Positions 1-64,000 of a stretch of DNA of 64,000 bases are shown in pieces. The DNA is from Zobellia galactanivorans (lineage in GTDB: Bacteria; Bacteroidota; Bacteroidia; Flavobacteriales; Flavobacteriaceae): contig NC_015844.1 in NCBI RefSeq assembly GCF_000973105.1, positions 372,001-436,000 on the forward strand. Direction: 5' to 3'. Positions within the stretch are counted from its first letter, which is position 1, and each line of letters starts with the position of its first letter. The position numbers were made by a program, and so were the translations under genes. A model generated the notes under the pieces. That model made no database searches. It was not told the origin of the DNA and saw nothing but the letters and a program-made list of their open reading frames with translations.

Positions 1-14
1 TACACAACTCGTCA

Positions 15-404
15 TCAGGAATAAATTGACAGATGGGACGAGATGTCCCGGTAACTCATCCCAAGGCCGTAGAGGCCGATGATCTTCTCCGAAAGGTTGT
101 CCGCCAAAATGGTCTGACGTTTCTTCACCAGCTCGGGCTCAAAACTGCTCTGGCGGTCCTGGGGAGTATCGATGTCGAAGGTGCCAAAACCACTTTTCAG
201 GGTCTTTTTCCCCTTGCCGTTGCGTTTGTTGCCCTTGGCGCGCTCACCCTCGTCCAGATGGCCGTCCATCTCCGCCTCAAGGGCCTTCTCGATCACATTC
301 TTCAGCATGGGGGCAAAGGCGCCCCCTTCTCCGAATAGGTTCTTGCCCGACATGAACTGCTCGAGCACCTTTTTTTCAAATTCAGTCTGTTCTTTCTTTG
401 TCAT
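15..404 (-). pseudogene. IS256-family transposase, N-terminal fragment
   Basis: A 129-codon frame matches the N-terminus of mutator-type (IS256) transposases: an N-terminal helix with ALEAEMDGHL, the KGNKRNG basic stretch, TPQDRQSSFEPELVKKRQ, and GLGMSYRDISSHL. Full-length family members have about 400 residues and a DDE catalytic core, which is absent here. The frame leaves transposase sequence at about position 30 and ends in SIYS, which is encoded by a repeat also found at 2751 and 6991. The gene is therefore cut at a repeat boundary and cannot be functional. Assignment rests on motif recognition. Confidence 0.85.
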
Positions 405-472
405 AATTCTGTCTGAATAAAATTAATAATTATAATCTTTTTTCAGACAGAGTTCAGTTTACAGTCTCACAA
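31..472 (-). mobile_element. IS256-type insertion sequence remnant
   Basis: This is the 5' part of an IS256-like element: the transposase start plus the upstream terminal region. TCTGTCTGAA (411-420) and its reverse complement (about 440-449) form an inverted pair upstream of the start codon, as expected near an IS terminal repeat. The outer boundary near 455-475 is approximate; beyond it the sequence is group II intron. The other end is missing, being replaced by repeat sequence at about position 30. Confidence 0.6.
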
Positions 473-940
473 CATGTGCTCCTATGCGAATTTTGAAGAG
501 AATTACGTTCGGTCCTTCCTTGTTCGTGAGACCTCTAGGATACTGCCCTAGCTCGTTTCCCTTAAGTAATATGACCTCTGCTGACTTCTCCATATAGCTA
601 CACGTAGCTTTGGAGACCTCCCCAGAGCCTGCCCCGATCTTTATCGGGGTAATTGCATCTTCTTTCGCTCAATAACCGCCGTATCTACATACTTACCCTT
701 TTGTAATCTTGGGGCGTTACAATGATGTGCTTGCTTACCCAAGTAAATATGCCTCCGTATACGGTTCCTGTTCGTCGGTACCGAGTTTTGTAGTCTCGCT
801 TTCTTCAGGTGTAACCTCACGGTTACCCCTTTTGCGACTTACTAATGCTTCCAGACGTTACCCCGGCGCATAAGGGACTTGCACCCTCTAGATTAATTAA
901 CTACTTTTCTGTGGTTAAAAGACGACCATACTGGGCACAC
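473..940 (-). mobile_element. Group II intron, 5' fragment (no ORF, no domains V/VI)
   Basis: Read on the minus strand from 940, the sequence begins GTGTGCCC (a GUGYG-type intron start). It continues with GGGTGCAAGTCCCTTA, GGTAACCGTGAGGTTAC, GAACCGTATACGGAGGC and GTCAGCAGAGGTCATA, all recognisable parts of the 5' ribozyme domains of bacterial group II introns. CCCCGAT/ATCGGGG (632-649) is a strong internal stem. No reverse transcriptase/maturase ORF and no domain V follow, because the fragment is interrupted by the IS256 remnant. The intron class was not determined. Confidence 0.75.
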
Positions 941-1066
941 ACCGTGAATAATTTATTGCTGTTTATGGCTTATTTAGGAAAATACTCGCAGACTTTTAAT
1001 TCAGTTTTTATTTGCCAAATTAGTTACATAAACCACGTAACTAACCAGACACAAACACGTTAGCGT
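941..1066. repeat. Structured intergenic repeat, type 2, copy 1
   Basis: The sequence abutting the intron start aligns with 2063-2172 over about 115 bases. Shared blocks include AATT(T)ATTGCT, the cctactt/gcttatt region, a GGATTTT/GACTTTTAATTC region, TATTTGC(C/T)AAATTA and CGTAACTAA. It ends near ACACGTTAGCG. It lies downstream of the minus-strand gene at 1155-1676. The role is unknown; it is one of several related modules between single genes in the first 11 kb. Confidence 0.6.
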
Positions 1067-1154
1067 TCATTTCACTACTCAGACTGAAAGTTTATCAAAT
1101 TTTCTCTGTAACGATTTTAATAACTGCTTTCTTGCCACTGGTGCGCTCTATCTA

Positions 1155-1676
1155 TTATCTTCTAAATTTAGGCCTTGATGGGACTGACTTGATGCCCTTT
1201 GGGGACTGACTTGATGCCCTTGATGGGGACTGACTTGATGCCCTTGACGGGGACTGACTTGATGCCCTTGATGGGGACTGACTTTGTTGTAGACCTTGAT
1301 AGATTTCTATAAAACGTAATTGATTTGAAATTGCTTTAATAGGCTTGAAACCACTAGAATTTATATGAATATTAACATCCTTAAAGGCATCATTATATAA
1401 TGGCTTCGCTGTCAACCCCCTTGGATTACCTCCTTCACGCCCTTGGGCTAAATTACCACTGAGTTTATTAAAATCACCTCCGTTATTATTTACCCATTTT
1501 TCCATTTCCTTCCAATAATCTTTAAATTTACCTTGGTCTATAGTATTCCCCTTATCTCTTACATCATTTTCGGTGGTGCCATCATTAATAAGGCTACTTA
1601 AAGTTTGTTTATCCATGACACCTCTCTTTACAAGTTGTCTTCCCATTTCTTTTGCTATTTCTGTATCACTAAACAT
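1155..1676 (-). CDS. Hypothetical protein with C-terminal SQSPSRAS tandem repeats
   Basis: Unrecognised 173-residue soluble protein with no signal peptide or membrane segment. The first 125 residues look globular and polar (KDYWKEMEKWVNNNGGDF near residues 53-70). The last 45 residues contain about four copies of an 8-residue serine/proline/arginine repeat encoded by a 24-bp tandem DNA repeat, then a basic end (SRPKFRR). The gene stands alone between intergenic repeats, is AT-rich and has no operon partner. Repeat number may vary between strains. No function can be inferred. Confidence 0.55.
   Translation of the reverse strand: MFSDTEIAKEMGRQLVKRGVMDKQTLSSLINDGTTENDVRDKGNTIDQGKFKDYWKEMEKWVNNNGGDFNKLSGNLAQGREGGNPRGLTAKPLYNDAFKDVNIHINSSGFKPIKAISNQLRFIEIYQGLQQSQSPSRASSQSPSRASSQSPSRASSQSPKGIKSVPSRPKFRR
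1177..1284 (-). repeat. 24-bp tandem repeat within a gene
   Basis: Units beginning GGGGACTGACTTGATG start exactly at 1201, 1225, 1249 and 1273. A shorter unit precedes them at about 1181. The period of 24 keeps the reading frame of the minus-strand gene and produces the SQSPSRAS repeats. Units differ by single bases (for example gatg/gacg). Confidence 0.9.
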
Positions 1677-2006
1677 ATTGATGTGTGTTTTTTATAAAAA
1701 CAAATTATAAAAGAAAAACCCTATTATTTCTTATACTTTTTTAATCCAGTTTTATTTAGCCATCCCCTGAAAATCATCTATAATATTTTGTTAAGTATTG
1801 ATTTTACTGATGTTTTCGTGAAGTAAAAAAGAGAAAAACTGTTTAAAATAGTTGTATTTTATAGTTGCAAAAAAAACATTCCTCTAAAAACAGTTTAATG
1901 GAAAAGATACTAATAAAGAAGACTCAAATTCACCTAAATGATTATTTTTCTACACCAAGTTCTCTAAGTGTTCATTCCCCAATTAGTAGGACAGGTTTTC
2001 TACAAA
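1677..2006. other. Intergenic region, AT-rich
   Basis: The span holds the upstream region of the minus-strand gene at 1155-1676 and no convincing ORF. AAAACTGTTTAAA (about 1844) and AAACAGTTTAA (about 1889) can pair as a weak stem. No clear promoter consensus was found. The right part (about 1950-2005) is unlike the neighbouring intron and repeat and was not identified. Confidence 0.4.
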
Positions 2007-2062
2007 TCTAGGTTAATTCATACTGCTTTTCCGTAGGTAAAAGATGCCCATGCCGGGCACAC
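2007..2062 (-). mobile_element. Second group II intron 5' end (about 56 nt)
   Basis: On the minus strand from 2062 the sequence begins GTGTGCCCGGCATGGGCATC and continues through a stretch ending in AACCTAGA. It parallels the start of the intron fragment at 940 (GTGTGCCCAG... ending TAATCTAGA). Homology stops right after CTAGA, so only the first part of domain I remains. The adjoining sequence on the 5' side is again the type 2 repeat, joined at the equivalent point. Confidence 0.65.
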
Positions 2063-2172
2063 ACAACGTATGAAATTAATTGCTAGTGCAAGCCTACTTA
2101 CGAAGATCCTCTCGGATTTTATATTCGGTTTGTATTTGCTAAATTAGGTACGTCAAACAACGTAACTAATCT
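2063..2172. repeat. Structured intergenic repeat, type 2, copy 2
   Basis: Homologous to 941-1066. It includes AATTGCTAGTGCAAGCCTAC, GATCC/GGATTTT potential pairing, TATTTGCTAAATTAGG and CGTAACTAATC. It ends about 25 bp before the next gene (2197), so the gene begins almost directly at the repeat edge. Confidence 0.6.
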
Positions 2173-2196
2173 TATACCAGACCGCTCTACACCATT

Positions 2197-2724
2197 TTGA
2201 AAAGAACAAAAATCCATACCACGAAGAAACTGCAAAAGTTGGTCAAGAAACTGATTTCGACCGATCAGAATCACGATTCCGGGAAACTCGGCAAATGGAA
2301 TGGAACGGTCTTCTACGTAGACAGAAAAAAATGTTGGTTGCTCACAAATGGACTTACCAAATACAACGTAATCCTGACGGACATCAAAGCGTCGGACTTG
2401 ACGAACATCGATTCAATATTCAAGGAATCGTTCTTTGGACAACTCGTGTACGACGGTATAATAACGGACTTTGAAAAGTTGGACTTGATAATCGGACAAT
2501 TGGAGTTTTTGCCAACGGACAATGACCGAAAAACAACTGGTTACCAAAATCACAGATTACGGGACCTGGACTGGTGGAAATATGAGTTCGGCAGTCTCGA
2601 AAACATGCCGATCAAGGACTTGACAAATAGACTGAACACAAGCCCAATCCACATCGGAAAAGGCCATAAAACGTCCGACTATACAGATTCGATAAAGGAA
2701 ATGGAGAAGCTGTTGGCTGAGTAA
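2197..2724 (+). CDS. DUF6933-like protein
   Basis: A 175-residue soluble protein. The start KIHTTKKLQKLV, the central LGKWNGTVFYVDRKKCWLLTN and the YNVIL strand resemble the DUF6933 family of small proteins of unknown function; the assignment is from memory of the family pattern. The first possible start is TTG at 2197, 25 bp past the preceding repeat. No in-frame ATG exists upstream, so the true start may be this TTG or may have been lost. The stop at 2724 is followed within 3 bp by the next repeat. CTCTACACC before the gene and GGTGTAGA after it are inverted, giving a cassette-like unit. Confidence 0.6.
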   Translation: MKRTKIHTTKKLQKLVKKLISTDQNHDSGKLGKWNGTVFYVDRKKCWLLTNGLTKYNVILTDIKASDLTNIDSIFKESFFGQLVYDGIITDFEKLDLIIGQLEFLPTDNDRKTTGYQNHRLRDLDWWKYEFGSLENMPIKDLTNRLNTSPIHIGKGHKTSDYTDSIKEMEKLLAE

Positions 2725-2726
2725 AA

Positions 2727-3039
2727 AACGGTGTAGAACAATGGTAAGCGTTGCACAACTCGTCATCAGGAATAAATTGATAGTTTTTGAATTATTTGAA
2801 ATAATTAAAACCCGATATATCAGTTAGTTATATTTTTCAAAAAATAACCTAACAAGCATGTATTAATGGAATTCATAGTTGCGCAACAAGCACAATGGAC
2901 ATAAATAATTGCTTGTTCTCACCTACTTCTGAAAATCCCCGCGGATTTTGCTTGCGCCAGTTCGCTGCGCTAGTGTCAGCTTGGTGCGTACTTGCAAAAT
3001 GTAAGTGCTAACCCAAGGAACTACGCTTAGTCAAGACCC
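2727..3039. repeat. Long structured intergenic repeat, type 1, copy B
   Basis: Begins right after the stop of the DUF6933-like gene with GGTGTAGAACAATGG and GTTGCACAACTCGTCATCAGG, continues through ATGGAATTCATAGTTGCGCAAC and GAAAATCCCCGCGGATTTT (a perfect stem), and ends CTACGCTTAGTCAAGACCC. Left parts recur at 1-30 and 6965-7135, right parts at 9923-10095. The remaining span to 3232 contains no ORF or other recognised feature. Confidence 0.8.
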
Positions 3040-3232
3040 TTATCCCCAATGGCTCCCAAAAACCATAGGAATTTGCATTTGATTAAAAATAACATTTACC
3101 CCATTGCGATAAGATTATATGCTCCCTGTTTCCTTACAATATGCTTATAGTTTGTATAGCTCCAGAAGCTACCTTAAAACAGCTAGTTGACGATAATCGT
3201 CCAGTTTCAGTAACCGCTATATATAAGAATCA

Positions 3233-3895
3233 TCAAGATGGTCGACGTTTTGGACCAATTTCAATTACCTCATATTCCCCTTGTCCTTTTAGGTCATCGA
3301 TCAAATGTTGTTTTACGGTTCGCATCGGTTCAGAGTCTACATTAAAGTGAAAACCAAATATTAAAAACAGTTTGTTTTTTTTACGTACAAAAATCCAATT
3401 GATGACTTTATAATATATTTCTCTTTCCCTATAAGTGGTAAGACTTTCAAAGCAAGATATAGCCGTGGCCTCATCTTCAAAATGCCATTCTTCCAAATTG
3501 ATAGTACCGGTTGTACCTTCACGTTCAGGAGCCAAAAAAGACACATGGGTTTGGGTCGCTTTGACAAAGCTGTTATTTTCGAAATCTCGAGCTAAAACTT
3601 TTTTAAATCCCATGCGTTCATAGCTGTCTAAACTTTCTTTTAACCATTGTTCATCTAGCACATCCTTATTTTCTTTGAAAGATTGGTCCAAGCCCTTATT
3701 CAGCTTGGTCAATTGTTCCATACCACCGATAGAAGTACTATCGTGTATGATAGTAAAAACTTTAATTGGTGACCTTGAGACGCTATCAGTTTTTGATATT
3801 GATTGCTTTAGATGAGTTTCCGGTTTTTGTTTCGTATTCTCTTTACAAGCGGAAAACAGCGTAATAGCCAATAAAATAATAATTAACTGCTTCAT
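3233..3895 (-). CDS. Hypothetical lipoprotein
   Basis: A 220-residue protein with a lipoprotein signal (LLAITLFSAC, modified Cys at about residue 17) followed by a polar linker. The mature part has no recognised domain; it includes WHFEDEATAISCFESL and NWIFVRKKNKLFLIFGFHFN. The start codon lies 3 bp after the stop of the upstream gene at 3899-4408, so the two are probably co-transcribed. Because that neighbour carries a putative peptidoglycan-active Cys motif, the lipoprotein could be a periplasmic partner or inhibitor; this is inference only. Confidence 0.6.
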   Translation of the reverse strand: MKQLIIILLAITLFSACKENTKQKPETHLKQSISKTDSVSRSPIKVFTIIHDSTSIGGMEQLTKLNKGLDQSFKENKDVLDEQWLKESLDSYERMGFKKVLARDFENNSFVKATQTHVSFLAPEREGTTGTINLEEWHFEDEATAISCFESLTTYREREIYYKVINWIFVRKKNKLFLIFGFHFNVDSEPMRTVKQHLIDDLKGQGEYEVIEIGPKRRPS

Positions 3896-3898
3896 ATC

Positions 3899-4408
3899 TT
3901 ATACCTGTATTAGTGGCGGGCGTGTAGCAATTTCGTATTCCGCGGTCAAAAGGTTACTATTGCTTATTTGATTATAATTATTCACTCCCGTTAAATCTTT
4001 GATTACCTTGTTGAATCGATCCCACTCCGATACACCACAAATCTCTACGCATCCAATCGAGCCGAAATTGCCATTTAATGGGTACTCTGGTCCTTCGTGA
4101 ATAAAAAACCCGTCATAGACTCTCCATGCGTTACCAGGCATTGTACTTATATCCTCCCATGACAGCGTATGTGTTTGAGCCTGGGCCATACCTACGACCA
4201 TAGGTTGGCTAGAAGTACTCTTATGTACTCCAAAGCGAATCGCTTCAAAATCTTCTTGTACTAAGTTGTTCGCAGCGTCCCTCCCCTCGACATAAATACG
4301 GTACAATGGAACTCGATATAAAATTTGATAATTTTGACTATCGGGATAGCTTGGAATGTGTGCATTTGCCAAGGTAAAACTGGTAACAATTATAGTAACT
4401 TGTCTCAT
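3899..4408 (-). CDS. Putative L,D-transpeptidase-like (YkuD/DUF2778-like) protein
   Basis: A 169-residue protein with a weak N-terminal hydrophobic stretch (MRQVTIIVTSFTLANA) that may be a signal peptide. Residues 102-122 (FIHEGPEY... GSIGCVEI) put His104, Ser117 and Cys120 in the spacing of the catalytic H-x-x-G ... S-x-G-C motif of YkuD-type L,D-transpeptidases and related DUF2778-like proteins. If correct it acts on peptidoglycan stem peptides in the periplasm. It is the first gene of a two-gene unit with the lipoprotein at 3233-3895. Alternatives are a toxin domain released from a larger effector, or an unrelated protein with a chance motif. Confidence 0.5.
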   Translation of the reverse strand: MRQVTIIVTSFTLANAHIPSYPDSQNYQILYRVPLYRIYVEGRDAANNLVQEDFEAIRFGVHKSTSSQPMVVGMAQAQTHTLSWEDISTMPGNAWRVYDGFFIHEGPEYPLNGNFGSIGCVEICGVSEWDRFNKVIKDLTGVNNYNQISNSNLLTAEYEIATRPPLIQV

Positions 4409-5151
4409 AAATAATAGTACTTGCTGGTAATGATTTGAATTTAAGGCTATTTATCCTTCAATCTTAGTAGGTGAAAATAGGGATTTTGAAGGCTTTAATC
4501 GGAAAAATGAATATAGTAAGTTATTTCAGCTAGTTATTAAAGTTAACGACACAATCTTACTTTTAATTGTACCATTAAAACTCAAAGCAGTTTTAAGCAT
4601 CACATCGACATCGAAGAAATCCAATATGAACTGTAGGCAGTTCACCGCATTGAAAGGATTTGCCAAAGAAACAGTATGGTTTGCTAAATGCACTATTTAA
4701 AAAAAAACGTTGTTCACATGATAACGTTATCTTCAATTGCCCCAAAACAAAGATTTTGCCGTTATCGAAAGCTATTCAAGGACTCTGATATGGATAGGAT
4801 GTATCCCGTACTTATGGGCAAGCTCGGCAAGAAAAAAACTACCTGGTGAATTTACAGAGGGGGAAACGAATTACAACAATAGTACCCCTTGCACCAGTCT
4901 ATAATTGTCGAAATAACCACCTCCTAAGCGCTTTTTAGGGCAAAGACCGACCTATCTACTGTTCTCTGCCCCCTACGGAGCCCCTGTTAAAAACTTTCTT
5001 AAAGGCCTTACGTAAATCCGTAAGGCAGGTGTTCGTAAAGGTGGTAAATTAGAGGAGTTAAAAAGAAGGATATCGGTTTGCGGGTGCTATAAGAAGGATA
5101 GCATCAATAACTATATCCTGTTGTTGTAACCAATACGAAAAAATCCAACCA
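4409..5151. other. 743-bp region without intact gene; possible IS1 relic
   Basis: No intact ORF. On the plus strand around 4630-4700 a broken frame reads QFTALKGFAKETVWFAKCT, which loosely resembles the C-terminus of IS1-family transposases (...LARLxRKTxCFSKS). CCTTACG/CGTAAGG near 5008-5027 is a short hairpin. TTGTTGTAACCA at 5121-5132 is an inverted copy of a site just after the OLD gene. Other parts were not identified. Confidence 0.35.
5121..5132. repeat. 12-bp inverted repeat flanking the OLD gene (left arm)
   Basis: TTGTTGTAACCA lies 19 bp before the OLD start codon. Its exact reverse complement TGGTTACAACAA is at 6968-6979, 4 bp after the stop. The pair bounds the single gene precisely, like the ends of a gene cassette. 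Confidence 0.7.
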
Positions 5152-6963
5152 ATGATATTAGAAACAGTAAAAATCAAAAATTTTAGAGGTTATAAAACTG
5201 AGACAATTGTTCCAATTTCTAATCTAACTGCATTTATTGGAAAGAATGATGCAGGGAAATCTACTATTCTCGAAGCTCTTGAAATATTCTTCAATAATTC
5301 TTTAGTGAATTGTGAAAAGGGCGATTTAAACACTACAGCGGATAATAATAAGATTGAAATAACCTGTGTTTTTACTGATTTTCCGGCTGATTTAATAATT
5401 GATACAGCAAATCCTACTACTTTACAAAACGAATATCTATTAAATTTACAAAATAAACTAGAGATAAAAAAGGTCTTTGCAGCTACCGCCGCAAAACCTA
5501 AAGAGAAAGTTTATATAATTTGTAATCATCCGAGTGTAGATAATGGAAATGATTTACTTACTCTTAAAAAAGCTGAACTAAAACAAAGAGCTAAGGCGTT
5601 GGGTATTCCAACTGAAAATTATAATGGAAATGTCAATTCATCAATTCGAGAAGCAATAAGAAATTCTTTTGAAAATCTCGAGCTCGAGGAAACAGAATTG
5701 TTAGTTGACAAAGAAGACACTAAAAAAGTTTACGATACTATAAAAACTTACTTACCACTTTATGCTCTTTTTCAATCAGATAGGCAAAGTAAAGATGATG
5801 ATAAAGAAGTAAGTGACCCAATGAAAATTGCGGTTCAACAAGCCTTATCTGAATTAAATACTGAACTTGAACACATAAAAGAACAAGTTAGGATTAAAGC
5901 TATTGACACAGCTAACAGGACTTTAAACAAACTTAAAGAGATGTCGCCTGATTTAGCGAATGAATTAATTCCAGAGTTTAAAACCGAACCTAAATTTGAT
6001 TCACAATTTAAATTAACAATAAAATCTGAAGAGGATATTCCTATAAATAAAAGAGGAAGTGGAGTAAGAAGATTAATTCTATTAAACTTTTTCAGAGCAG
6101 AAGCAGAAAGATTAAGAGCTCAACATCAAGGAAATCAAATAATATTCGCATTTGAAGAACCTGAAACCTCTCAACATCCTGACCATCAAGAAATGCTGAT
6201 TCAAGCATTTATGGAACTATCAAATACAGGTAATTCACAGATAATTTTAACTACACATACACCTGCTCTTGCAGGTTTACTGCCATTAGATAGTTTACGT
6301 TTCATTCAAAAAAATGGAAATGACAGAACAATCGAATTAGGTACGGAAGATGTTTTTGAAAAAATTGCAGATACTTTAGGAGTTTTAGCAGACCCAATTT
6401 CAAAAAATGCAAGCGGAATTTTGCTAATAGAAGGTAAAAGCGATGTGACGTTTATAAATCATACTGCTACACAATTAAAAAACGGAGGATATATTGCTCA
6501 TACCTTTGTGGATAAAAGGATTGCTTTAGTTCCTATTGGAGGTTGTGGAAACTTAAAACATTGGACAACTCTTCGACTCATTGAGCAATTTGCTATTCCA
6601 TATGGTGTAATGTTAGACTCAGACTTAGGTACAAATGAAGAACAACAAAACAGAGATAAAATTCAAGAATTAAGGAATAATGGAATAAAAGCATATTTAA
6701 CTCGTAAACGAGAGCCTGAAAATTATGTACATATTGATGTTTTGAATTTGCCAGCAGGTAGCACATTTAATTTTACAGATACCTGCGATGCAAAGGTTTT
6801 AATCGCGGCAGAAAAGACATCAAGAAAACAAAATGTTCTTGAAGATTATTGGACACTTATGACAACAGAGCAAATAAGAGAAGTCGAGAGATATGATGAC
6901 AATGGAACAGAGCGATACGAATTCACGGAAATGTTCACAGATTTATTAAGCATTGTAGAATAA
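5152..6963 (+). CDS. OLD-family ATP-dependent endonuclease (stand-alone, class 1-like)
   Basis: A 603-residue protein with an ABC-type ATPase head followed by a TOPRIM nuclease. Seen: Walker A GKNDAGKST (30-38), signature-like RGSGVRR (about 301-307), Walker B IIFAFEEPE (about 330-338), H-loop TTHTPA (about 367), TOPRIM acidic IEGKSD (about 425) and MLDSD (about 487-491). OLD nucleases cleave or nick DNA and many act in anti-phage defence. A UvrD-like GajB helicase, which would make this Gabija, is not adjacent: the next gene encodes a 110-residue membrane protein. The gene is AT-rich and bounded by a 12-bp inverted repeat and a long intergenic repeat, consistent with horizontal gain. Confidence 0.85.
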   Translation: MILETVKIKNFRGYKTETIVPISNLTAFIGKNDAGKSTILEALEIFFNNSLVNCEKGDLNTTADNNKIEITCVFTDFPADLIIDTANPTTLQNEYLLNLQNKLEIKKVFAATAAKPKEKVYIICNHPSVDNGNDLLTLKKAELKQRAKALGIPTENYNGNVNSSIREAIRNSFENLELEETELLVDKEDTKKVYDTIKTYLPLYALFQSDRQSKDDDKEVSDPMKIAVQQALSELNTELEHIKEQVRIKAIDTANRTLNKLKEMSPDLANELIPEFKTEPKFDSQFKLTIKSEEDIPINKRGSGVRRLILLNFFRAEAERLRAQHQGNQIIFAFEEPETSQHPDHQEMLIQAFMELSNTGNSQIILTTHTPALAGLLPLDSLRFIQKNGNDRTIELGTEDVFEKIADTLGVLADPISKNASGILLIEGKSDVTFINHTATQLKNGGYIAHTFVDKRIALVPIGGCGNLKHWTTLRLIEQFAIPYGVMLDSDLGTNEEQQNRDKIQELRNNGIKAYLTRKREPENYVHIDVLNLPAGSTFNFTDTCDAKVLIAAEKTSRKQNVLEDYWTLMTTEQIREVERYDDNGTERYEFTEMFTDLLSIVE

Positions 6964-6964
6964 G

Positions 6965-7365
6965 TACTGGTTACAACAATGGTAACCGTTGCACAACTCG
7001 TCATCAGGAATAAATTGATAGTTTTTGAATTATCAAAAACAATTAAAACTCAATATATCAGCTAGTTATATTTCGTAATAAATAACCAAGAAGTACGTAT
7101 TAATGGAATTCATAGTTGCGCAACAGGCACAAAACCTATACGTAATGCGGAGTTTAGGGCTAAATCTAAATGTCTGTGTATTTTTATGATGTCGCTAAAT
7201 TGAAGATTACGCGACAGCGAAATATTAAATTTTAGCTTTGGAACAAAAAAAGCAAAACCAAAAGCTTTAGCTTCGTGCGCAGACGTAAACTGGCCAGCGC
7301 GCCAACTCGCCCACTGCTGTCGCAGATGTCGTACCTCCACACTACGCTTAGCCCAATCGTTACCT
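6965..7365. repeat. Long structured intergenic repeat, type 1, copy C
   Basis: Starts directly after the OLD stop (TGGTTACAACAATGGTAACC, GTTGCACAACTCGTCATCAGG). It shares about 150 bp with copy B through GAATTCATAGTTGCGCAACA, then continues with different sequence (TAAATCTAAATGTCTGTGTA, AGACGTAAACTGGCCAGCGC, CTGTCGCAGATGTCG) and ends CTACGCTTAGCCCAATCGTT. The short frame at 7110-7340 on the minus strand is within the repeat and is not considered a gene. The region up to 7418 has no further feature. Confidence 0.8.
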
Positions 7366-7418
7366 GCAAGCTGAAATGAACTGTACTAAACTTGAAACGC
7401 ATATAGCACCAATAAAAA

Positions 7419-7751
7419 ATGTCGAAGAAGTCTAAAAATCCTCTAAAAAAATATGATAAAGCTATTCTAAAGTATGTTCCAAAATTTTTTGAAATTTTGG
7501 GTTGGTTAACAATTCTTGGAGTTCTTAGATATATTTCGTTTGAAAAGAAAATAATTACAGCAATTATTATTTATGTAATTGGACTTCTTTCTTTTGGCTT
7601 ATATACTCAAGTATTCGTTTTCTATGAGATTAAATATTCTAAACTATCTAGAAGAAAAAAGGAATTGTCATATCTCATTGGGGGAGTATTGGGACTTTCT
7701 ATATTTTGGTTACTGGAATCAATTATGACACATCTTATAAGCTCCCCCTAG
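7419..7751 (+). CDS. Small integral membrane protein, unknown
   Basis: A 110-residue protein with a basic N-terminus (MSKKSKNPLKKYDK) and about three hydrophobic segments: FFEILGWLTILGVLRYI, ITAIIIYVIGLLSFGLY and LIGGVLGLSIFWLLESIM, the last two separated by a basic loop (KLSRRKKELS). Not recognised as a named family. It stands alone between repeat copy C and an inverted-repeat element that begins at its stop codon. No role can be assigned. Confidence 0.55.
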   Translation: MSKKSKNPLKKYDKAILKYVPKFFEILGWLTILGVLRYISFEKKIITAIIIYVIGLLSFGLYTQVFVFYEIKYSKLSRRKKELSYLIGGVLGLSIFWLLESIMTHLISSP

Positions 7752-7859
7752 ATAGAACTGCTTAGTTTTCTAAAACTTCATTCAAGCTATTGTTTTTAAT
7801 TCTTTTGGGCCTAGTCCCAGAGGGATTGACAAATCGGACAAAGTTTAATTTACAGACCC
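7751..7859. repeat. Imperfect inverted-repeat element, left copy
   Basis: About 108 bp that align in inverted orientation with 11314-11421. Bases 7774-7802 are identical to the reverse complement of 11371-11399 over 29 bp, and both copies end in TTTACAGACCC (AAATC/AAATT variants). Both copies lie between convergent genes and begin at, or a few bases from, a stop codon, so they might act as bidirectional terminators or as the ends of a mobile segment. Confidence 0.8.
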
Positions 7860-7906
7860 AACAGTTACTAAAAAACTATCCTATGCTGATTTCGTATCAG
7901 AGTTTA

Positions 7907-9655
7907 TTACTCGTTAACGTATAGTAAAAAGGGGATAACCTTATCTTCATCGGCATCTGGGAGAATTCCTATAAATGCATCTTTTCGTTGTGCTAATTTA
8001 CATTCAAAACGTAATTCTTTATTAGGATATACAATTTTAAAAATAGTATTTTCATTAGCATCCCTTGGCACTAACAGCTTAACCGAGACACCAAAATTAT
8101 TTTCACTTATGAATTGACCACTCACTTCAAAATATGAACTAGAATACAAGGTTGTTTTATCAAAATATATATCACCCTCAATCAATTCTGAATAAAATTT
8201 AAACGGTCTTTGTAAATAATTGGAAGGTGTTGTACGTGTTAATATGGTATAATTAATATTAGGGCGTTCCATCTTTGTTGCAAATCCACCTACATATTTA
8301 TGCGCACTGCTATAATACTCCCCTTTGGTGGCATAACCACCCATAAAATTATTCTTATCTAAGTAGAATGTGAATTTTTTATAACCATCTCTCGCATAGG
8401 TCTCCTCGTTTGAAAATATACCGGGAAAAGGCTCTTCCCATGGTAATATGGGCTGTTCATAATTGAGACTGAATGTTAATTTATTTCCTTCCATTTTTCC
8501 ATTAACGCGATAAACAGTGCCGTTTTCGTCATAATAAGTCCCAATACGATAATCTTCATGTTTGGAACTTATTCTGCCCTGTTGAAAATGACTTTCAATC
8601 ACGGCATCATTCAATCCTGGAATATTATAGATGTCTAAAGTTCCGTTTTGTCCATGAAAAACTGTTTTCCAACGCCCAATAAATTTTAGTTCTGGCCATT
8701 TAAATCCATCATTTCCAAAACTAAGGGTTTTAACGTCTTTGATAAAACCTGCAACAGTAACATTTTTCTGAATAAAATCATAGCTAAAAGTAGTGTACCC
8801 AGCATACTCTTCCCGTTTATCCGTACGCACATTTCCCCATGAATTTTTTACGATAAAATAATGTTTTGAAGCATCTGGATTTCTCTTATCAAAACCAACC
8901 AATAGCACCGAGTGGGCACCATTTGCCGAATCATTAGATGAGGCTCTCCACGTATTATTTTCATCAAGGTTAAAATCTACAGGAACCCTAAAATCTATAA
9001 TGACCTCATTTCTATTGCGCAGGGCATTTTCTATTTGGTCGATATTTTGCCTTGGGTCAATAATTTCTTGAACACCGGTAACGGAATACCAAGTATGCTC
9101 CCCCCTTAACAAATCGTCAGTTAAAATTTCAGGATTCAAGTTAAAAGTATTGTAATTAAATTGGGTTTTAAATTCGTCTTCATTCAATAAACGATTTAGT
9201 ATAGGGTAATTTTGTGTGTAGTAATTATTACTCGTTTGATAGGGCATAACCACTTCCTTTGGCACTTTTAATCCGGCTAGCATATGCGAAGCAGTATAAA
9301 AACCTCCACCACCACCTTGTGATCCTAATTGATTCTCTGTTTTTCTTCCATCTACATAATCTTGCATTACGGGATGAATATAAAATGCCTTTCTGGCATA
9401 GTTTACGAATTCTTCAGACAGATCCACTTCTCCAAAACCCTTTCTTTTCAATTTGGCCTCCACAGCTGCTACCGCTGCGAACACAATACATGTACCCCTT
9501 CCACCTTGCGGCTTTAGTTCTGACTGCTGGTTTATAAGGTTTACGTATTCTCCTTGGGTTTCGGTTTCTGGAATAATTTCAACTTCTGGTGCCGAACAGC
9601 TTACAATTAAGCAAAGTGCTAAAATTTTTATCGTAATTATTTCTATTTTTCTCAT
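7907..9655 (-). CDS. Papain-family (C1) cysteine peptidase lipoprotein
   Basis: A 582-residue lipoprotein: signal with ALCLIVSC (Cys20), then a C1-type peptidase domain at about residues 44-300. Seen: oxyanion Gln50 and catalytic Cys56 in PQGGRGTC, His248 in NGAHSVLLVGF and Asn271 in VKNSWG, the complete papain triad. Residues 300-582 form a long beta-rich region without a recognised domain. There is no obvious propeptide between lipid anchor and catalytic domain. The protein is probably on the cell surface or in the periplasm. It is monocistronic and surrounded by intergenic repeats. Function as a peptidase is likely; the substrate is unknown. Confidence 0.75.
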   Translation of the reverse strand: MRKIEIITIKILALCLIVSCSAPEVEIIPETETQGEYVNLINQQSELKPQGGRGTCIVFAAVAAVEAKLKRKGFGEVDLSEEFVNYARKAFYIHPVMQDYVDGRKTENQLGSQGGGGGFYTASHMLAGLKVPKEVVMPYQTSNNYYTQNYPILNRLLNEDEFKTQFNYNTFNLNPEILTDDLLRGEHTWYSVTGVQEIIDPRQNIDQIENALRNRNEVIIDFRVPVDFNLDENNTWRASSNDSANGAHSVLLVGFDKRNPDASKHYFIVKNSWGNVRTDKREEYAGYTTFSYDFIQKNVTVAGFIKDVKTLSFGNDGFKWPELKFIGRWKTVFHGQNGTLDIYNIPGLNDAVIESHFQQGRISSKHEDYRIGTYYDENGTVYRVNGKMEGNKLTFSLNYEQPILPWEEPFPGIFSNEETYARDGYKKFTFYLDKNNFMGGYATKGEYYSSAHKYVGGFATKMERPNINYTILTRTTPSNYLQRPFKFYSELIEGDIYFDKTTLYSSSYFEVSGQFISENNFGVSVKLLVPRDANENTIFKIVYPNKELRFECKLAQRKDAFIGILPDADEDKVIPFLLYVNE

Positions 9656-9922
9656 GACCTCTAGTATTATGATTGACCATTTGATGAAGAAAAAAATAAT
9701 AGGTTAACATGAGCATTGTTTTTTACTCCATTGCAAAATGTTTCTTGTAAAGCTGCTATTCACTTTCGCGGAAGATTGAAATGTCAAAAGACAGCTAACT
9801 GGAAGCTTACAGAAAGATAAAACACAAACGGATTTTAGCAAGTTTATATAAACGGAAACGTGAGCAAGTTTACGTTGATATATTTCTCACAGAATACGCT
9901 CCGAAACGTCAAGATTAGGCAG
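9656..9922. other. Intergenic region upstream of the papain-like gene
   Basis: No intact gene. A short open stretch near 9820-9918 (KRILASLYKRKREQVYVDIF in the plus strand) has no start codon and may be a gene relic. No promoter consensus was identified. Confidence 0.3.
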
Positions 9923-10095
9923 ATGGAATTCATAGTTGCGCAACAGGCACAATGGCCATAAATAATTGCTTGTTCTCACCTACTTCTGAAAATCCCCGCA
10001 GATTTTGCTTGCGCCAGTTCGCTGCGCTCGTGTCAGTTTGGTGCGTACTTGCAAAATTTAGTGCTACCCCACGCAACTACGCTTAGCCAAGACCC
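9923..10095. repeat. Structured intergenic repeat, type 1, copy D (right part)
   Basis: Nearly identical to the right half of copy B (2867-3039): ATGGAATTCATAGTTGCGCA, AATAATTGCTTGTTCTCACC, GAAAATCCCCGC and GATTTT stem, TTGCGCCAGTTCGCTGCGCT, ending GCTTAGCCAAGACCC. The left half found in copies B and C is absent. Confidence 0.85.
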
Positions 10096-10169
10096 TTGAC
10101 ATTAATTTAAAACTTAGGCTCTCACACAAACTTGGTAATACGTATTTGTATAATCAAAATCCAAAAAAG

Positions 10170-10247
10170 ATACATATAAGTATTCTTTTATTATTTTTTT
10201 TATATTTATATGTATACTTTTAAATTAAATTACATACTTATATGTAT
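10170..10247. promoter_or_regulatory. Putative operator of the mobile mystery A/B pair
   Basis: ATACATATAAGTAT (10170-10183) is exactly inverted at 10234-10247 (ATACTTATATGTAT). A third related half-site, TATATGTATAC, lies at about 10206-10216. The sites are within 100 bp upstream of ATG 10261, where an HTH antitoxin-like protein would repress its own operon. Autoregulation is an inference from the position and symmetry. Confidence 0.5.
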
Positions 10248-10260
10248 AAAATACGAACAA

Positions 10261-10722
10261 ATGAGAAACAAGAAAAAACTACTCATAGAACAACTAGACC
10301 AAAAATTGGCGAATTTTAAAGATGCCGGAACCGTCCTGGTCCCACAAAAGGGATGGGTGAATACTATTAGAACTACCCTTAATATGACGAGGGACCAATT
10401 AGGGACCAAACTTAACTTAACTAAAGGAGCTATACAAAAAATCGAGGAACGTGAAGCTACAGGCCAGATAACCCTCAATAAATTAAAAGATGTCGGTAAT
10501 GCTTTGAATATGAAACTTGTCTATGGTTTTATTCCGAAAGATGGGACGATTGAAAGCTTAGTAAACTTAAAGGCCGAAAAGCTAGCACGAAAAATAGTTT
10601 TAAGGACGAATCAAAACATGAAATTAGAGAACCAAGGAATTGGGGATGAAAAAATAAACAAAACCATAAAAGAACTTGCTGACGAAATAAAACGAGAGAT
10701 GAAAAAATCATTATGGGATTAG
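10261..10722 (+). CDS. Mobile mystery protein A (HTH antitoxin-like)
   Basis: A 153-residue protein with a Cro/CI-type helix-turn-helix at about residues 40-95 (MTRDQLGTKLNLTKGAIQKI...EREATGQITLNKLKDVGNAL). It always pairs with a Fic protein (mobile mystery B), the arrangement found here with a 10-bp overlap. I chose ATG 10261 rather than the in-frame ATG at 10210, because the longer version would run through the palindromic TATATGTAT sites and add a hydrophobic, atypical N-terminus. It probably represses the pair and counteracts Fic activity, as in HTH/Fic toxin-antitoxin modules. That role is not experimentally established for this family, as far as I know. Confidence 0.8.
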   Translation: MRNKKKLLIEQLDQKLANFKDAGTVLVPQKGWVNTIRTTLNMTRDQLGTKLNLTKGAIQKIEEREATGQITLNKLKDVGNALNMKLVYGFIPKDGTIESLVNLKAEKLARKIVLRTNQNMKLENQGIGDEKINKTIKELADEIKREMKKSLWD

Positions 10723-11309
10723 AGTTCGATTATAAAGATGGACAAACACCTTTAGACGAAGAAGAAAAGGAAGGCCTTAAAATAAAGTCTATTACTACTC
10801 AAGCAGAACTAGATGAATTTGAGCAATTGAATATTGAAAAAGCAGTGGAATGGACTATTCATACAAAATTCAAACTTGAAAAAATTTTAACTGAAAAGTT
10901 TGTAAGAGGCTTGCACAAAAGAATGTATGGTGATGTATGGAAATGGGCAGGCGATTTTAGAAAGACCGAAAAGAACATTGGAATTCCGTGGACGCAAATT
11001 GGAATTGAATTAAAAAATTTACTGGACGACACTAAGTATTGGATAGAAAACAAAACTTTTCCACCTGAAGAAATAGCTATAAGATTTAAACATCGCATAG
11101 TATCCATTCATTGCTTTCCAAATGGAAATGGAAGACACTCGAGAATGATGGCCGACATTATTATGGAATCAATATTTGGAAATGAAATATTTTCTTGGCA
11201 TCAATCAAATATGGTTGAAGCTAATGAAACAAGAAAACAATATATAAAAGCCCTAAGAGAAGCAGACCATGGCAATTATAAACAGTTAATTGAATTTGCA
11301 AAAAACTAA
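10713..11309 (+). CDS. Mobile mystery protein B (Fic-domain protein)
   Basis: A 198-residue Fic protein. The core motif is HCFPNGNGRHSR at residues 133-144, matching HxFxxGNGR, so the catalytic His133 and phosphate-binding loop are intact. Preceding helices (FVRGLHKRMYGDVWKWAGDF) are typical of the Fic/DOC fold. Fic enzymes usually transfer AMP to protein hydroxyls. No clear inhibitory [S/T]xxxE[G/N] motif was seen in this protein. It overlaps the upstream HTH gene by 10 bp, which implies translational coupling. The stop is followed 4 bp later by the right copy of the inverted-repeat element. Confidence 0.85.
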   Translation: MGLEFDYKDGQTPLDEEEKEGLKIKSITTQAELDEFEQLNIEKAVEWTIHTKFKLEKILTEKFVRGLHKRMYGDVWKWAGDFRKTEKNIGIPWTQIGIELKNLLDDTKYWIENKTFPPEEIAIRFKHRIVSIHCFPNGNGRHSRMMADIIMESIFGNEIFSWHQSNMVEANETRKQYIKALREADHGNYKQLIEFAKN

Positions 11310-11313
11310 TGCC

Positions 11314-11421
11314 GGGTCTGTAAATCAACCCCTGTCCCTTGATTCAATTGCTTTGGGGCTAGTCCCATACGAATTAAAAACAATAGCTTGAATGAAGTTG
11401 TAGAACACTGGGCAGTCTATC
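11314..11421. repeat. Imperfect inverted-repeat element, right copy
   Basis: The inverted counterpart of 7751-7859, with the perfect 29-bp core at 11371-11399. In the plus strand a short frame through the core reads RIKNNSLNEVVEHWAVYLAT and stops at about 11483. The left copy conserves RIKNNSLNEV in the same sense, so both may derive from the end of a former gene. Confidence 0.8.
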
Positions 11422-11480
11422 TCGCGACAGCTTACAACAGGTTAAATCTTTACAAGGAAGATGCCGCCCTATCGAAAAAT

Positions 11481-12113
11481 TTATAGGTCCACCAGGGTAA
11501 TATAGTATCTGTGTAGTTTTACCTTGCCCATATTCTCAAGTTTTTTGAGCAAACGCGACACCACTACGCGCGATGTATGTAGTTCGTAGGCAATTTCTTG
11601 GTGGGTGCTGTTAATGGTGCTACTGCCGGTAACCCGTGATTTTTCCCTTAGGTATTTCAATAGGCGTTCATCCATCTTTAAAAATGCGATGCTATCCAAG
11701 GTTTCCAGCATTTCATTCAGACGGTTGTGGTAGCTTTGTAGAATAAAGTTGCGCCAGCTTGGGTATTTGGCCATCCATTCCTCCATTTTCCCCACGGGCA
11801 CCATAATCAATACGGCTTCGGTTTCGGCCACCGCACGGATCTCGCTTCTTTTATGGCCTACGCAACAGCTTAAGGTCATGGCACAGGTATCGCCATGCTC
11901 AAGGAAATAAAGCAGCAATTCATCTCCTTTATCATCTTCCCTAAGTACTTTTACCACCCCCGAAACCAAGAGCGGCATCGTTTTGATAAATTCCCCTATT
12001 TCAATAAGCTTAAACCCTTCGGGTATTTCCTTATAGGTAGCCACCCTATCGATTTCTTGAAGAAGGTCGCTCTCAAAAATATGTCCGTACTTCTCTTTTA
12101 AATGTTGGTTCAT
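11481..12113 (-). CDS. Crp/Fnr-family transcriptional regulator
   Basis: A 210-residue protein with an N-terminal cyclic-nucleotide-binding-like sensor domain (about 20-130, including LLYFLEHGDTCAMTLSCC) and a C-terminal winged helix (about 150-205, STHQEIAYELHTSRVVVSRLLKKLE). Two adjacent Cys in TLSCC and one further Cys upstream could serve in redox sensing, but the Fnr-type N-terminal Cys cluster is absent. It heads a block of sulfide/persulfide genes on the same strand, and a 5-N4-5 palindrome of Crp/Fnr type lies upstream of the persulfide dioxygenase gene. Control of that block is a reasonable inference. Confidence 0.85.
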   Translation of the reverse strand: MNQHLKEKYGHIFESDLLQEIDRVATYKEIPEGFKLIEIGEFIKTMPLLVSGVVKVLREDDKGDELLLYFLEHGDTCAMTLSCCVGHKRSEIRAVAETEAVLIMVPVGKMEEWMAKYPSWRNFILQSYHNRLNEMLETLDSIAFLKMDERLLKYLREKSRVTGSSTINSTHQEIAYELHTSRVVVSRLLKKLENMGKVKLHRYYITLVDL

Positions 12114-12190
12114 TCTAATAATTCAGTCCTTTTCCCTATAAGCGATCGACCTTGCTCCTTGCCCAATCAAGCTTCATCCCTTAAAGCGGT

Positions 12191-12400
12191 TTACTTTTCC
12201 TTTATTTTACAGCTTGAAAAGCCGAAGAGGGTATACAGCGGACAAAAACCTATAAAACTTGTTATCACAAAAATAGCTGCTATTGCCAACAGCACATAGG
12301 CCAAAATACCTCCTATTGCATGTTGCCAAAACAACACCCCTACAATGATTGCGAAAATAAGCCTAATTATACGATCTGTACGCCCCATATTTGTTTTCAT
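12191..12400 (-). CDS. DUF2892 (YgaP-type) inner-membrane protein
   Basis: A 69-residue protein beginning NMGRTDRIIRLIFA, with two membrane helices (LIFAIIVGVLFWQHAIGGIL and YVLLAIAAIFVITSFIGF) followed by CPLYTLFGFSSC. This is the DUF2892 pattern, also seen as the membrane part of the rhodanese YgaP. The two Cys of CPLY...SSC are conserved in the family. The position among rhodanese and persulfide genes fits a role in sulfur-species handling at the membrane. Confidence 0.8.
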   Translation of the reverse strand: MKTNMGRTDRIIRLIFAIIVGVLFWQHAIGGILAYVLLAIAAIFVITSFIGFCPLYTLFGFSSCKIKEK

Positions 12401-12487
12401 AATATATAAAATTTAGTTGTTTCTAGATCTTTGTACGCGTATCTCGCCTAGCTTCCCCACTCTATTGACCTCTGACAAGAAGCCTTT

Positions 12488-12760
12488 TTACGATTTCGAC
12501 ATCTTGCCCGTTGCACAGCTAAAGAAGGAAATGGCCTTGGCCGCCATGGAATTATCACTCTCGATAGAGGGATATCCCAAGGCCTTTAAGCGGTCTTTTA
12601 CCACTAAGGCATCGTTAATATCCTCGTGAACAAAGGACACCTTGGCCGATGCTACATCAACCCTAAGGTTAGATATACCCTCCATCCCTGAAATTTTGGA
12701 GGTTATGGTATGGGCACAGCCACCGCACTTTAAATTCTGTACTATAATCGTTGTCTTCAT
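12488..12760 (-). CDS. Heavy-metal-associated (HMA) domain protein
   Basis: A 90-residue protein with a full HMA ferredoxin-like fold in residues 1-70. The metal-binding CxxC is in NLKCGGCAHTI (Cys11, Cys14), and the end KDRLKALGYPSIE is typical. Stand-alone HMA proteins act as copper or other soft-metal chaperones. No P-type ATPase is adjacent. A short C-terminal extension (SMAAKAISFFSCATGKMSKS) is unusual. It sits in the sulfide-linked block, so a role with thiophilic metals or persulfide is possible but unproven. Confidence 0.85.
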   Translation of the reverse strand: MKTTIIVQNLKCGGCAHTITSKISGMEGISNLRVDVASAKVSFVHEDINDALVVKDRLKALGYPSIESDNSMAAKAISFFSCATGKMSKS

Positions 12761-12813
12761 ATTGATTTTACCTTTTATTGTATCAAGCTAAACCTGTTCG
12801 TTGTGAATCGTAT

Positions 12814-13158
12814 TTATGACCATCTTGAATAGCCCCCTTTCAAGTCAAAGATTTGCGAAAAGCCCATATCTACTAATTTTTTGGCAGCTTTCTGACTCCT
12901 TGCCCCTGAACGGCAATAGATGTAGACGGGTTTTGTTTTATCAAGTTTTGAAAAAGAAATCTCAAAATTGGCCGCATTGAAAAAATCGATGTTCAAAGCG
13001 TTCTTGATGTGTCCGCCGCTGAATTCATTAGCGGTACGCACATCTACCAATTGCACTTTTTTATTTGAAATGGCCGATGCATAATCGATCTTGTCCAAGA
13101 CCACTATCTTATCGGAGGCTTCGTTATTATGACCGAATATTGTACTTAAGAATGACAT
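12814..13158 (-). CDS. Rhodanese-like sulfurtransferase (single domain)
   Basis: A 114-residue single rhodanese domain with the active loop CRSGARS (Cys82) and CH2A-type features VDVRTANEFSGGHIKNALNI. It would carry sulfane sulfur as a Cys-persulfide and pass it to acceptors. It has no signal peptide and is therefore cytoplasmic. It sits between the HMA gene and the CstB-like gene on the same strand, as expected for a sulfide/persulfide detoxification operon. Confidence 0.9.
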   Translation of the reverse strand: MSFLSTIFGHNNEASDKIVVLDKIDYASAISNKKVQLVDVRTANEFSGGHIKNALNIDFFNAANFEISFSKLDKTKPVYIYCRSGARSQKAAKKLVDMGFSQIFDLKGGYSRWS

Positions 13159-13319
13159 AGTTTTTATTTTAAGGGAAGGGATTTAAAAAAGGAAACGGCC
13201 TGATCAATAAGACCGCTTCCCATAAAAATAACCAACCAAATTCAATTACTGTTTTTGTTTTTTATGTCCCGACATTCCGTTTTTATCTACAGGAAATTAC
13301 GGGTATTCAAGCTTGCGCT

Positions 13320-14735
13320 TTAGAGTAGTGTGGTCGGGCAGACGTATTCCGATATTCGTATCCCCGTATTTTTCATCTCTTCAAATCCGCCGGCGACATC
13401 TACAAAATCGTCCCAGCCCCTTTGCTTTAAAATAGACGCTGCGATCATACTCCGATACCCGCCCGCACAATGGATAACAAAGGGCCGGTCTTTTGGAAAG
13501 CGGGCCAAATTCCGATTGATTTCATTGAGCGGAACATTGATCGCCCCGATAACATGCTCGGAATCGAATTCGCTTTTCTTCCGGACATCGATGATCAGCG
13601 GTTTTTCCGAAGCATAGGCCAATTCCAATTCTTGGGGAGTAATACGACCAACGGTTTCAATTTCTTTATCGGCATTTTTCCAAGTGTCGAATCCTTCTTT
13701 GAGATAGCCTATGGTATTGTCATAACCTACACGCGACAATCGGGTGATGGCCTCTTCTTGTTTACCGGGATAGGTAATCAGTAAAATTTCCTGTTTTACA
13801 TCGGGGATCATTTCCCCTACCCATTGGGCAAAACTTCCATCAAGGCCTATATTAACACTGTTGGGAACAAAGCCCTTGGCAAAATCCTTAGCATCCCTGG
13901 TATCGAGCAACAATGCCCCGGTTTCATTGGCAAGCACTTCAAAAGCTTCGGCCGACAGCGGTTTTTTGGCGCGGTCCATAACCGTATCCAAGCTATCATA
14001 GCCCTTAATGTTCATCATCACGTTTTGTGGAAAATAGCTCGGAGGCGTGGTCAAGCCCGTCAACAGTTCCTTAATGAACTCTTCCTTGCCCATATCGGCA
14101 CGCAAGGCATAATTGGTCGCTTTTTGGTGACGTAGGGTGTCTGTCGTTTGCTTACTCATCTTCTTTCCACAAGCAGAACCTGCACCGTGGTTAGGGTATA
14201 TGATCAGGTTATCGTCTAAGGGCATGATCTTGTTGCGGAGCGAATCGTAAAGATGGCCTGCCAATTTCTCTTCCGTGAGGTCGGCCACTACGTGTTGGGC
14301 CAAATCCGGCCTACCCACATCGCCAATAAAAAGGGTATCCCCCGTAATGAGTCCGTGTTCCTTACCTTTTTCGTCGATCAAGAGGTATGTGGTACTCTCC
14401 ATGGTATGCCCTGGGGTGTGGATGGCCTTCACCTTATAGGCTCCTACGGTAAAAATTTGACCATCTTCGGCAATCAAGGCATCATAACCCGGTTTTGCGG
14501 TAGGGCCAAAAACGATCTCGGCCCCCGTTTTCTTTTTCAGGTCTAAATGGCCACTCACAAAATCGGCGTGAAAATGGGTCTCGAATACATATTTAATTTT
14601 CGCATGGTCATTTTCCGCCCTATCGATATAAGGCTGCACCTCACGAAGTGGATCAAAAATAGCTGCCTCCCCATTGCTTTCCAAGTAATAGGCCGCATGT
14701 GCCAAACATCCCGTATAAATTTGTTCTATCTTCAT
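13320..14735 (-). CDS. CstB-like persulfide dioxygenase-rhodanese fusion
   Basis: A 471-residue protein of three parts. An N-terminal metallo-beta-lactamase fold (about 1-240) carries THFHAD (His54, His56, Asp58) with later His ligands in HTPGHT and NHGAG, as in ETHE1-type non-haem iron persulfide dioxygenases. A middle pseudo-rhodanese (about 255-355) has no catalytic Cys. A C-terminal rhodanese (about 365-460) has HCAGGYRS (Cys423). This is the domain order of CstB, which oxidises persulfides and releases sulfite/thiosulfate. It is probably expressed with the smaller rhodanese downstream, and a Crp/Fnr-like palindrome lies about 60 bp upstream. Confidence 0.88.
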   Translation of the reverse strand: MKIEQIYTGCLAHAAYYLESNGEAAIFDPLREVQPYIDRAENDHAKIKYVFETHFHADFVSGHLDLKKKTGAEIVFGPTAKPGYDALIAEDGQIFTVGAYKVKAIHTPGHTMESTTYLLIDEKGKEHGLITGDTLFIGDVGRPDLAQHVVADLTEEKLAGHLYDSLRNKIMPLDDNLIIYPNHGAGSACGKKMSKQTTDTLRHQKATNYALRADMGKEEFIKELLTGLTTPPSYFPQNVMMNIKGYDSLDTVMDRAKKPLSAEAFEVLANETGALLLDTRDAKDFAKGFVPNSVNIGLDGSFAQWVGEMIPDVKQEILLITYPGKQEEAITRLSRVGYDNTIGYLKEGFDTWKNADKEIETVGRITPQELELAYASEKPLIIDVRKKSEFDSEHVIGAINVPLNEINRNLARFPKDRPFVIHCAGGYRSMIAASILKQRGWDDFVDVAGGFEEMKNTGIRISEYVCPTTLL

Positions 14736-14792
14736 TATGCTTTGCTTTATTTTTAATTAGGGTAAAATTACAACGGATTGATAATCTGCGAA

Positions 14793-14806
14793 GTAACTTT
14801 GGTTAC
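14793..14806. promoter_or_regulatory. Crp/Fnr-type palindrome upstream of the persulfide dioxygenase gene
   Basis: GTAAC-N4-GTTAC, a perfect 5-4-5 palindrome, lies 58 bp before the start codon. Next to it the minus strand reads TAAGCTTTG, close to the flavobacterial TANNTTTG -7 element with one extra base, and TTG lies 16 bp further upstream. Binding by the Crp/Fnr protein encoded at 11481-12113 is inferred, not shown. Confidence 0.45.
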
Positions 14807-14990
14807 AAAGCTTAGCATTTTTCCCGAGGCCAAGAATGACCTTCGTCAGTTTTAAAAAAATTAAAAGGGATTTTTTTACGACCTACCCCGCCAAAGGATG
14901 TTATCGGTTTCTACCTTTAAAAAGAAGCAATTCACGGCCCTTATGTTTACACAAAAAGCGCTAGTCTAGCATTTCGGTCGGCTGAGAACG

Positions 14991-15542
14991 CTATGGCACT
15001 ACCGAATCTTCAAGACACCAATCTGATATAAACGCTTGGTGTTCCCTTACAAATTCAGGGCTTGCGTTGCCCAAGGGACAATACGACAATTCGGTTCCCT
15101 TGGTCTTTACATTGAGCTGTATTTCGGTTCGTTGACCGATTCCTACCTTACCTAAGACCATTCCCGGATCAATAGGGTCGCCCTCGGAAACCTTTACATC
15201 TAAAACATGGTCATAAATGACGAGCCAGTCGGGCGATTTCTTATTTCTTACCCGTATTTCATAATCGGCAATACCTTCGTTCATGACCAAAGCTTCAACA
15301 TAGCCCGATGCCATGGCATGGATATCGGCATTGGCATCGAGAAGGATGTATTCTATGGCGGGACTCTTCTTTTCGGCATTGATCTCTTCCCCAAAAGCCA
15401 CAACGGATTCCAATTTTGAAAAATCTATGGGCACATATGACAGTACAAGGGGCGAAGTATCAACCGCATCCTTTCCACAGGAAGTAAAAACCGTAACTAC
15501 GAGCAAGTAGCGCCAAACCTTCTTGAAATAATCCATTGTCAA
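14991..15542 (-). CDS. Lipoprotein with degenerate M23/LysM-associated-like beta domain
   Basis: A 183-residue lipoprotein (LLVVTVFTSC, Cys22). Residues about 65-150 have the arrangement of M23-type peptidase domains: ANADIHAMASGYVEALVMNE, WLVIYDHVLDVKVSEGDPIDPG, VLGKVGIGQ. The canonical zinc motifs (HxxxD and HxH) are absent apart from YDH, so a peptidase activity is unlikely. It may be a non-catalytic M23-like domain. Upstream it faces a 256-bp gap without genes (15543-15798). Function unknown. Confidence 0.55.
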   Translation of the reverse strand: MTMDYFKKVWRYLLVVTVFTSCGKDAVDTSPLVLSYVPIDFSKLESVVAFGEEINAEKKSPAIEYILLDANADIHAMASGYVEALVMNEGIADYEIRVRNKKSPDWLVIYDHVLDVKVSEGDPIDPGMVLGKVGIGQRTEIQLNVKTKGTELSYCPLGNASPEFVREHQAFISDWCLEDSVVP

Positions 15543-15798
15543 CGTTTTTCAAACCTCTAAAACCAAGGGTATCAGCATCAAATATACCGATTTCCCCCAT
15601 TGCATCCCCTAAACAGGTTTTGAAGCGGTGTAAACCTAGTTGCTGAAGGGACAAGGAAGGTCTGGTTTCTTTGGAACACAAAAAATCGGGACATCTATGG
15701 GATAGGCAAAAGATTGGCATATTGTGGTTTAATGTCGGAAGGGAAGCCCCCTTTTATACTTCCCTATATCCCCTACCCCAGTTTGAACCGCTGTTCCC

Positions 15799-16713
15799 TT
15801 AATTAAGGTCTGCGGTTTCTCCCCAGTGCTTTTTTTCACTCTCGGTCCACAATAGCGGGAAAAACTTGCGTTGTTGGTATTTGGGGTGCAGGTATTTTTT
15901 CCATTCCGACCCCCCTGTAGCGGCCTTGTTCTCCCCTTTGCTGTTCAGATAGTGTTCCGCCGTCCTTAAATGTACCAGGGGCCATTCTATATTGTATAGC
16001 CGGTCGAAATCCCTAAGCTTTTCGGTGAGCGCTACGGACGGATTTTGCACCTCCAACACCCTATCTTCAACCGTACGGCCCTGCACTTTTTTGGCCCAGG
16101 CCATCAGGCTTTCCAGGTATTTTTCCTCAAACTGCTCCATCATCAGGGTCTTTTTGCCCGTTTTTCGGTTCAACCCGGCATCCTTCCAATAGATCTGTTC
16201 AAAGTAATCTTCGACCGAGGCTTCGGCAGGCAACCTTTTCTTTCCTTCGTCATTGACCAGGTTACCAAGGCTTGTACATAGAATTTCGATATAACGGAAC
16301 TGGGCACTCTGAAAGCCGCTGGCCGGTGTCAATGCCTTTCTGAATTGGTTGAAATCGTCATAATCCATACCGTCTTTCATGATATCGAAAGAAGTGATCA
16401 GCATGGTGGTATAGCGGTTGACCCTTCCCAATTTGGTCAATAAAAAAGCTTCGGTAATCTTCTCCTCATCAACGATCTGTTCCAATTCGTGGCGCATCAT
16501 CTTTAGCAAAAGCTCCGTCACCTGATGGTACATGATAAAGATCGTTTCGTCCTTAAAATCCGTACGGGGCTTTTGAAGCGAAAGCAAGGTATCAACCTCT
16601 ACATAATCCCAGTAATTAATAGGTTTGGCATGTAGAAGTCCCTCAAGATAGGTTTCGGGGTTCTCTCCCAAATGTTCGTACTTTTCCTTGATTTTATTTC
16701 CTGTATCGGACAT
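15799..16713 (-). CDS. Tryptophan 2,3-dioxygenase family protein
   Basis: A 304-residue protein with TDO family features: YWDYVEVDTLLSLQ near the N-terminus, FIMYHQVTELLLKMMRHEL (substrate and haem pocket region with His), and LVHLRTAEHYL with the proximal-type His near residue 255. TDO uses haem and O2 to open the indole ring of tryptophan. No other kynurenine-pathway gene is in the window. The start lies 3 bp downstream of the membrane-protein gene stop, forming an operon with that gene and a truncated haemoglobin, so a different haem/O2-linked role is possible. Confidence 0.85.
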   Translation of the reverse strand: MSDTGNKIKEKYEHLGENPETYLEGLLHAKPINYWDYVEVDTLLSLQKPRTDFKDETIFIMYHQVTELLLKMMRHELEQIVDEEKITEAFLLTKLGRVNRYTTMLITSFDIMKDGMDYDDFNQFRKALTPASGFQSAQFRYIEILCTSLGNLVNDEGKKRLPAEASVEDYFEQIYWKDAGLNRKTGKKTLMMEQFEEKYLESLMAWAKKVQGRTVEDRVLEVQNPSVALTEKLRDFDRLYNIEWPLVHLRTAEHYLNSKGENKAATGGSEWKKYLHPKYQQRKFFPLLWTESEKKHWGETADLN

Positions 16714-16716
16714 TTC

Positions 16717-17154
16717 TTAGGTTTTAAAAAGTTTGATGCCAAAGATAAAGAGGCAAAGTATTTTGACCATCTCAATCCCGACATAATAAAAATGAAGATA
16801 TGAAGCTCCCGGCTCTAAGTTTTGAATAAGCAGTTCGGCCCGAAGGTCCAATGCCGGCAAAAGCCATCCTGTTTGAATCGCCAAGCCCAAGAGCGCAATA
16901 AAATAAGTGATGGTCCTTTTGGAAAAAACACCGTCATTTACGATTAGTAGGTTGATTAAAACCACGAGGGCCAGAACCCATTCGACCTTGTTGAGGGCAT
17001 TGAAAACCAAGCGCCCTATACCGAGCCCCAAGGGAATGGTAATCCCCGGTGCCCTGAATTTCAGCCAGGCCTCCATAAAACTAATGGCCCCAACGAAGCC
17101 GATCCACAGAAACACGGACGCCAATGCCAGGGGATACTTGACTTTTATGGTCAT
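16717..17154 (-). CDS. Four-helix integral membrane protein, unknown
   Basis: A 145-residue membrane protein with about four hydrophobic helices (LALASVFLWIGFVGAISFM, VLALVVLINLLIV, TYFIALLGLAIQTGWLLPAL, YVGIEMVKILCLFIFGI). I placed the start at 17154 (MTIKVKYPLA); this overlaps the stop of the haemoglobin gene by 4 bp (ATGA). A longer frame to 17232 only reads through that gene. Family not recognised. Tight coupling to trHb and TDO-like genes suggests a shared haem- or oxygen-related function. Confidence 0.65.
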   Translation of the reverse strand: MTIKVKYPLALASVFLWIGFVGAISFMEAWLKFRAPGITIPLGLGIGRLVFNALNKVEWVLALVVLINLLIVNDGVFSKRTITYFIALLGLAIQTGWLLPALDLRAELLIQNLEPGASYLHFYYVGIEMVKILCLFIFGIKLFKT

Positions 17155-17543
17155 ATGAGATGGGTTGAACCTGAATTTCTGAAATAGGTAAGTTTGTATA
17201 GGAACATTTCGGCCATCTTCGACGCCCTCCATTTGGCCTCATCCGCCTTTTCCCCTTCAAAATTTTCGTCCAAAGTTTGGTAGAAAAGTTCAAGCCAGCG
17301 CTCGAAATGCCGCTTTTCAATCGGAAGATCGATATGGGGCATAAACGGATGTCCCGAATACGTATGTTCGCCCAAGAGCACGGTTTGCCAAAAAGTGTAC
17401 ATTTTATTCAGGTGCTTCGACCATTGGTCTTGGATCACATTTTCAAAAATGGGGCCCAATAGCCCATCTTGCCTTACCTTGGTATAAAAGGTATCTACCA
17501 AAAGTTGTACATCTTCCAAATGCAGTATCTCTCGTTTCATCAA
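17151..17543 (-). CDS. Truncated haemoglobin, group III-like
   Basis: A 130-residue globin. LVDTFYTKVRQDGLLGPIFENVI, WSKHLNKMYTFWQTVLLGE and YSGHPFMPHIDLPI with a downstream FERWLELFYQTL follow the group III truncated haemoglobin pattern; His in the GHPFMPH segment region and the later helix supply the haem pocket. Such proteins bind O2 and NO. It overlaps the membrane-protein gene by 4 bp and lies just downstream of an NsrR-like regulator, fitting NO detoxification. Confidence 0.85.
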   Translation of the reverse strand: MMKREILHLEDVQLLVDTFYTKVRQDGLLGPIFENVIQDQWSKHLNKMYTFWQTVLLGEHTYSGHPFMPHIDLPIEKRHFERWLELFYQTLDENFEGEKADEAKWRASKMAEMFLYKLTYFRNSGSTHLI

Positions 17544-17627
17544 AAAAGGGCTTTTAGGGGTTTGGGCTTCCGCCAGCTTACAGATTTAGATATTTTGACC
17601 ATTATATCATCATTAATGGGAAGGTTT

Positions 17628-18062
17628 TTACCTTTTTAAATAGGTTTCCCCGGTTTCCAAACCTGTTGCCAATTCAAGGAGGCTGGTATGCTCCAACATA
17701 TGTTTTAGTTCATCGCGAACCACGGCAAACTTATCGTGTACGGGGCAAGGCCTATCATTACTACATTTATCCAGGCCTAGACCGCAACCTTCATAGATAG
17801 AATCACCATCGATAGCGAAGACGACATCGCCCAGTTTTATACCGTCGATTCGTTCCTTTGCAATCTGAAACCCGCCCGAAGGCCCCTTAGTTGAGTCCAA
17901 GATGTTGTTTTTGGCCAATTGATGCAGCACCTTGGCCGTAAATGCCGTAGGAGATCCGATTTCTTCAGAGATCTCCTTTAGGCTTACCCTTCTGTTTTGC
18001 ATGGACTGTAGGGCGATATAGGTCGTTGCCCTGATGCCGTATTCACAAGCTTTTGAAAACAT
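17628..18062 (-). CDS. Rrf2-family regulator, NsrR-like
   Basis: A 144-residue Rrf2 protein: N-terminal winged helix (MFSKACEYGIRATTYIALQS, then SLKEISEEIGSPTAFTAKVLHQL) and a Cys-rich loop C-x6-C-x5-C in CGLGLDKCSNDRPCPVH, as used for an iron-sulfur cluster in NsrR/IscR-type sensors. I chose ATG 18062 over an in-frame ATG at 18170: the family begins there, and a perfect flavobacterial promoter lies at 18083-18112, inside the would-be extension. Neighbouring trHb and the RIC gene at 24109 suggest NO sensing, although Fe-S supply or cysteine sensing remains possible. Confidence 0.85.
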   Translation of the reverse strand: MFSKACEYGIRATTYIALQSMQNRRVSLKEISEEIGSPTAFTAKVLHQLAKNNILDSTKGPSGGFQIAKERIDGIKLGDVVFAIDGDSIYEGCGLGLDKCSNDRPCPVHDKFAVVRDELKHMLEHTSLLELATGLETGETYLKR

Positions 18063-18082
18063 TTTTTGTCTATTGGATACGG

Positions 18083-18112
18083 CAAAGATAATGGCTTTTT
18101 TATTTCGGACAA
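18083..18112 (-). promoter_or_regulatory. Flavobacterial promoter TTG-N19-TANNTTTG
   Basis: On the minus strand TTG (18112-18110) is followed after exactly 19 bases by TATCTTTG (18090-18083). This matches the flavobacterial housekeeping consensus TTG-N19-TANNTTTG. The Rrf2 start codon is 21 bp further downstream, giving a short leader. A second TAATTTTG element overlaps at 18117-18110. Confidence 0.75.
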
Positions 18113-18181
18113 AATTATCAGAATAAAGAATTGCCCGTGTTGAAATCCTAGCATACCCTATTGTCGACATAGGTTCCCTCC

Positions 18182-19882
18182 CTATTGAAGCAATTGTAAC
18201 GGGCGATGGCTGGTTTCCACGATTTCCTTTCGGATCACAAAATCGCCAAAAGTTTCCTTGGCTTCCCGTTCCTGCGCATAGGCCGCTATAATGGGTTCCA
18301 ATTCCGCAAGGATATCTTCCTCAGACAACATTTCCTTGTAGAGCGAATTTAACCTATCGCCATTGTGGCTCGCTCCCAAGTACAGGTTATAGCGCCCAAT
18401 GGCACGGCCAACGAAACCGATTTCCCCGAGGGAAGAACGGGCACAGTTATTGGGGCAGCCGGTCATTCGAATATTGATCTCGTCTTCCTCAAGTCCATGT
18501 TTTCGCATGATTACATCGAGCTTGTCGATCAAGGAAGGAAGGTAACGTTCCGATTCGGCAAAGGCGAGTCCGCAAGTACCCAAAGCCACACAGGCCATGG
18601 AGTTTTTTCGGAGGCCGGTAAGCTTTCTGTGGTCTTTGATCCCGTGATTCCTTAAGATAGCTTCAATCCCTTCCTTATCTTTTTCTTCGACGTTTCCAAT
18701 AATCAGGTTCTGGTTTCCCGTCAACCTGAAGTCCCCCTTATGGATGTGGGCGATTTCCCTTAGCGCCTCCTTTAAGGTATAACCTTCTTCGTTCTTGACC
18801 CTTCCGTGTTCTACGAACAAGGTATAGAACCATTTTTGGTTTACCCCTTTGAGCCAGCCATAGGTATCGCCATTCGACACAAACCGATAGGGTTTCGGAC
18901 TCTGGAGCTTCCATCCCAATCGGGTGTTCAGTTCGCTTACAAACCACTCGAGCCCCCTATCGTCTATGGTATGCTTCAACCTAGACAACTTGCGGTCGGA
19001 TCGGTTCCCGTAATCCCTCTGGATACCGATTATGGTTTCGGCCACCTCTATGACTTTGTTCTTAGGTGCAAAACCTATGACATCGGCCAGCCGTGGGTAA
19101 GTGGCCTTGTTCCCTAGCGTACTTCCGAGTCCGCCTCCGACACAAATATTGAAACCTTTAAGCTTATTGTTTTCCTCAATGGCAATCAGCCCGAGGTCAT
19201 TGGCAAAAACGTCGATATCGTTATGGGGCGGAATGGCCAGTGCGATCTTAAATTTGCGAGGCAAATAGGTGTGGTGGTAAAGGGGTTCAAAATCGGGTGT
19301 CCCCGCCACTTTTTCCTTGTCGAGCCAGATCTCGTGATAGGCCGTGGTCTTCGGAAGGAAATAATTACTTATCTCACCGGCGAGGGCATAGACCTCCTGG
19401 TGTATGGCCGATTGGTAGGGGTTGGGGTTGCACATTACATTTCGGTTCACGTCGCCACAGGTGGCAAGGGTACTCAACAAGACCTCGTTCACGGCCTGGA
19501 TCGTTGGTTTTAACCCTCGCTTTAATATCCCGTGAAACTGGAAGGATTGCCTCGTGGTCAGTTTCAGTGTACCGTTGCCGTGTTCGTCGGAGAGTCCGTC
19601 GAGGGCCAACCATTGTTCAGGGGTGGTAATGCCACCAGCGGCCCTTACCCTGACCATGAACTGGTATAGGGGCTCCAATTTTTGTTGCTTACGCTCGCTC
19701 TCGAGGTCCCTGTCGTATTGTTGGTACGACCCGTGATATTTGATAAGCTTGACATCGTCGGGGTCTAAGGCCCCGGTCAAACGATCCTTTAGGCTTTCCT
19801 TTATGCTTCCCCTAAGAAAGTCACTTTTATCTTTGATATGTTCGTCTTCCGACAGATTATCTTGTGCAAATTGTTTGTCCAT
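18182..19882 (-). CDS. cysI: Sulfite reductase haemoprotein subunit
   Basis: A 566-residue sulfite reductase beta subunit. Two duplicated ferredoxin-like/siroheme modules are present, with the siroheme-[4Fe-4S] ligands CVALGTC (C-x5-C) and [10 protein letters not shown] (C-x3-C) near residues 430-485. The length matches bacterial CysI. It reduces sulfite to sulfide with electrons from the flavoprotein encoded 41 bp upstream. The pair probably forms an operon. Placement beside the CstB-like gene suggests that sulfite released from persulfide oxidation can be recycled to sulfide. Confidence 0.95.
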
Positions 19883-19923
19883 ACTTGTATTTTACGGGCT
19901 GTTGCTACCAATACCCGACCGAG

Positions 19924-21744
19924 TTAATAAATATCCGCTTGATACCGGTTTGCCAATTGAAGGTTTTTTACATACTCTTCCGCTTTTTCAAGCGTTACGC
20001 CTCCCTGCTGCCGAATGATCTCTTTTAGGGCGAGGTCTACGTCCTTGGCCATTTTTTGGGCATCGCCACAAACATAAAAATGGGCGCCGTTTTCCAGCCA
20101 ATCGAACAATTCCTTGCCATTTTCCAACATCCTGTGTTGCACGTACTGTTTTTGTTCCTGATCTCGGGAAAAGGCCACATCGGCCTTGGTCAGCACCCCT
20201 TCTTTCAGGTATTGTTGCCATTCGGTTTGGTATAGGAAGTCGGTGGTAAAATTCCGATCTCCGAAGAAAAGCCACGAAGGCCTTCTATTTTCGGATACCT
20301 CAAGATGCTGCATAAAGGCCCTAAAAGGGGCAACCCCCGTACCAGGACCTACCATTATGACAGGGGCATCAGGATTTTCCGGAAGCTTAAAACGGGTGTT
20401 CCTGTCCACAAATACCTCCACCTTGTCGCCCACTTCCAAGCGGTCGGCAATGGTAGTTGAACAGAGCCCTTCCTTATCCCTTCCATAAGCTTGATAGCGC
20501 ACTACCGACACCAATAGGTGCACTTCGTCTTCTACCGCCTCTTGCGAAGAAGCGATCGAATACATACGCGGGGTATTTTTCCGTAAGACCGAAATCAGTT
20601 CCTTGGCCGAAAAACCGTGGGCTTCCTCTTTTATCAAATCCAAGATATCGCGTCCCTGGAGGTATTCAGGAACCAAGCTAGGGTCCGCCAAGATGTTCTT
20701 TAATCGTGCACTGTCAGTCAACTCGGCATATTTCGATAGGGTGGTTTTGGTCAACGGGGTGAGTTCATAATCATAGGTAAGGGCATCGCGCAAGGTTTTT
20801 TCCCCTGCATGGCTTTCCACCAATTCTTCGCCCGAAAGGTTTGTTGCCTCTAAAACGGACTGGACAAATTTGGGGGAATTGCTGCCGTATACGCCCAAAG
20901 CATCCCCAGGCTCATACTTTAGGCCCGAACCTTCCAGGTCCAATTCAATATGTACCGTCTCTTTTGAGGAGCCTTTTCCGTTAAGGTTTATCTTTTCCAA
21001 AACCGTCGCCTCAAAGCGGTTTTTCCGGGAGTACTTCACCTCCCCGACCGTTGCGGTTTCATTGCTCGGCTCAGTTGGGGTGCCCGTTTCGGGAGTTAAC
21101 TTTACAAGGCTGTCCAAAAGTGTTTTTTGCCAGGCCTCCGCCGTTTCCCCATAATCTACATCGCAATCTTGACGGGGTGCGAGTCGCTTTGCCCCCAACT
21201 TTTCCAGAACGGCGTCAAAATCCTTACCGGTCTGGCAGAAATCGACATAACTGCTATCACCAAGCGCTAGAACCGAAAAATTGAGATGGGAAAGATCGGG
21301 CGCCTTTTTACCGTGAAGGTATTTATGAAGGTCTTCGGCCTGTACAGGGGGTTCGCCCAATCCGTGGGTACTCACGATCACTGCCAGGTTTTTGATTTTC
21401 TTCAGGTCACGGGTCTTAAAGGAAGCCATATCGGAAACCTCGACTTCCACCCCTCTTTCCTTGGCCTCTAGGGCAAGGTTTTGGGCCAGGGCCTCACTGT
21501 TTCCCGTATGGGTGCCGAACAAAATATTCAGTTTTTCCGGCTTTGCTTCGGCAAGGGCCTGGGCTGGAATGCCTACATTCGTATCGGTTACAGCAACAGT
21601 TGTGGCCGATGTTTGGCCGAGGCCCGAAAAATATCCGCTAAGCCAAGAAAGCTGTTCCGTATCGAGTCCCGACAGTGCCTCACTGAGTTTTTCCGCCTGC
21701 CTATCGTTGAACGGACCTCTTTCCAATCCCTTTTTCAGTTCCAT
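19924..21744 (-). CDS. cysJ: Sulfite reductase flavoprotein subunit
   Basis: A 606-residue diflavin reductase. In order: an N-terminal extension, a flavodoxin/FMN domain (about 72-210, FGTHTGNSEALAQNLALEA and STHGLGEPP), a connecting/FAD domain (RMYSIASS near 395) and an NADPH domain (MVGPGTGVAPFRAFMQHL, then CGDAQKMAKDV). Electrons pass from NADPH through FAD and FMN to CysI. The C-terminus ...YQADIY matches the usual aromatic end. It lies upstream of cysI and downstream of a peroxiredoxin gene, all on one strand. Confidence 0.95.
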   Translation of the reverse strand: MELKKGLERGPFNDRQAEKLSEALSGLDTEQLSWLSGYFSGLGQTSATTVAVTDTNVGIPAQALAEAKPEKLNILFGTHTGNSEALAQNLALEAKERGVEVEVSDMASFKTRDLKKIKNLAVIVSTHGLGEPPVQAEDLHKYLHGKKAPDLSHLNFSVLALGDSSYVDFCQTGKDFDAVLEKLGAKRLAPRQDCDVDYGETAEAWQKTLLDSLVKLTPETGTPTEPSNETATVGEVKYSRKNRFEATVLEKINLNGKGSSKETVHIELDLEGSGLKYEPGDALGVYGSNSPKFVQSVLEATNLSGEELVESHAGEKTLRDALTYDYELTPLTKTTLSKYAELTDSARLKNILADPSLVPEYLQGRDILDLIKEEAHGFSAKELISVLRKNTPRMYSIASSQEAVEDEVHLLVSVVRYQAYGRDKEGLCSTTIADRLEVGDKVEVFVDRNTRFKLPENPDAPVIMVGPGTGVAPFRAFMQHLEVSENRRPSWLFFGDRNFTTDFLYQTEWQQYLKEGVLTKADVAFSRDQEQKQYVQHRMLENGKELFDWLENGAHFYVCGDAQKMAKDVDLALKEIIRQQGGVTLEKAEEYVKNLQLANRYQADIY

Positions 21745-21763
21745 GCTTTATAATAATTTCAGG

Positions 21764-22399
21764 TTATTTGTTAGGCTGTGGCGTATACCTCAAATAAGGC
21801 TTTATAACGCGATGCCCTTTTGGGAATTTAGCCTCGACATCTTCCTGCTTTACCGAAGGGGAAATAATAACATCTTGCCCTGGCTCCCAATCTACAGGTG
21901 TAGCCACACTGTGTGCGGCCGTAAGCTGTAAGCTATCGAGTACGCGTAAAATTTCGGCAAAGTTCCTTCCGGTAGAGGCCGGATAGGTAATGATGGCCTG
22001 TATCTTTTTGTCGGGGTCTATAAAATACACCGAACGTACGGTTGCCGTGGTAGAAAAATTAGGATGGATCATGTTATAGAGCGTAGCTACCTTTTTATCG
22101 GCATCGGCAATTATAGGGAACTCAACCTGAGTGTTTTGGGTTTCGTTGATATCATCAATCCACCCAATATGGGAATCTAAATCGTCTGTACTTATCGCGG
22201 CCACCTTGGTGCCCCTTTTTTCAAATTCGTCCTTTAGCTGTGCGGTACGGCCAAGCTCGGTAGTACAAACAGGGGTAAAGTCGGCGGGGTGGGAATAAAT
22301 GATTCCCCAGCTATCTCCCAACCATTGGTGAAAATCAATTTCACCCAACGTGGTCTGGGCTGAAAAATTAGGTGCGTAGTCTCCAATTCTTAAACTCAT
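21764..22399 (-). CDS. 1-Cys peroxiredoxin (Prx6-type)
   Basis: A 211-residue peroxiredoxin. The peroxidatic site is HPADFTPVCTTELG (Cys about residue 46), and the C-terminal Prx6 extension (VDWEPGQDVIISPSVKQEDV, RYTPQP) is present. I chose ATG 22399 (MSLRIGDYAPNF), the usual family start; the in-frame ATG at 22498 adds 33 residues of basic, non-homologous sequence. It reduces peroxides in the cytoplasm. Its stop is 19 bp before cysJ, so co-expression with the sulfite reductase genes is likely. Confidence 0.92.
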   Translation of the reverse strand: MSLRIGDYAPNFSAQTTLGEIDFHQWLGDSWGIIYSHPADFTPVCTTELGRTAQLKDEFEKRGTKVAAISTDDLDSHIGWIDDINETQNTQVEFPIIADADKKVATLYNMIHPNFSTTATVRSVYFIDPDKKIQAIITYPASTGRNFAEILRVLDSLQLTAAHSVATPVDWEPGQDVIISPSVKQEDVEAKFPKGHRVIKPYLRYTPQPNK

Positions 22400-22631
22400 T
22401 GTTTTACTTTTTATTTGGTTATGTATTAAAGCATCGTACCTGTCGGTTCTAGCTTTCCGTGAAGACAAAGGTAACCGCCAGCCCGATGAATCGCTCATAG
22501 CAAATTTTGATTTATAATAACCTGAAGTTATACTAATGCGAGATTTTCAATAAAATAGTTATGATAAAATGTAAGAAAGAAGCCCTTGAACGCGACAAGC
22601 GTTTGCTTAGACCTTGTGCAACAATGAGGTT

Positions 22632-23531
22632 TTACAATTTGTGATTTCGGATCAAGAACTGGATCAACAAGGCCGGTAAGCCGCCTTCGGGACCCTGTGG
22701 CGTAATAAAGTAAAAATGTCTGGGAATGGGCATTTTTTTGATTTCTATTATTTTCAGTTCATTATTCTCAAGCTCTTTAAGAACGGCATGCAAAGACAAG
22801 AAAGCCATGCAATCGGAATGCTGTAGGTACGACTTGATCGCTTCCGTACTGCCCAATTGCATTTCAATTTTTAGGTCGGCCAAACGAATCCCTTTTTCCT
22901 TTAGGGCATTGGCGATCACTTCCAAGGTTCCCGAACCCGGTTCCCTAAGAAGCAAGGGGATGTTTTTCAGTTCCTCGGGACGGATTTCCTCTTTTTTGAT
23001 CAGATGGTTCTTGCTACTGCACACCAAAACGATCTCATCTTTCAAGAACGGGGTATAGTGGATCTCGCGCCTTTTGGATTTTCCCTCGACGACCCCGAGC
23101 TCAATACTTTTGTTCAAGAGGGCCTGTTCTATCTGTTCGGAATTACCGCTGAGCAACTCCACCTTTACGTCTTGATGAATGCTATGGAATCGGGCCAACA
23201 AGGGAGGGAGGATGTATTGGGTAATGGAGGTACTTGAACCGATGTGCAATACCCCTTTGAGGGTTTGGTTAAACTGGTTCAGGTCAAATTCGATTTGCCT
23301 GTAGATATCCATGATATCCTCGGTATGTTTCAACAATACCTCCCCTGCGGGAGAGAGCACGACCTTGTTGCCCTTTCGGTCAAAAAGTGCCAAGTTGAAA
23401 CCACTTTCCAATTCTTTGATATGCTTGGTTACCGCGGGTTGCGATATCAGCAGCTCCTCGGCCGCCTTGGTAAAGTTGAGCCTTCTTGCAACCGTATAAA
23501 AAACTTTTAAGCGAAAATCGAACATGTACAA
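22632..23531 (-). CDS. LysR-family regulator
   Basis: A 299-residue LysR protein: winged HTH (FDFRLKVFYTVARRLNFTKAAEELLISQPAVTKHIKELE) and a type 2 periplasmic-binding-like effector domain (about 90-295). The start may be residue 1 or Met3 (23525). It is encoded upstream of the peroxiredoxin-cysJ-cysI genes on the same strand with a 232-bp gap, so it may be the CysB/CysL-like activator of sulfite reduction. The specific target is inferred from location only. Confidence 0.88.
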   Translation of the reverse strand: MYMFDFRLKVFYTVARRLNFTKAAEELLISQPAVTKHIKELESGFNLALFDRKGNKVVLSPAGEVLLKHTEDIMDIYRQIEFDLNQFNQTLKGVLHIGSSTSITQYILPPLLARFHSIHQDVKVELLSGNSEQIEQALLNKSIELGVVEGKSKRREIHYTPFLKDEIVLVCSSKNHLIKKEEIRPEELKNIPLLLREPGSGTLEVIANALKEKGIRLADLKIEMQLGSTEAIKSYLQHSDCMAFLSLHAVLKELENNELKIIEIKKMPIPRHFYFITPQGPEGGLPALLIQFLIRNHKL

Positions 23532-24108
23532 TAATACGTATATTTCCTCAACGGAAAACTGAAACCCTACACTTTAAGCTCCGTCGTTCTCCCCTTTTAT
23601 CAGCAGCTTCCTTCAAGTAGCCCTGCCCTTCCGAATTGTTTTTTACCACTATAAATGAGCATCATAGAAAAGAATTTTCGAGCCTTATTCTTAAAGGAGC
23701 AAGATCTCCTCCTTAATTTTTATCGATGGAAAAAATCACAAATATGCGGAATAAAATATAAGTATCCGACAGCGAACACAGACCATCTCGACATAAAACC
23801 GAAGTATTAAATTAAATTAGGATGGGTCTACATAGCCCTCAAATACGATCAATTTATTATTTTTGTAGTTCAACCGATATCAATCTTTTGTCAACCCTGA
23901 ATTTCCTGCAATAATAGAAGCTTTGACAAGCTTTGATACAAAAAATATTCTTTAAAAAACCTAGATTGTTTTTCACGGGCCTAGCCTTGTTCTAACAATC
24001 GTCATGAATAAACCCGAACACGTCTGCTACGTGGCAAGCAGCTATTTTGGGACAGCCTGCGACTAAAGTCCATGTCAACAAGCTGCCCCCTTACTTAACT
24101 TCAAATCA
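23532..24108. other. 577-bp divergent intergenic region
   Basis: Lies between the LysR gene and the plus-strand RIC gene; no ORF of note. A TATTTTTG element (23858-23865) fits the -7 consensus on the plus strand but has no TTG 19 bp upstream. The long leader may hold further regulation; no riboswitch was recognised. Confidence 0.35.
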
Positions 24109-24843
24109 ATGATGCATATTTTATCGAAAAAACCTATCGGACAAATCGTTGCCGAGGATTTTCGCACGGTCAAAATCTTCAAAAAGCACGGAATCAATTT
24201 TTATTTTTTAGGAAATAGAACGATTCCCCAAGTCGCCGAAGAACATCAACTGGATGCCCAACTCCTACTAGAGGAAGTAGAAGCCATTCAAAGTCTCGAA
24301 AGCGAGGAAAACATCGACTTTGTGTCTTGGCCTTTAGACCTGCTGGTCGATTATATTGAAAAAAAACATCACCGCTACATAAAGAAAAACGCACCGATCG
24401 TCAAGGCGCAGTTAGAAGAACTGGCCGAAACAAATGGCGAAAGACATCCTGAACTCATAGCCCTTTCCGAACAGTTCAATGATTCCGTTATGAAATTTAC
24501 GAGCCAAATGGAGAATGAAGAACTCTTTCTTTTTCCGTCTGTCCGTAAAATGGTAAAGGCCGAACACTCAAGGGTAAAATTGACCAAGAGTCAATTCGGG
24601 AGTCTGAAAAACCCTGTTTTAAAGATGAAGAACGCCCACAAGACCGAAAGCGAGCGTTTCAGTCATATTGTGGAGCTAACCAACAACTATGCCCTACCCG
24701 ATGATGGCCGCGATGCCTACCAAACCGCCTTTACGGCGCTTCAAGAATTCGTGAACGACCTGTTGGTACATATCCATTTAGAGAACAACATCCTTTTCCC
24801 CAAAATCAAGACCTTGGAAAAAGAACTGAAACATGAGCTATAA
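24109..24843 (+). CDS. RIC/YtfE/ScdA-type di-iron Fe-S repair protein
   Basis: A 244-residue protein. The N-terminal ScdA_N-like segment (IGQIVAEDFRTVKIFKKHGINFYF) is followed by a hemerythrin-like four-helix domain (about 80-240) with His/Glu ligands in YIEKKHHRYI, ENEELFLFPSV, AHKTESERFSHI and HIHLENNILFP. RIC proteins repair iron-sulfur clusters after NO or peroxide stress. The CxxC-like cysteines (CCGG) usual in the ScdA_N segment are missing here (FYFLGNR). It overlaps the next gene by 11 bp. Confidence 0.85.
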   Translation: MMHILSKKPIGQIVAEDFRTVKIFKKHGINFYFLGNRTIPQVAEEHQLDAQLLLEEVEAIQSLESEENIDFVSWPLDLLVDYIEKKHHRYIKKNAPIVKAQLEELAETNGERHPELIALSEQFNDSVMKFTSQMENEELFLFPSVRKMVKAEHSRVKLTKSQFGSLKNPVLKMKNAHKTESERFSHIVELTNNYALPDDGRDAYQTAFTALQEFVNDLLVHIHLENNILFPKIKTLEKELKHEL

Positions 24844-25393
24844 GGCCGATGGCAAAGCATCAAAAAACATGGGGGAAGCATCGGAAGCAACAACGGACTT
24901 TTGCGTTTCGGGGGCTATGCTTATGACCTATGTAAAAAACATAGAGACCCTACTCAAGCCCCTTACCACGGAAAACCCGGAGAAGGCCCCTCCCCCCTTT
25001 GACCTTGGCCCTAAAATTGTCCCAAACATGGAAAGGGCATTAGGACTGAGCTTTGTTCCCGAAAAAGACGAACACGGAAACATGTGTATGGCCAATAATC
25101 CCGAAGTCCGAAACGAGTACAAAGACACCTTTGACCACAAAGACCTAATGGGCTACATCTACGCGATATGGCATTCACCCACCTATCAGAAAGCTCACAA
25201 TACGGCCCTTAAAAACGATTCGTTTCGCATCCCCTATCCCAAGGATCCCAACTTTTTTTGGCAATTAGCAGGCCTTGGCTTAGCGCTCAGGGCATATCAT
25301 AAGTTGCAAGCGCCCCTTATTGAAAAGCACAAGGAAGACATAGCGCACATTTTAAAGCAAATCGCCCTCGCCACCACAAAAGCAAGTCCATAG
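24833..25393 (+). CDS. Protein with type ISP restriction C-terminal-like domain
   Basis: A 186-residue soluble protein. Residues about 100-165 (DLMGYIYAIWHSPTYQKAHN, FRIPYPKDPNFFWQLAGLG, LRAYHKL) closely resemble the C-terminal region of type ISP/IIG restriction-modification enzymes (pattern YIYAVLHSPxYR...PRIPxPxDxxxFWxLxxLGxxLRxLH). No methyltransferase or helicase part is present, and the frame overlaps the RIC gene by 11 bp. It is either a domain adopted for another purpose or a relic. The resemblance is from memory and needs a profile search. Confidence 0.5.
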   Translation: MSYKADGKASKNMGEASEATTDFCVSGAMLMTYVKNIETLLKPLTTENPEKAPPPFDLGPKIVPNMERALGLSFVPEKDEHGNMCMANNPEVRNEYKDTFDHKDLMGYIYAIWHSPTYQKAHNTALKNDSFRIPYPKDPNFFWQLAGLGLALRAYHKLQAPLIEKHKEDIAHILKQIALATTKASP

Positions 25394-25490
25394 AAAAGAT
25401 TTACCTTAGAACACGCAAGGAAAATAACGGATCTGGACAGCAAAAAAGTTGCTAAGAAAGGAATACAAACCTAGATGAATCGAAGAAAAA

Positions 25491-26009
25491 ATGGAAATAC
25501 AAAACTGTACCAAGGAAGATACTTCAAAGATTTTCGAGCTCTATAAAGTCGCTACCGATTTTCAGAAAATCAAATTCCCCGAAAACCAATGGCCGGTTTT
25601 CGAGGAAGCCTTGATACGTGGCGAGATTACCGAGAACAGACAGTTTAAATTACTGATCGACGATCAAATCGCCTGTGTTTGGGCGATAACCTTCAGCGAT
25701 CCCAATATTTGGGAAGAAGATGACAACCCTGTTTCCATATATATCCATAGAATTGCCACGAACCCCGATTTTAGGGGCAACAACTTTGTAAAAATCATTG
25801 TGGATTGGGCCATAGGATTTGCTAAAGGGCAAGACAGACAATTCATCAGAATGGATACCTGCGGCAATAACCAAAGGTTGATCGATCACTATACGCGCTG
25901 CGGCTTTGATTTTTTGGGAATAAAAAAGCTAAAAAACACCGAGGGCCTACCGACGCACTATCACGGAGCGGATGTATGCCTGTTCGAGATTCGATTAAAC
26001 CGACCCTAG
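25491..26009 (+). CDS. GNAT-family N-acetyltransferase
   Basis: A 172-residue GNAT protein. IHRIATNPDFRGNNFVKIIVDWAIGFA contains the acetyl-CoA-binding (Q/R)xxGx(G/A)-like loop in FRGNNF, and the later RLIDHYTRCGFDFLG is the typical last helix-strand segment. The substrate is unknown. It is preceded by a 97-bp gap and is convergent with the PUL gene at 26070. Confidence 0.85.
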   Translation: MEIQNCTKEDTSKIFELYKVATDFQKIKFPENQWPVFEEALIRGEITENRQFKLLIDDQIACVWAITFSDPNIWEEDDNPVSIYIHRIATNPDFRGNNFVKIIVDWAIGFAKGQDRQFIRMDTCGNNQRLIDHYTRCGFDFLGIKKLKNTEGLPTHYHGADVCLFEIRLNRP

Positions 26010-26069
26010 TCTGCCCGGTCCAAAGACAATAATTTTAGAGATAGAAACTAGTGAATAAAGTTCATTGGC

Positions 26070-27887
26070 TCAATAGAGTTGGTTAATATCGCTGATTAGG
26101 CGTGCGCTAGTTTGCTCATCAAGGCCGTGCAGACCATTGAATTCGATCCACCCATTTGAAACACCTATCGCACTACCTGTTTTTTGGGCCAGATCCATTT
26201 GCTCGTCCCACATTTTAAGGAAATGCCATGAACAGGGAACCCAAGGCTTTTGACCTAGGGCCGCCTTATAACGTATCGGCTCTTGCCGATAAAGAGGATT
26301 TCCCAACAATTTTGGATAAGAGTGGTCCCCTCCATCGGCATCAGCCCACATAACCATATTAGACCCACCGCAATCACTAGTGATCAAGGCCTTTTCTTCC
26401 CCATAAGAACGAATCACTTTTCGAATTTCCTTAAACAAAGGTATACTGTAAGTAGACAATGGCCCCATACGATCAGGATGGTGATCATAACCCAGACATA
26501 CAAAAGTTTCGTCAAACACAATGGCATCTGGATCCAGTATCTCCATGATATATTCTACTTGTTTTAGTATATGATTTCTCCAATCCTCGGCGGCAAAAGA
26601 CATCCACCAATTTCGTTTAACTGTGTCAGGGCCTATCCATTTAAAACCTTTTTTTTGACCGTTAGGGTCGATTAAAATAGAGTCTTGAAGGGAATTGAAC
26701 AATGGAGAGCCTTCGTCAAAAAGAACGGTATGCATATAAACCCCAGCACGGGAACCCATCTTTCGAGTAGCGCTTATACGATCTTTCATTTTTTGTATAG
26801 ACATATGGGCCGGGCCGGCCGCGTCTCCTTGCATAGCCAACCAATCTTTACGATTTGGATCTAAAAAATCTCCTATATATGGATAATATCCATGTTGCGT
26901 TGCCAGTCCTATTTTAAAGTCCCAGAAATGTGAAAGGTCGGCTTCATAACCATCGCCCCTTAAGCCATATTCACCCTTGGCCGATGATAAGAAATCGTAA
27001 TAATGCACCTTTACGTCGTGCAACCAATCAATAGGTTCCAACTTATCGGTGTGGGCCAATTTGTGAAATGCCTTCCATGCTGTATCGGCCTCCCCTTTAT
27101 GGCAAAGAAGATAACACTTCAATTCCATTTTTTGATTCGCTTTTACTTCAACTGTGCGCGTCGCCTCCCAACCATTTCTTTTCCCACCATCCTTGATCGT
27201 CGCGAAACGATAGGGTTGGTCGGAAGGTGTAAAAAGGGCGACCCTCCATGTTGAACTATCATTTTCAATATGAATCACCGGAGCTAATAGCAAGGCTTTG
27301 GTCTTTTGTTCATTTGGGGTGCTGGCCATAGGTTCCAAATAATGACAGCTGAAACTGTCTTCTCCTATTTTTTGCTCGCACTCCTGGAGGAAATCGGCAC
27401 TACCAAATTCTGTATACCGCGGATCCTTATTAAGTGCCGTGGCCGATATGGGGATATAGATTTTTTGTCCCCCGACCTTAGCCGAAGGTTGTGCCGCAGT
27501 TGTAAAAGCTATATCTATAAGGGTTGCATCTTTGCTCTGATTTTCAATTGACAAGGTCGCCTCGAGTACATCTTCCCCCAACAACCCGGATGTTTTAAGC
27601 TGGTGTGCCAGATTCAATTTCAAACCTGCCAACTTTCCACGATTATTTTCCGGATCGAGTTTTGTTCGATGCCGACTATCGGAAATACGTATATTGGCAT
27701 TCAAGAGTCCCAACTGTTCCGATCCAACCAAAGGAATACCATCACAACTTACCTGATGAAACAATTTGCCGTCACTTGCTTTTTGCCATTTAATTTTATT
27801 CTTAAACAACGAATCAATCGTCGGATATGCAAATAGGGATGAACCTACGCCAACTCCCGACAATGCTATAAAATCCCTTCTTTTCAT
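26070..27887 (-). CDS. Putative Tat-exported glycoside hydrolase, unclassified
   Basis: A 605-residue protein with a twin-arginine-like signal (MKRRDFIALSGVGVGSSLFA). Residues about 30-280 look beta-rich; about 290-590 look like a TIM barrel, with the strand ends DPDAIVFDETFVCLGYDHHP, LITSDCGGSNMVMWADADGG and RAGVYMHTVLFDEG. The Asp/Glu of FDET and the Asp of SDCGG are candidates for catalytic residues. I do not recognise a CAZy family. It is the last gene of the susC-susD unit on the same strand (101 bp after susD), which supports a glycan-related role. Confidence 0.55.
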   Translation of the reverse strand: MKRRDFIALSGVGVGSSLFAYPTIDSLFKNKIKWQKASDGKLFHQVSCDGIPLVGSEQLGLLNANIRISDSRHRTKLDPENNRGKLAGLKLNLAHQLKTSGLLGEDVLEATLSIENQSKDATLIDIAFTTAAQPSAKVGGQKIYIPISATALNKDPRYTEFGSADFLQECEQKIGEDSFSCHYLEPMASTPNEQKTKALLLAPVIHIENDSSTWRVALFTPSDQPYRFATIKDGGKRNGWEATRTVEVKANQKMELKCYLLCHKGEADTAWKAFHKLAHTDKLEPIDWLHDVKVHYYDFLSSAKGEYGLRGDGYEADLSHFWDFKIGLATQHGYYPYIGDFLDPNRKDWLAMQGDAAGPAHMSIQKMKDRISATRKMGSRAGVYMHTVLFDEGSPLFNSLQDSILIDPNGQKKGFKWIGPDTVKRNWWMSFAAEDWRNHILKQVEYIMEILDPDAIVFDETFVCLGYDHHPDRMGPLSTYSIPLFKEIRKVIRSYGEEKALITSDCGGSNMVMWADADGGDHSYPKLLGNPLYRQEPIRYKAALGQKPWVPCSWHFLKMWDEQMDLAQKTGSAIGVSNGWIEFNGLHGLDEQTSARLISDINQLY

Positions 27888-27988
27888 GATTGTTTTTTAA
27901 TTTAAAGATCTTTCTAATTAAGAGGCCTTTGGTCTTCCCCTTTGTGTTACACAGGGAAAAGACCAAAGGAAGCTCTATTACCACATTA

Positions 27989-29641
27989 TCAATACCCTGG
28001 GTTCTGCACCATATTCGGGTTCGCATCGATTTCTGCCTGTGGTATGGGCAACAGATAATTACGGGAAGGCAGAAAGACCCTTTCCTCTAAAATTATACGG
28101 GTACTTTCATCGTCTAGGGTAACCTCTCCGCTTACCGGATCGACCGAACCTGTACGACTACCGTACAAGGGACCGGGAATCACTTGGTCTCCAATATCCC
28201 AACGCTTAATATCGTAGTGGCGTAAACCTTCAAAGGCAAGTTCTACCCGACGCTCCCGGCGCACCAGCTCCCTTAGTTTTTCTTGGCTATCATAAACCGC
28301 CCGATCCACTACCGGCATACCTGCACGAACCCTTAATCGGTCAAGGGCATCGTAGACATCATCGTTGATTTGATTACTCTCTATGGCCGCTTCCGCATAG
28401 GTCAACAACATTTCCCCAAGACGGAACACCACCACATTTACATCACCGTTCAACAAGTCCGCCGTTGGCACGATCTCGGCATATTTATTTACCCCATAAC
28501 CACTATTCGGTCCGACCGCAACGGCATGGAAGTCGTTGCTTTCCGAATTGAAGGGATCAAAGAATCTTCCACTCCATTCTACACCGGCATGGCGCACGGT
28601 CATGCTCAATCTTGGGTCTCGATTCTCAAAAGGTTTATCGGGATCATAAACCGAGCTAGGGTCATCGATGGTCTTGCCATCTATGGTTTCGTAAGCATCT
28701 ACAATACCCTGTACGGCATTAATAGAAGACCATCCCCCATCTTCGCCTGACAGCAAATGTTGCATTACACTTGAAGGGAATTCATTCTGTATATGCTGAA
28801 CCGCCATAATCACCTCTTTGTTCACTCCTTCATTTTTAGAAAGGAACATGTCGTAATAAGCGGTCGGCCCATCTTGGTACAATTCGTACACCCCCATGTC
28901 CATTACGGCCTTGGCATCTACCATTGCCTCTGGGTACATTTCCTCGTACAACTCAAGCCTTGCCTTTAACGCCAGTGCCGCTCCCCTAGTGGCATGTCCA
29001 CCAGATTCAATAGCGTCTTGCACCGGTAAATCAGGGGCAATCTCACCCAATTCGTTAAGAATAAAAGCTACAACTTCCTCTTTGGGGTCACGTGTCAAAT
29101 TCGCCTCTTGGGGATCTACAATACTGGCGGTAACCAAAGGAACATCGCCATACCACATTACTTTTTTAAAATAGTCATAAGCCCGTAAAAACCTCACTTC
29201 GGCCTTGTACCTGCTTCTTTTTTCCCCATCCATTTCAACCCTATCGATATTCTCCAAAAAGGTGTTGTATTTTGTGATTCGGTTGTATTTGAAAAAATTG
29301 TGCATGTTCCTATCGGATGGATTTACCTGTCCGTTTCCCGATGTTTGAACACCATCCCAAATAAATTGAGAGTATCCGTTATCGGTCATTAAATCCATAA
29401 AGTTGATATTCCACGAAGATTCCCAACTTGAACTTTTCTCGTTCCAATCAAAAAAATTGGGAAATGCATCCGTGGTCTGGGTACCATATGCCCCGACCAA
29501 GGCGAGATCGGCATCATTTTCGGTCTTCCAAAACGTTGCGTCTGAAAGTTGGTCTTTAGGAGCTACATCCAAAAAATCTTTTGAACACGACCCCATTAAG
29601 AATATCAAGGCAATTCCTATTAAATGTCTATTAGATATCAT
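27989..29641 (-). CDS. SusD/RagB-family surface glycan-binding lipoprotein
   Basis: A 550-residue lipoprotein (ALIFLMGSC, Cys19). CSKDFLDVAPKDQLSDATFW and the long helical TPR-like part, with the C-terminal EERVFLPSRNYLLPIPQAEID, are hallmarks of SusD proteins. It sits over the SusC barrel at the cell surface and captures oligosaccharides. The gene starts 11 bp after the susC stop, the usual operon arrangement. The substrate cannot be read from the sequence. Confidence 0.96.
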   Translation of the reverse strand: MISNRHLIGIALIFLMGSCSKDFLDVAPKDQLSDATFWKTENDADLALVGAYGTQTTDAFPNFFDWNEKSSSWESSWNINFMDLMTDNGYSQFIWDGVQTSGNGQVNPSDRNMHNFFKYNRITKYNTFLENIDRVEMDGEKRSRYKAEVRFLRAYDYFKKVMWYGDVPLVTASIVDPQEANLTRDPKEEVVAFILNELGEIAPDLPVQDAIESGGHATRGAALALKARLELYEEMYPEAMVDAKAVMDMGVYELYQDGPTAYYDMFLSKNEGVNKEVIMAVQHIQNEFPSSVMQHLLSGEDGGWSSINAVQGIVDAYETIDGKTIDDPSSVYDPDKPFENRDPRLSMTVRHAGVEWSGRFFDPFNSESNDFHAVAVGPNSGYGVNKYAEIVPTADLLNGDVNVVVFRLGEMLLTYAEAAIESNQINDDVYDALDRLRVRAGMPVVDRAVYDSQEKLRELVRRERRVELAFEGLRHYDIKRWDIGDQVIPGPLYGSRTGSVDPVSGEVTLDDESTRIILEERVFLPSRNYLLPIPQAEIDANPNMVQNPGY

Positions 29642-29652
29642 GATGAAAAATT

Positions 29653-32600
29653 TTAAAGATTAATTACAATACCTCCACTGAAAATTTTGACCGGGGTATA
29701 ATTCGTCCAGGCATTATCAGGGCTTTCAGGATCGAAGTCCTTTGAAAATTTTGAAATGGTAAATAGGTTCTCGGCACTTAGGTACAATCTCAATTTGGAG
29801 ACGCCCAAAGTCTCTAAGACCGCTGTTGACAAGTTATACCCTACCTGAACATTCTTTAACCTGAAATAACTTGCATCCCTAACGTTGAAGCTCGAGGCCT
29901 CATAGTTATGCCATTGATTGATATGGGTAATGGGATACTCTGCATTAGGGGTTTCGGGAGTCCAACGATCTAAATGTCTTGCTTGTGCCTTCCCTCCGTT
30001 TACAAAAGGAAACTCCACTTGATCGTTCAAAAGACCGTAAACATCCGCCGCTCCGATTCCGAACATAGATAGATCAAAGTTCTTATAGCCAAAACTTAGG
30101 TTCACGCCATAGGAAGTTCCTGGTATATCACTACCCAAGACCACTCGGTCATCGGCATTTATTACACCATCATCGTTTTGGTCCTTAAATTTCAAATCCC
30201 CTTTTTGAATGGGTGCCCCTACCACTTTCGGATCGTTCAAGACCTCTTCGTCGGTTTGAAAGAATCCGATAGACTCATATCCGTAATAGGCGTTCCAAGG
30301 AGACCCCTCTTCCCGTAAACGATCATTGCTCTTGTCAGGTTTGGCGTATTTTTCAACATTGTTATCGTTGAAGCCGATGTTGAACGATAAATCGTAGGTA
30401 AAGTCGCCTTGAATCTTTGAAGTGCCGATAACGAATTCTATACCTTTATTTCGCATTGCCCCTGCATTTACAAGAGGTGCGGGCAAACCGAATATTTGTG
30501 ACACCGGCACCGGAGTTAAAATATCCTCGGTTAACCTGTTGTAATAATCGGCAGAAAATTGCACCTTCCCTTCAAGTAAACTTAAATCCAAACCTAGATT
30601 ATAGCTGGTATTGGTTTCCCACGTCAGGTTCTCGTTTACGGCAACGACTTCTGCCACCCCATCGGCCACTTCGTCGAAAAAACTATAGTTGACACTAGTT
30701 GCTATCTTAGGTATGTATTCGTAGTCACCGATACGATGGTTTCCTAATTTTCCCCAAGAAGCACGAAGCTTGAAATTATTCAACCAAGAGGCCTCGGACA
30801 AAAAAGACTCTTGTGATATTCTCCAAGCAGCCGAGACGGATGGGAACAATCCCCATCTATCACTTTTTGCAAATTTTGAAGAACCATCGTAACGCAAATT
30901 GGCTTCGAACAAATATTTATCCTTGAAAGCGTAGTTGGCCCTACCGAAAAAAGAGCGAAGTGTTGATTCTACCCCAAATCCCTCTGTAAATTGACCTTCT
31001 TTTGAACCGGCGTTGATCTCGGTAAGTTCATTATTAGGCAAATTGATCCGTGACAACCCGTCAAAATCGCGAGTAAAGGATTCTTGCGATGCCCCGGCAA
31101 GAAAATCGATACTATGGGCCCCAAAATCCTCTTTATAATTCAGGATGGCCTGTGAAGTAATGTTTCTGGATCGATCCAGTTCATTTTCTATAGAATTCGC
31201 CCCACTATTGGTACCATCTCCCCAGGTAAATTGTTTGGTGTGCCTCGATTGGTCGTCAAAATTGAAATCCGCCGCCAATACTCCTTTTAAAGTCAATCCT
31301 TTGGCTATGGTAAAGACACCGAACAAAGTCGTCAACACGTGCGTATCCTTGGTCGTATGTTTTCCGCCTTCTTCTATAATGGCAATAGGATTGTTATTGA
31401 AATAATGATTCCACGAACCATCGGCCAATTTTACCGAAATATTGGGAGGGGTACGGTGGGGATACACAAAGAAGTCGCCATTAGGCCTAAAAATCTCCCT
31501 TTGGGAAATTGATGTATTCAGCCCTAGGGTAAAGGCTTTACTGACCTTAGTATCGAGGTTGACCCTAAGGTTGTATCGATCAAAATTAGTGTTCTTTACA
31601 ATACCTTCTTGATTGAAATATCCGAGTGATACCAGATATTTTGTGTTTTCGGTTCCTCCCGAAACACTGATGTCATGACTTTGAACCATGCCCGATCCGC
31701 GATACAGCAAATCCATCCAATCGGTATCGGCAAAATTTACCGGATCCGATCCCGTTCTCAACTTTTCAAGGTCGGAGTCGCTGAACTGTGGTGTGGCCCC
31801 TTCATTTACCAGGCCTTCGTTCCTTAGTTTGGCATATTCGTAAGAATTGAGGAACTCAGGGGTATAGGTTGGCTTTTGCACACCTGTATATCCCCTGTAC
31901 GAAAAAGAAGGTTTCCCTACTTTTCCCCTTTTGGTCGTTATGAGGATTACCCCATTGGCCGCCCTTGTTCCATAGATGGCCGCCGAAGCCGCATCCTTTA
32001 ACACACTGATATTATCAATATCGTTAGGGTTAACGTCATCCATACTAGACTCTATTCCATCGACCAAGACCATAGGGTTGGCATTGTTCATCGTACCTAC
32101 ACCCCTAATACGGATTGAAGCGCCGTCCCTACCGGGCTCACCCGAAGATTGAAGCACCGTAACACCGGGCATTTGACCTTGTAAGGCCGAAGAAACGTTA
32201 GTAACCGGTCGATTTTCCAAATTTTCAGAGCCCATTGTGGCCACGGCCCCAGTAAGGTTGACCTTCTTCTGGGTTCCAAAGCCGACCACTACCACTTCGT
32301 CCAATCCGGCCGCGCTCTCTTCAAGGGCCGCACTTATATTGTCCCGCCCATCGACCGTTATTTCCTGTGTAGCAAAACCAATGTAGGAAACAATTAAAAT
32401 TGCATTTCCATCAGTAAGCTCCAAGCTAAAATTTCCATCGAAATCGGTCTGGGTTCCGTTAGAGGTTCCTTTCTCCACAATACTCGCCCCGGGCAATGGT
32501 TGTCCGCCCGTATCGGTAATGGTACCACTTACTTTTAATTGCTGCCCAAAAACAATTCTTGCAATGTCTCGCCTTTCTGAAGTACGGACTCCCGTATCGG

Positions 32601-32790
32601 CAACGGAATCCCCTACACCTTCGTAAACTACAGCTTCTGGGCTTTCGAATATTCTTTCGTTGTCAAGGGTACCCCACTCGATGGGGTTATGATACCCCAT
32701 TGCCTGTAATTCAAAGAACGAAACTGTCAATAATATGACGAGCCCAGTTCTTGAACCATAGTTCAATTCTAATAGAGTTGGTATTTTCAT
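29653..32790 (-). CDS. SusC/RagA-family TonB-dependent transporter
   Basis: A 1045-residue outer-membrane TonB-dependent receptor. After a signal and about 60 extra residues comes a carboxypeptidase-regulatory-like domain (about 93-165, VSGTITDTGGQPLPGASIVE), the TonB box region and plug (about 175-290, VVVGFGTQKKVNLTGAVATM, SIRIRGVGTMNNANPMVLVDG, KDAASAAIYGTRAANGVILI) and a 22-strand barrel ending in VNL. No STN secretin-like domain precedes the regulatory domain. SusC-type transporters without STN are not expected to signal to FecR/ECF pairs. It imports the glycan products bound by SusD. Confidence 0.96.
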   Translation of the reverse strand: MKIPTLLELNYGSRTGLVILLTVSFFELQAMGYHNPIEWGTLDNERIFESPEAVVYEGVGDSVADTGVRTSERRDIARIVFGQQLKVSGTITDTGGQPLPGASIVEKGTSNGTQTDFDGNFSLELTDGNAILIVSYIGFATQEITVDGRDNISAALEESAAGLDEVVVVGFGTQKKVNLTGAVATMGSENLENRPVTNVSSALQGQMPGVTVLQSSGEPGRDGASIRIRGVGTMNNANPMVLVDGIESSMDDVNPNDIDNISVLKDAASAAIYGTRAANGVILITTKRGKVGKPSFSYRGYTGVQKPTYTPEFLNSYEYAKLRNEGLVNEGATPQFSDSDLEKLRTGSDPVNFADTDWMDLLYRGSGMVQSHDISVSGGTENTKYLVSLGYFNQEGIVKNTNFDRYNLRVNLDTKVSKAFTLGLNTSISQREIFRPNGDFFVYPHRTPPNISVKLADGSWNHYFNNNPIAIIEEGGKHTTKDTHVLTTLFGVFTIAKGLTLKGVLAADFNFDDQSRHTKQFTWGDGTNSGANSIENELDRSRNITSQAILNYKEDFGAHSIDFLAGASQESFTRDFDGLSRINLPNNELTEINAGSKEGQFTEGFGVESTLRSFFGRANYAFKDKYLFEANLRYDGSSKFAKSDRWGLFPSVSAAWRISQESFLSEASWLNNFKLRASWGKLGNHRIGDYEYIPKIATSVNYSFFDEVADGVAEVVAVNENLTWETNTSYNLGLDLSLLEGKVQFSADYYNRLTEDILTPVPVSQIFGLPAPLVNAGAMRNKGIEFVIGTSKIQGDFTYDLSFNIGFNDNNVEKYAKPDKSNDRLREEGSPWNAYYGYESIGFFQTDEEVLNDPKVVGAPIQKGDLKFKDQNDDGVINADDRVVLGSDIPGTSYGVNLSFGYKNFDLSMFGIGAADVYGLLNDQVEFPFVNGGKAQARHLDRWTPETPNAEYPITHINQWHNYEASSFNVRDASYFRLKNVQVGYNLSTAVLETLGVSKLRLYLSAENLFTISKFSKDFDPESPDNAWTNYTPVKIFSGGIVINL

Positions 32791-33202
32791 ATCTTTACTT
32801 TTAGTTATTTATTTTTTATTCTTTACCTATCGGGGAATGTTGGTCCATTTCCCGATTATTTTATTCCTTCCTGTTGCAGAAATAAAGTCGTCATTGTGAT
32901 TGCTTTGCTAGTCAAGTTTTTTTTATTTATTCCATAGGCCTGTTCTTTGAAATATTATTTGTTGAGATTCTCGGTTCATACCGTTTTTTAAAACCGACTA
33001 CGTATACGTACTAGTTGGTTGGAATTCTTGTCAAGTGTGGACATATACCGGTCTGTCCTATGACTATTTCATTTTTATAGAGACTCAAGTCCATGAGCTT
33101 AAAGTAGGGGGTGGCCTGACAGCGGAACACGAAGCTCCGCTGTTTAAGTCACATCGATCAAGAGATTTTAAGATCCTTCGATCGGTCTAATAAATTCAAA
33201 AA
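32791..33202 (-). promoter_or_regulatory. susC upstream region with hairpin
   Basis: The 412-bp gap between the end of the first GH97 gene and the susC start. ACAGCGGA/TCCGCTGT (33119-33143) is a perfect 8-bp stem with a 9-base loop, about 60 bp past the GH97 stop; a T-run is lacking, so it is at best an atypical terminator or a processing/attenuation signal. No exact flavobacterial promoter was found. A TTGAC and a TATTTCTG exist upstream of susC but are spaced about 28 bp apart. Confidence 0.4.
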
Positions 33203-35101
33203 CTATTTGGCGTCAGTCTTGTAGGTAATATGAATCGCCATTCCATTATTGCCAGCTATCTTTCTTTGGATAGAGGAGGTACTGTTGACCTCCAATCGCT
33301 CTATACCTACCTTGGTTTCGGTATCGACCGAAGGGTCATCGAAATAGACCGTAGCGATATAGGCCGTATCATCGTCAAGAAAATCCAAGGGAAGGCTTAC
33401 GTCTTTTGCAGACTGACCGTTTATTGTTCCTATGAACCAGTCATTCTTACTTTTTCTGGCTATAGTACCCAATTCCCCTACTTCTGAGTGAAGCACTTTG
33501 ATATCGTCCCAAACGGTCGGTACGTTATCAAAAAACTCCAGTTCGGGCACTTCCTTAATAATGGATTTTGCCCCCCCTGCACCACCACTATCCAAAGTTG
33601 CGGTTTCCGGTCGGTCATACCAATACAGCCACAACAAGGGGCTATATAAGCAAACGGTTTTTGCCAATTGTGACGCATGGGAACCCATTTTTTCGGTAAC
33701 CCTTGGTGCAAAATAACAGACGGTATTGTCCCCCGCCCCGGCAATCATACGGGTAAACATGGTCATTAGGGTCTGTTCGTTCGACGGACTTTCTTCATCT
33801 CCCCGAATCCCTTCCATGGTCATAAGGTTAGGATACGTTCTCGAATACCCTACCGGACGGTAGTCATCGTGAATACTCAATACCATTTCGTGATCCGCAG
33901 CCTTTCGAACGGCCTCGTGCATCCAATTGGTCCAGTATTGGTCACCGGTTCTCACGAAACCGTATTTTATACCCTTAATGCCCCAACTGCGATATAGGGG
34001 AAGAATATCATCCAGTTGTTTTTCCAATTGGTTACGGTTGACATATACCATAATATCTACACCCTGTTCTTTGCCATAGCGAATGACTTCCGGCATATCA
34101 AGCGGTCCTGTTGACCTTTCTGGATCGACGGTAACGGTCGAAGCATCTGCTTCTTTTGTAAATTCATTGCCATACCATCCGGCACTTTCTATCACATATT
34201 GGATATTGTGTTTTACCGCAAAATCGATATAGGCCTTTCCCCCTTCGGTAGTCAAGGTAAGGTCCCTGATCACCTTGCCCGGTTTCATCCAGGAGGTATC
34301 GGCAATTTTATTGGGTTCGTTCAAGTTCAAAACCAAATAATTGTTCTCTAAGATTTCTCCCGCAGTCTTACCTGCCATTACAAAACGCCATGGGGAAACA
34401 AAAGGATGGTCAAAAGTCACTTCTCCCTCAATATCGGCTTGTAGCGTATGGCTTCCATAAGAATTGAGTTTCATTCGCGAGTAGTTGATTTGTGCCGCTT
34501 CGCCAATGGCCACGTACAAGGAGTCCGATAGGTTGATCAACAGAGGACGTTCCATAGACTCCTTAATTTCGTCAACAGGAGTTTTTTCGATCACGCCTTG
34601 GGAAACTCGGGTGGTATAAGCTATAGCTCCCTGCTTTACCGAAAACTCCGTGAGTTCCTTTTCAATAGTGACCTTTTCCTTATTTTCAGGAAATTCATAT
34701 CGAAGGGCGATGCCTTCATCATAGGCACGAAAGCGGAGGTTGTAAAGGGGTTCTCCAGAATCCGTCGTTATTTTGACCAAGGCTTCCGAGTACTTTTCAG
34801 GATATTCGGTTTTAGTTCCATAGGGAGGTTTCCAAATAGCATTATGCATTTTGGTTTCGACCAAAGTCGCTTTCAAGCCTTCCGTTGGCAGACCATCTAT
34901 ACCCAAACCTAACTTAGATGCTTCAATAATGCCAGTTCCCTTATAATCTACATGGTAAATGGCTTCGGATTTTTCATTGAGGTTGAAAACCAATGTATAG
35001 TTTCCATCAGGACTCTCTACCTTGATTTCGGAATTGGAGCACGAAATGAAGGTCAGGGTTAAAATCAATAAAAGGGGACGAAGTAGTTTTTTGGTGTTCA
35101 T
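33203..35101 (-). CDS. GH97-family glycoside hydrolase (KYGF subgroup)
   Basis: A 632-residue lipoprotein (LTFISC, Cys21) with the GH97 N-terminal beta-sandwich (SPDGNYTLVFNLNE), the TIM barrel (about 280-560) and a C-terminal sheet. At the position of the retaining-type nucleophile Asp the motif is GIKYGF, with Gly381. Downstream are IHDDYRP (411-416) and MTMEGIRGDEE (Glu430, Glu436). From family knowledge, SusB-type inverting enzymes also carry Gly at this site but use Glu in the aligned H-E position, which here is Asp412. Mechanism and anomeric sugar (alpha-glucoside or alpha-galactoside) are therefore uncertain. An ECF sigma gene lies 65 bp upstream. Confidence 0.88.
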   Translation of the reverse strand: MNTKKLLRPLLLILTLTFISCSNSEIKVESPDGNYTLVFNLNEKSEAIYHVDYKGTGIIEASKLGLGIDGLPTEGLKATLVETKMHNAIWKPPYGTKTEYPEKYSEALVKITTDSGEPLYNLRFRAYDEGIALRYEFPENKEKVTIEKELTEFSVKQGAIAYTTRVSQGVIEKTPVDEIKESMERPLLINLSDSLYVAIGEAAQINYSRMKLNSYGSHTLQADIEGEVTFDHPFVSPWRFVMAGKTAGEILENNYLVLNLNEPNKIADTSWMKPGKVIRDLTLTTEGGKAYIDFAVKHNIQYVIESAGWYGNEFTKEADASTVTVDPERSTGPLDMPEVIRYGKEQGVDIMVYVNRNQLEKQLDDILPLYRSWGIKGIKYGFVRTGDQYWTNWMHEAVRKAADHEMVLSIHDDYRPVGYSRTYPNLMTMEGIRGDEESPSNEQTLMTMFTRMIAGAGDNTVCYFAPRVTEKMGSHASQLAKTVCLYSPLLWLYWYDRPETATLDSGGAGGAKSIIKEVPELEFFDNVPTVWDDIKVLHSEVGELGTIARKSKNDWFIGTINGQSAKDVSLPLDFLDDDTAYIATVYFDDPSVDTETKVGIERLEVNSTSSIQRKIAGNNGMAIHITYKTDAK

Positions 35102-35166
35102 AGTAAGATAATATTTGTTTTGCTGTTAGATGAGTTTGGTGTTCGTAAATCAAATAGGGGTCAGGG

Positions 35167-35721
35167 TTAATTCACTTGGTTATTTTCAACCGCCAAATTT
35201 GATTTTATAAATTTTAATGCGAGCGTAATCTGATTCTCTACCGTCTTAGGGCTGACTTCCATGTCTTGTGCAATTTCCTTTACCGAAAGACCATCGAACC
35301 GACTCTTGGTAAAAGTTTCCCTTCTTCGTTCCGGAATTTGGGCAACAAGCCCCATGAGGTTCTCCATTAAAAAAGTATAATCGACCAGGTTCAATGTAGA
35401 GTAATCGATACTTTCCCGGTCTGCTTCGGAGTTGATATAGTTTTTCCGGGCCGTTCGTTTTATAAATGTCTTTTTAATCAGGTTGAAAGCTATGGTAAAG
35501 ATGTAGGACTTAAAGGAGCATTCCGGCTTGAGGTCGGCTTTCTTTTTCCATATTTTGACAAAAACATCTTGAACCAAACCTTCCGCTTCCACGTGCGATT
35601 TTAAATATCCAAATGCAAAGTGATAGAGTCTGCCCCTATATTTTTCATATAGAGCCTCGTAAGCTTTTATATCCCCCGTTTTCAAATTCCCTACCAGAAC
35701 TTCATCCTTTTCTTCCATCAT
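35167..35721 (-). CDS. ECF-type sigma-70 factor (Bacteroidota expansion family)
   Basis: A 184-residue ECF sigma factor: region 2 (YEKYRGRLYHFAFGYLKSHVEAEGLVQDVFVKIWKK) and region 4 (IPERRRETFTKSRFDGLSVKEIAQDMEVSPKTVENQITLALKFI). No anti-sigma FecR gene is adjacent, although such factors are often paired with FecR and an STN-bearing receptor. Located between two GH97 genes, it presumably activates PUL transcription. It is a close paralogue of the sigma at 50690-51346. Confidence 0.92.
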   Translation of the reverse strand: MMEEKDEVLVGNLKTGDIKAYEALYEKYRGRLYHFAFGYLKSHVEAEGLVQDVFVKIWKKKADLKPECSFKSYIFTIAFNLIKKTFIKRTARKNYINSEADRESIDYSTLNLVDYTFLMENLMGLVAQIPERRRETFTKSRFDGLSVKEIAQDMEVSPKTVENQITLALKFIKSNLAVENNQVN

Positions 35722-35765
35722 ATTTTATTTTTGCTTTGTACAGACACTCTTACCTATGGCCAACA

Positions 35766-37649
35766 CTATTGCCCACTTCCTTCTAGCACAAGTGTAAAAC
35801 CTCCATTTTTCTTTAAGGCCACCCTAAGGTTTCCTTTTTCCGTCAACTGCCTTTTTTCGAGTTTCAATTTGTCTTCATCAAGAACATCTTGATATACAAT
35901 GACCTCTTTAGGGCCTGAAACTATTTCAGAAAGGTCTATGGAAAATTCCCGTTTCCCCACGGCGCTTATTCCGCCTACATACCAATCATCTCCCTTTCTT
36001 CGTGCCATAACACAGTACTCCCCAGGGTAGCCCGCCAACAATTTCGTTTCGTCCCAAGCCGCGGGTAAATTCTCTAGAAACTTCCTTCCCGGTGAGTCAA
36101 GATAGGCCTCAGGGATATCGCACATGCCTTGCCAACCTGATTCAAAAACTACCGAAAGTGCCAATTCATGGGCCATTGTAGTCGTTCTTAAAGGGGTTGA
36201 AAATGCCACTGGGGTATAATCCATACTCCCCAGTACGTTTCTCGTAAACGGTAAGGTAGCGTTGTGGTAGGGGGTTAATCCCTTGGCCCCATTGATACTT
36301 AGGTAGTATTCAGAACCTTTTACGGCCTCATAACTCATAATGTGGGGATAGGTACGGGCAAAACCTCTTGGCGCTTGGGCTCCGTGAAAACTTAGCATGA
36401 GCTTATATCTTGCCGCATCCTTGATGATCTCTTCCAAGATTCTTCTTGCCCTTTGTGAATAATCATTGATAAAATCGACTTTACACCCGACAATACCCAA
36501 CTGATTGTACCTTCCGAAAATATCCTTTCTTTTTTCCGGGGTATCTAAATTTTTAAATTCATCCCACCCATAGCACTTCACACCTTTGGCGAGACCATAA
36601 TCTACTACATCTTTTACCCAAGGGGTCGTTTTCCAGTCGTCAATGGCATGGGCCGGAGAATTGATAAGGGGAACATCGAATTCTATATAACCCCACCCCA
36701 TTGTAGCCGAAAGGTCGATGTACTTTTTTAAGGTTTCCGGAGAGCTATTGGCGAGATTGTCTCCCCACCAGGGAAATGAAGTGACTCCCGCTTCGACCCA
36801 TGAAATATCGGGGATAGCCGATGGTCGGGCCAAATGGTCCACCATAGAATTTTGGGCGATGGCACTAAGTTCCTTGCCCATCATCAATATGCGCCAAGGC
36901 GATTTAAAATTTGCCCCGACTACATTTTCACCTTTCTTACCTCCCGGATATATCAGGTTCAATTGATCGTTGTTGAACATGGCTCCTGCCAAGGGAAAAT
37001 TGGAGACATCCGATTCGGAGGCCAGCATCCAATTCCCTGAATTTGATTCTACCAAAACAGGGAAGGACAAGGCTTTGTTCTGTACGGTTTGGGTGCCCGT
37101 TTTCTTTTCAAAAATATTCTCGTCCCCAGACTGGTAATCGATAGACCATAATGCTTTCAAGCCTTTAAAATTGAAGGCGGACATTTCTTTGGTTACGCTT
37201 GTTTCCTTTTGGTTGTCCAGTTCATATCGAAATGAAATGCCTTCGTTAAAAACCCTGAATACGACCGTAAAGGTTTTGTTCTTGGTATTTTTAAAGGTGT
37301 ATCGCGATTCAGTACAGTAGTTATGCCTTTCTTTCTGTTTACCCGTTACCATCACATAGCGCTCATCAATACGCTTACGCTCATGTTGAACAAACTCTAG
37401 TTGATCGGAAAAACGATGTTCATTATCGGCCATGATAATTCCTAGGGGCGAGGCCTCCAAAACCGTATTGTCGAACAGTCGGGCGGAAAAGCGCAATGCC
37501 CCACTCCCCTCGTCAAGTTTCAAGAAAACTTCAATGTTCCCATCAGGGGAAAAAGATTTCGGTATATCCGTTTTTTTCACTGCTCCACACCCACCGATAA
37601 CCAGTAGCGCAAAGAGGAAAGTGCCCATTAAAAGAAATCTAGTATTCAT
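35766..37649 (-). CDS. GH97-family glycoside hydrolase (retaining-type motif)
   Basis: A 627-residue lipoprotein (LLVIGGC, Cys21) with the GH97 N-terminal sandwich (FSPDGNIEVFLKLDEG), TIM barrel and C-terminal sheet. GIVGCKVDF places Asp392 at the nucleophile position of retaining GH97 alpha-galactosidases (as in BtGH97b). FHGAQAPRGFARTYP and YEAVKGSEYY (Glu441, Glu447) supply the acid/base side. Thus a retaining alpha-glycosidase, probably alpha-galactosidase-like, acting in the periplasm or on the surface. It differs at the key residue from the neighbouring GH97 (Gly381). Confidence 0.9.
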   Translation of the reverse strand: MNTRFLLMGTFLFALLVIGGCGAVKKTDIPKSFSPDGNIEVFLKLDEGSGALRFSARLFDNTVLEASPLGIIMADNEHRFSDQLEFVQHERKRIDERYVMVTGKQKERHNYCTESRYTFKNTKNKTFTVVFRVFNEGISFRYELDNQKETSVTKEMSAFNFKGLKALWSIDYQSGDENIFEKKTGTQTVQNKALSFPVLVESNSGNWMLASESDVSNFPLAGAMFNNDQLNLIYPGGKKGENVVGANFKSPWRILMMGKELSAIAQNSMVDHLARPSAIPDISWVEAGVTSFPWWGDNLANSSPETLKKYIDLSATMGWGYIEFDVPLINSPAHAIDDWKTTPWVKDVVDYGLAKGVKCYGWDEFKNLDTPEKRKDIFGRYNQLGIVGCKVDFINDYSQRARRILEEIIKDAARYKLMLSFHGAQAPRGFARTYPHIMSYEAVKGSEYYLSINGAKGLTPYHNATLPFTRNVLGSMDYTPVAFSTPLRTTTMAHELALSVVFESGWQGMCDIPEAYLDSPGRKFLENLPAAWDETKLLAGYPGEYCVMARRKGDDWYVGGISAVGKREFSIDLSEIVSGPKEVIVYQDVLDEDKLKLEKRQLTEKGNLRVALKKNGGFTLVLEGSGQ

Positions 37650-37697
37650 AACAATCGTTGTTTTTTTAATTTTATATGTGCCTTTGCCTTAAAGTGC

Positions 37698-38486
37698 TCA
37701 GGTATCTTGCATTAGTGCGGACCTTCCCCCGTCCATTAGGTATGTGGTTCCGTTCATGAATTTTCCGTATTCACTACATAAGAAAGCGCAAAAGGCACCG
37801 ACTTCATCGGACGTTCCGATCCTTCCGCTAGGATGAAAGGCATTGGTTCTCTCGCGTTCTGCCCCTGGGTCGGGAAAAGAGTCGAACCAGGTTTGTGTTC
37901 CCGCAGTCTCTATAAATCCCGGAGCTACACCCACTGCCCTTATCTTTGGGCCCCATTCAATGGCCAAGGACTGTACCAGCCCCCTTAATGCCGTTTTGGT
38001 GGTGTTGTATGGAAAACACCCCGGTATGGTGGAAAAGGCATGGTTTGAGGTGATAATAACTATGGTTCCATTATCGCTCTTGCTCAAATGGGGTTCACAT
38101 AATTGGCTTATTTTCCAATGCGATCTCAAATTCAGGTTCAGGTTTTTATCAAAATCCTCATCGCTACATTCCTTACTGCCCTGAAAGGAATTCGCCCCTG
38201 CATTGGATATCAAAAAATCGATTTTCCCAAATTTATCTACGGTACGGTCCACTAAGTTTTTTAGGTCATCATCGTTGGTGACATCGGTTTGGGTGTACAG
38301 GGTAGCCCTTCCGTACTCGGCTCCTTTGCCGTGGAAGTTTTGCACATCGGTATGGGATTCTTCCCTTCTTCCACAACCTGAGACGACACTGCCGGCCTGG
38401 GAAAATATAGCGGCTATTCCAGCCCCTATACCACTTGTCACCCCTGTGACCAGTACTACCTTATTCTTTAAGTCTATGTTCAGCAT
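37698..38486 (-). CDS. SDR-family dehydrogenase (sugar oxidation)
   Basis: A 262-residue classical short-chain dehydrogenase: cofactor motif TGVTSGIGAGIA (about 14-25), NAG (about 98) and catalytic Ser/Tyr/Lys in SNHAF...YNTTK. The Asp/Arg region after strand 2 (CGRREES) would accept NAD or NADP. It is the first-step candidate of an oxidative sugar route: a sugar dehydrogenase making the lactone, followed by the SMP-30 lactonase encoded 12 bp away. A role as 2-keto-3-deoxy-acid dehydrogenase is an alternative. Confidence 0.88.
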   Translation of the reverse strand: MLNIDLKNKVVLVTGVTSGIGAGIAAIFSQAGSVVSGCGRREESHTDVQNFHGKGAEYGRATLYTQTDVTNDDDLKNLVDRTVDKFGKIDFLISNAGANSFQGSKECSDEDFDKNLNLNLRSHWKISQLCEPHLSKSDNGTIVIITSNHAFSTIPGCFPYNTTKTALRGLVQSLAIEWGPKIRAVGVAPGFIETAGTQTWFDSFPDPGAERERTNAFHPSGRIGTSDEVGAFCAFLCSEYGKFMNGTTYLMDGGRSALMQDT

Positions 38487-38498
38487 ATCGATATATAA

Positions 38499-39386
38499 TT
38501 AATTGTTAGGGCCTATTGATTCATTAAAAAAGAAGACCTCCGGACCTCCGACAGGAAGGTCTATGGCAAAAAGGCTCCCACTTAATGGGTATTCGGCCAA
38601 CTGTGCTTTGGTAAGCCCTTCCCTTGCCGTCGTGATATAAAGCTTGTTCAAATCCGCTCCCCCAAAAGCACATGATGTTACATGTGGGGCCGGCACCCCT
38701 ATCTTTTGGATAAGCTCCCCTGTATCAGGCTTCCATCGGGATACCGCACTTCCGCCCCACAGCGCGATCCATAACATTCCCTCATTATCAATGGTCATTC
38801 CATCGGGAAAACCAAATTCTTCAGGTATATCAATCACTTTTATCGGATTGGATATAGCTCCTGTTTCCAAATCGTAGGAATAAGCGACCACTTTTCTTGT
38901 CGGCGAGTCTATATAGTACATGGTCTTATGGTCCAAGCTCCAAGTAATACCGTTTGACACCGTAATATGGTCGGCTCTTTTTACATGGCCCATACCTGCC
39001 TCGATACTGTATAAAGCCCCTGTTGCACTTAGGCCTTGGCGACACATGCTTCCTAGCCAAAAGCGGCCCTTTGGATCACACTTGCCGTCGTTAAACCTAT
39101 TATCGGGTTTGTCTTTTTCGAGTTCTAAAACGGAGGAAAAACCGCCTGTCTCGGTATCCAGTTCCACTACGCCATTTTCTAAGGCTACCAGCAATCCTCC
39201 TGAACGAATGGGCGCAATAGTGCCCACATATTCGGGAAGCTTAAAAGTCTGGTTGCTTCCGGTCTTTGGATCGGTAGCATGTATTTCCTTGCCATAGATA
39301 TCCACCCAATAGACTTTATTCTCCTTGGGATGCCAAAAAACACCTTCACCCAGTGTTGCTGTAGTATTTAGAACCGTTTCGACCAT
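38499..39386 (-). CDS. SMP-30/gluconolactonase-family lactonase
   Basis: A 295-residue six-bladed beta-propeller of the SMP-30/regucalcin family. Metal-site residues are seen in LGEGVFWHP (Glu near 14), NRFNDGKCDPKGRFWLGSM, VSNGITWS and GFPDGMTID. No signal peptide, so it is cytoplasmic. It would hydrolyse a sugar-1,4- or 1,5-lactone to the sugar acid, between the SDR and the enolase-superfamily dehydratase. Gene spacing of 12 and 18 bp on either side indicates one transcript. Confidence 0.9.
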   Translation of the reverse strand: MVETVLNTTATLGEGVFWHPKENKVYWVDIYGKEIHATDPKTGSNQTFKLPEYVGTIAPIRSGGLLVALENGVVELDTETGGFSSVLELEKDKPDNRFNDGKCDPKGRFWLGSMCRQGLSATGALYSIEAGMGHVKRADHITVSNGITWSLDHKTMYYIDSPTRKVVAYSYDLETGAISNPIKVIDIPEEFGFPDGMTIDNEGMLWIALWGGSAVSRWKPDTGELIQKIGVPAPHVTSCAFGGADLNKLYITTAREGLTKAQLAEYPLSGSLFAIDLPVGGPEVFFFNESIGPNN

Positions 39387-39404
39387 ATATGCTTAGTATT
39401 TTTA

Positions 39405-40565
39405 TTAAATGTAATACCCTTCCTTGTGTTTTCGTATTCCTGGGTGTTTTTCCATTTCGCTCTCAATGAGGTCCACCCCTAATCCCGGTCTATCCGAAAG
39501 TACCAGTTTACCCTCTTGAATATTCAGGGGGTGGCTCAACACCTCATCCCTCCAAGGCACATCGTTGAAAATAAACTCTTGGCGGAAGAAATTGGGAATA
39601 GAAGCACAAACATGTGAACTCGCCAATGTAGACAAAGGTCCATTAGGGTTGTGCGGGGCCACCAAAACATTGTAGGCTTCCGCCATTGTAGCCATACGTT
39701 TCATTTCACTAGGCCCACCGCACCTCGTTATATCGGGCATGATAATATCGGCCACATAGCTCTCGAGAACATCACGTATTCCATAGCGCGTATAGTGCCT
39801 TTCCCCAACACAGATAGAAACCTTAGGGTCGATGCGCTCCCTAAAGGCCCTAAGGGTCTTCGTACTTTCCGGTCCTGCCGGCTCTTCAAACCAAGCGATA
39901 TCCAAGGCGGCAAATCGTTCGGCCATGGCTACGGCCACCTTAAAATTCAACATGGCGTGCGTTTCGATCATCATGTCCATATCAGGACCGATGGCCTCAC
40001 GAACGGCCTTACTGATATTAAAGGCCAGGTCTTGTTGTGTTTTGGTAAGGGAAAGCTCCGTAGCAAGGTCATCCCCGTAAAAATAATTGGTGTGAGCAAA
40101 GGGATCAAATTTCAATCCGCTAAAGCCGGCCTCCTTTACTTGTTTGGCTTGTTGCACATAATCTTCGGTATTATGCCCCCCTCCTATGAACCAATAATTG
40201 GCGTATAGGGGAATTTCAGTTCGGTACTGCCCACCTAACAGGTCGTACATAGGAACCCCTAACACCTTGGCCTTAAGGTCCAAAAGGGCCATATCAATGC
40301 CACTTATCGCACACATACTGGCGCCATAAGGTCCGACCCAATTTAAATCACGATAAAGTTTTGTCCATATAAAATCGGTACGCATAGGATCCAATCCTAT
40401 AATTCGCTCCCCAAGTTCGCGGGTAGCGGCTTCTACAATCTGGCTACCGGGCCAGTTTGTTGATTCGCCAACACCGGTATGGCCAGTATCGGTATATATT
40501 TTTAACAGTGTCCAGTTATACTTTACCCCTTCTACCAGCCAAACTTTTACTTCGGTTATTTTCAT
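39405..40565 (-). CDS. Enolase-superfamily sugar-acid dehydratase (mandelate racemase subgroup)
   Basis: A 386-residue protein with the N-terminal capping domain and the (beta/alpha)7-beta barrel. Metal and acid/base residues are visible: Glu201 and His203 (IETHAML), Glu227/228 (WFEEP), Glu255 (GERHYTR) and His305 (APHNPNGP). This pattern resembles galactonate/mannonate-type acid-sugar dehydratases, which make 2-keto-3-deoxy acids. An alternative in agar/carrageenan bacteria is an anhydro-galactonate cycloisomerase of the same superfamily. Exact substrate cannot be read from sequence. Confidence 0.88.
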   Translation of the reverse strand: MKITEVKVWLVEGVKYNWTLLKIYTDTGHTGVGESTNWPGSQIVEAATRELGERIIGLDPMRTDFIWTKLYRDLNWVGPYGASMCAISGIDMALLDLKAKVLGVPMYDLLGGQYRTEIPLYANYWFIGGGHNTEDYVQQAKQVKEAGFSGLKFDPFAHTNYFYGDDLATELSLTKTQQDLAFNISKAVREAIGPDMDMMIETHAMLNFKVAVAMAERFAALDIAWFEEPAGPESTKTLRAFRERIDPKVSICVGERHYTRYGIRDVLESYVADIIMPDITRCGGPSEMKRMATMAEAYNVLVAPHNPNGPLSTLASSHVCASIPNFFRQEFIFNDVPWRDEVLSHPLNIQEGKLVLSDRPGLGVDLIESEMEKHPGIRKHKEGYYI

Positions 40566-40610
40566 TATACTATATTCGAATTATTTATTTCGTTTCTACT
40601 ATTTAAAGGA

Positions 40611-41306
40611 TTACATGATGCCATATGTATTCCAGGCATCTACGGCGCTCATCCCCTCCTGTACCGCTTTCAATACTTTTCGTTCGCCCCTTGCTTTTTC
40701 AAAGGCCCGTTCAAAAACTTCCTTTTCATGAGCTTTGGGCACGATACATACCCCATCTACATCGCCTACCACGATGTCTCCGGGTTCGATTCGTACCCCT
40801 TCAATTTCTATAGGCACCCGAAAATCGATTACCCTGCCCCTAGGCCCTTGGTCTTGCGCATAATTTCCATAGGAAAAAATAGGCATGTCGAGATCCAGCA
40901 TTCCATGGGTATCCCTTGAATAGCCATTGACCACGGCACCGGCGGCACCGAGTTTTTGGGCGCGCGTCATCATAATTTCCCCAATCAAGGCATAGTGATC
41001 AGAGGCTCCCGTACATATATAGACCTCATCTTTTTTAAGGTCGTCCAAAGCTTCGAGCATTAGCCCAAAAGGTTTTTTTAGAATAGGATTGTTCGTAAAA
41101 GTCGGGGTTTCTTCAAAAGTATCGGCTTCGAGTACGGTCATGGCCCTTCCGATTAATAACATGTCAGGTTTAAGCGGCTGTATTCGAGCCGGCAAAAACT
41201 GATGGTACAGTTTCATCTTATCCATAGCATCGCCAACTACGGCCGTAAATAATTCTTTTCGCGCCGCTGCGAACAATTCTTCGTCCGTCAGATCAAGTAC
41301 ATTCAT
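40611..41306 (-). CDS. RraA-family class II aldolase-like protein
   Basis: A 231-residue RraA/4-hydroxy-4-methyl-2-oxoglutarate aldolase-family protein: TAVVGDAMDKM, GEIMMTRAQKLGAAGAVVNG and YSRDT (the Arg-Asp metal/substrate site), then GDIVVGDVDGVCIVP. True RNase-E-inhibiting RraA is a different member. In this position, after an acid-sugar dehydratase, it probably cleaves a 2-keto-3-deoxy acid to pyruvate plus an aldehyde. It is the first gene of the minus-strand sugar-acid operon, opposite to the divergent AraC gene. Confidence 0.85.
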   Translation of the reverse strand: MNVLDLTDEELFAAARKELFTAVVGDAMDKMKLYHQFLPARIQPLKPDMLLIGRAMTVLEADTFEETPTFTNNPILKKPFGLMLEALDDLKKDEVYICTGASDHYALIGEIMMTRAQKLGAAGAVVNGYSRDTHGMLDLDMPIFSYGNYAQDQGPRGRVIDFRVPIEIEGVRIEPGDIVVGDVDGVCIVPKAHEKEVFERAFEKARGERKVLKAVQEGMSAVDAWNTYGIM

Positions 41307-41376
41307 ATACTCTTTATTTTAAAATAGGTTAGAAACTCAAAGCTAATGTACAGGAGCACTCCACACCTGCACATTA

Positions 41377-41411
41377 TTCACATTAAAATACACTATATTT
41401 ACATTTTAATA
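41377..41411. promoter_or_regulatory. Candidate AraC-type operator (two direct half-sites)
   Basis: TTCACATTAAAATA (41377-41390) and TTTACATTTTAATA (41398-41411) match at 11 of 14 positions and are spaced exactly 21 bp apart, two helical turns, as in AraC-type direct-repeat operators. They lie in the 140-bp gap between the divergent RraA-type aldolase and AraC genes, 36 bp before the latter's start codon. Confidence 0.5.
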
Positions 41412-41446
41412 AAAAATGAAGTCAAATTCTGACAATATAAACAATT

Positions 41447-42322
41447 ATGAAGGCCATTTCACAGAAAATCACATTATCCTCTAATAAGGCTTTTGAAATT
41501 CGAAAGGATGAATTGCCCCATTTTTACAATTCATGGCACTTTCACAGTGAAATTGAACTCACCCTAATATTAAAAAGTAAGGGAAGGCGGTTTATCGGTG
41601 ATCATATTGATCAGTTCTTGCCCGGCGACTTGGTTTTAATAGGGCCTAACCTACCCCACCTTTGGCAGAACGAAGCCCCCTATTACGAGAATACTTCGGG
41701 CAACCACGTTTCGGCAATAATCATCCATTTTGAACCTGAACTCTGGGGAAGCCGGTTCTTGACCCTCGAAGGCCTAAAAGCTATAGACGACCTGCTGAAA
41801 AAGGCAAAATACGGGATTCGCATAGATGGTCCCGCCCGAATTGAAATCGGTGCCAAAATCGAGAAGTTGACCCATGTTCAAGGTTTTGAAAAGCTGATGT
41901 TGTTCTTTGAGGTGTTGAACGATATTGCAACGAATACCGACCACCAGGTCTTGGCGACTTCCGGTTTTGTCAAATCGTTCAATAAAGGAAACGACGAGAG
42001 ACTGGATAAGGTATATGAGTACGTTATGGAACATTTGACCGAAAAAATAGACTTGGACAAGGCGGCAGAACTCTTGAACCTTTCCAAGAGTGCATTCTGT
42101 AGATTCTTTAAGAAGAAGACCCGAAAAACATTTTCCCAATTTGTCAAGGAAGCGAGAATCGGATATGCCTGTAAGCTTTTACAAAGCAATGACTTGTCGA
42201 CCAGTCAAATCTGCTATGAATGTGGATTTGACAGTTTCACCTATTTTAGTCGCTCGTTTAAAACCATCACAGGAAAAACCCCTACCCTTTACAGAAAGCA
42301 ATACAATTTTAATTCGGATTAA
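41447..42322 (+). CDS. AraC-family regulator of the sugar-acid operon
   Basis: A 291-residue AraC protein: an N-terminal cupin sensor (about 20-120, NSWHFHSEIELTLILKSKGR, FLPGDLVLIGPNLPHLW) and a C-terminal double HTH (about 190-285, IDLDKAAELLNLSKSAFCRFFKKK, SQICYECGFDSFTYFSRSFK). It is the only plus-strand gene in the PUL and is divergent from the sugar-acid operon, so it probably senses a sugar and activates that operon. Confidence 0.93.
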   Translation: MKAISQKITLSSNKAFEIRKDELPHFYNSWHFHSEIELTLILKSKGRRFIGDHIDQFLPGDLVLIGPNLPHLWQNEAPYYENTSGNHVSAIIIHFEPELWGSRFLTLEGLKAIDDLLKKAKYGIRIDGPARIEIGAKIEKLTHVQGFEKLMLFFEVLNDIATNTDHQVLATSGFVKSFNKGNDERLDKVYEYVMEHLTEKIDLDKAAELLNLSKSAFCRFFKKKTRKTFSQFVKEARIGYACKLLQSNDLSTSQICYECGFDSFTYFSRSFKTITGKTPTLYRKQYNFNSD

Positions 42323-42389
42323 ATCGATACACCCTTTACTTATATGGCATTGGCCATTGATTCAAAGTATGGTTTATTTTATGTCTTTC

Positions 42390-43325
42390 CTAAGCTTTGA
42401 TAGTGATATCAAATTGTAATTCCCAGACCTCACTAGGCTCCAGATAACGGGATCCTACTTGATTGTTAAATGCGTTAGGAATACAAGTACAGGGTTCTAG
42501 GGCTATACAGTTCCGATTTGGAGGAATATATACTTGCATATACGGATATCCCTTTGTACTAATTTCTACCTCCCTGCCGTTTATTGAATTTATCAATTTT
42601 ACTTTTGAGGCCTTCCCTTTTTCCAAAGCAAAACAATGATTTAGTTCAGTAGATCCAATAGGCTTCAAATCGGAAGCGATAAAGGTATCTACCAATTCAC
42701 CTGTAGGGATCAAATCATGATCAATGACATAATATCCCTGTTGCTCCATTTCCAAGCTATAGACATCCGCTTTTTCAGGCGCCATAAAATAAGGGTGCCA
42801 CCCATGCCCCACCGGTGCCGTATCACTACCTAAGTTTTCAATTACCGTGTAGATTGAAAGCGTATTACCGGAAAGGCGATAGGTATTGGACAACAACAGA
42901 TCAAAAGGGTAGCCCCCATGGTCGTGTTGATATCGGTATTCCAATTTTACCCGACCATGACTTGCCGCTATATCGACAACCTTGAACGGGCGATTATAAA
43001 TTAAACCGTGAAGGGCATTTTTATAGGGATGATCATTGAGTGGCAATGAAAATTCTTCACCGTCAAAAGTATAATTCCCTCCTTTGATCCTGTTGGGGTA
43101 AGGAAACAGCTGTGCCCCGGCATAGCTATTTACGGTAAACTCTTGAAAGTCCTTTTCATTACGCGCCCCCAAGAGTACTTCCTCGCCCTTACAGACAAAA
43201 GAATTAAGGCTCCCCCCATAATCGGGTATGACCGAAAATGAATGATCGGTTTCACTATCGATACACTCTAAAATAGTATGACCATCGATTTGGGTTCTTC
43301 TTATATCGTTTTTTCTATGCGCCAC
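42390..43325 (-). CDS. Aldose 1-epimerase family protein
   Basis: A 311-residue galactose-mutarotase-like beta-sandwich. FPYPNRIKGGNYTFDGEEF, NALHGLIYNRPF (His), GHGWHPYF (His) and a C-terminal CIALEPCTCIPNAF (Glu) carry the active-site His/Glu pattern. It converts alpha and beta anomers and would provide the anomer used by the sugar dehydrogenase. It is convergent with the AraC gene (67-bp gap, no clear terminator). Confidence 0.9.
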   Translation of the reverse strand: MAHRKNDIRRTQIDGHTILECIDSETDHSFSVIPDYGGSLNSFVCKGEEVLLGARNEKDFQEFTVNSYAGAQLFPYPNRIKGGNYTFDGEEFSLPLNDHPYKNALHGLIYNRPFKVVDIAASHGRVKLEYRYQHDHGGYPFDLLLSNTYRLSGNTLSIYTVIENLGSDTAPVGHGWHPYFMAPEKADVYSLEMEQQGYYVIDHDLIPTGELVDTFIASDLKPIGSTELNHCFALEKGKASKVKLINSINGREVEISTKGYPYMQVYIPPNRNCIALEPCTCIPNAFNNQVGSRYLEPSEVWELQFDITIKA

Positions 43326-43481
43326 CTTGGTTCAATTATGATGTGCCCTTTTTGTATAATCTCCTCTTTTTTATGTAGGGAAACAAACGAAACCTTCAAA
43401 AATCGGTAACACTTTCCCTGTCATTTCAGTATATAGTCCTCCCCTCGAATAACTACTTATAAGGCGCTTCCCTTTATGTTC

Positions 43482-44870
43482 TTAAGCATCAAATATTTTT
43501 TCAATCTCTTCCAAGGATTTATTCTTTGTTTCGGGAATCCAATACTTCACAAAAAGAAAACACAAAACACAAATACCACTAAACAACCAAAAAGTACCGT
43601 ACGAACCCATTGATACATTTAATATTGGGAAACTATACGTTAACAAGAAGCAGGCCACCCATAGCCCCGTGGTGGTCAATGACATAGCTGCCCCTCGTAT
43701 TCGGTTCGGGAAAATCTCCGATATCAGCACCCAAAAAACCGGGGCCAACGTCAAGGCGTAAATAGCGATTGCAATGACTACCAAGACCACTAAGGCAAAT
43801 CCTTTTAATGCAAAAAAGTAGAATAATCCAATACAGACATATGAAAGTCCCAGCCCAACGGATCCCAACAACCACAGATTACGTCTTCCCCATCGGTCAA
43901 TTACCTGCATGGCCAAAAGGGTAAAGACCAAATTCACGACACCGGTTAGAATAATATTGAAAAGGGCATCGCTTACCCCATATCCCGCACTGGTAAAAAT
44001 CTCTTCCGCATAATTAAAGATGACGTTGATTCCGCACCATTGTTGCAAAAAGGCCAATACAACCCCGGTAATCACAAGTTTTTTATTTTTCCCTTTGAAC
44101 AATTGCGATAAACTCACTTTATTTTCGGCTCCTACAAGGTTATCGTTTATCTCCGATTGGGTCTGTCGCGCATAATCGTCGCCTCCTATGCTCGATAGTA
44201 TTTTTAAGGAAAGTTCCTTTTGTGAATTTTTCGATAGCCATCTAGGGCTTTCAGGAATGGCAAAAATCAAGATAAAGAACAGTCCCGCAGGTACCAATTC
44301 CGCCCAAAACATCCATCGCCATCCCATCTGACCGTTCCAAGAATCCAGTATTTGAGCGTTTGAAGCATTTGCCACTACAGGTTCGGCAATTCCAAAATTA
44401 ATAACCTGAGCGGCCAAAATACCGACTACAATCGCCAGTTGATTGAGAGACACCAATCTTCCCCTATAAATTGAGGGGGACACTTCCGCAATGTACATTG
44501 GCGAAATGGTAGATGCCAGTCCGATACCCAGGCCTCCTAAAATTCGAAATAGGATAAAGATATTAAAATCATCAAACCAACCTGTACCAAAAGCGGAAAC
44601 CACAAACAAAAAAGCGGCCAGCCCCAATGGTTTCTTTCGACCGAAACGCTCGGTTATTTTACCTGCGAAGGCGGCCCCAACAATACATCCGATCAGGGCA
44701 CTGCTCATGGCCCATCCTTGTAAGGAAGGAAGGTCGGCGATTTCAAAAAACCGTTCGTAAAATGGTTTGGCCCCACCTATAACCACCCAGTCATAACCAA
44801 AAAGAAGGCCTCCCATTGCCGAAGTAATCGATATAAAAAAGATATATCTAAAATTGAATTTGTGCTGCAT
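43482..44870 (-). CDS. MFS sugar:H+ symporter
   Basis: A 462-residue protein with 12 predicted helices and sugar-porter signatures: GGLLFGYDWVVIGGAKPF (helix 1), GRKKPLG (A loop RxGRR-like), PESPRWL (after helix 6), GRRNLWL (second loop) and PETKNKSLEEIE at the C-terminus. This is the XylE/GalP-like class. It would import monosaccharides released in the periplasm. Encoded 27 bp from the creatininase-family gene on the same strand. Confidence 0.95.
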   Translation of the reverse strand: MQHKFNFRYIFFISITSAMGGLLFGYDWVVIGGAKPFYERFFEIADLPSLQGWAMSSALIGCIVGAAFAGKITERFGRKKPLGLAAFLFVVSAFGTGWFDDFNIFILFRILGGLGIGLASTISPMYIAEVSPSIYRGRLVSLNQLAIVVGILAAQVINFGIAEPVVANASNAQILDSWNGQMGWRWMFWAELVPAGLFFILIFAIPESPRWLSKNSQKELSLKILSSIGGDDYARQTQSEINDNLVGAENKVSLSQLFKGKNKKLVITGVVLAFLQQWCGINVIFNYAEEIFTSAGYGVSDALFNIILTGVVNLVFTLLAMQVIDRWGRRNLWLLGSVGLGLSYVCIGLFYFFALKGFALVVLVVIAIAIYALTLAPVFWVLISEIFPNRIRGAAMSLTTTGLWVACFLLTYSFPILNVSMGSYGTFWLFSGICVLCFLFVKYWIPETKNKSLEEIEKIFDA

Positions 44871-44897
44871 GCTCTGTTTTAAAAATGTTAACTGTTT

Positions 44898-45581
44898 CTA
44901 TTTGAAGGCTTGCCTAACTTTCTCGGTCAGTGCTTCAACCGCCTTATCGCAAATCTTGTTTCCATTTTCAATATCGGCGAGACTCGGTTTTCCGTTAATA
45001 CCGCCCGAATCTGGATCCAACTCATATCGGGAAGCTATTTTATACCACGGTTTATTTACCTCAAAATCACGTACGGCTTCCATTTTTGACGGTGTACCAA
45101 CGGCCATGGCTACCTCTGTTTCCCCCTTATCCGCATGGTGAATGCCCGTTATGCCACAATCGCTCCACCAGTTCCAACAGACGCCTTTAAAATCTGGATG
45201 TGCTTCCCATATTTTAAAGAAAGCCAATTCGCAGGCCGTTTTATTGGCCCCATGCCCCGTTATAAAAACGATTTTCTTAAATCCGGTTTTATAGAAACGC
45301 TGTATCAGATCTTGAACTATGGCCATAAAGGTCTCGACGGTCACCCCAAGCGTACCGGGGTAATCGCGCATTTCATCCGCAAAACCATAGTTTACGCAAG
45401 GTGCGAGAATCGCTCCCGTGTTTTCGGCGACTTTCCTGCTAAAATAATTGGCGGTATCGATATCGACACTCGTAGCCAAGTGTGGCCCATGGGCCTCCAC
45501 TAAACCTAAGGGTACTATAACCGGTATAGCCCTATCTAGTTTCCCAATCTCTTCCGATGTCAATTTTAGCCACTCTTTCAT
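44898..45581 (-). CDS. Creatininase-family amidohydrolase-like protein
   Basis: A 227-residue creatininase-family protein (binuclear metal fold). PLGLVEAHGPHLATSVDID carries the Glu/His/Asp ligands, TGHGANK matches GNGGN, and HADKGETEVAMA carries a further His/Glu. Family members open cyclic amides or act on formamides; several sit in carbohydrate clusters with undefined roles. The product is probably cytoplasmic. Here it accompanies transporter, ROK and SIS genes, so a role on an amino- or acyl-sugar is possible. Confidence 0.8.
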   Translation of the reverse strand: MKEWLKLTSEEIGKLDRAIPVIVPLGLVEAHGPHLATSVDIDTANYFSRKVAENTGAILAPCVNYGFADEMRDYPGTLGVTVETFMAIVQDLIQRFYKTGFKKIVFITGHGANKTACELAFFKIWEAHPDFKGVCWNWWSDCGITGIHHADKGETEVAMAVGTPSKMEAVRDFEVNKPWYKIASRYELDPDSGGINGKPSLADIENGNKICDKAVEALTEKVRQAFK

Positions 45582-45692
45582 TTGCTCGCTTATATAGATT
45601 ACTGTTTTAAAGCCACTTTCTGTTTACTCGATAATCGAGATTAAATACTCCAAGACTTGCTTCGAAATCAAGGTGTATTCCTTTTAATACCG

Positions 45693-45709
45693 CTCGGGCT
45701 TGCCCCGAG
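45693..45709 (-). terminator. Terminator-like hairpin after the ROK operon
   Basis: CTCGGG and CCCGAG form a 6-bp GC-rich stem with a 5-base loop in the 238-bp gap between the ROK gene stop and the creatininase-family start. There is no strong T-run. The palindrome may also be a dispersed intergenic repeat typical of flavobacteria. Confidence 0.4.
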
Positions 45710-45819
45710 ATAGTTTACTATGGTTCCAAGGTTTTCCTTCTATTTGAAAAAAAGACATATATAGATTATATCCTAAAAAGAGGTCTAGCCCCTAACAGGA
45801 AGCTCATAACCCTGCCGAT

Positions 45820-46806
45820 TTAGTCCTTTGCGGAAAGTTTTTCCCTTAGCATGGCCGCGGCGCCATAGACTCCCGCATACTCTTTTATGGTAGATATCTC
45901 AATAGGGACGCCTTGATTTTTCGGATAGCGAAATACGCGTTTATTTACTTTTTCCTGGACATCGTCTAGAAAAAGGTCCGCCGCCAAGGTAGCCCCACCG
46001 CTCAATATGATCTTTTGGGGACCGTAGGCATGGGTAGCATTAACAAGCAATACCGCCAGGTATTCCTTCCACATCTCTAATTCTCTAAGACACAATGCGT
46101 CACCATTTCTACAGGCCTCAGCTATTTCTTTAAAACCTATTTGGAAAGGGTTTTTAAAATAACTCTCGGACAAGACCGAGGGGAGGCCTCTTTGAATTGC
46201 CGTCTTCACTTGATTTACCAAGGCGGTAGCCGAGCACAAGGTTTCTCCCGTACCATAATTTCCGGTCAGGCAAAATTGCTTATTACTGGCGTCCATCACC
46301 AGATGCCCCATTTGAATACCGAAATTAAAATGCGGGTCAACCAAAATCTGTCCATTGATGATAACCCCAGAACCAATGCCGGTACCCAAGGTAATGACCA
46401 CTGCCCAATCGACATCTTTGGCATTTCCGTAATATTTGGCCGCATAAGCTGCCAAACGGCCATCGTTCTCAGCAAGAACGGGGAGGTCAAAGGCCTCCCT
46501 CAGCATAGGCACTATAGGAAATCCCTCGAGTCCTTCAAACTTTCCCGGTAACAAAACTACTCCCATATGGGGGTCTACCGGACCTGTAAGTCCCAGTCCA
46601 ATCCCGATACAGACACCATCTTCTTCGGATTTGGGCGAGCGATTCTTTATCAATTCCTTTACCACTTCGAGCATAGCATCGGCTCCCAAATGCGCATTGG
46701 AGTTTACTTCTTCAGAACGATATAGTTTCCCTTCCGAATCGACAATTCCCGCCTTTATTCGGGTACCGCCAACATCTATTGCTATTGTGTAGTCTTTCAT
46801 TCGCAT
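45820..46806 (-). CDS. ROK-family sugar kinase/regulator-like protein lacking the zinc motif
   Basis: A 328-residue ROK protein: IAIDVGGTRIKAGIVD (ATP/phosphate 1), VLAENDGRLAA (catalytic Asp), TLGTGIGSGVIING (phosphate 2) and QMGHLVMD. The usual CxCGxxGCxE zinc motif is replaced by CLTGNYGTGETL, so one of the defining zinc sites is missing. No N-terminal HTH, so kinase rather than repressor is likely. It lies 11 bp downstream of the FAD oxidoreductase gene. Confidence 0.85.
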   Translation of the reverse strand: MRMKDYTIAIDVGGTRIKAGIVDSEGKLYRSEEVNSNAHLGADAMLEVVKELIKNRSPKSEEDGVCIGIGLGLTGPVDPHMGVVLLPGKFEGLEGFPIVPMLREAFDLPVLAENDGRLAAYAAKYYGNAKDVDWAVVITLGTGIGSGVIINGQILVDPHFNFGIQMGHLVMDASNKQFCLTGNYGTGETLCSATALVNQVKTAIQRGLPSVLSESYFKNPFQIGFKEIAEACRNGDALCLRELEMWKEYLAVLLVNATHAYGPQKIILSGGATLAADLFLDDVQEKVNKRVFRYPKNQGVPIEISTIKEYAGVYGAAAMLREKLSAKD

Positions 46807-46817
46807 AATTTTGCTCC

Positions 46818-48152
46818 TTATTGGGGAGCATCTACCAAGGCGCCTTGTTTTTTCAAGATTGCCCGTAATTCATCAGTATCGATATCGATGGGAGCACATC
46901 CTTTTTGCAATGCCATTGACGAAGCCACACCTGCGGCCTCCCCCATTACCATGCATTGCCCCATAGATCGCACACTGCTTTGTGCCACATGGTTAGCCGA
47001 AAAACAGCGGCCGGCCACCAAAATATTGCTACTTTCCAAAGGAACCAAGGTACGATATGGAATTCCCACTGTTTCCCCATTGGGAATATATTGCCAGCGA
47101 ACGCCCTCACCATCGTGATGGTCTTCCATTGGTGCTCCGCAGAGTCCGATTTGGTCTTTGAACTTACGGGCCCCTAAGACGTCTTCGGCTGTCAGTCTAT
47201 AATGCCCGTGTACCCTGCGGGTTTCACGAACCCCTATCTGAACCCCGAAAGTGGAGAGTTCCGACTTTTCATAGCCCGGAACATATTCCTTTAAAAACCG
47301 AATATACTCCAAAGCCTGCAATCGTCCTTCCATTTCGGCATCGGACCATAATTTCGGGTCAGCGGCATTGATAACATTTCCATTGACGTCTTTTTTGTAG
47401 GACGACAAGCGGGTCATGATGGTTGCCGTCATATGATCTACCGGGGTGATATGGTCACTACCTTCTTTTCGTGGTAAGTTAAACCGCCCCGTAGCCGCAG
47501 CTTTTTCCATTAAAGTATTGATTTCCGCCTTGGATATCGTTTTTCGTTTGACCAAATCGACATTCACCATTTTAAACGTGGTAGTCAAGGTCTGTGCCGG
47601 ATCGATAGCCCCCGCCAATTCGTAAGGGATGCCGGCCTGATGACAAATATCCGCATCACCGGAAGCATCGATCAGTTGTTTACATTTAATATATTGGAGT
47701 CCGCTTTTTGTAGCCACCACCAAACCGACTACCTTGTCGCCGTCGGTTACCGTATCTTGTACCCAAGCGTTCAACAGGATTTCGACCCCAGCGTTTTTGG
47801 CCAGTTGTTCCCATACCACTTTGAGATATTCGGGATGGTAGGTAACCCCGGTACCCGCCCCGAAAGAATTCGGGCGTTCCAAATAGGCATTGTAGCCCGC
47901 CAAACCTTTTACAACATCGTCGGCAATACCACCCACTACTTTTGTTGAACGGTTACCAGGGGTGTAATACCCATAAAACGTATCCAAAACGGCGGTGCTG
48001 GTGCCTCCTAAAAAGCCCAAACGTTCCAATAGTAATACTTTCACCCCTCTTCTACCTGCCGCTATGGCCGCAGGACAACCTGCCGAGCCCGAGCCTACCA
48101 CAATTAGGTCGTAACTATCGGATATAGGCAATGATCTGTTGTATGTTTGCAT
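46818..48152 (-). CDS. FAD-dependent oxidoreductase
   Basis: A 444-residue flavoprotein with the Rossmann motif GSGSAGCPAAIAAG at 17-30, LLLERLGFLGGTST (FAD contact), IDASGDADICHQAGI (about 155-170) and a C-terminal FAD-binding IL(V)AGRCFSANHVAQSS region. This is the PF12831-like FAD_oxidored class. It lacks a signal peptide. The substrate is unknown; in sugar clusters such proteins may oxidise a sugar or a keto-sugar derivative. Confidence 0.8.
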   Translation of the reverse strand: MQTYNRSLPISDSYDLIVVGSGSAGCPAAIAAGRRGVKVLLLERLGFLGGTSTAVLDTFYGYYTPGNRSTKVVGGIADDVVKGLAGYNAYLERPNSFGAGTGVTYHPEYLKVVWEQLAKNAGVEILLNAWVQDTVTDGDKVVGLVVATKSGLQYIKCKQLIDASGDADICHQAGIPYELAGAIDPAQTLTTTFKMVNVDLVKRKTISKAEINTLMEKAAATGRFNLPRKEGSDHITPVDHMTATIMTRLSSYKKDVNGNVINAADPKLWSDAEMEGRLQALEYIRFLKEYVPGYEKSELSTFGVQIGVRETRRVHGHYRLTAEDVLGARKFKDQIGLCGAPMEDHHDGEGVRWQYIPNGETVGIPYRTLVPLESSNILVAGRCFSANHVAQSSVRSMGQCMVMGEAAGVASSMALQKGCAPIDIDTDELRAILKKQGALVDAPQ

Positions 48153-48174
48153 AATTTACCTCTCTTAATTTTGA

Positions 48175-48969
48175 TTAGGAAATACTCCAGCCTGCATCGA
48201 CCTTTAGTACTTCCCCTGTAATAGATTTACTTTGATTGCTTAGCAGGAATATAGCTGAGGAAGCCACGTCTTTGGCATCCATAACCCCTCCTTCAAGGGG
48301 CTGTTTCTCTTTCATAAAGGCCGTAATGGCCTCATCTTGGGTGGCCCTGGCACTCATTCGCGTCAATGCCAGTCCGGGTGCAATCGTATTTACGCGAATC
48401 TTGTTCAGTGCATACTTTGATGCCATAGAGGTACTCATACTGATTATAGCCCCTTTAGCGGCGGCATACCCGATCGTACTGAAAAATTTCGGTTCGGGAG
48501 ATAGCCCTAAAATGCTCGACATATTGAGAATACTGCCCCGCAAACCATCATTATCAGGGTCTTGATCCAACATTTGCCGTACCACTTCGCGACACATTCT
48601 ATATTGGGTGGTTACATTGGTCGTCATGGTAATGTTCCATCCTTCTTCCGTACACTCGTGTACCGGACCATCACCAAAACGTCGGCCACTTATTCCCGCA
48701 ACATTAAAAAGTCCGTCTATACGACCGTATTTTTCAATGCAGGCCTTTACCAAGGCGGGGGCTACCTCTGGATGGACCAAATCGCCAACGATATAATCGG
48801 CATCAAGGCCCTCTTTTCTTAGTTGATCTTGAAAGTCTTGGCAGCGCTCGGCATCACGACCAATGTAAAACACCTTTGCCCCCTGTGTAAGGGCCATCTT
48901 AATGGTTTCCGCCGCAATACCGGAAGAGCCTGTTATAATAAAAATCTTGTCTTTCATTTCTTGGATCAT
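48175..48969 (-). CDS. SDR-family oxidoreductase, second copy
   Basis: A 264-residue SDR: IFIITGSSGIAAETIK cofactor motif (Ala in place of the last Gly of the usual GxxxGIG), FNVAGISGRR (NAG-type), catalytic MSSILG and YAAAK. It is not a close match to the SDR at 37698, so a different substrate is expected. It is encoded 22 bp upstream of the FAD oxidoreductase and 56 bp downstream of the SIS gene. Confidence 0.85.
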   Translation of the reverse strand: MIQEMKDKIFIITGSSGIAAETIKMALTQGAKVFYIGRDAERCQDFQDQLRKEGLDADYIVGDLVHPEVAPALVKACIEKYGRIDGLFNVAGISGRRFGDGPVHECTEEGWNITMTTNVTTQYRMCREVVRQMLDQDPDNDGLRGSILNMSSILGLSPEPKFFSTIGYAAAKGAIISMSTSMASKYALNKIRVNTIAPGLALTRMSARATQDEAITAFMKEKQPLEGGVMDAKDVASSAIFLLSNQSKSITGEVLKVDAGWSIS

Positions 48970-49025
48970 TGTGCCATTTATGCACAGGGCATACAGGTTT
49001 TCTGAAATGGCCGGGCCACCAGGCC

Positions 49026-49832
49026 TTATTGAATCGGTTGCACGCGGTTAGGGTTATGGCTGGCAAGGGCATATCGCTTTCTTTGATCATCCAGCCATTC
49101 GTCATAATTATCAGTGGTATCGGCGATATGCATGTTCCGTAACACATAGTGTTTTACCCCTCTCTTATCCAGCTCCTTAATGGTCAATTCATTTAGGCTT
49201 TGTGTTACCGAAATGGCGCCTACCGTAGACAGGGGGCATACATTATATCGACCCGTATTACCTTGGAACTCTACCGACAGGTCACCATTGGGCATCGAAT
49301 TATCAATAAAATAGCCATTAGGGTTCTCTTCCAGAATATGGATCAGGTTCTTTCCCCCGCTATGGCGTGGCGGAATCTTGGCCGATTGGGTCGCGCTGGC
49401 AATACCTATAATTTTTAGACCAGGGTATTGCTTACTAAACTCGGCGGCCATGTCAACCGCGGCAGGGGTCGTGCCCGTAGCGGTAATCACTACAAGTACA
49501 TCTTTAGGGCCGAAGTGGATTTCCTTTAAAAGTATCTTTCCTATGCCCTCTACTTTTTCGTAAAACTGGTCTACCCGTATACCGTTGGCCCCGGTAACGT
49601 CATTAAAAGTGGTGATGGCATCGGACAATATGGGCTTAAAGCCGGTAAGTGCCCCCATACGTATGACCGTCTCCTCTACCGATTGACGGGAGTGCCCGTT
49701 AGCATATAAATGCACCAAACCTCCACTTTCTATAGCGTCGGCGTAAAATCCGGCTACTTGTTTTAATAGTTTTTCTTGTTTTTTTAGACCTTCCTTCACT
49801 ATATCTAGTTGATCTGGAAATGTTAGGCTCAT
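49026..49832 (-). CDS. SIS-domain putative sugar-phosphate isomerase
   Basis: A 268-residue protein with a SIS domain of the GmhA/PhnX-like sugar isomerase type: LYANGHSRQSVEET (about 41-54), VVITATGTTPAAVDMA (about 110-125) and GIASATQSAKIPPRH. SIS proteins bind phosphorylated sugars or act as regulators. Next to a ROK kinase and SDR/FAD oxidoreductases it probably processes a phosphorylated sugar. The regulator gene lies 7 bp upstream. Confidence 0.85.
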   Translation of the reverse strand: MSLTFPDQLDIVKEGLKKQEKLLKQVAGFYADAIESGGLVHLYANGHSRQSVEETVIRMGALTGFKPILSDAITTFNDVTGANGIRVDQFYEKVEGIGKILLKEIHFGPKDVLVVITATGTTPAAVDMAAEFSKQYPGLKIIGIASATQSAKIPPRHSGGKNLIHILEENPNGYFIDNSMPNGDLSVEFQGNTGRYNVCPLSTVGAISVTQSLNELTIKELDKRGVKHYVLRNMHIADTTDNYDEWLDDQRKRYALASHNPNRVQPIQ

Positions 49833-49839
49833 AGTATGT

Positions 49840-50592
49840 TTATTCGGTTAATAAGTTTCGTAATATTTCGGTGTCTACCGTTTTATTGATCTGTCTGGAA
49901 CGGTAAACGTAAGAATCGGCGGCAGCAATGATGCAAGACGCCTCATAAGGCGTATCGTCTTGCAGATACGATGTTCTTTCGATAACCAAAACGATGGGCG
50001 ATTTTAGTTTTAAGATATTGATCTCATAAGCGGTAGCCTCCCTTGCATATACTTCCTCATCGGCCGAAACACCGATAAGTCCGTAATTCTCTTCCAAATA
50101 GGTATAGATCGATTCCTCTAGTTTTATTTCTTCGTTAAACCCCGGCACCAAGTGCATGGGCATTTCATTGTACATTAAACAAATAGGCCTACTATCGATC
50201 AATCGGAGCCGTTCTACATAAATGGTTTTCTGACGGGCCTTTAAACCCAGAGCCGCCGAAACTTTATGGCTCGGCGCCCTTTTTTCTATTTTCGTCCAAG
50301 CCGTACTCGGTACTTTCCCCTGACCGATTATAGAGTCCGTCCAACTTGATACGCCCACATGGCTATCGACAATTTGGGGCTTCTTGACCGTTGTGCCCTT
50401 TCCTGCCTTAGATTCTACATAGCCCATAGCTTCCAATTCCTTAATGGCCCTTTTGACCGTAATCAAACTAGTCTCCGTTTCTTTGGCGATTTCAGATTGG
50501 GTGGGCAGTAGATCCCCTGGATTGAATTCCTTCTCTATCTTCTTTAAAAGGTAGTCGTAAACCTTATGGTATAGTGGTATTTTATTCTTCAA
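49840..50592 (-). CDS. GntR-family (HutC/UTRA) regulator
   Basis: A 250-residue GntR-HutC protein: winged HTH (LYHKVYDYLLKKIEKEFNPG, PTQSEIAKETETSLITVKRA) and a UTRA ligand domain (about 80-245, KTIYVERLRLIDSRPICLMY). The start is TTG at 50592: no in-frame ATG occurs upstream, and family members begin at this point. It heads the SIS-SDR-FAD-ROK block and probably represses it in response to a sugar phosphate. Confidence 0.88.
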   Translation of the reverse strand: MKNKIPLYHKVYDYLLKKIEKEFNPGDLLPTQSEIAKETETSLITVKRAIKELEAMGYVESKAGKGTTVKKPQIVDSHVGVSSWTDSIIGQGKVPSTAWTKIEKRAPSHKVSAALGLKARQKTIYVERLRLIDSRPICLMYNEMPMHLVPGFNEEIKLEESIYTYLEENYGLIGVSADEEVYAREATAYEINILKLKSPIVLVIERTSYLQDDTPYEASCIIAAADSYVYRSRQINKTVDTEILRNLLTE

Positions 50593-50634
50593 ATTCCTGA
50601 ATTTAAATGTGTTTTTATCAAAATACCGGAATTT
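50591..50634. promoter_or_regulatory. Inverted repeat upstream of the GntR gene
   Basis: AAATTCC (50591-50597) and GGAATTT (50628-50634) form an inverted repeat, and AAATTCCTGAATTT (50591-50604) is itself nearly palindromic across the TTG start region. It could be the autoregulatory operator. The match to a known GntR site is not established. Confidence 0.35.
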
Positions 50635-50689
50635 ACGTTAAAAAATATAATAATATAATCTACCATGCCCTTCAATGTCTCTGTATACA

Positions 50690-51346
50690 CTAGCAACTTA
50701 ATTCTGCCGCTTCGATTTGGGCCAACTTGACCTTCGGCTTGGCCTTGTACCGTTTAGACACCACATCGATATCCCAATGCGCCTTGATAAATTTTAAGGC
50801 CGCCGTTATTTGGTTCTCTACGGTTTTGGGACTAACGTTCATCTCCTTGGCGATTTCTTTTACGGGAAGACCATTGAACCGACTCTGGATAAAGGTTTCC
50901 CTTCTCCGTTCCGGCATTTCGCCCACTAGGTTATTCAACCATTCCATCATAAAATTATATTCGATTTGATGCTCCGTAGAAAAATCAAACCCATGTATAA
51001 TTTCCTTTGAATCAATATACTTACGCAAACGCTTCCTCTTATTGAAGACCTTTTTTACCAAATTAAAGGCAATTGTAAAAATGTAAGACTTAAAGGAGCA
51101 TTCCAATTTTAACGATTCGCGCTTCTCCCAAACCTTTACAAAAACGTCTTGTACCACACCCTCTGCCTCGATTGGCGATTTTATATACCCCAAGGCGAAA
51201 TAATAAAGTTTGTCGCCGTAAAGCTCAAAGAGCTTGGCATAAGACAGGGCACACCCCAACTTTACCTTCCCTACCAATAAGCGATCCGGAGCATCTGTAG
51301 GTACAGCCTCTAATTGTTCTGTCGGAAGGGATCGGGTTGCTGGCAT
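50690..51346 (-). CDS. ECF-type sigma-70 factor, second copy
   Basis: A 218-residue sigma factor, longer than its paralogue at 35167 by an N-terminal tail (MPATRSLPTEQLEAVPTDAP) and a C-terminal extension (YKAKPKVKLAQIEAAELSC). Region 4 has MPERRRETFIQSRFNGLPVKEIAKEMNVSPKTVENQITAALKFI, nearly the same as in the first copy. No FecR or STN-receptor gene is adjacent. It lies between the GntR block and the sulfatase operon, so it may control the upstream PUL genes. Confidence 0.92.
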   Translation of the reverse strand: MPATRSLPTEQLEAVPTDAPDRLLVGKVKLGCALSYAKLFELYGDKLYYFALGYIKSPIEAEGVVQDVFVKVWEKRESLKLECSFKSYIFTIAFNLVKKVFNKRKRLRKYIDSKEIIHGFDFSTEHQIEYNFMMEWLNNLVGEMPERRRETFIQSRFNGLPVKEIAKEMNVSPKTVENQITAALKFIKAHWDIDVVSKRYKAKPKVKLAQIEAAELSC

Positions 51347-51643
51347 TGCTTTTATTTTTATTTCCTCAAATATTATAATAATATATTATTTGTGCAAATA
51401 AAAAATAACCTTTTATTAAAAATAAAGCTCATAATATGTTAAAATATCAAGATTATCCCTCAAAAAATATGTAATTACAAAAACGAGGTAACCACAGCCT
51501 ATCAAAAAGTAGCCGTGATCTTACCTAAGAGTAGTTGTCTGAAACTTGTATTCGGTCTGGCCAAAACCCAAACGTCGTTCAACGAGGTCGGAGATATAGG
51601 GCCTTATTCTAAAGTTCCGGCCATGCGAATATGGTCGTTTGAC
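51347..51643. other. 297-bp intergenic region
   Basis: Between the sulfatase stop and the start of the second sigma gene. Very AT-rich (stretches like TATTATAATAATATATTATT). It must contain the promoter of the sigma gene on the minus strand; no exact TTG-N19-TANNTTTG was found. Confidence 0.35.
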
Positions 51644-53263
51644 CTATTCGTCGTTCCAATGGCGGACTATGATTTCCTGTAAATGGGGATATTTATCATC
51701 TTCTTCATTCAGTTCTTTCCTCGTGCTTTTCAGCTCAGCTTTCATTTGTTGAATGATGTTTTGATATTTCGGATTTCCGTACGCGTTGACCAGTTCTCCG
51801 GGATCGTTTTTCAAATCGTAGAATTCCCAGGCAGCGGGAGTAGGTTCCACCTTATTGGAATGCTCCTCATCGTTCCAATACATAGAAAGACTTCCTTCTT
51901 TTTCTAGGTTATGGTATCGTCCATAGAAAAAGATCAATTTGTAATTTTCACTCCGTAATCCAAAATGTGCGGGTATGTCGTGGTGGATCATCTGCATCCA
52001 ATAGCGGTAATAGGTTGCCTTACGCCAGTCATCGGGTCGCTCTCCTTCCATAATGGGTTTTAGGCTTTTCCCTTGCATATAAACGGGAGCCCTTCCCCCG
52101 GCCAGTTCAATCAGGGTAGGTGCAAAATCGGTGTTGTTGATCAGATAACTCGTTCGTGAACCTGCCTTTATCTTTTCTGGATATCTCACGATAAACGGCA
52201 TATGTATCGATTCTTCATACATCCAACGCTTATCCTCAAAGTCGTGTTCGCCCAGCATCATGCCTTGATCCGAGGTATAAACGATAATGGTATTTTCCCA
52301 AAGTCCTTCTTTTTTTAAATCCTCAAAAAAACGGCCTAAATTATCATCTACCCCTTTGACACAGCGCAGGTAGCGTTTTAAATATTCTTGGTAGGCGGCA
52401 CTTGTTCGCTCTTTTTCCGTAGGCAAATTCCCTGTCTTATATATATCCACATAATTTCGGTTCGGGTGGCGACTCGAAATTGAAGAACCGATCACGTGCA
52501 GTAAACTATCATTTTTACCACGTGTGGCCTCAGAGCCCCAATGAGGTTGATCGTAGAGGCTTTGGGGCTCAGGTATTTTTATGTCTTCAAGATACGAAGC
52601 ATACTTGGGGTTAAACTCAAACATATCATGCGGTGCCTTAAAGTGATACATTAGAAAAAACGGTTTTTCGGGATTCTTACGATTATGCACCCAATTCAAA
52701 GCTTGGTCCGTGACCACATCGGAACTATGTCCTTTGTATTGCACCGTATTATCGGGCCACTTTCCTTTATCTTTAGCCCTAAACTCAGGATCAAAATATG
52801 TACCCTGCAGGGGAAAGACCTTGTAATAATCAAAGGCCTTTGGTTCTTGGTGCAAGTGCCATTTTCCGATCATGGCCGTTTCATAGCCCAGTTTTTTGAT
52901 TTCTTGGGGGAGGTATTGTTTATTGGCATCCAATTCGTTCCACAGATCGAGAACACCGTTGGTCTGACTATACTGCCCCGTAATAATCGAGGCTCGACTT
53001 GGCGTACAGATACTATTGGTCACAAAGCAATTTTCAAAAACCATACCCTCCTTTGCCAAAGCATCTAGGTTTGGCGTAGCCCCCAGATCGGCCAAACGAC
53101 CTCCGTATATTCCCGTTGCCCCGGCAGCATGGTCATCGGTCATAATAAAAATGATATTGGGTTTCTTTTTATCTTGGGCAATGGAAAGCTGAACCATGAA
53201 TAAGCTACAGATTACCCCTATACCTTTGAGCGTTAAAACGGAATTACGTATAAATTTCACCAT
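51644..53263 (-). CDS. S1-family sulfatase (formylglycine type)
   Basis: A 539-residue sulfatase with a signal peptide (FMVQLSIAQ, about 30 residues). The formylglycine precursor is Cys86 in CTPSRASIITGQ, after the metal ligands PNIIFIMTDDHA. KWHLHQEP and the later TSDQGMMLGEHD carry further His/Asp ligands. It cleaves sulfate esters from a polysaccharide or oligosaccharide in the periplasm. The maturase (anSME) gene is not in the window. Subfamily not assigned. Encoded 18 bp downstream of the putative glycosidase gene. Confidence 0.93.
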   Translation of the reverse strand: MVKFIRNSVLTLKGIGVICSLFMVQLSIAQDKKKPNIIFIMTDDHAAGATGIYGGRLADLGATPNLDALAKEGMVFENCFVTNSICTPSRASIITGQYSQTNGVLDLWNELDANKQYLPQEIKKLGYETAMIGKWHLHQEPKAFDYYKVFPLQGTYFDPEFRAKDKGKWPDNTVQYKGHSSDVVTDQALNWVHNRKNPEKPFFLMYHFKAPHDMFEFNPKYASYLEDIKIPEPQSLYDQPHWGSEATRGKNDSLLHVIGSSISSRHPNRNYVDIYKTGNLPTEKERTSAAYQEYLKRYLRCVKGVDDNLGRFFEDLKKEGLWENTIIVYTSDQGMMLGEHDFEDKRWMYEESIHMPFIVRYPEKIKAGSRTSYLINNTDFAPTLIELAGGRAPVYMQGKSLKPIMEGERPDDWRKATYYRYWMQMIHHDIPAHFGLRSENYKLIFFYGRYHNLEKEGSLSMYWNDEEHSNKVEPTPAAWEFYDLKNDPGELVNAYGNPKYQNIIQQMKAELKSTRKELNEEDDKYPHLQEIIVRHWNDE

Positions 53264-53281
53264 ATTTTAGATTTCCCTTTT

Positions 53282-55549
53282 TTATATTTCAATCTTGATC
53301 ATAGCACAGCTCCGTTTGATGGGAGTTTTGATTTTCAGTTCCCCCGCTTCTACACTTGTCTCTAGCACTGTTGGCTGTTCATCTCCAGGATAATAGGCTA
53401 CCACCTTTAATCCTTCTTTCACCAAGTCTTCTTTTCGCACGGTCACCTCAACAGCTTCCCCTTCCCCCGCATACATCACCGGAATGCTATACCCTCCATC
53501 GGTCTTGAACAGATTTACCTTTGCTTCTCCCTTGGTAATAGCGATCACATGTGGCTCGAACACCCATTTCTTTCCCCGCATTTGATCGAACAAGGGGCCA
53601 TAATCTAAATACACCTTATCGGCCAGATCCGAAGGTCGCATGGAATGGTCATTCCCCGGAAACGGCGCCATGGGAAAAACGCCCATGTAAATGAATTTTT
53701 GAATTACCTGATCGGGATCGGGAAGCAATTGCTTGTCGGTACTCATCCAACCCAAGGTTGGTTTTTGGTTGCCCAAAAAGGCAATGGCATTCAAGGCGGA
53801 ACCGGAATAGGTGAACTCGTCAAAAATACCATCTACATATTTCAGCTGTTCAATACGTTTTACATGGTTGTTCACATAGATAACCTTATCGGCGTCGTGA
53901 AATATGGGATGGAGCTTTTCCATAATGCCCATCCACGACATAAACAAAGACCCTACGGGTTGTTCTCCCATCCAACTTACGCCATCATCGGTGCTATGGT
54001 TATAAAAGCGGGTCCAATCCATTCGGTCAATGCAAATTCCGAAGGAATCGGGTATTCCCGCGACCGTACGCTCGGCCTGTCCGACCAGAAAATTTTGATA
54101 GCTCTCAACACCGGGATCTAGGGCTATTGCCTTTTCCCAAGTAAAAAAAGGATCTCCGGGCTTTACGCTATATATGCCTTTATCTAAAACGGCCTTCTGT
54201 TGTTTAGGGGCAAAAAGTATAGCATCGGCCAGGTTTTCGTAGAGGTAGTCATTTGCATCTCGCCAAAGCGGGGTATCTTTTGTCCGAGTGGATTTTGGCC
54301 GTGGATATTCGATTTGCGTACCGAACTCCGTTACATTGAAATAGCTCAGCACATAAAAACCGGCATCCTTCATCTTTTTGGCGTAGTTCTGCATAATAGG
54401 CATTGAAGTGGTTTTTCGGGCCACTTTACCCCTATTGCGAAAACGGACGAAGCTTGACCATTCGGCCGTTTCGTCGACCGGAGGAGCGAACATGCCCATA
54501 TACGGAAAATCAAAGGAAGCCCTCCAATTTACCCGGAAAGCCATTTTCTTCATCTTTTCTACGTCAAATGAGACATCGCTATTGGAGTATGCGCCCGTAC
54601 CTGCTATTTGATCCGCCAAGGGATTGACGGGCTGAAAATAATTTTCATAACGGTTTACCACCCAACCAAGACTACTACGCCAATCGGCTTGATGCGGTAC
54701 AATATCCATGGCAAAGGTGAGTTCCTTTCCTTGTCCTATCCTATGGTTGTACCTTGAAAAAGTGACTTCTCCAGCCTTAGTGGTCTGCACGTTAATATCC
54801 AGTAAAGTATCTTCTGGCGAAAGCACCAAGCTTAGTCCTATATCATCTTTTTCCTCCCAAAAGCTTACCATGGGAATGGTTATTACATCTCCTTGAAACG
54901 GACAATACAACAAACCTGGATTTTCATATTCATAGCGAGGGGCGCCATAATGCCAAAGTCCATCAGCCACATCTATAGGCTCCAATGGGTCGGCCCAACT
55001 CATTAAATCATCTAGGTCTCCTTCACCGATAATGGCATTGGCAATCTCCTTATTATCCGTTCCTCCACCACTCAAATCGCCCCTTGGGTCGGCCCATGGG
55101 GCCCAAAATTTTACATTTTCGGAAGCTGGATAGTTCAAAATGGTTTGAATGGGTGTAGACCAATTTTCACCATCATCTTTGATCTGTATTTCCCAACGAA
55201 TGCTATTTTCTGTTGCCTTAAAAGTTTCCGTAAGCTGAAATGTCTGTTTTGTGGTACTGTTCTCCACCGTTTTCAAGAATACGATCTCGTCATCCGATTT
55301 CTTTTCCAATCGAACATCGGTCACTACGCATCCTTTAAGCAAGGAATGCCCTGCAAGCGCTTTTTCAACCTGCCCTTTTTCAAATATCGCCTTGCTTATC
55401 TCCCCTTCTGCATTAAACCCCAATGTCAGTCCGGAAGTATGTAGCATCAATGCTTGGGGATTCTTATCTACACATGAAAACAATAGCATTATAAAAGTCA
55501 TCAATGCGCATTTGTAAATTCCCCTTAGTACTGCATCTGATTTTCCCAT
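53282..55549 (-). CDS. Putative glycosidase lipoprotein, unclassified
   Basis: A 755-residue lipoprotein (LLFSC, Cys about 26). The N-terminal half is beta-rich (super-sandwich-like), followed by a probable TIM barrel at about 310-650. Candidate catalytic segments at strand ends are GICIDRMDWTR (Asp near 510), YVDGIFDEFTYSG (Asp/Glu near 575) and SMRPSDLADKVYLDYG; the C-terminus is a small beta domain. No CAZy family was recognised; a distant relation to clan GH-D or GH101-like enzymes is only a suggestion. Its place between a sulfatase and a GH36-like gene supports glycan hydrolysis. Confidence 0.55.
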   Translation of the reverse strand: MGKSDAVLRGIYKCALMTFIMLLFSCVDKNPQALMLHTSGLTLGFNAEGEISKAIFEKGQVEKALAGHSLLKGCVVTDVRLEKKSDDEIVFLKTVENSTTKQTFQLTETFKATENSIRWEIQIKDDGENWSTPIQTILNYPASENVKFWAPWADPRGDLSGGGTDNKEIANAIIGEGDLDDLMSWADPLEPIDVADGLWHYGAPRYEYENPGLLYCPFQGDVITIPMVSFWEEKDDIGLSLVLSPEDTLLDINVQTTKAGEVTFSRYNHRIGQGKELTFAMDIVPHQADWRSSLGWVVNRYENYFQPVNPLADQIAGTGAYSNSDVSFDVEKMKKMAFRVNWRASFDFPYMGMFAPPVDETAEWSSFVRFRNRGKVARKTTSMPIMQNYAKKMKDAGFYVLSYFNVTEFGTQIEYPRPKSTRTKDTPLWRDANDYLYENLADAILFAPKQQKAVLDKGIYSVKPGDPFFTWEKAIALDPGVESYQNFLVGQAERTVAGIPDSFGICIDRMDWTRFYNHSTDDGVSWMGEQPVGSLFMSWMGIMEKLHPIFHDADKVIYVNNHVKRIEQLKYVDGIFDEFTYSGSALNAIAFLGNQKPTLGWMSTDKQLLPDPDQVIQKFIYMGVFPMAPFPGNDHSMRPSDLADKVYLDYGPLFDQMRGKKWVFEPHVIAITKGEAKVNLFKTDGGYSIPVMYAGEGEAVEVTVRKEDLVKEGLKVVAYYPGDEQPTVLETSVEAGELKIKTPIKRSCAMIKIEI

Positions 55550-55644
55550 AGTCTGTAAAACGTTTTTTTAGAGAAGGAATATTGCCCCCTATTATCGAAA
55601 TCTACTTATGTTATAATCTTGTCCTTTACGAACACCTGCCTCCT

Positions 55645-57750
55645 TTAATTGGTTTCATACTTAATAAACCGGTAACCTGCAGGTTCAGGAATGGTAAGGA
55701 TAAGATTTCCGTTCTCGACCTTCATTTCTTCAGACGCGTTAGCCTTGGGCTTTTCAAGATCCATTAGGCTTACCTTTTTTCCGTTTAGGAATTTAAGGGC
55801 TATTTTTCCTTGGGAATCCTTGTTACCGATTTCCCTGAATATCATGAGATATCCCTCCTTTTTCTCGGGATCGGCAATTTGAAAGCCTGTCCACGCGGCA
55901 TTGTTGGGTTCTTCCCCGATAGGAAACACATAGTTTTCCCAAATCCCCTTACGGTGTTCCTTATAAACTCCGATTACATCACGAAGTTCGTCGCGTTCTT
56001 CGGGCTTTAGCAGCTGTGTCAGCATAAAACAGGAAGGTGCCGCCATGAAGGCCGACATGGCCGCATAGGATTGGCTGTGCAAATGCGCATCGGAATATTT
56101 GGGATTGGTTCTCGAGGTATTCTGCCAATGGGCCTGTAAATCGTTCATATTGTAATACTTTGCCATCATCCAATGATGTCTTAGCGTGATATAGGGCACA
56201 TAGGCCAAATGCGATGGCAAGTTGTTCTGTATGTTCTGAAAGTACATCGGGCCGACCTCACGTGCCGGACTGTACCAACCGTATCGCTGATCATCGTATT
56301 CGGGGCACCACGATGTTTGTGTACTATAATCGGTTTTTTTGATGAATTCACGAATCCCCTTAATGCGATCGGCAAAGGCATCGTGATCTTCGAGTTTATC
56401 GAAATCAAACTTCCAGGTAGCCACATTCAGTTGTTCTTGGTTCTTTATCAGCTCTTCGGGAGTGATATAGCGGATGGCCGCCCAGAGGCCGATACCCACA
56501 TTGTATTTCTTCGACAGTTTTTTGGTTTTCTTCCAGTGGGCATCATAGCCCACGTTGGTATTGGGATGCCATGAGTTTTTACTCTTAGTGGCCCCTTCTT
56601 GCCAACCGTCATCGATGCGAACGATATCTATACCCAGATCGGCGGCCGATTTTATTTCCTTTTCGATAACCGAAAATTCAGAATTCTCCCGACCATAGAT
56701 TTTATCATATTCGCCATTTTGCCAATCACTACCCCAGGTATCGATCAAAATATGCATATCTCGATCTAACTGTACAGGATAACGTATACGATCAAAACGT
56801 TTGAAGGCCAATTCAGAGGCATCACTACCTCCTGAGTACAAAATACTCCACGTAGCCCAAGTACGTTTGAACTCCGATGTAATTTCCTTAGGCTTCAATC
56901 CCCATCCCGTTACTTCGACACCTGTGGGCGTGCAATAAAAGCTACCGGTCTGGTGCCCGTATTTGTTTACCGTCTTATTCGATTCCTTGACCAAAATCAA
57001 GCCTTCGTCTCCGGCCTGTACCACAAGGCCGTTTGCCCAGGTATTCTGCTCATCCTGAAAAATAGGGTATCCCTTTACAATACGCTCCTTGACCATGTCA
57101 TCGGTATTCACGCGGTTTCCGGGATTGTTGTAAATTCCCCAATACCGTCGTTGGTTGGGTTGCGAAAAATCGACCGGAATAAACTCGTTTCTCGCAATTT
57201 TTATGGGCTGGTTCGATCCATAGGACTTATACATGGCCAAATCTTCAGGAATGCCCTCTGGCGAAAACCCGTCAATGGCCCTGACCTCAAGGGCCGTCCA
57301 TATTCCCGGAGCATTAGGGTAAACGCGAACCAAATAGTTCAGTTCAATGCCGGAGTCGTATCTTACCAAGGCCCTTACCAAGATATGTTCGGTCGTGAAC
57401 TTTTCATCATCGGTACTGACACCTTCCACAGCTATCAAACGGGCCGGGGAAGCATTATCGATTTTGGTCGGCAAATCCCAATCGCTATCATAAGGCGATT
57501 TTTCCGTGCACCATTCCTTTCCCGAACGCGTATTTTTAAAACTCACCGTCTTGAAGCCAGAACCGCTCCACTCCCAAGTACGCTCCACTTTTCCGGTTGT
57601 TACCTGCAGTATCTTATTTTTAAAAGTAGCCTTGGCCCCGTGCAAGGTCACCGACAGCTCATTACCGTGTTCTTCACTTTGAGCACGGACTTGGAAGGAA
57701 GCAAGAACTATGCTCAAAAACATCAATAGGGCAATACTTTGAATTTTCAT
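55645..57750 (-). CDS. GH36-like (clan GH-D) alpha-galactosidase-type enzyme
   Basis: A 701-residue secreted protein (signal cleaved near VRAQ, residues 21-24). The N-terminal beta-supersandwich is followed by the TIM barrel, with IDIVRIDDGWQ (379-381) and WKFDF with Asp449, the K-x-D nucleophile motif of clan GH-D. A helical NAAWTGFQI and C-terminal beta domain close the protein. Retaining alpha-galactosidase or related alpha-glycosidase activity is likely. The acid/base Asp was not assigned with certainty. Confidence 0.8.
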   Translation of the reverse strand: MKIQSIALLMFLSIVLASFQVRAQSEEHGNELSVTLHGAKATFKNKILQVTTGKVERTWEWSGSGFKTVSFKNTRSGKEWCTEKSPYDSDWDLPTKIDNASPARLIAVEGVSTDDEKFTTEHILVRALVRYDSGIELNYLVRVYPNAPGIWTALEVRAIDGFSPEGIPEDLAMYKSYGSNQPIKIARNEFIPVDFSQPNQRRYWGIYNNPGNRVNTDDMVKERIVKGYPIFQDEQNTWANGLVVQAGDEGLILVKESNKTVNKYGHQTGSFYCTPTGVEVTGWGLKPKEITSEFKRTWATWSILYSGGSDASELAFKRFDRIRYPVQLDRDMHILIDTWGSDWQNGEYDKIYGRENSEFSVIEKEIKSAADLGIDIVRIDDGWQEGATKSKNSWHPNTNVGYDAHWKKTKKLSKKYNVGIGLWAAIRYITPEELIKNQEQLNVATWKFDFDKLEDHDAFADRIKGIREFIKKTDYSTQTSWCPEYDDQRYGWYSPAREVGPMYFQNIQNNLPSHLAYVPYITLRHHWMMAKYYNMNDLQAHWQNTSRTNPKYSDAHLHSQSYAAMSAFMAAPSCFMLTQLLKPEERDELRDVIGVYKEHRKGIWENYVFPIGEEPNNAAWTGFQIADPEKKEGYLMIFREIGNKDSQGKIALKFLNGKKVSLMDLEKPKANASEEMKVENGNLILTIPEPAGYRFIKYETN

Positions 57751-57956
57751 GATATAAACCTTTTAATTTTAAGTAGTATCCTACCAAGCAGTCAACTCCC
57801 CTATTGAAACTTAAAATTTCAGATCAAGAAAAACGTGGGGCATTCAAACCCAACAAGGCTACCCGAAAAGACAGCTTGCCTAGTACCCGCCTACCGATAA
57901 GGCCTTCCTAAAAACAAGGTGCACAAAACGGGCTTAAAGTATTTTCTAGGCCGCCC
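57751..57956. other. 206-bp intergenic region
   Basis: Between the beta-helix gene and the GH36-like gene. It presumably carries the GH36 promoter on the minus strand, but no consensus motif was found. No ORF, repeat or clear terminator. Confidence 0.35.
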
Positions 57957-60275
57957 CTATTTTTCCTCCCTTACCAATTTTGCCGTATCGATTCGAAGCA
58001 AGGTACCCGGATGACCGCTAACTATACCTTTAAAATGTTCTTTTATGGCCGTTCTGTATTTGGTTTTGTCCGGTGTGTTTTTCCTGTAACTATCGACATA
58101 CAATCCGATTTGTGCAAAAGGAATGGCCGCATGTTTTTTCCCATCTTTGAAGGCAAAATTCATTGCATCGTAATCGACGAAGTCATCGGGTGTAACCTCT
58201 TTATTGTTCTTCACGCTAGACTTGGCAATAGCTTCGGGAGCGACGCGATAATCGATAATTTTATCGATGCCCCGCTTGTTCGCATAGTTAAAATTATCCT
58301 CTACTTTTATATGGATTGGCCATAAGCGGCCAAACTCCAAAGTATCGCTCAAAATGGTACGCATCAATGGGTATTTATCCTTCCATGGCGATTTGGTCCA
58401 TCCTCTTTTTCCTGTGTACACTTCTACGCGGCCGATATAATCTTCCTTAGTTCCCTTGCGATGATGATTGGGGTCTGCTGCAATTTCCTTTTGAATATCG
58501 AACATTTTATTCCCTAGGCTCTGTACGAAGTAGGCTCCCCTATCGCCTTCTAGAAATACGTTTTCCTTTACGGTATGACCGGCCCCTCCGAACATAAATG
58601 CGCCTTTGGATGCCGATTTATAGAATACGTTTCCGATTACGGTCGCCCCCGATTGACCATCGTCTAAATGCAATCCGGCACGTTCTACCTTTCCGGGTAC
58701 GTGCATCAAATGATGAAAGAAGTTGTAGCGGTATGTATTTCCGAAACCGCCCAAATCAGCTCCGGAATATATGGCCCCGCCATCACCTTCCTCATAACCG
58801 ATATTAAAGAGTTCGTTATACTCGACCAAATGGTCATTACCGTTAACCACCATGGCTTGTCCCAAGGAATTATGGATCATATTATGACGAAATATGTTCC
58901 CTACCCCGTTCATTACAATATTGACCTTTTCGTGTTTAAAACTATCTTGATAGATTTGGCAGTTTTCCACCAAGTTATTACCTGGAGTGATCTCGTCAGG
59001 GGAACGTAGCCCCCCGCTTAGCCGCACGTGCACATCTAAATCAACCAAATCGCAACTCTTAACGACATTGTCGGTGCCTAGAATTTCAACTCCCACCGCC
59101 GTAGAATTGGTAATCTGGGCACCGGCCACAAGGTTATGTTCACCTTTGATCGTATACACACTGCCGCTTCCTACATTTTTAACGGACAGACCTATTACCT
59201 TAACATGACGGGTACCATCTAGGGCCAAAAAGCCATTCGCCACCGATAAGCCTATTTGGGTGTTTCCGTTTATGGGGGTTGGCGGATAAACGAACAAGCG
59301 ATTGGTCAATGGGTCAAAATGCCATTCACCGGGCCGGTCAAGTTCACATAGAAGTCCAAAAACACGAAAAGGTTTATCGTTCTTTCTCCATGCCCACCCA
59401 TAGCCCAAGGCACGGGTCAGATGAATGGATTTCGTTGCGGCATCAGCACCGTAAACGGGTTGGGAGCTTAACAGCCAACTGGCTTCAATAAAACCGGTTA
59501 GCTGGTTTCTGGTATTGTTTCTTTTAAGTTCGTTCTCCCATTGTTGCCAACTGCCGGCCATTTCATTTACCTTATCCCCTATTTGGGCCTGGGCTCCACG
59601 TGGGTCTTGCAGTGAACCTTTCCAGCCCCTGGGCTTATCTTTCGCCAAATATGGCACATAGCCTGCACGAACCCCATAATCTTGTTTTCCTACGGGAATG
59701 GCCGGAGGAGACACTTCTGCCCGTACCGTCTCTTCCACAAAACTGGCATAGCCTTCATTCGGGAAAACGGAAGGTAAATATTCTACATCGTCATAGCTTA
59801 GGTTGAGCATCAGGTCTTTGTTGAACCTGCCCAACATTGTAGTATCGGTAATGGTGGCCACCATAATCTTGTTCGACGCTCGGGCGGATAGCCTGGCCAA
59901 TTCATCGGGGGCTTTTACCGCACTGAAATTTTTGGGCGAAATGAGCATACTTCCATCGAACAACACACTTTCCCCCGCTGCCGCCCTTATGATTATCGGC
60001 CTATCCTCTGTCCCCTTAAATTCAGGACCTAGAACTATTTTTTTCTTAAATCGATAGACCCCTCCGCCAAGCGTAATGGTAAGTCCTTTTTTAGGTACTC
60101 CTTTCCGTTTTAAGATTTCCGAAGCCTTCTCGATAGCCCCTTCAAAGGAGGTAGGGTCCGATCGGCTTCCTTTGTTGTTATCTCCGCCTTCGGGAGAAAC
60201 GAATAGTTGCGAATGCCCCATAAAGGTGGCCAAAAGCATGACTCCTATACAGATTACTATTGTTTTTTTATTCAT
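57957..60275 (-). CDS. Right-handed beta-helix putative glycosidase (GH141/GH120-like)
   Basis: A 772-residue secreted protein (signal ends near GHSQ, about residue 22). The N-terminal LFVSPEGGDNNKGSRSDPTSFE motif, LGGGVYRF, and ILGPEFKGTEDRPIIIRA are typical of GH141/GH120-type and related parallel beta-helix proteins. The central 350-640 region has repeated short strands (NLVENCQIY, GNTYRYNFFH, VKENVFLEG). The C-terminus (IPFAQIGLYVDSYR) also matches this group. Activity is not certain; alpha-fucosidase, xylosidase and other activities are known in these families. It is 22 bp downstream of the sulfatase gene. Confidence 0.7.
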   Translation of the reverse strand: MNKKTIVICIGVMLLATFMGHSQLFVSPEGGDNNKGSRSDPTSFEGAIEKASEILKRKGVPKKGLTITLGGGVYRFKKKIVLGPEFKGTEDRPIIIRAAAGESVLFDGSMLISPKNFSAVKAPDELARLSARASNKIMVATITDTTMLGRFNKDLMLNLSYDDVEYLPSVFPNEGYASFVEETVRAEVSPPAIPVGKQDYGVRAGYVPYLAKDKPRGWKGSLQDPRGAQAQIGDKVNEMAGSWQQWENELKRNNTRNQLTGFIEASWLLSSQPVYGADAATKSIHLTRALGYGWAWRKNDKPFRVFGLLCELDRPGEWHFDPLTNRLFVYPPTPINGNTQIGLSVANGFLALDGTRHVKVIGLSVKNVGSGSVYTIKGEHNLVAGAQITNSTAVGVEILGTDNVVKSCDLVDLDVHVRLSGGLRSPDEITPGNNLVENCQIYQDSFKHEKVNIVMNGVGNIFRHNMIHNSLGQAMVVNGNDHLVEYNELFNIGYEEGDGGAIYSGADLGGFGNTYRYNFFHHLMHVPGKVERAGLHLDDGQSGATVIGNVFYKSASKGAFMFGGAGHTVKENVFLEGDRGAYFVQSLGNKMFDIQKEIAADPNHHRKGTKEDYIGRVEVYTGKRGWTKSPWKDKYPLMRTILSDTLEFGRLWPIHIKVEDNFNYANKRGIDKIIDYRVAPEAIAKSSVKNNKEVTPDDFVDYDAMNFAFKDGKKHAAIPFAQIGLYVDSYRKNTPDKTKYRTAIKEHFKGIVSGHPGTLLRIDTAKLVREEK

Positions 60276-60297
60276 GTCTTAGAGGGTTCTTTTAGGT

Positions 60298-61767
60298 TTA
60301 TATTTTTACATGCCCATAAAATTTTTCCATATCGTAAACGGGGGCGCCAATATCTTTTTTCCAGCTTTCCATTTTCAACTTCAACTCCTGTACCTTTTCA
60401 GGAAATTTATTAGCTAGGTTGTTTTTTTCCGAAGGGTCGTCCTTTAAATTGTACAACTCAAAGTGTTGCTTATAACCATCCGGCATTTGAAAATACTCGT
60501 GCAGCTTCCAATCGCCACTGACTATGGTCTCAAAACACCTCTTATTATCGGCTATAGGAATTCTATAATGGATCAACGAAAGGTATTTGAGCCAGTGAAG
60601 GTCCCTTTCCTCGAGTTTTTCCTTTGGATTTTTCAACAAGGGGCTAAAGTCCCTTCCATCTATATCATGTAAATCAGGATTTGCTCCGGCCATAGAGAGA
60701 AAGGTCGGATAATAATCAAACCCTATGATCCGTTCATGGCTTACCGTATTCACCTGTGTAACGCCCGGCCATTTGACCAAAAGGGGCACTCGGGTACCTC
60801 CTTCGTAAGAAGAACCTTTGCCGTCCCGCAATGGAAAGTTATCGGTAATACCGTGCAATATTTCCCCACCATTATCACTGGTAAACACGATAATGGTGTT
60901 ATCGATTATTCCTTTTTCTTCCAAGGCCTTAAGAATAGCACCTACGGCGTCATCTAAGTGTTCGACCAAGCCGGCATAGGTAGGGTTCTTCTGTCTGGCA
61001 TCGGGACCGATCAACCTTTTATACTTTTCCACTTTTTCAGGTATGGCGGTTATGGGCGTGTGAACGGCATAAAATGACATGTTCAGGAAGAAGGGTTTCT
61101 CATCTGTGGAATGAATAAATTTCACAGCCTCTTCCGCAAGGGCATCGGTTAAAAAATCGCCTGGTTTCCTATCTTCCAAATCCGGGATTTTTGAAGCCAC
61201 CCTTTGTTTTTCATTGTTCGACTCAAAAGGATACATGTAACTCCCTGGGCAACAAAACTCATTAGATGCAATATCCACATCGAATCCTCGCGTACCTGGA
61301 TTATTCTCACCTTTGCCGATATGCCATTTTCCAATATGCGCGGTAGTATACCCCTCTTTCTTCAAGGCCTCGCCAATTGTCGTTTCCGTCATGGGCAAAC
61401 CATTATCATTGGGCCCCGGATGGGCAACCCCACCAAGTTTGCCATGGCTTACGGCCCCCAGTCGTGCCGGGTACTTTCCCGTCATTATAGACATGCGGCT
61501 CGGCGCACAGGTCGGATGCGAGGAATATGCCCGATCAAAATAGACGCTTTCCTTGGCCAACTTATCCAAATTGGGTGTCAGATGGGTATCGCTTCCGGTA
61601 AAACCTAAATCGGCAAAACCTAAATCATCGGCAAAGATGAAAACGATGTTGGGTTGCCGCGGACTGTGTTTTTCTTCGTGCAATACCGTTTCTTTTGAAG
61701 CCGTATTTTTACATGAGCCGAAACAAACCGCAATTAGTAAAGTGAAGTAAAAAATTCTTCCATTCAT
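60298..61767 (-). CDS. S1-family sulfatase lipoprotein
   Basis: A 489-residue lipoprotein (LLIAVCFGSC, Cys19). The formylglycine precursor Cys87 is in CAPSRMSIMTGKYPAR, with metal-ligand motifs NIVFIFADDLG, KWHIGKGE and FTSDNGGE. It is more divergent in the middle from the sulfatase at 51644, which suggests a different sulfate position. Encoded 11 bp downstream of the beta-helix/CBM gene. Needs anSME-type maturation, not encoded here. Confidence 0.93.
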   Translation of the reverse strand: MNGRIFYFTLLIAVCFGSCKNTASKETVLHEEKHSPRQPNIVFIFADDLGFADLGFTGSDTHLTPNLDKLAKESVYFDRAYSSHPTCAPSRMSIMTGKYPARLGAVSHGKLGGVAHPGPNDNGLPMTETTIGEALKKEGYTTAHIGKWHIGKGENNPGTRGFDVDIASNEFCCPGSYMYPFESNNEKQRVASKIPDLEDRKPGDFLTDALAEEAVKFIHSTDEKPFFLNMSFYAVHTPITAIPEKVEKYKRLIGPDARQKNPTYAGLVEHLDDAVGAILKALEEKGIIDNTIIVFTSDNGGEILHGITDNFPLRDGKGSSYEGGTRVPLLVKWPGVTQVNTVSHERIIGFDYYPTFLSMAGANPDLHDIDGRDFSPLLKNPKEKLEERDLHWLKYLSLIHYRIPIADNKRCFETIVSGDWKLHEYFQMPDGYKQHFELYNLKDDPSEKNNLANKFPEKVQELKLKMESWKKDIGAPVYDMEKFYGHVKI

Positions 61768-61778
61768 GGTGTTATATT

Positions 61779-64000
61779 TTAATTATTTATCGTCTGTCCT
61801 ATATTCTTGACCAAGCCCACATCATCAAAATAAACCGTGGCCTGAGAGCCTGTATTTAGCAATGAAACGGTAAAGGGTTTTGGTCTGTCATCGGTCTTAA
61901 ATTCAATACTTAAAAATTCCCATTCGGAGGTAAGTGAAGTTTGACCTGACATTTTGGAATCCTTGCTTTCAATACGTAATTCACCCTTAGCACCAGAGTC
62001 GGGAGCCTTGACCCAGACCGACATGGTATAATTCGTATTGGATTCAAGGTTTTCTATGGTTTGTTGAATGCCGTTATTTTTTTTATGGATCGCAACAGAA
62101 TGCGATTGCATTCGAGTTTTCGCCGTTTCAATTCCCCATGAATCCTCTTGAATGATTTGCACTGCCTCCCCTGTTTTATGCCAAGCGTTCAAACCTTGCT
62201 CAAAGGTGCCGTTGGTAACCAAGTTCATAAAATCGGTCTTAAAGGCTTCGAATTCAGGTTTTGGCGGAGCATCAAAATTATGCCCGGCACGCCATGCTTC
62301 CTTACCATATTCGAATGCACCAAGATCAGGAGCTTGTCCTTCAAAGCTATCTGTTATGGATTTCAATATTACCCCTTTGTCAATAGCCGGAGATGTCGCG
62401 CTAAGCTCAAAATTTTGAGATTGGGGATCCACTAATCGCGCTTCAATATCCTTGAAAAGATTATGGGTAGTTACTACGTTTTCCGAGACATGGTATGAAC
62501 CTGTGAAAATATTGTTGATTACGACATCACCGTACATATCCTCTTTAAAGTTCCTTCCCCAATACCCTAGTCCGTATTTATTATAAAGCGTATTATTGAA
62601 TATAAGGTTATAGTTTCCCGGAGTATTAAGGCGTATGCCATCATAGGCCCCAATACTCAAAAAGCCCGGTGGTGCCTCGGTGAGTATATATTCCCAACCA
62701 CAGTTCCACACCACGTTATGATGAATGGTATAATTACTGGTACTATTGTCTAAATAAATACCAATGCCATAGACGTTGTGCACTTTATTATGGTGAATGA
62801 CCGTACCGGCCCCATCATTGTTGGCCACATAAAAACCGCCGATATCATGCCGAATGAGGCCTGCATCACTAACACTGTTGTACTGGAAGCGCATATTTTT
62901 TCCTCCCGGCCCAATACATCCGCCACCTGCACGGGCAACCGTATTGTGACTTATCAAATGGCCGCTACCAGAGGTGTTCAACAGTTGGTCCCATGTGCCG
63001 GTGTAATTTCCATCGTGGATATAGCTGTTCACGACCTTATTATTACTTCCCGTAATGTTAACCAAGGCCTTCGGGCTATATGCAAATTCACAACTGTTGA
63101 TTTCGTTATGCTTACCCGATAAATTGATGCCCGGTTCAACATAGAACCCTTTTACGTTTTCTATGAGGCAATGCTGCGTAAGCGCATCAGAAGTTATTCC
63201 CGCACCAAAAATGTCAAGATTGGCGATTTCGACATAAGAGCTCCCCGACAGATCAATTGCATTGTTTCTCGTCTTTATTTCGAGACTTAATTCAGATGAG
63301 GCTTCATGCTCTTCTAAATAAAAAAAGAGCTTTCCCTTTTGGGGGTCATAATACCATTCCCCATCGGTATCCAACAAATCGTAATGACCGGAAATGTAAA
63401 ATCGATTCCCCTTTCTAGGCGCATAATTTTTGTCCCACCCAGAAGTACCTCCGTAATAATTTTGCCTTCTTTTGGCCTCGGGAAAGGAGATCCTTTGTTC
63501 ATTAGGCTTATACCCAGAAACTACAAAGGTCTGCAACGCCCATTCCTTTCCAAAGAAACCATAGAGCGTCGCACCTTTTAAATCTATGTTCTTGGGTAAA
63601 TCGGTATTTTGTAACGATAGGGCGGTACCACCGTCTACCTTGGCGAAATTTGGTTTAAGAAGGTCGCCCGAGTAATTGGGCCAACGCGCTTCGGGTGTCC
63701 AATTTTCATTATGGAAGACGATTAAATCTTCCGAAGTTTTTTCTAGGGGAACACTAAAAATATGCTCAGATATTTTGGTCCACCCCTTGTCCATCACTGA
63801 ACACCCGTTGATTATAACCTTTTCATTTTTATAACCGACGAGTCTCAATTTCCTTGACGGTTCGCCTACAAAATTCGGAAATACTGTTTCGCGGTAAGTT
63901 CCCTTTCGAATATAACAGATGCCACCATCCTTCATAACCTCTAAGGCTTTTTTTATAGTCAAAAAAGGTCCGTCTGATCCGTTTGAATTCGGCTTAGGCC
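61779..64000 (-). CDS. Right-handed beta-helix protein with C-terminal CBM, partial
   Basis: The frame runs off the window at its 5' end. No true start is seen: the first TTG at 63962 is an internal Leu, and upstream in frame are PKPNSNGSDGPF, a usual beta-helix N-terminal motif. The visible 730 residues contain many short right-handed helix turns (HNTVARAGGG, HHNKVHNVYG, NNTLYNKYG) and a C-terminal jelly-roll at about 580-720 (LVTNGTFEQGLNAWH, YTMSVWVKAPDSG) of the CBM4/9/22-like type. It may be a glycosidase or lyase acting on the sulfated glycan. Signal and start are outside the window. Confidence 0.75.
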   Translation of the reverse strand, partial: PKPNSNGSDGPFLTIKKALEVMKDGGICYIRKGTYRETVFPNFVGEPSRKLRLVGYKNEKVIINGCSVMDKGWTKISEHIFSVPLEKTSEDLIVFHNENWTPEARWPNYSGDLLKPNFAKVDGGTALSLQNTDLPKNIDLKGATLYGFFGKEWALQTFVVSGYKPNEQRISFPEAKRRQNYYGGTSGWDKNYAPRKGNRFYISGHYDLLDTDGEWYYDPQKGKLFFYLEEHEASSELSLEIKTRNNAIDLSGSSYVEIANLDIFGAGITSDALTQHCLIENVKGFYVEPGINLSGKHNEINSCEFAYSPKALVNITGSNNKVVNSYIHDGNYTGTWDQLLNTSGSGHLISHNTVARAGGGCIGPGGKNMRFQYNSVSDAGLIRHDIGGFYVANNDGAGTVIHHNKVHNVYGIGIYLDNSTSNYTIHHNVVWNCGWEYILTEAPPGFLSIGAYDGIRLNTPGNYNLIFNNTLYNKYGLGYWGRNFKEDMYGDVVINNIFTGSYHVSENVVTTHNLFKDIEARLVDPQSQNFELSATSPAIDKGVILKSITDSFEGQAPDLGAFEYGKEAWRAGHNFDAPPKPEFEAFKTDFMNLVTNGTFEQGLNAWHKTGEAVQIIQEDSWGIETAKTRMQSHSVAIHKKNNGIQQTIENLESNTNYTMSVWVKAPDSGAKGELRIESKDSKMSGQTSLTSEWEFLSIEFKTDDRPKPFTVSLLNTGSQATVYFDDVGLVKNIGQTINN

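Follow-up and report, generated by a model that had tools for sequence, protein, structure and literature searches.

Two group II intron ends that abut two copies of the same repeat raise the question of what this repeat is and whether the intron selects it. Such a pair is found in the window, which here means the whole analysed stretch of 64,000 nucleotides (positions 372001-436000) of the closed 5.52-Mb genome of Zobellia galactanivorans. An earlier note on this DNA proposed that the intron ends at 940 and 2062 join the repeats at the equivalent base, that the intron has the repeat as its target, and that this target may be a structured, recombination-like one comparable with the attC sites of integrons. 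The data presented here make it very probable that the repeat serves a chromosomal integron-like system of Bacteroidota as an attC-type site, and that the intron belongs to a group IIC lineage targeting such sites.

Intron Copies and Repeats in the Window

The 5′ end of the intron, GTGTGCCC, occurs on the minus strand of the window at 933-940 and 2055-2062, and both occurrences sit at the ends of copies of a repeat of ~110 nt, designated A and B, which are 76% identical to each other. Intron A is matched by the Rfam family group-II-D1D4-3 at 826-654 with 120.8 bits (E 2.9e-24), and the Rfam scan of the window returned no match besides the intron. This copy is interrupted by a transposase remnant, and only a stub is left of intron B, which is 78-85% identical to the other intron copies (Table 1). 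A search of the Z. galactanivorans genome with the repeat and the intron revealed two further complete, ORF-less introns (3779976 and 3906591), located directly after the same repeat and at the same base, together with empty copies of the repeat at 3107819, 3702219, and 3876054. Since complete introns follow the same repeat elsewhere in the genome, the match in the window cannot be ascribed to chance.

The junction at 2062 reads ACGTTGT^GTGTG, like most copies, whereas that at 940 reads CACGGT^GTGTG and is 2 nt shorter, one GT being missing from the GTGTGTG run. The same short junction (GGT^GTGTG) is present at locus L089 (position 1658), in a genome of the same genus as the window, and both short junctions are probably due to slippage in GTGTGTG. 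The claim of an equivalent base is correct in that both intron ends abut related repeats, but the equivalence holds only within 2 nt. The repeat, described in the earlier note as type 2, ends at the junction because the R″ box resumes beyond the intron. No reverse transcriptase of the Bacteroidota intron clade was found in the Z. galactanivorans genome at E ≤ 1e-100, on which ground the intron copies of this genome may be immobile relics.

Table 1. Intron fragments, attC-like sites, and cassettes in the window (window coordinates; genome coordinates in brackets).
Feature	Position	Strand	Evidence and remarks
IS256/Mutator-type transposase remnant	15-468		PF00872, 65 bits; truncates intron A at ~469
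Group IIC intron A, 5′ part (D1-D4)	469..940	-	Rfam RF02001; 89% to query 1-450 of complete copy L019
attC-like site A, bottom-strand orientation	941..1065	-	nhmmer E 5.6e-36; intron in R″ box; R′ top-strand GTTAGCG at 1059
Intron B, truncated 5′ stub, ~56 nt	2007..2062	-	Alignment of copies A, B, C, and F; nhmmer E 3.4e-7
attC-like site B, bottom-strand orientation	2063..2187	-	nhmmer E 5.4e-37; R′ decayed to CGCT
Gene cassette downstream of site B	2180..2745	+	Ends GCTCTACACC / GGTGTAGAAC, 9/10 complementary
attC-like site, diverged subtype	2889..3044 (374889-375044)	-	nhmmer E 2e-11
Probable gene cassette with AAA/OLD-like ATPase	5123..6977	+	Ends GTTGTAACC / GGTTACAAC; GGTTACAACAATGG right after ORF stop
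attC-like site, diverged subtype	9947..10100 (381947-382100)	-	nhmmer E 4.9e-13

The cassette downstream of site B contains an ORF of the DUF6933 family (2197-2724; Pfam PF22016, 115 bits). Pairs of cassette ends like those of the probable cassette at 5123..6977 are expected 2.8 times by chance and are weak evidence alone; its ATPase gene (5152-6963) is AAA_15/OLD-like, scoring 253 bits with the AriA model, and the cassette is possibly one for phage defence. A minus-strand ORF at 1155-1676 runs antisense to its own cassette, and its 3′ end contains a tandem array of about four 24-nt units. Close to an attC-like site, two adjacent ORFs occupy 10210-11309, the second being Fic-like (PADLOC PDC-S04, SoFic) and the first showing a weak HTH-type match; they could represent a toxin-antitoxin-like or defence pair.

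Insertion Target of the Intron

The intron was searched for in 299 Flavobacteriaceae genomes and found in 42, from the loci of which 46 distinct 5′ junctions were collected. The sequence TGT^GTGTG is read at 43 of these junctions. On the exon side, position −1 is T in all 46 and position −2 is G in 45, followed by T at −3 in 43 and by T (25) or G (14) at −4. The 3′ exons begin with T in 37 of 38 readable cases, and the next base is nearly always A or G. From the bases of both junctions, the target can therefore be rebuilt as TTGT^TR or GTGT^TR, with the insertion point at GT^T in one of the two arms of a hairpin. The last 22-24 nt before the junction pair with a segment ~50-200 nt further upstream, which starts with a YAACG motif, and the two arms covary, as exemplified by GGGTAG/CTACCC in L057 and GGGTATAGCC/GGCTATGCCC in L097. 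In a permutation test with no selection on pairing, the arms pair better with their own partners than with partners from other loci (z = 14), and 20 of 44 junction hairpins are individually supported at p < 0.05. The intron of L096 (position 2094) lies in a (TG)n run where no attC-like site can be recognised, its 3′ exon begins with G, and the L099 junction lacks a clear partner arm. In other families, a regular expression for intron 5′ ends matched none, and the 3′ exons of introns mostly start with TG or TA.

The alignment of more insertions, one of the checks proposed in the earlier note, thus returned a fixed position at GT^T of a covarying hairpin across 46 distinct junctions in relatives, as expected if the intron targets the repeat; differing insertion positions, which would have refuted the proposal, are not what the junctions display. 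Folding the repeat, another of its checks, gave a hairpin with covarying arms, the bottom strand of which forms the more stable fold in 8/8 Z. galactanivorans sites.

Class and Mobility of the Intron

Domain D5 of the intron, GAACCGCCGTATACGAGACCCGTACGTACGGTGGTGT, when aligned to RF00029, carries the catalytic triad CGC, which is present in most of ~35 intron copies, whereas IIA and IIB introns have AGC. The reverse transcriptase encoded by full-length relatives contains RVT_1 and GIIM domains, and no endonuclease domain was found in it. The best solved matches of this enzyme are the GsI-IIC reverse transcriptase (345 bits) and 7uim (344 bits), compared to 120 bits for LtrA and 116 bits for 6me0. 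By its CGC triad and the endonuclease-less class C reverse transcriptase of its relatives, the intron is a member of group IIC. Further traits of this group are met by the covarying hairpin upstream of the intron, in place of IBS2, and by a short IBS1-EBS1 interaction; the latter pairing is inferred, the EBS1 loop being CUACAAAAC or CUGCAAAUU where readable and complementary to TTGT. One genome (G125) carries three 1855-nt introns that are identical (0 mismatches) and occupy three different attC sites within 6.5 kb, an identity that, at the level of sequence, indicates recent movement.

For introns of the IIC-attC type, the published insertion point is TTGT/T within R″ on the bottom strand of attC, with the intron running antisense to the cassettes (PMC7923331); Kl.pn.I3 is a proteobacterial representative (PMC5027574). 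The Bacteroidota intron resembles those of Proteobacteria (S.ma.I2 and Kl.pn.I3) in class, in the TTGT/T position on the R″ bottom strand, and in its antisense direction, and its 5′ end is similar to that of Kl.pn.I3, GTGTACGCCCAGCATGGGCAT. The reverse transcriptases, however, are less alike. The Kl.pn.I3 reference was taken from pIMP-1495, p1220-IMP having no annotated reverse transcriptase; this enzyme is 45-51% identical to Firmicutes class C enzymes and, in the fuller pairs, 35-40% identical to the Bacteroidota clade. The Bacteroidota enzymes form a separate clade with Kl.pn.I3 outside (100/100), albeit in a small tree with long branches and one reference. Two independent origins of attC targeting, or a long history of it within class C, would both fit, and a single reference does not decide between them. 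Group IIB introns adjoin integron cassettes in halophiles (PMC7923331); they are similar in being group II introns in cassette arrays, but belong to class IIB, with no fixed TTGT/T position in R″ described.

Cassette Arrays Linked to a Tyrosine Recombinase

The Z. galactanivorans sites were mapped in stretches only, comprising ~260 kb around the main array and other loci. The repeats lie at gene ends and have conserved termini and variable centres. Within the main cluster (3696652-3710409), cassettes span the intervals between neighbouring sites, and the ends of the four cassettes without large inserts are perfectly complementary over 9-10 nt (e.g., GTTGTAGTGC ... GCACTACAAC). The cluster is preceded by a tyrosine recombinase gene (3691422-3692534), and the sequence GTTGTGCATA, located 131 nt past its stop codon (3692665), is complementary to R″ of the first site and constitutes an attI-like junction. 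As part of the best explanation, introns A and B of the window would be two decayed insertions in a stray group of cassettes located 3.3 Mb away from the recombinase.

Homologs of the recombinase were detected at E ≤ 1e-60 in 93 of the 149 Flavobacteriaceae genomes sampled and in 113 of 247 genomes across the class. Arrays were surveyed at 20 recombinase loci, 20 kb each, from 18 Flavobacteriaceae genomes, using a site finder that combines a profile built from the intron junctions, with the window's genome excluded, and the requirement of a partner arm. A total of 134 sites were found at 20/20 loci; all of them follow the recombinase gene and face the same way (0 opposite, 0 upstream), the first one lying 320-2570 bp past the recombinase gene. 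By contrast, twenty random 20-kb segments (400 kb), nearly all from the same genomes, yielded 0 sites. The suggestion that the repeat is a structured, recombination-like target is borne out by this ability of a profile drawn from intron junctions to find recombinase-linked sites and none in the control.

The anatomy of the arrays is regular. The cassettes have a median length of 688 bp, and in 97 of 109 the longest ORF is on the expected strand. They start with CGTT-N7-AATTT and end with AAAAAC-N7-AACA, where N7 is private to each cassette, and complementary ends of at least 7 nt are shared by 99 of 114 neighbouring pairs, compared to 8.4% of random pairs. Against the R″/R′ consensus RYYYAAC/GTTRRRY, the AAC/GTT core and the next purine are conserved, and further positions vary by cassette. 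An attI-like junction matching the first R″ follows the recombinase gene in 15 of 20 loci (0.89 expected); the attI trait of integrons was judged to be met by this junction alone, that is, by its match to the first-cassette ends. At 125 of 134 sites, the more stable fold is that of the bottom strand, a bias expected of attC sites. A permutation test on the 134 array sites gave z = 37, but this value is biased because the sites were selected by pairing, and reliance is placed on the unselected intron junctions instead.

Many recombinase genes of draft genomes are within a few kb of a contig end, as expected beside repeats. Beyond the Flavobacteriaceae, arrays could be recognised at only part of the recombinase loci of the class, which may reflect a profile tuned to that family. 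Intron-positive genomes are not visibly enriched for the recombinase at the cut-off used, the genome lists having been compared by eye. At three loci (L147, L148, and L151), the attI-like junctions just after the recombinase are preceded by palindromes such as ATAAACCCCATGGGGTTTAT, an architecture unlike that of other loci.

The Recombinase Compared with Integron Integrases

The recombinase scores 207 bits on the IntI model TIGR02249 (cut-off 265) and 214 bits on the archaeal XerA model (cut-off 220). No gene of the Z. galactanivorans genome exceeds the TIGR02249 cut-off, and the other two matching genes are of ordinary Xer size. Aligned to the IntI4 structure 2a3v, the recombinase is ~43 residues short in the region of the IntI-specific patch, its residues 272-297 spanning 179-247 of IntI4, and the distance from GKG to HxLRH is 65-66 aa in all recombinases with both motifs matched. 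Among solved structures, archaeal XerA is closest in sequence (146 bits), and the N-terminal ~90 residues (L036 1422-1700) lie outside the XerA and IntI matches. The predicted structure can be superposed on XerA (Z 24.0, rmsd 15.3, 254 aligned), IntI4 (Z 21.9, rmsd 3.5, 255 aligned), and XerH (Z 21.4, rmsd 4.0, 269 aligned), and these model-based matches do not settle which of the three is most similar. Canonical integrases act on the folded site by means of the IntI-specific patch; without it, substrate recognition may differ. The recombinase does not meet the integron criterion of an IntI-specific additional domain, and the system fails as an integron in the strict sense on this test.

Integrons consisting of IntI, attI, and attC, such as the chromosomal integron of Vibrio cholerae, are alike in having an integrase gene with an adjacent attI-like junction, single-gene cassette arrays of one orientation with GTT at the cassette boundary, and attC hairpins with conserved ends, a variable centre, and a more stable bottom strand. 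The Bacteroidota system differs in its XerA-like, patchless recombinase, in a cassette tag that is longer and private (GTT-N7-AATTT / AAAAAC-N7-AACA versus RYYYAAC/GTTRRRY), and in the placement of its array, which follows the integrase gene and shares its orientation. Complete integrons have been reported in Bacteroidetes/Chlorobi, including Salinibacter ruber and others, and IntI integrons are reported to be rare in Bacteroidetes (PMC9024848). These integrons share the broad phylum group and the cassette arrays, but they were found with the IntI model, whereas the Flavobacteriaceae recombinase falls below its cut-off. On anatomy, it is well supported that the system works like an integron; recombination itself is inferred.

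Alternative Explanations

Terminator hairpins are known targets of group IIC introns (PMC7923331), and the attC-like sites do fall at gene 3′ ends, so that an ordinary group IIC intron could be inserting after any terminator-like hairpin, the repeats being merely hairpins at the ends of genes. The position of insertion, however, is fixed at GT^TR inside R″ and not past a T run, the hairpins are long and imperfect with a conserved TATA-C-TGT arm, and the insertion-site profile finds recombinase-linked arrays and nothing in controls. This explanation is highly improbable, and terminator-hairpin targeting was rejected as a general rule on account of the fixed position and the recombinase-linked arrays. 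Even harder to uphold is the idea that the repeats are a dispersed, non-mobile element (MITE-like or a regulatory hairpin) unrelated to a recombinase of the chromosome-dimer or phage type. It draws on the closeness of the recombinase sequence to archaeal XerA and on the many Z. galactanivorans repeats that are far from the recombinase gene. It would not account for the one-sided linkage of sites in one orientation at every surveyed locus, the private complementary cassette ends, or the matching junction just after the recombinase gene.

A different objection concerns the second fragment, and perhaps others, which may have been duplicated together with the repeat rather than independently inserted; copying of this kind had been named in the earlier note as a possible refutation. 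The small size of stub B and the repeat and junction common to A and B are compatible with it. Nevertheless, the identity between A and B (repeat 76%, intron 78%) does not exceed that of either with copies C and F, which lie elsewhere in the genome (repeat 77-82%, intron 85-93%), and the sequences that flank A and B on the outside are different. Copying is also unlikely as the general cause because the three identical introns mentioned above reside in clearly different attC sites of one genome. We consider duplication of repeat and intron improbable and unsupported, except possibly for stub B, for which insertion followed by truncation cannot be distinguished from copying.

Proposed Mechanism

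The preferred reading remains an attC-type site that belongs to an integron-like system and is targeted by the intron. The system would combine an XerA-like tyrosine recombinase with an attI-like junction shortly past the recombinase gene and with an array of cassettes of one gene apiece; an imperfect hairpin of ~123 nt would follow every cassette, and each cassette would bear its own private tag of ~7 nt at both ends, in inverted form. The excised intron, together with its endonuclease-less reverse transcriptase, would recognise the folded bottom strand, with the hairpin replacing IBS2. EBS1 (ACAA or GCAA) is predicted to pair with IBS1 (TTGT, or GTGT with one mismatch), and reverse splicing would place the intron in R″, after GT and before T, in antisense direction relative to the cassette genes. 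The insertion positions, hairpin covariation, strand, intron class, array anatomy, cassette-end complementarity, and recombinase linkage are established as far as comparison of DNA and protein sequences can establish them. Movement of cassettes by the recombinase is inferred, with no recombination assay, as is the role of the folded single strand as substrate of both enzymes, including reverse splicing into the folded bottom strand, for which there is no retrohoming assay.

Conclusions

The IIC-attC introns are already known; what appears to be new is a Bacteroidota system with an XerA-like recombinase and group IIC introns that target its sites. In the open-licence literature, which did not include preprints, no description was found of such a recombinase system in Bacteroidota or of IIC introns directed at its sites, and this absence is weak evidence. 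We lean towards the view that Bacteroidota carry a widespread integron-type system of their own, with an XerA-like, patchless recombinase and private 7-nt tags, which IntI-based surveys have missed, and that a separate IIC lineage has adapted to its attC sites with a target position matching that of the proteobacterial IIC-attC introns.

In integron biology, the ability to recombine a folded single strand is attributed to the extra domain of IntI. Many genomes with the full integron anatomy but no IntI domain make the need for this domain directly testable. Moreover, the intron provides an independent means of detecting attC DNA, as the arrays could be located from its insertion sites alone, and it may offer a site-specific tool for the cassette arrays of Bacteroidota.
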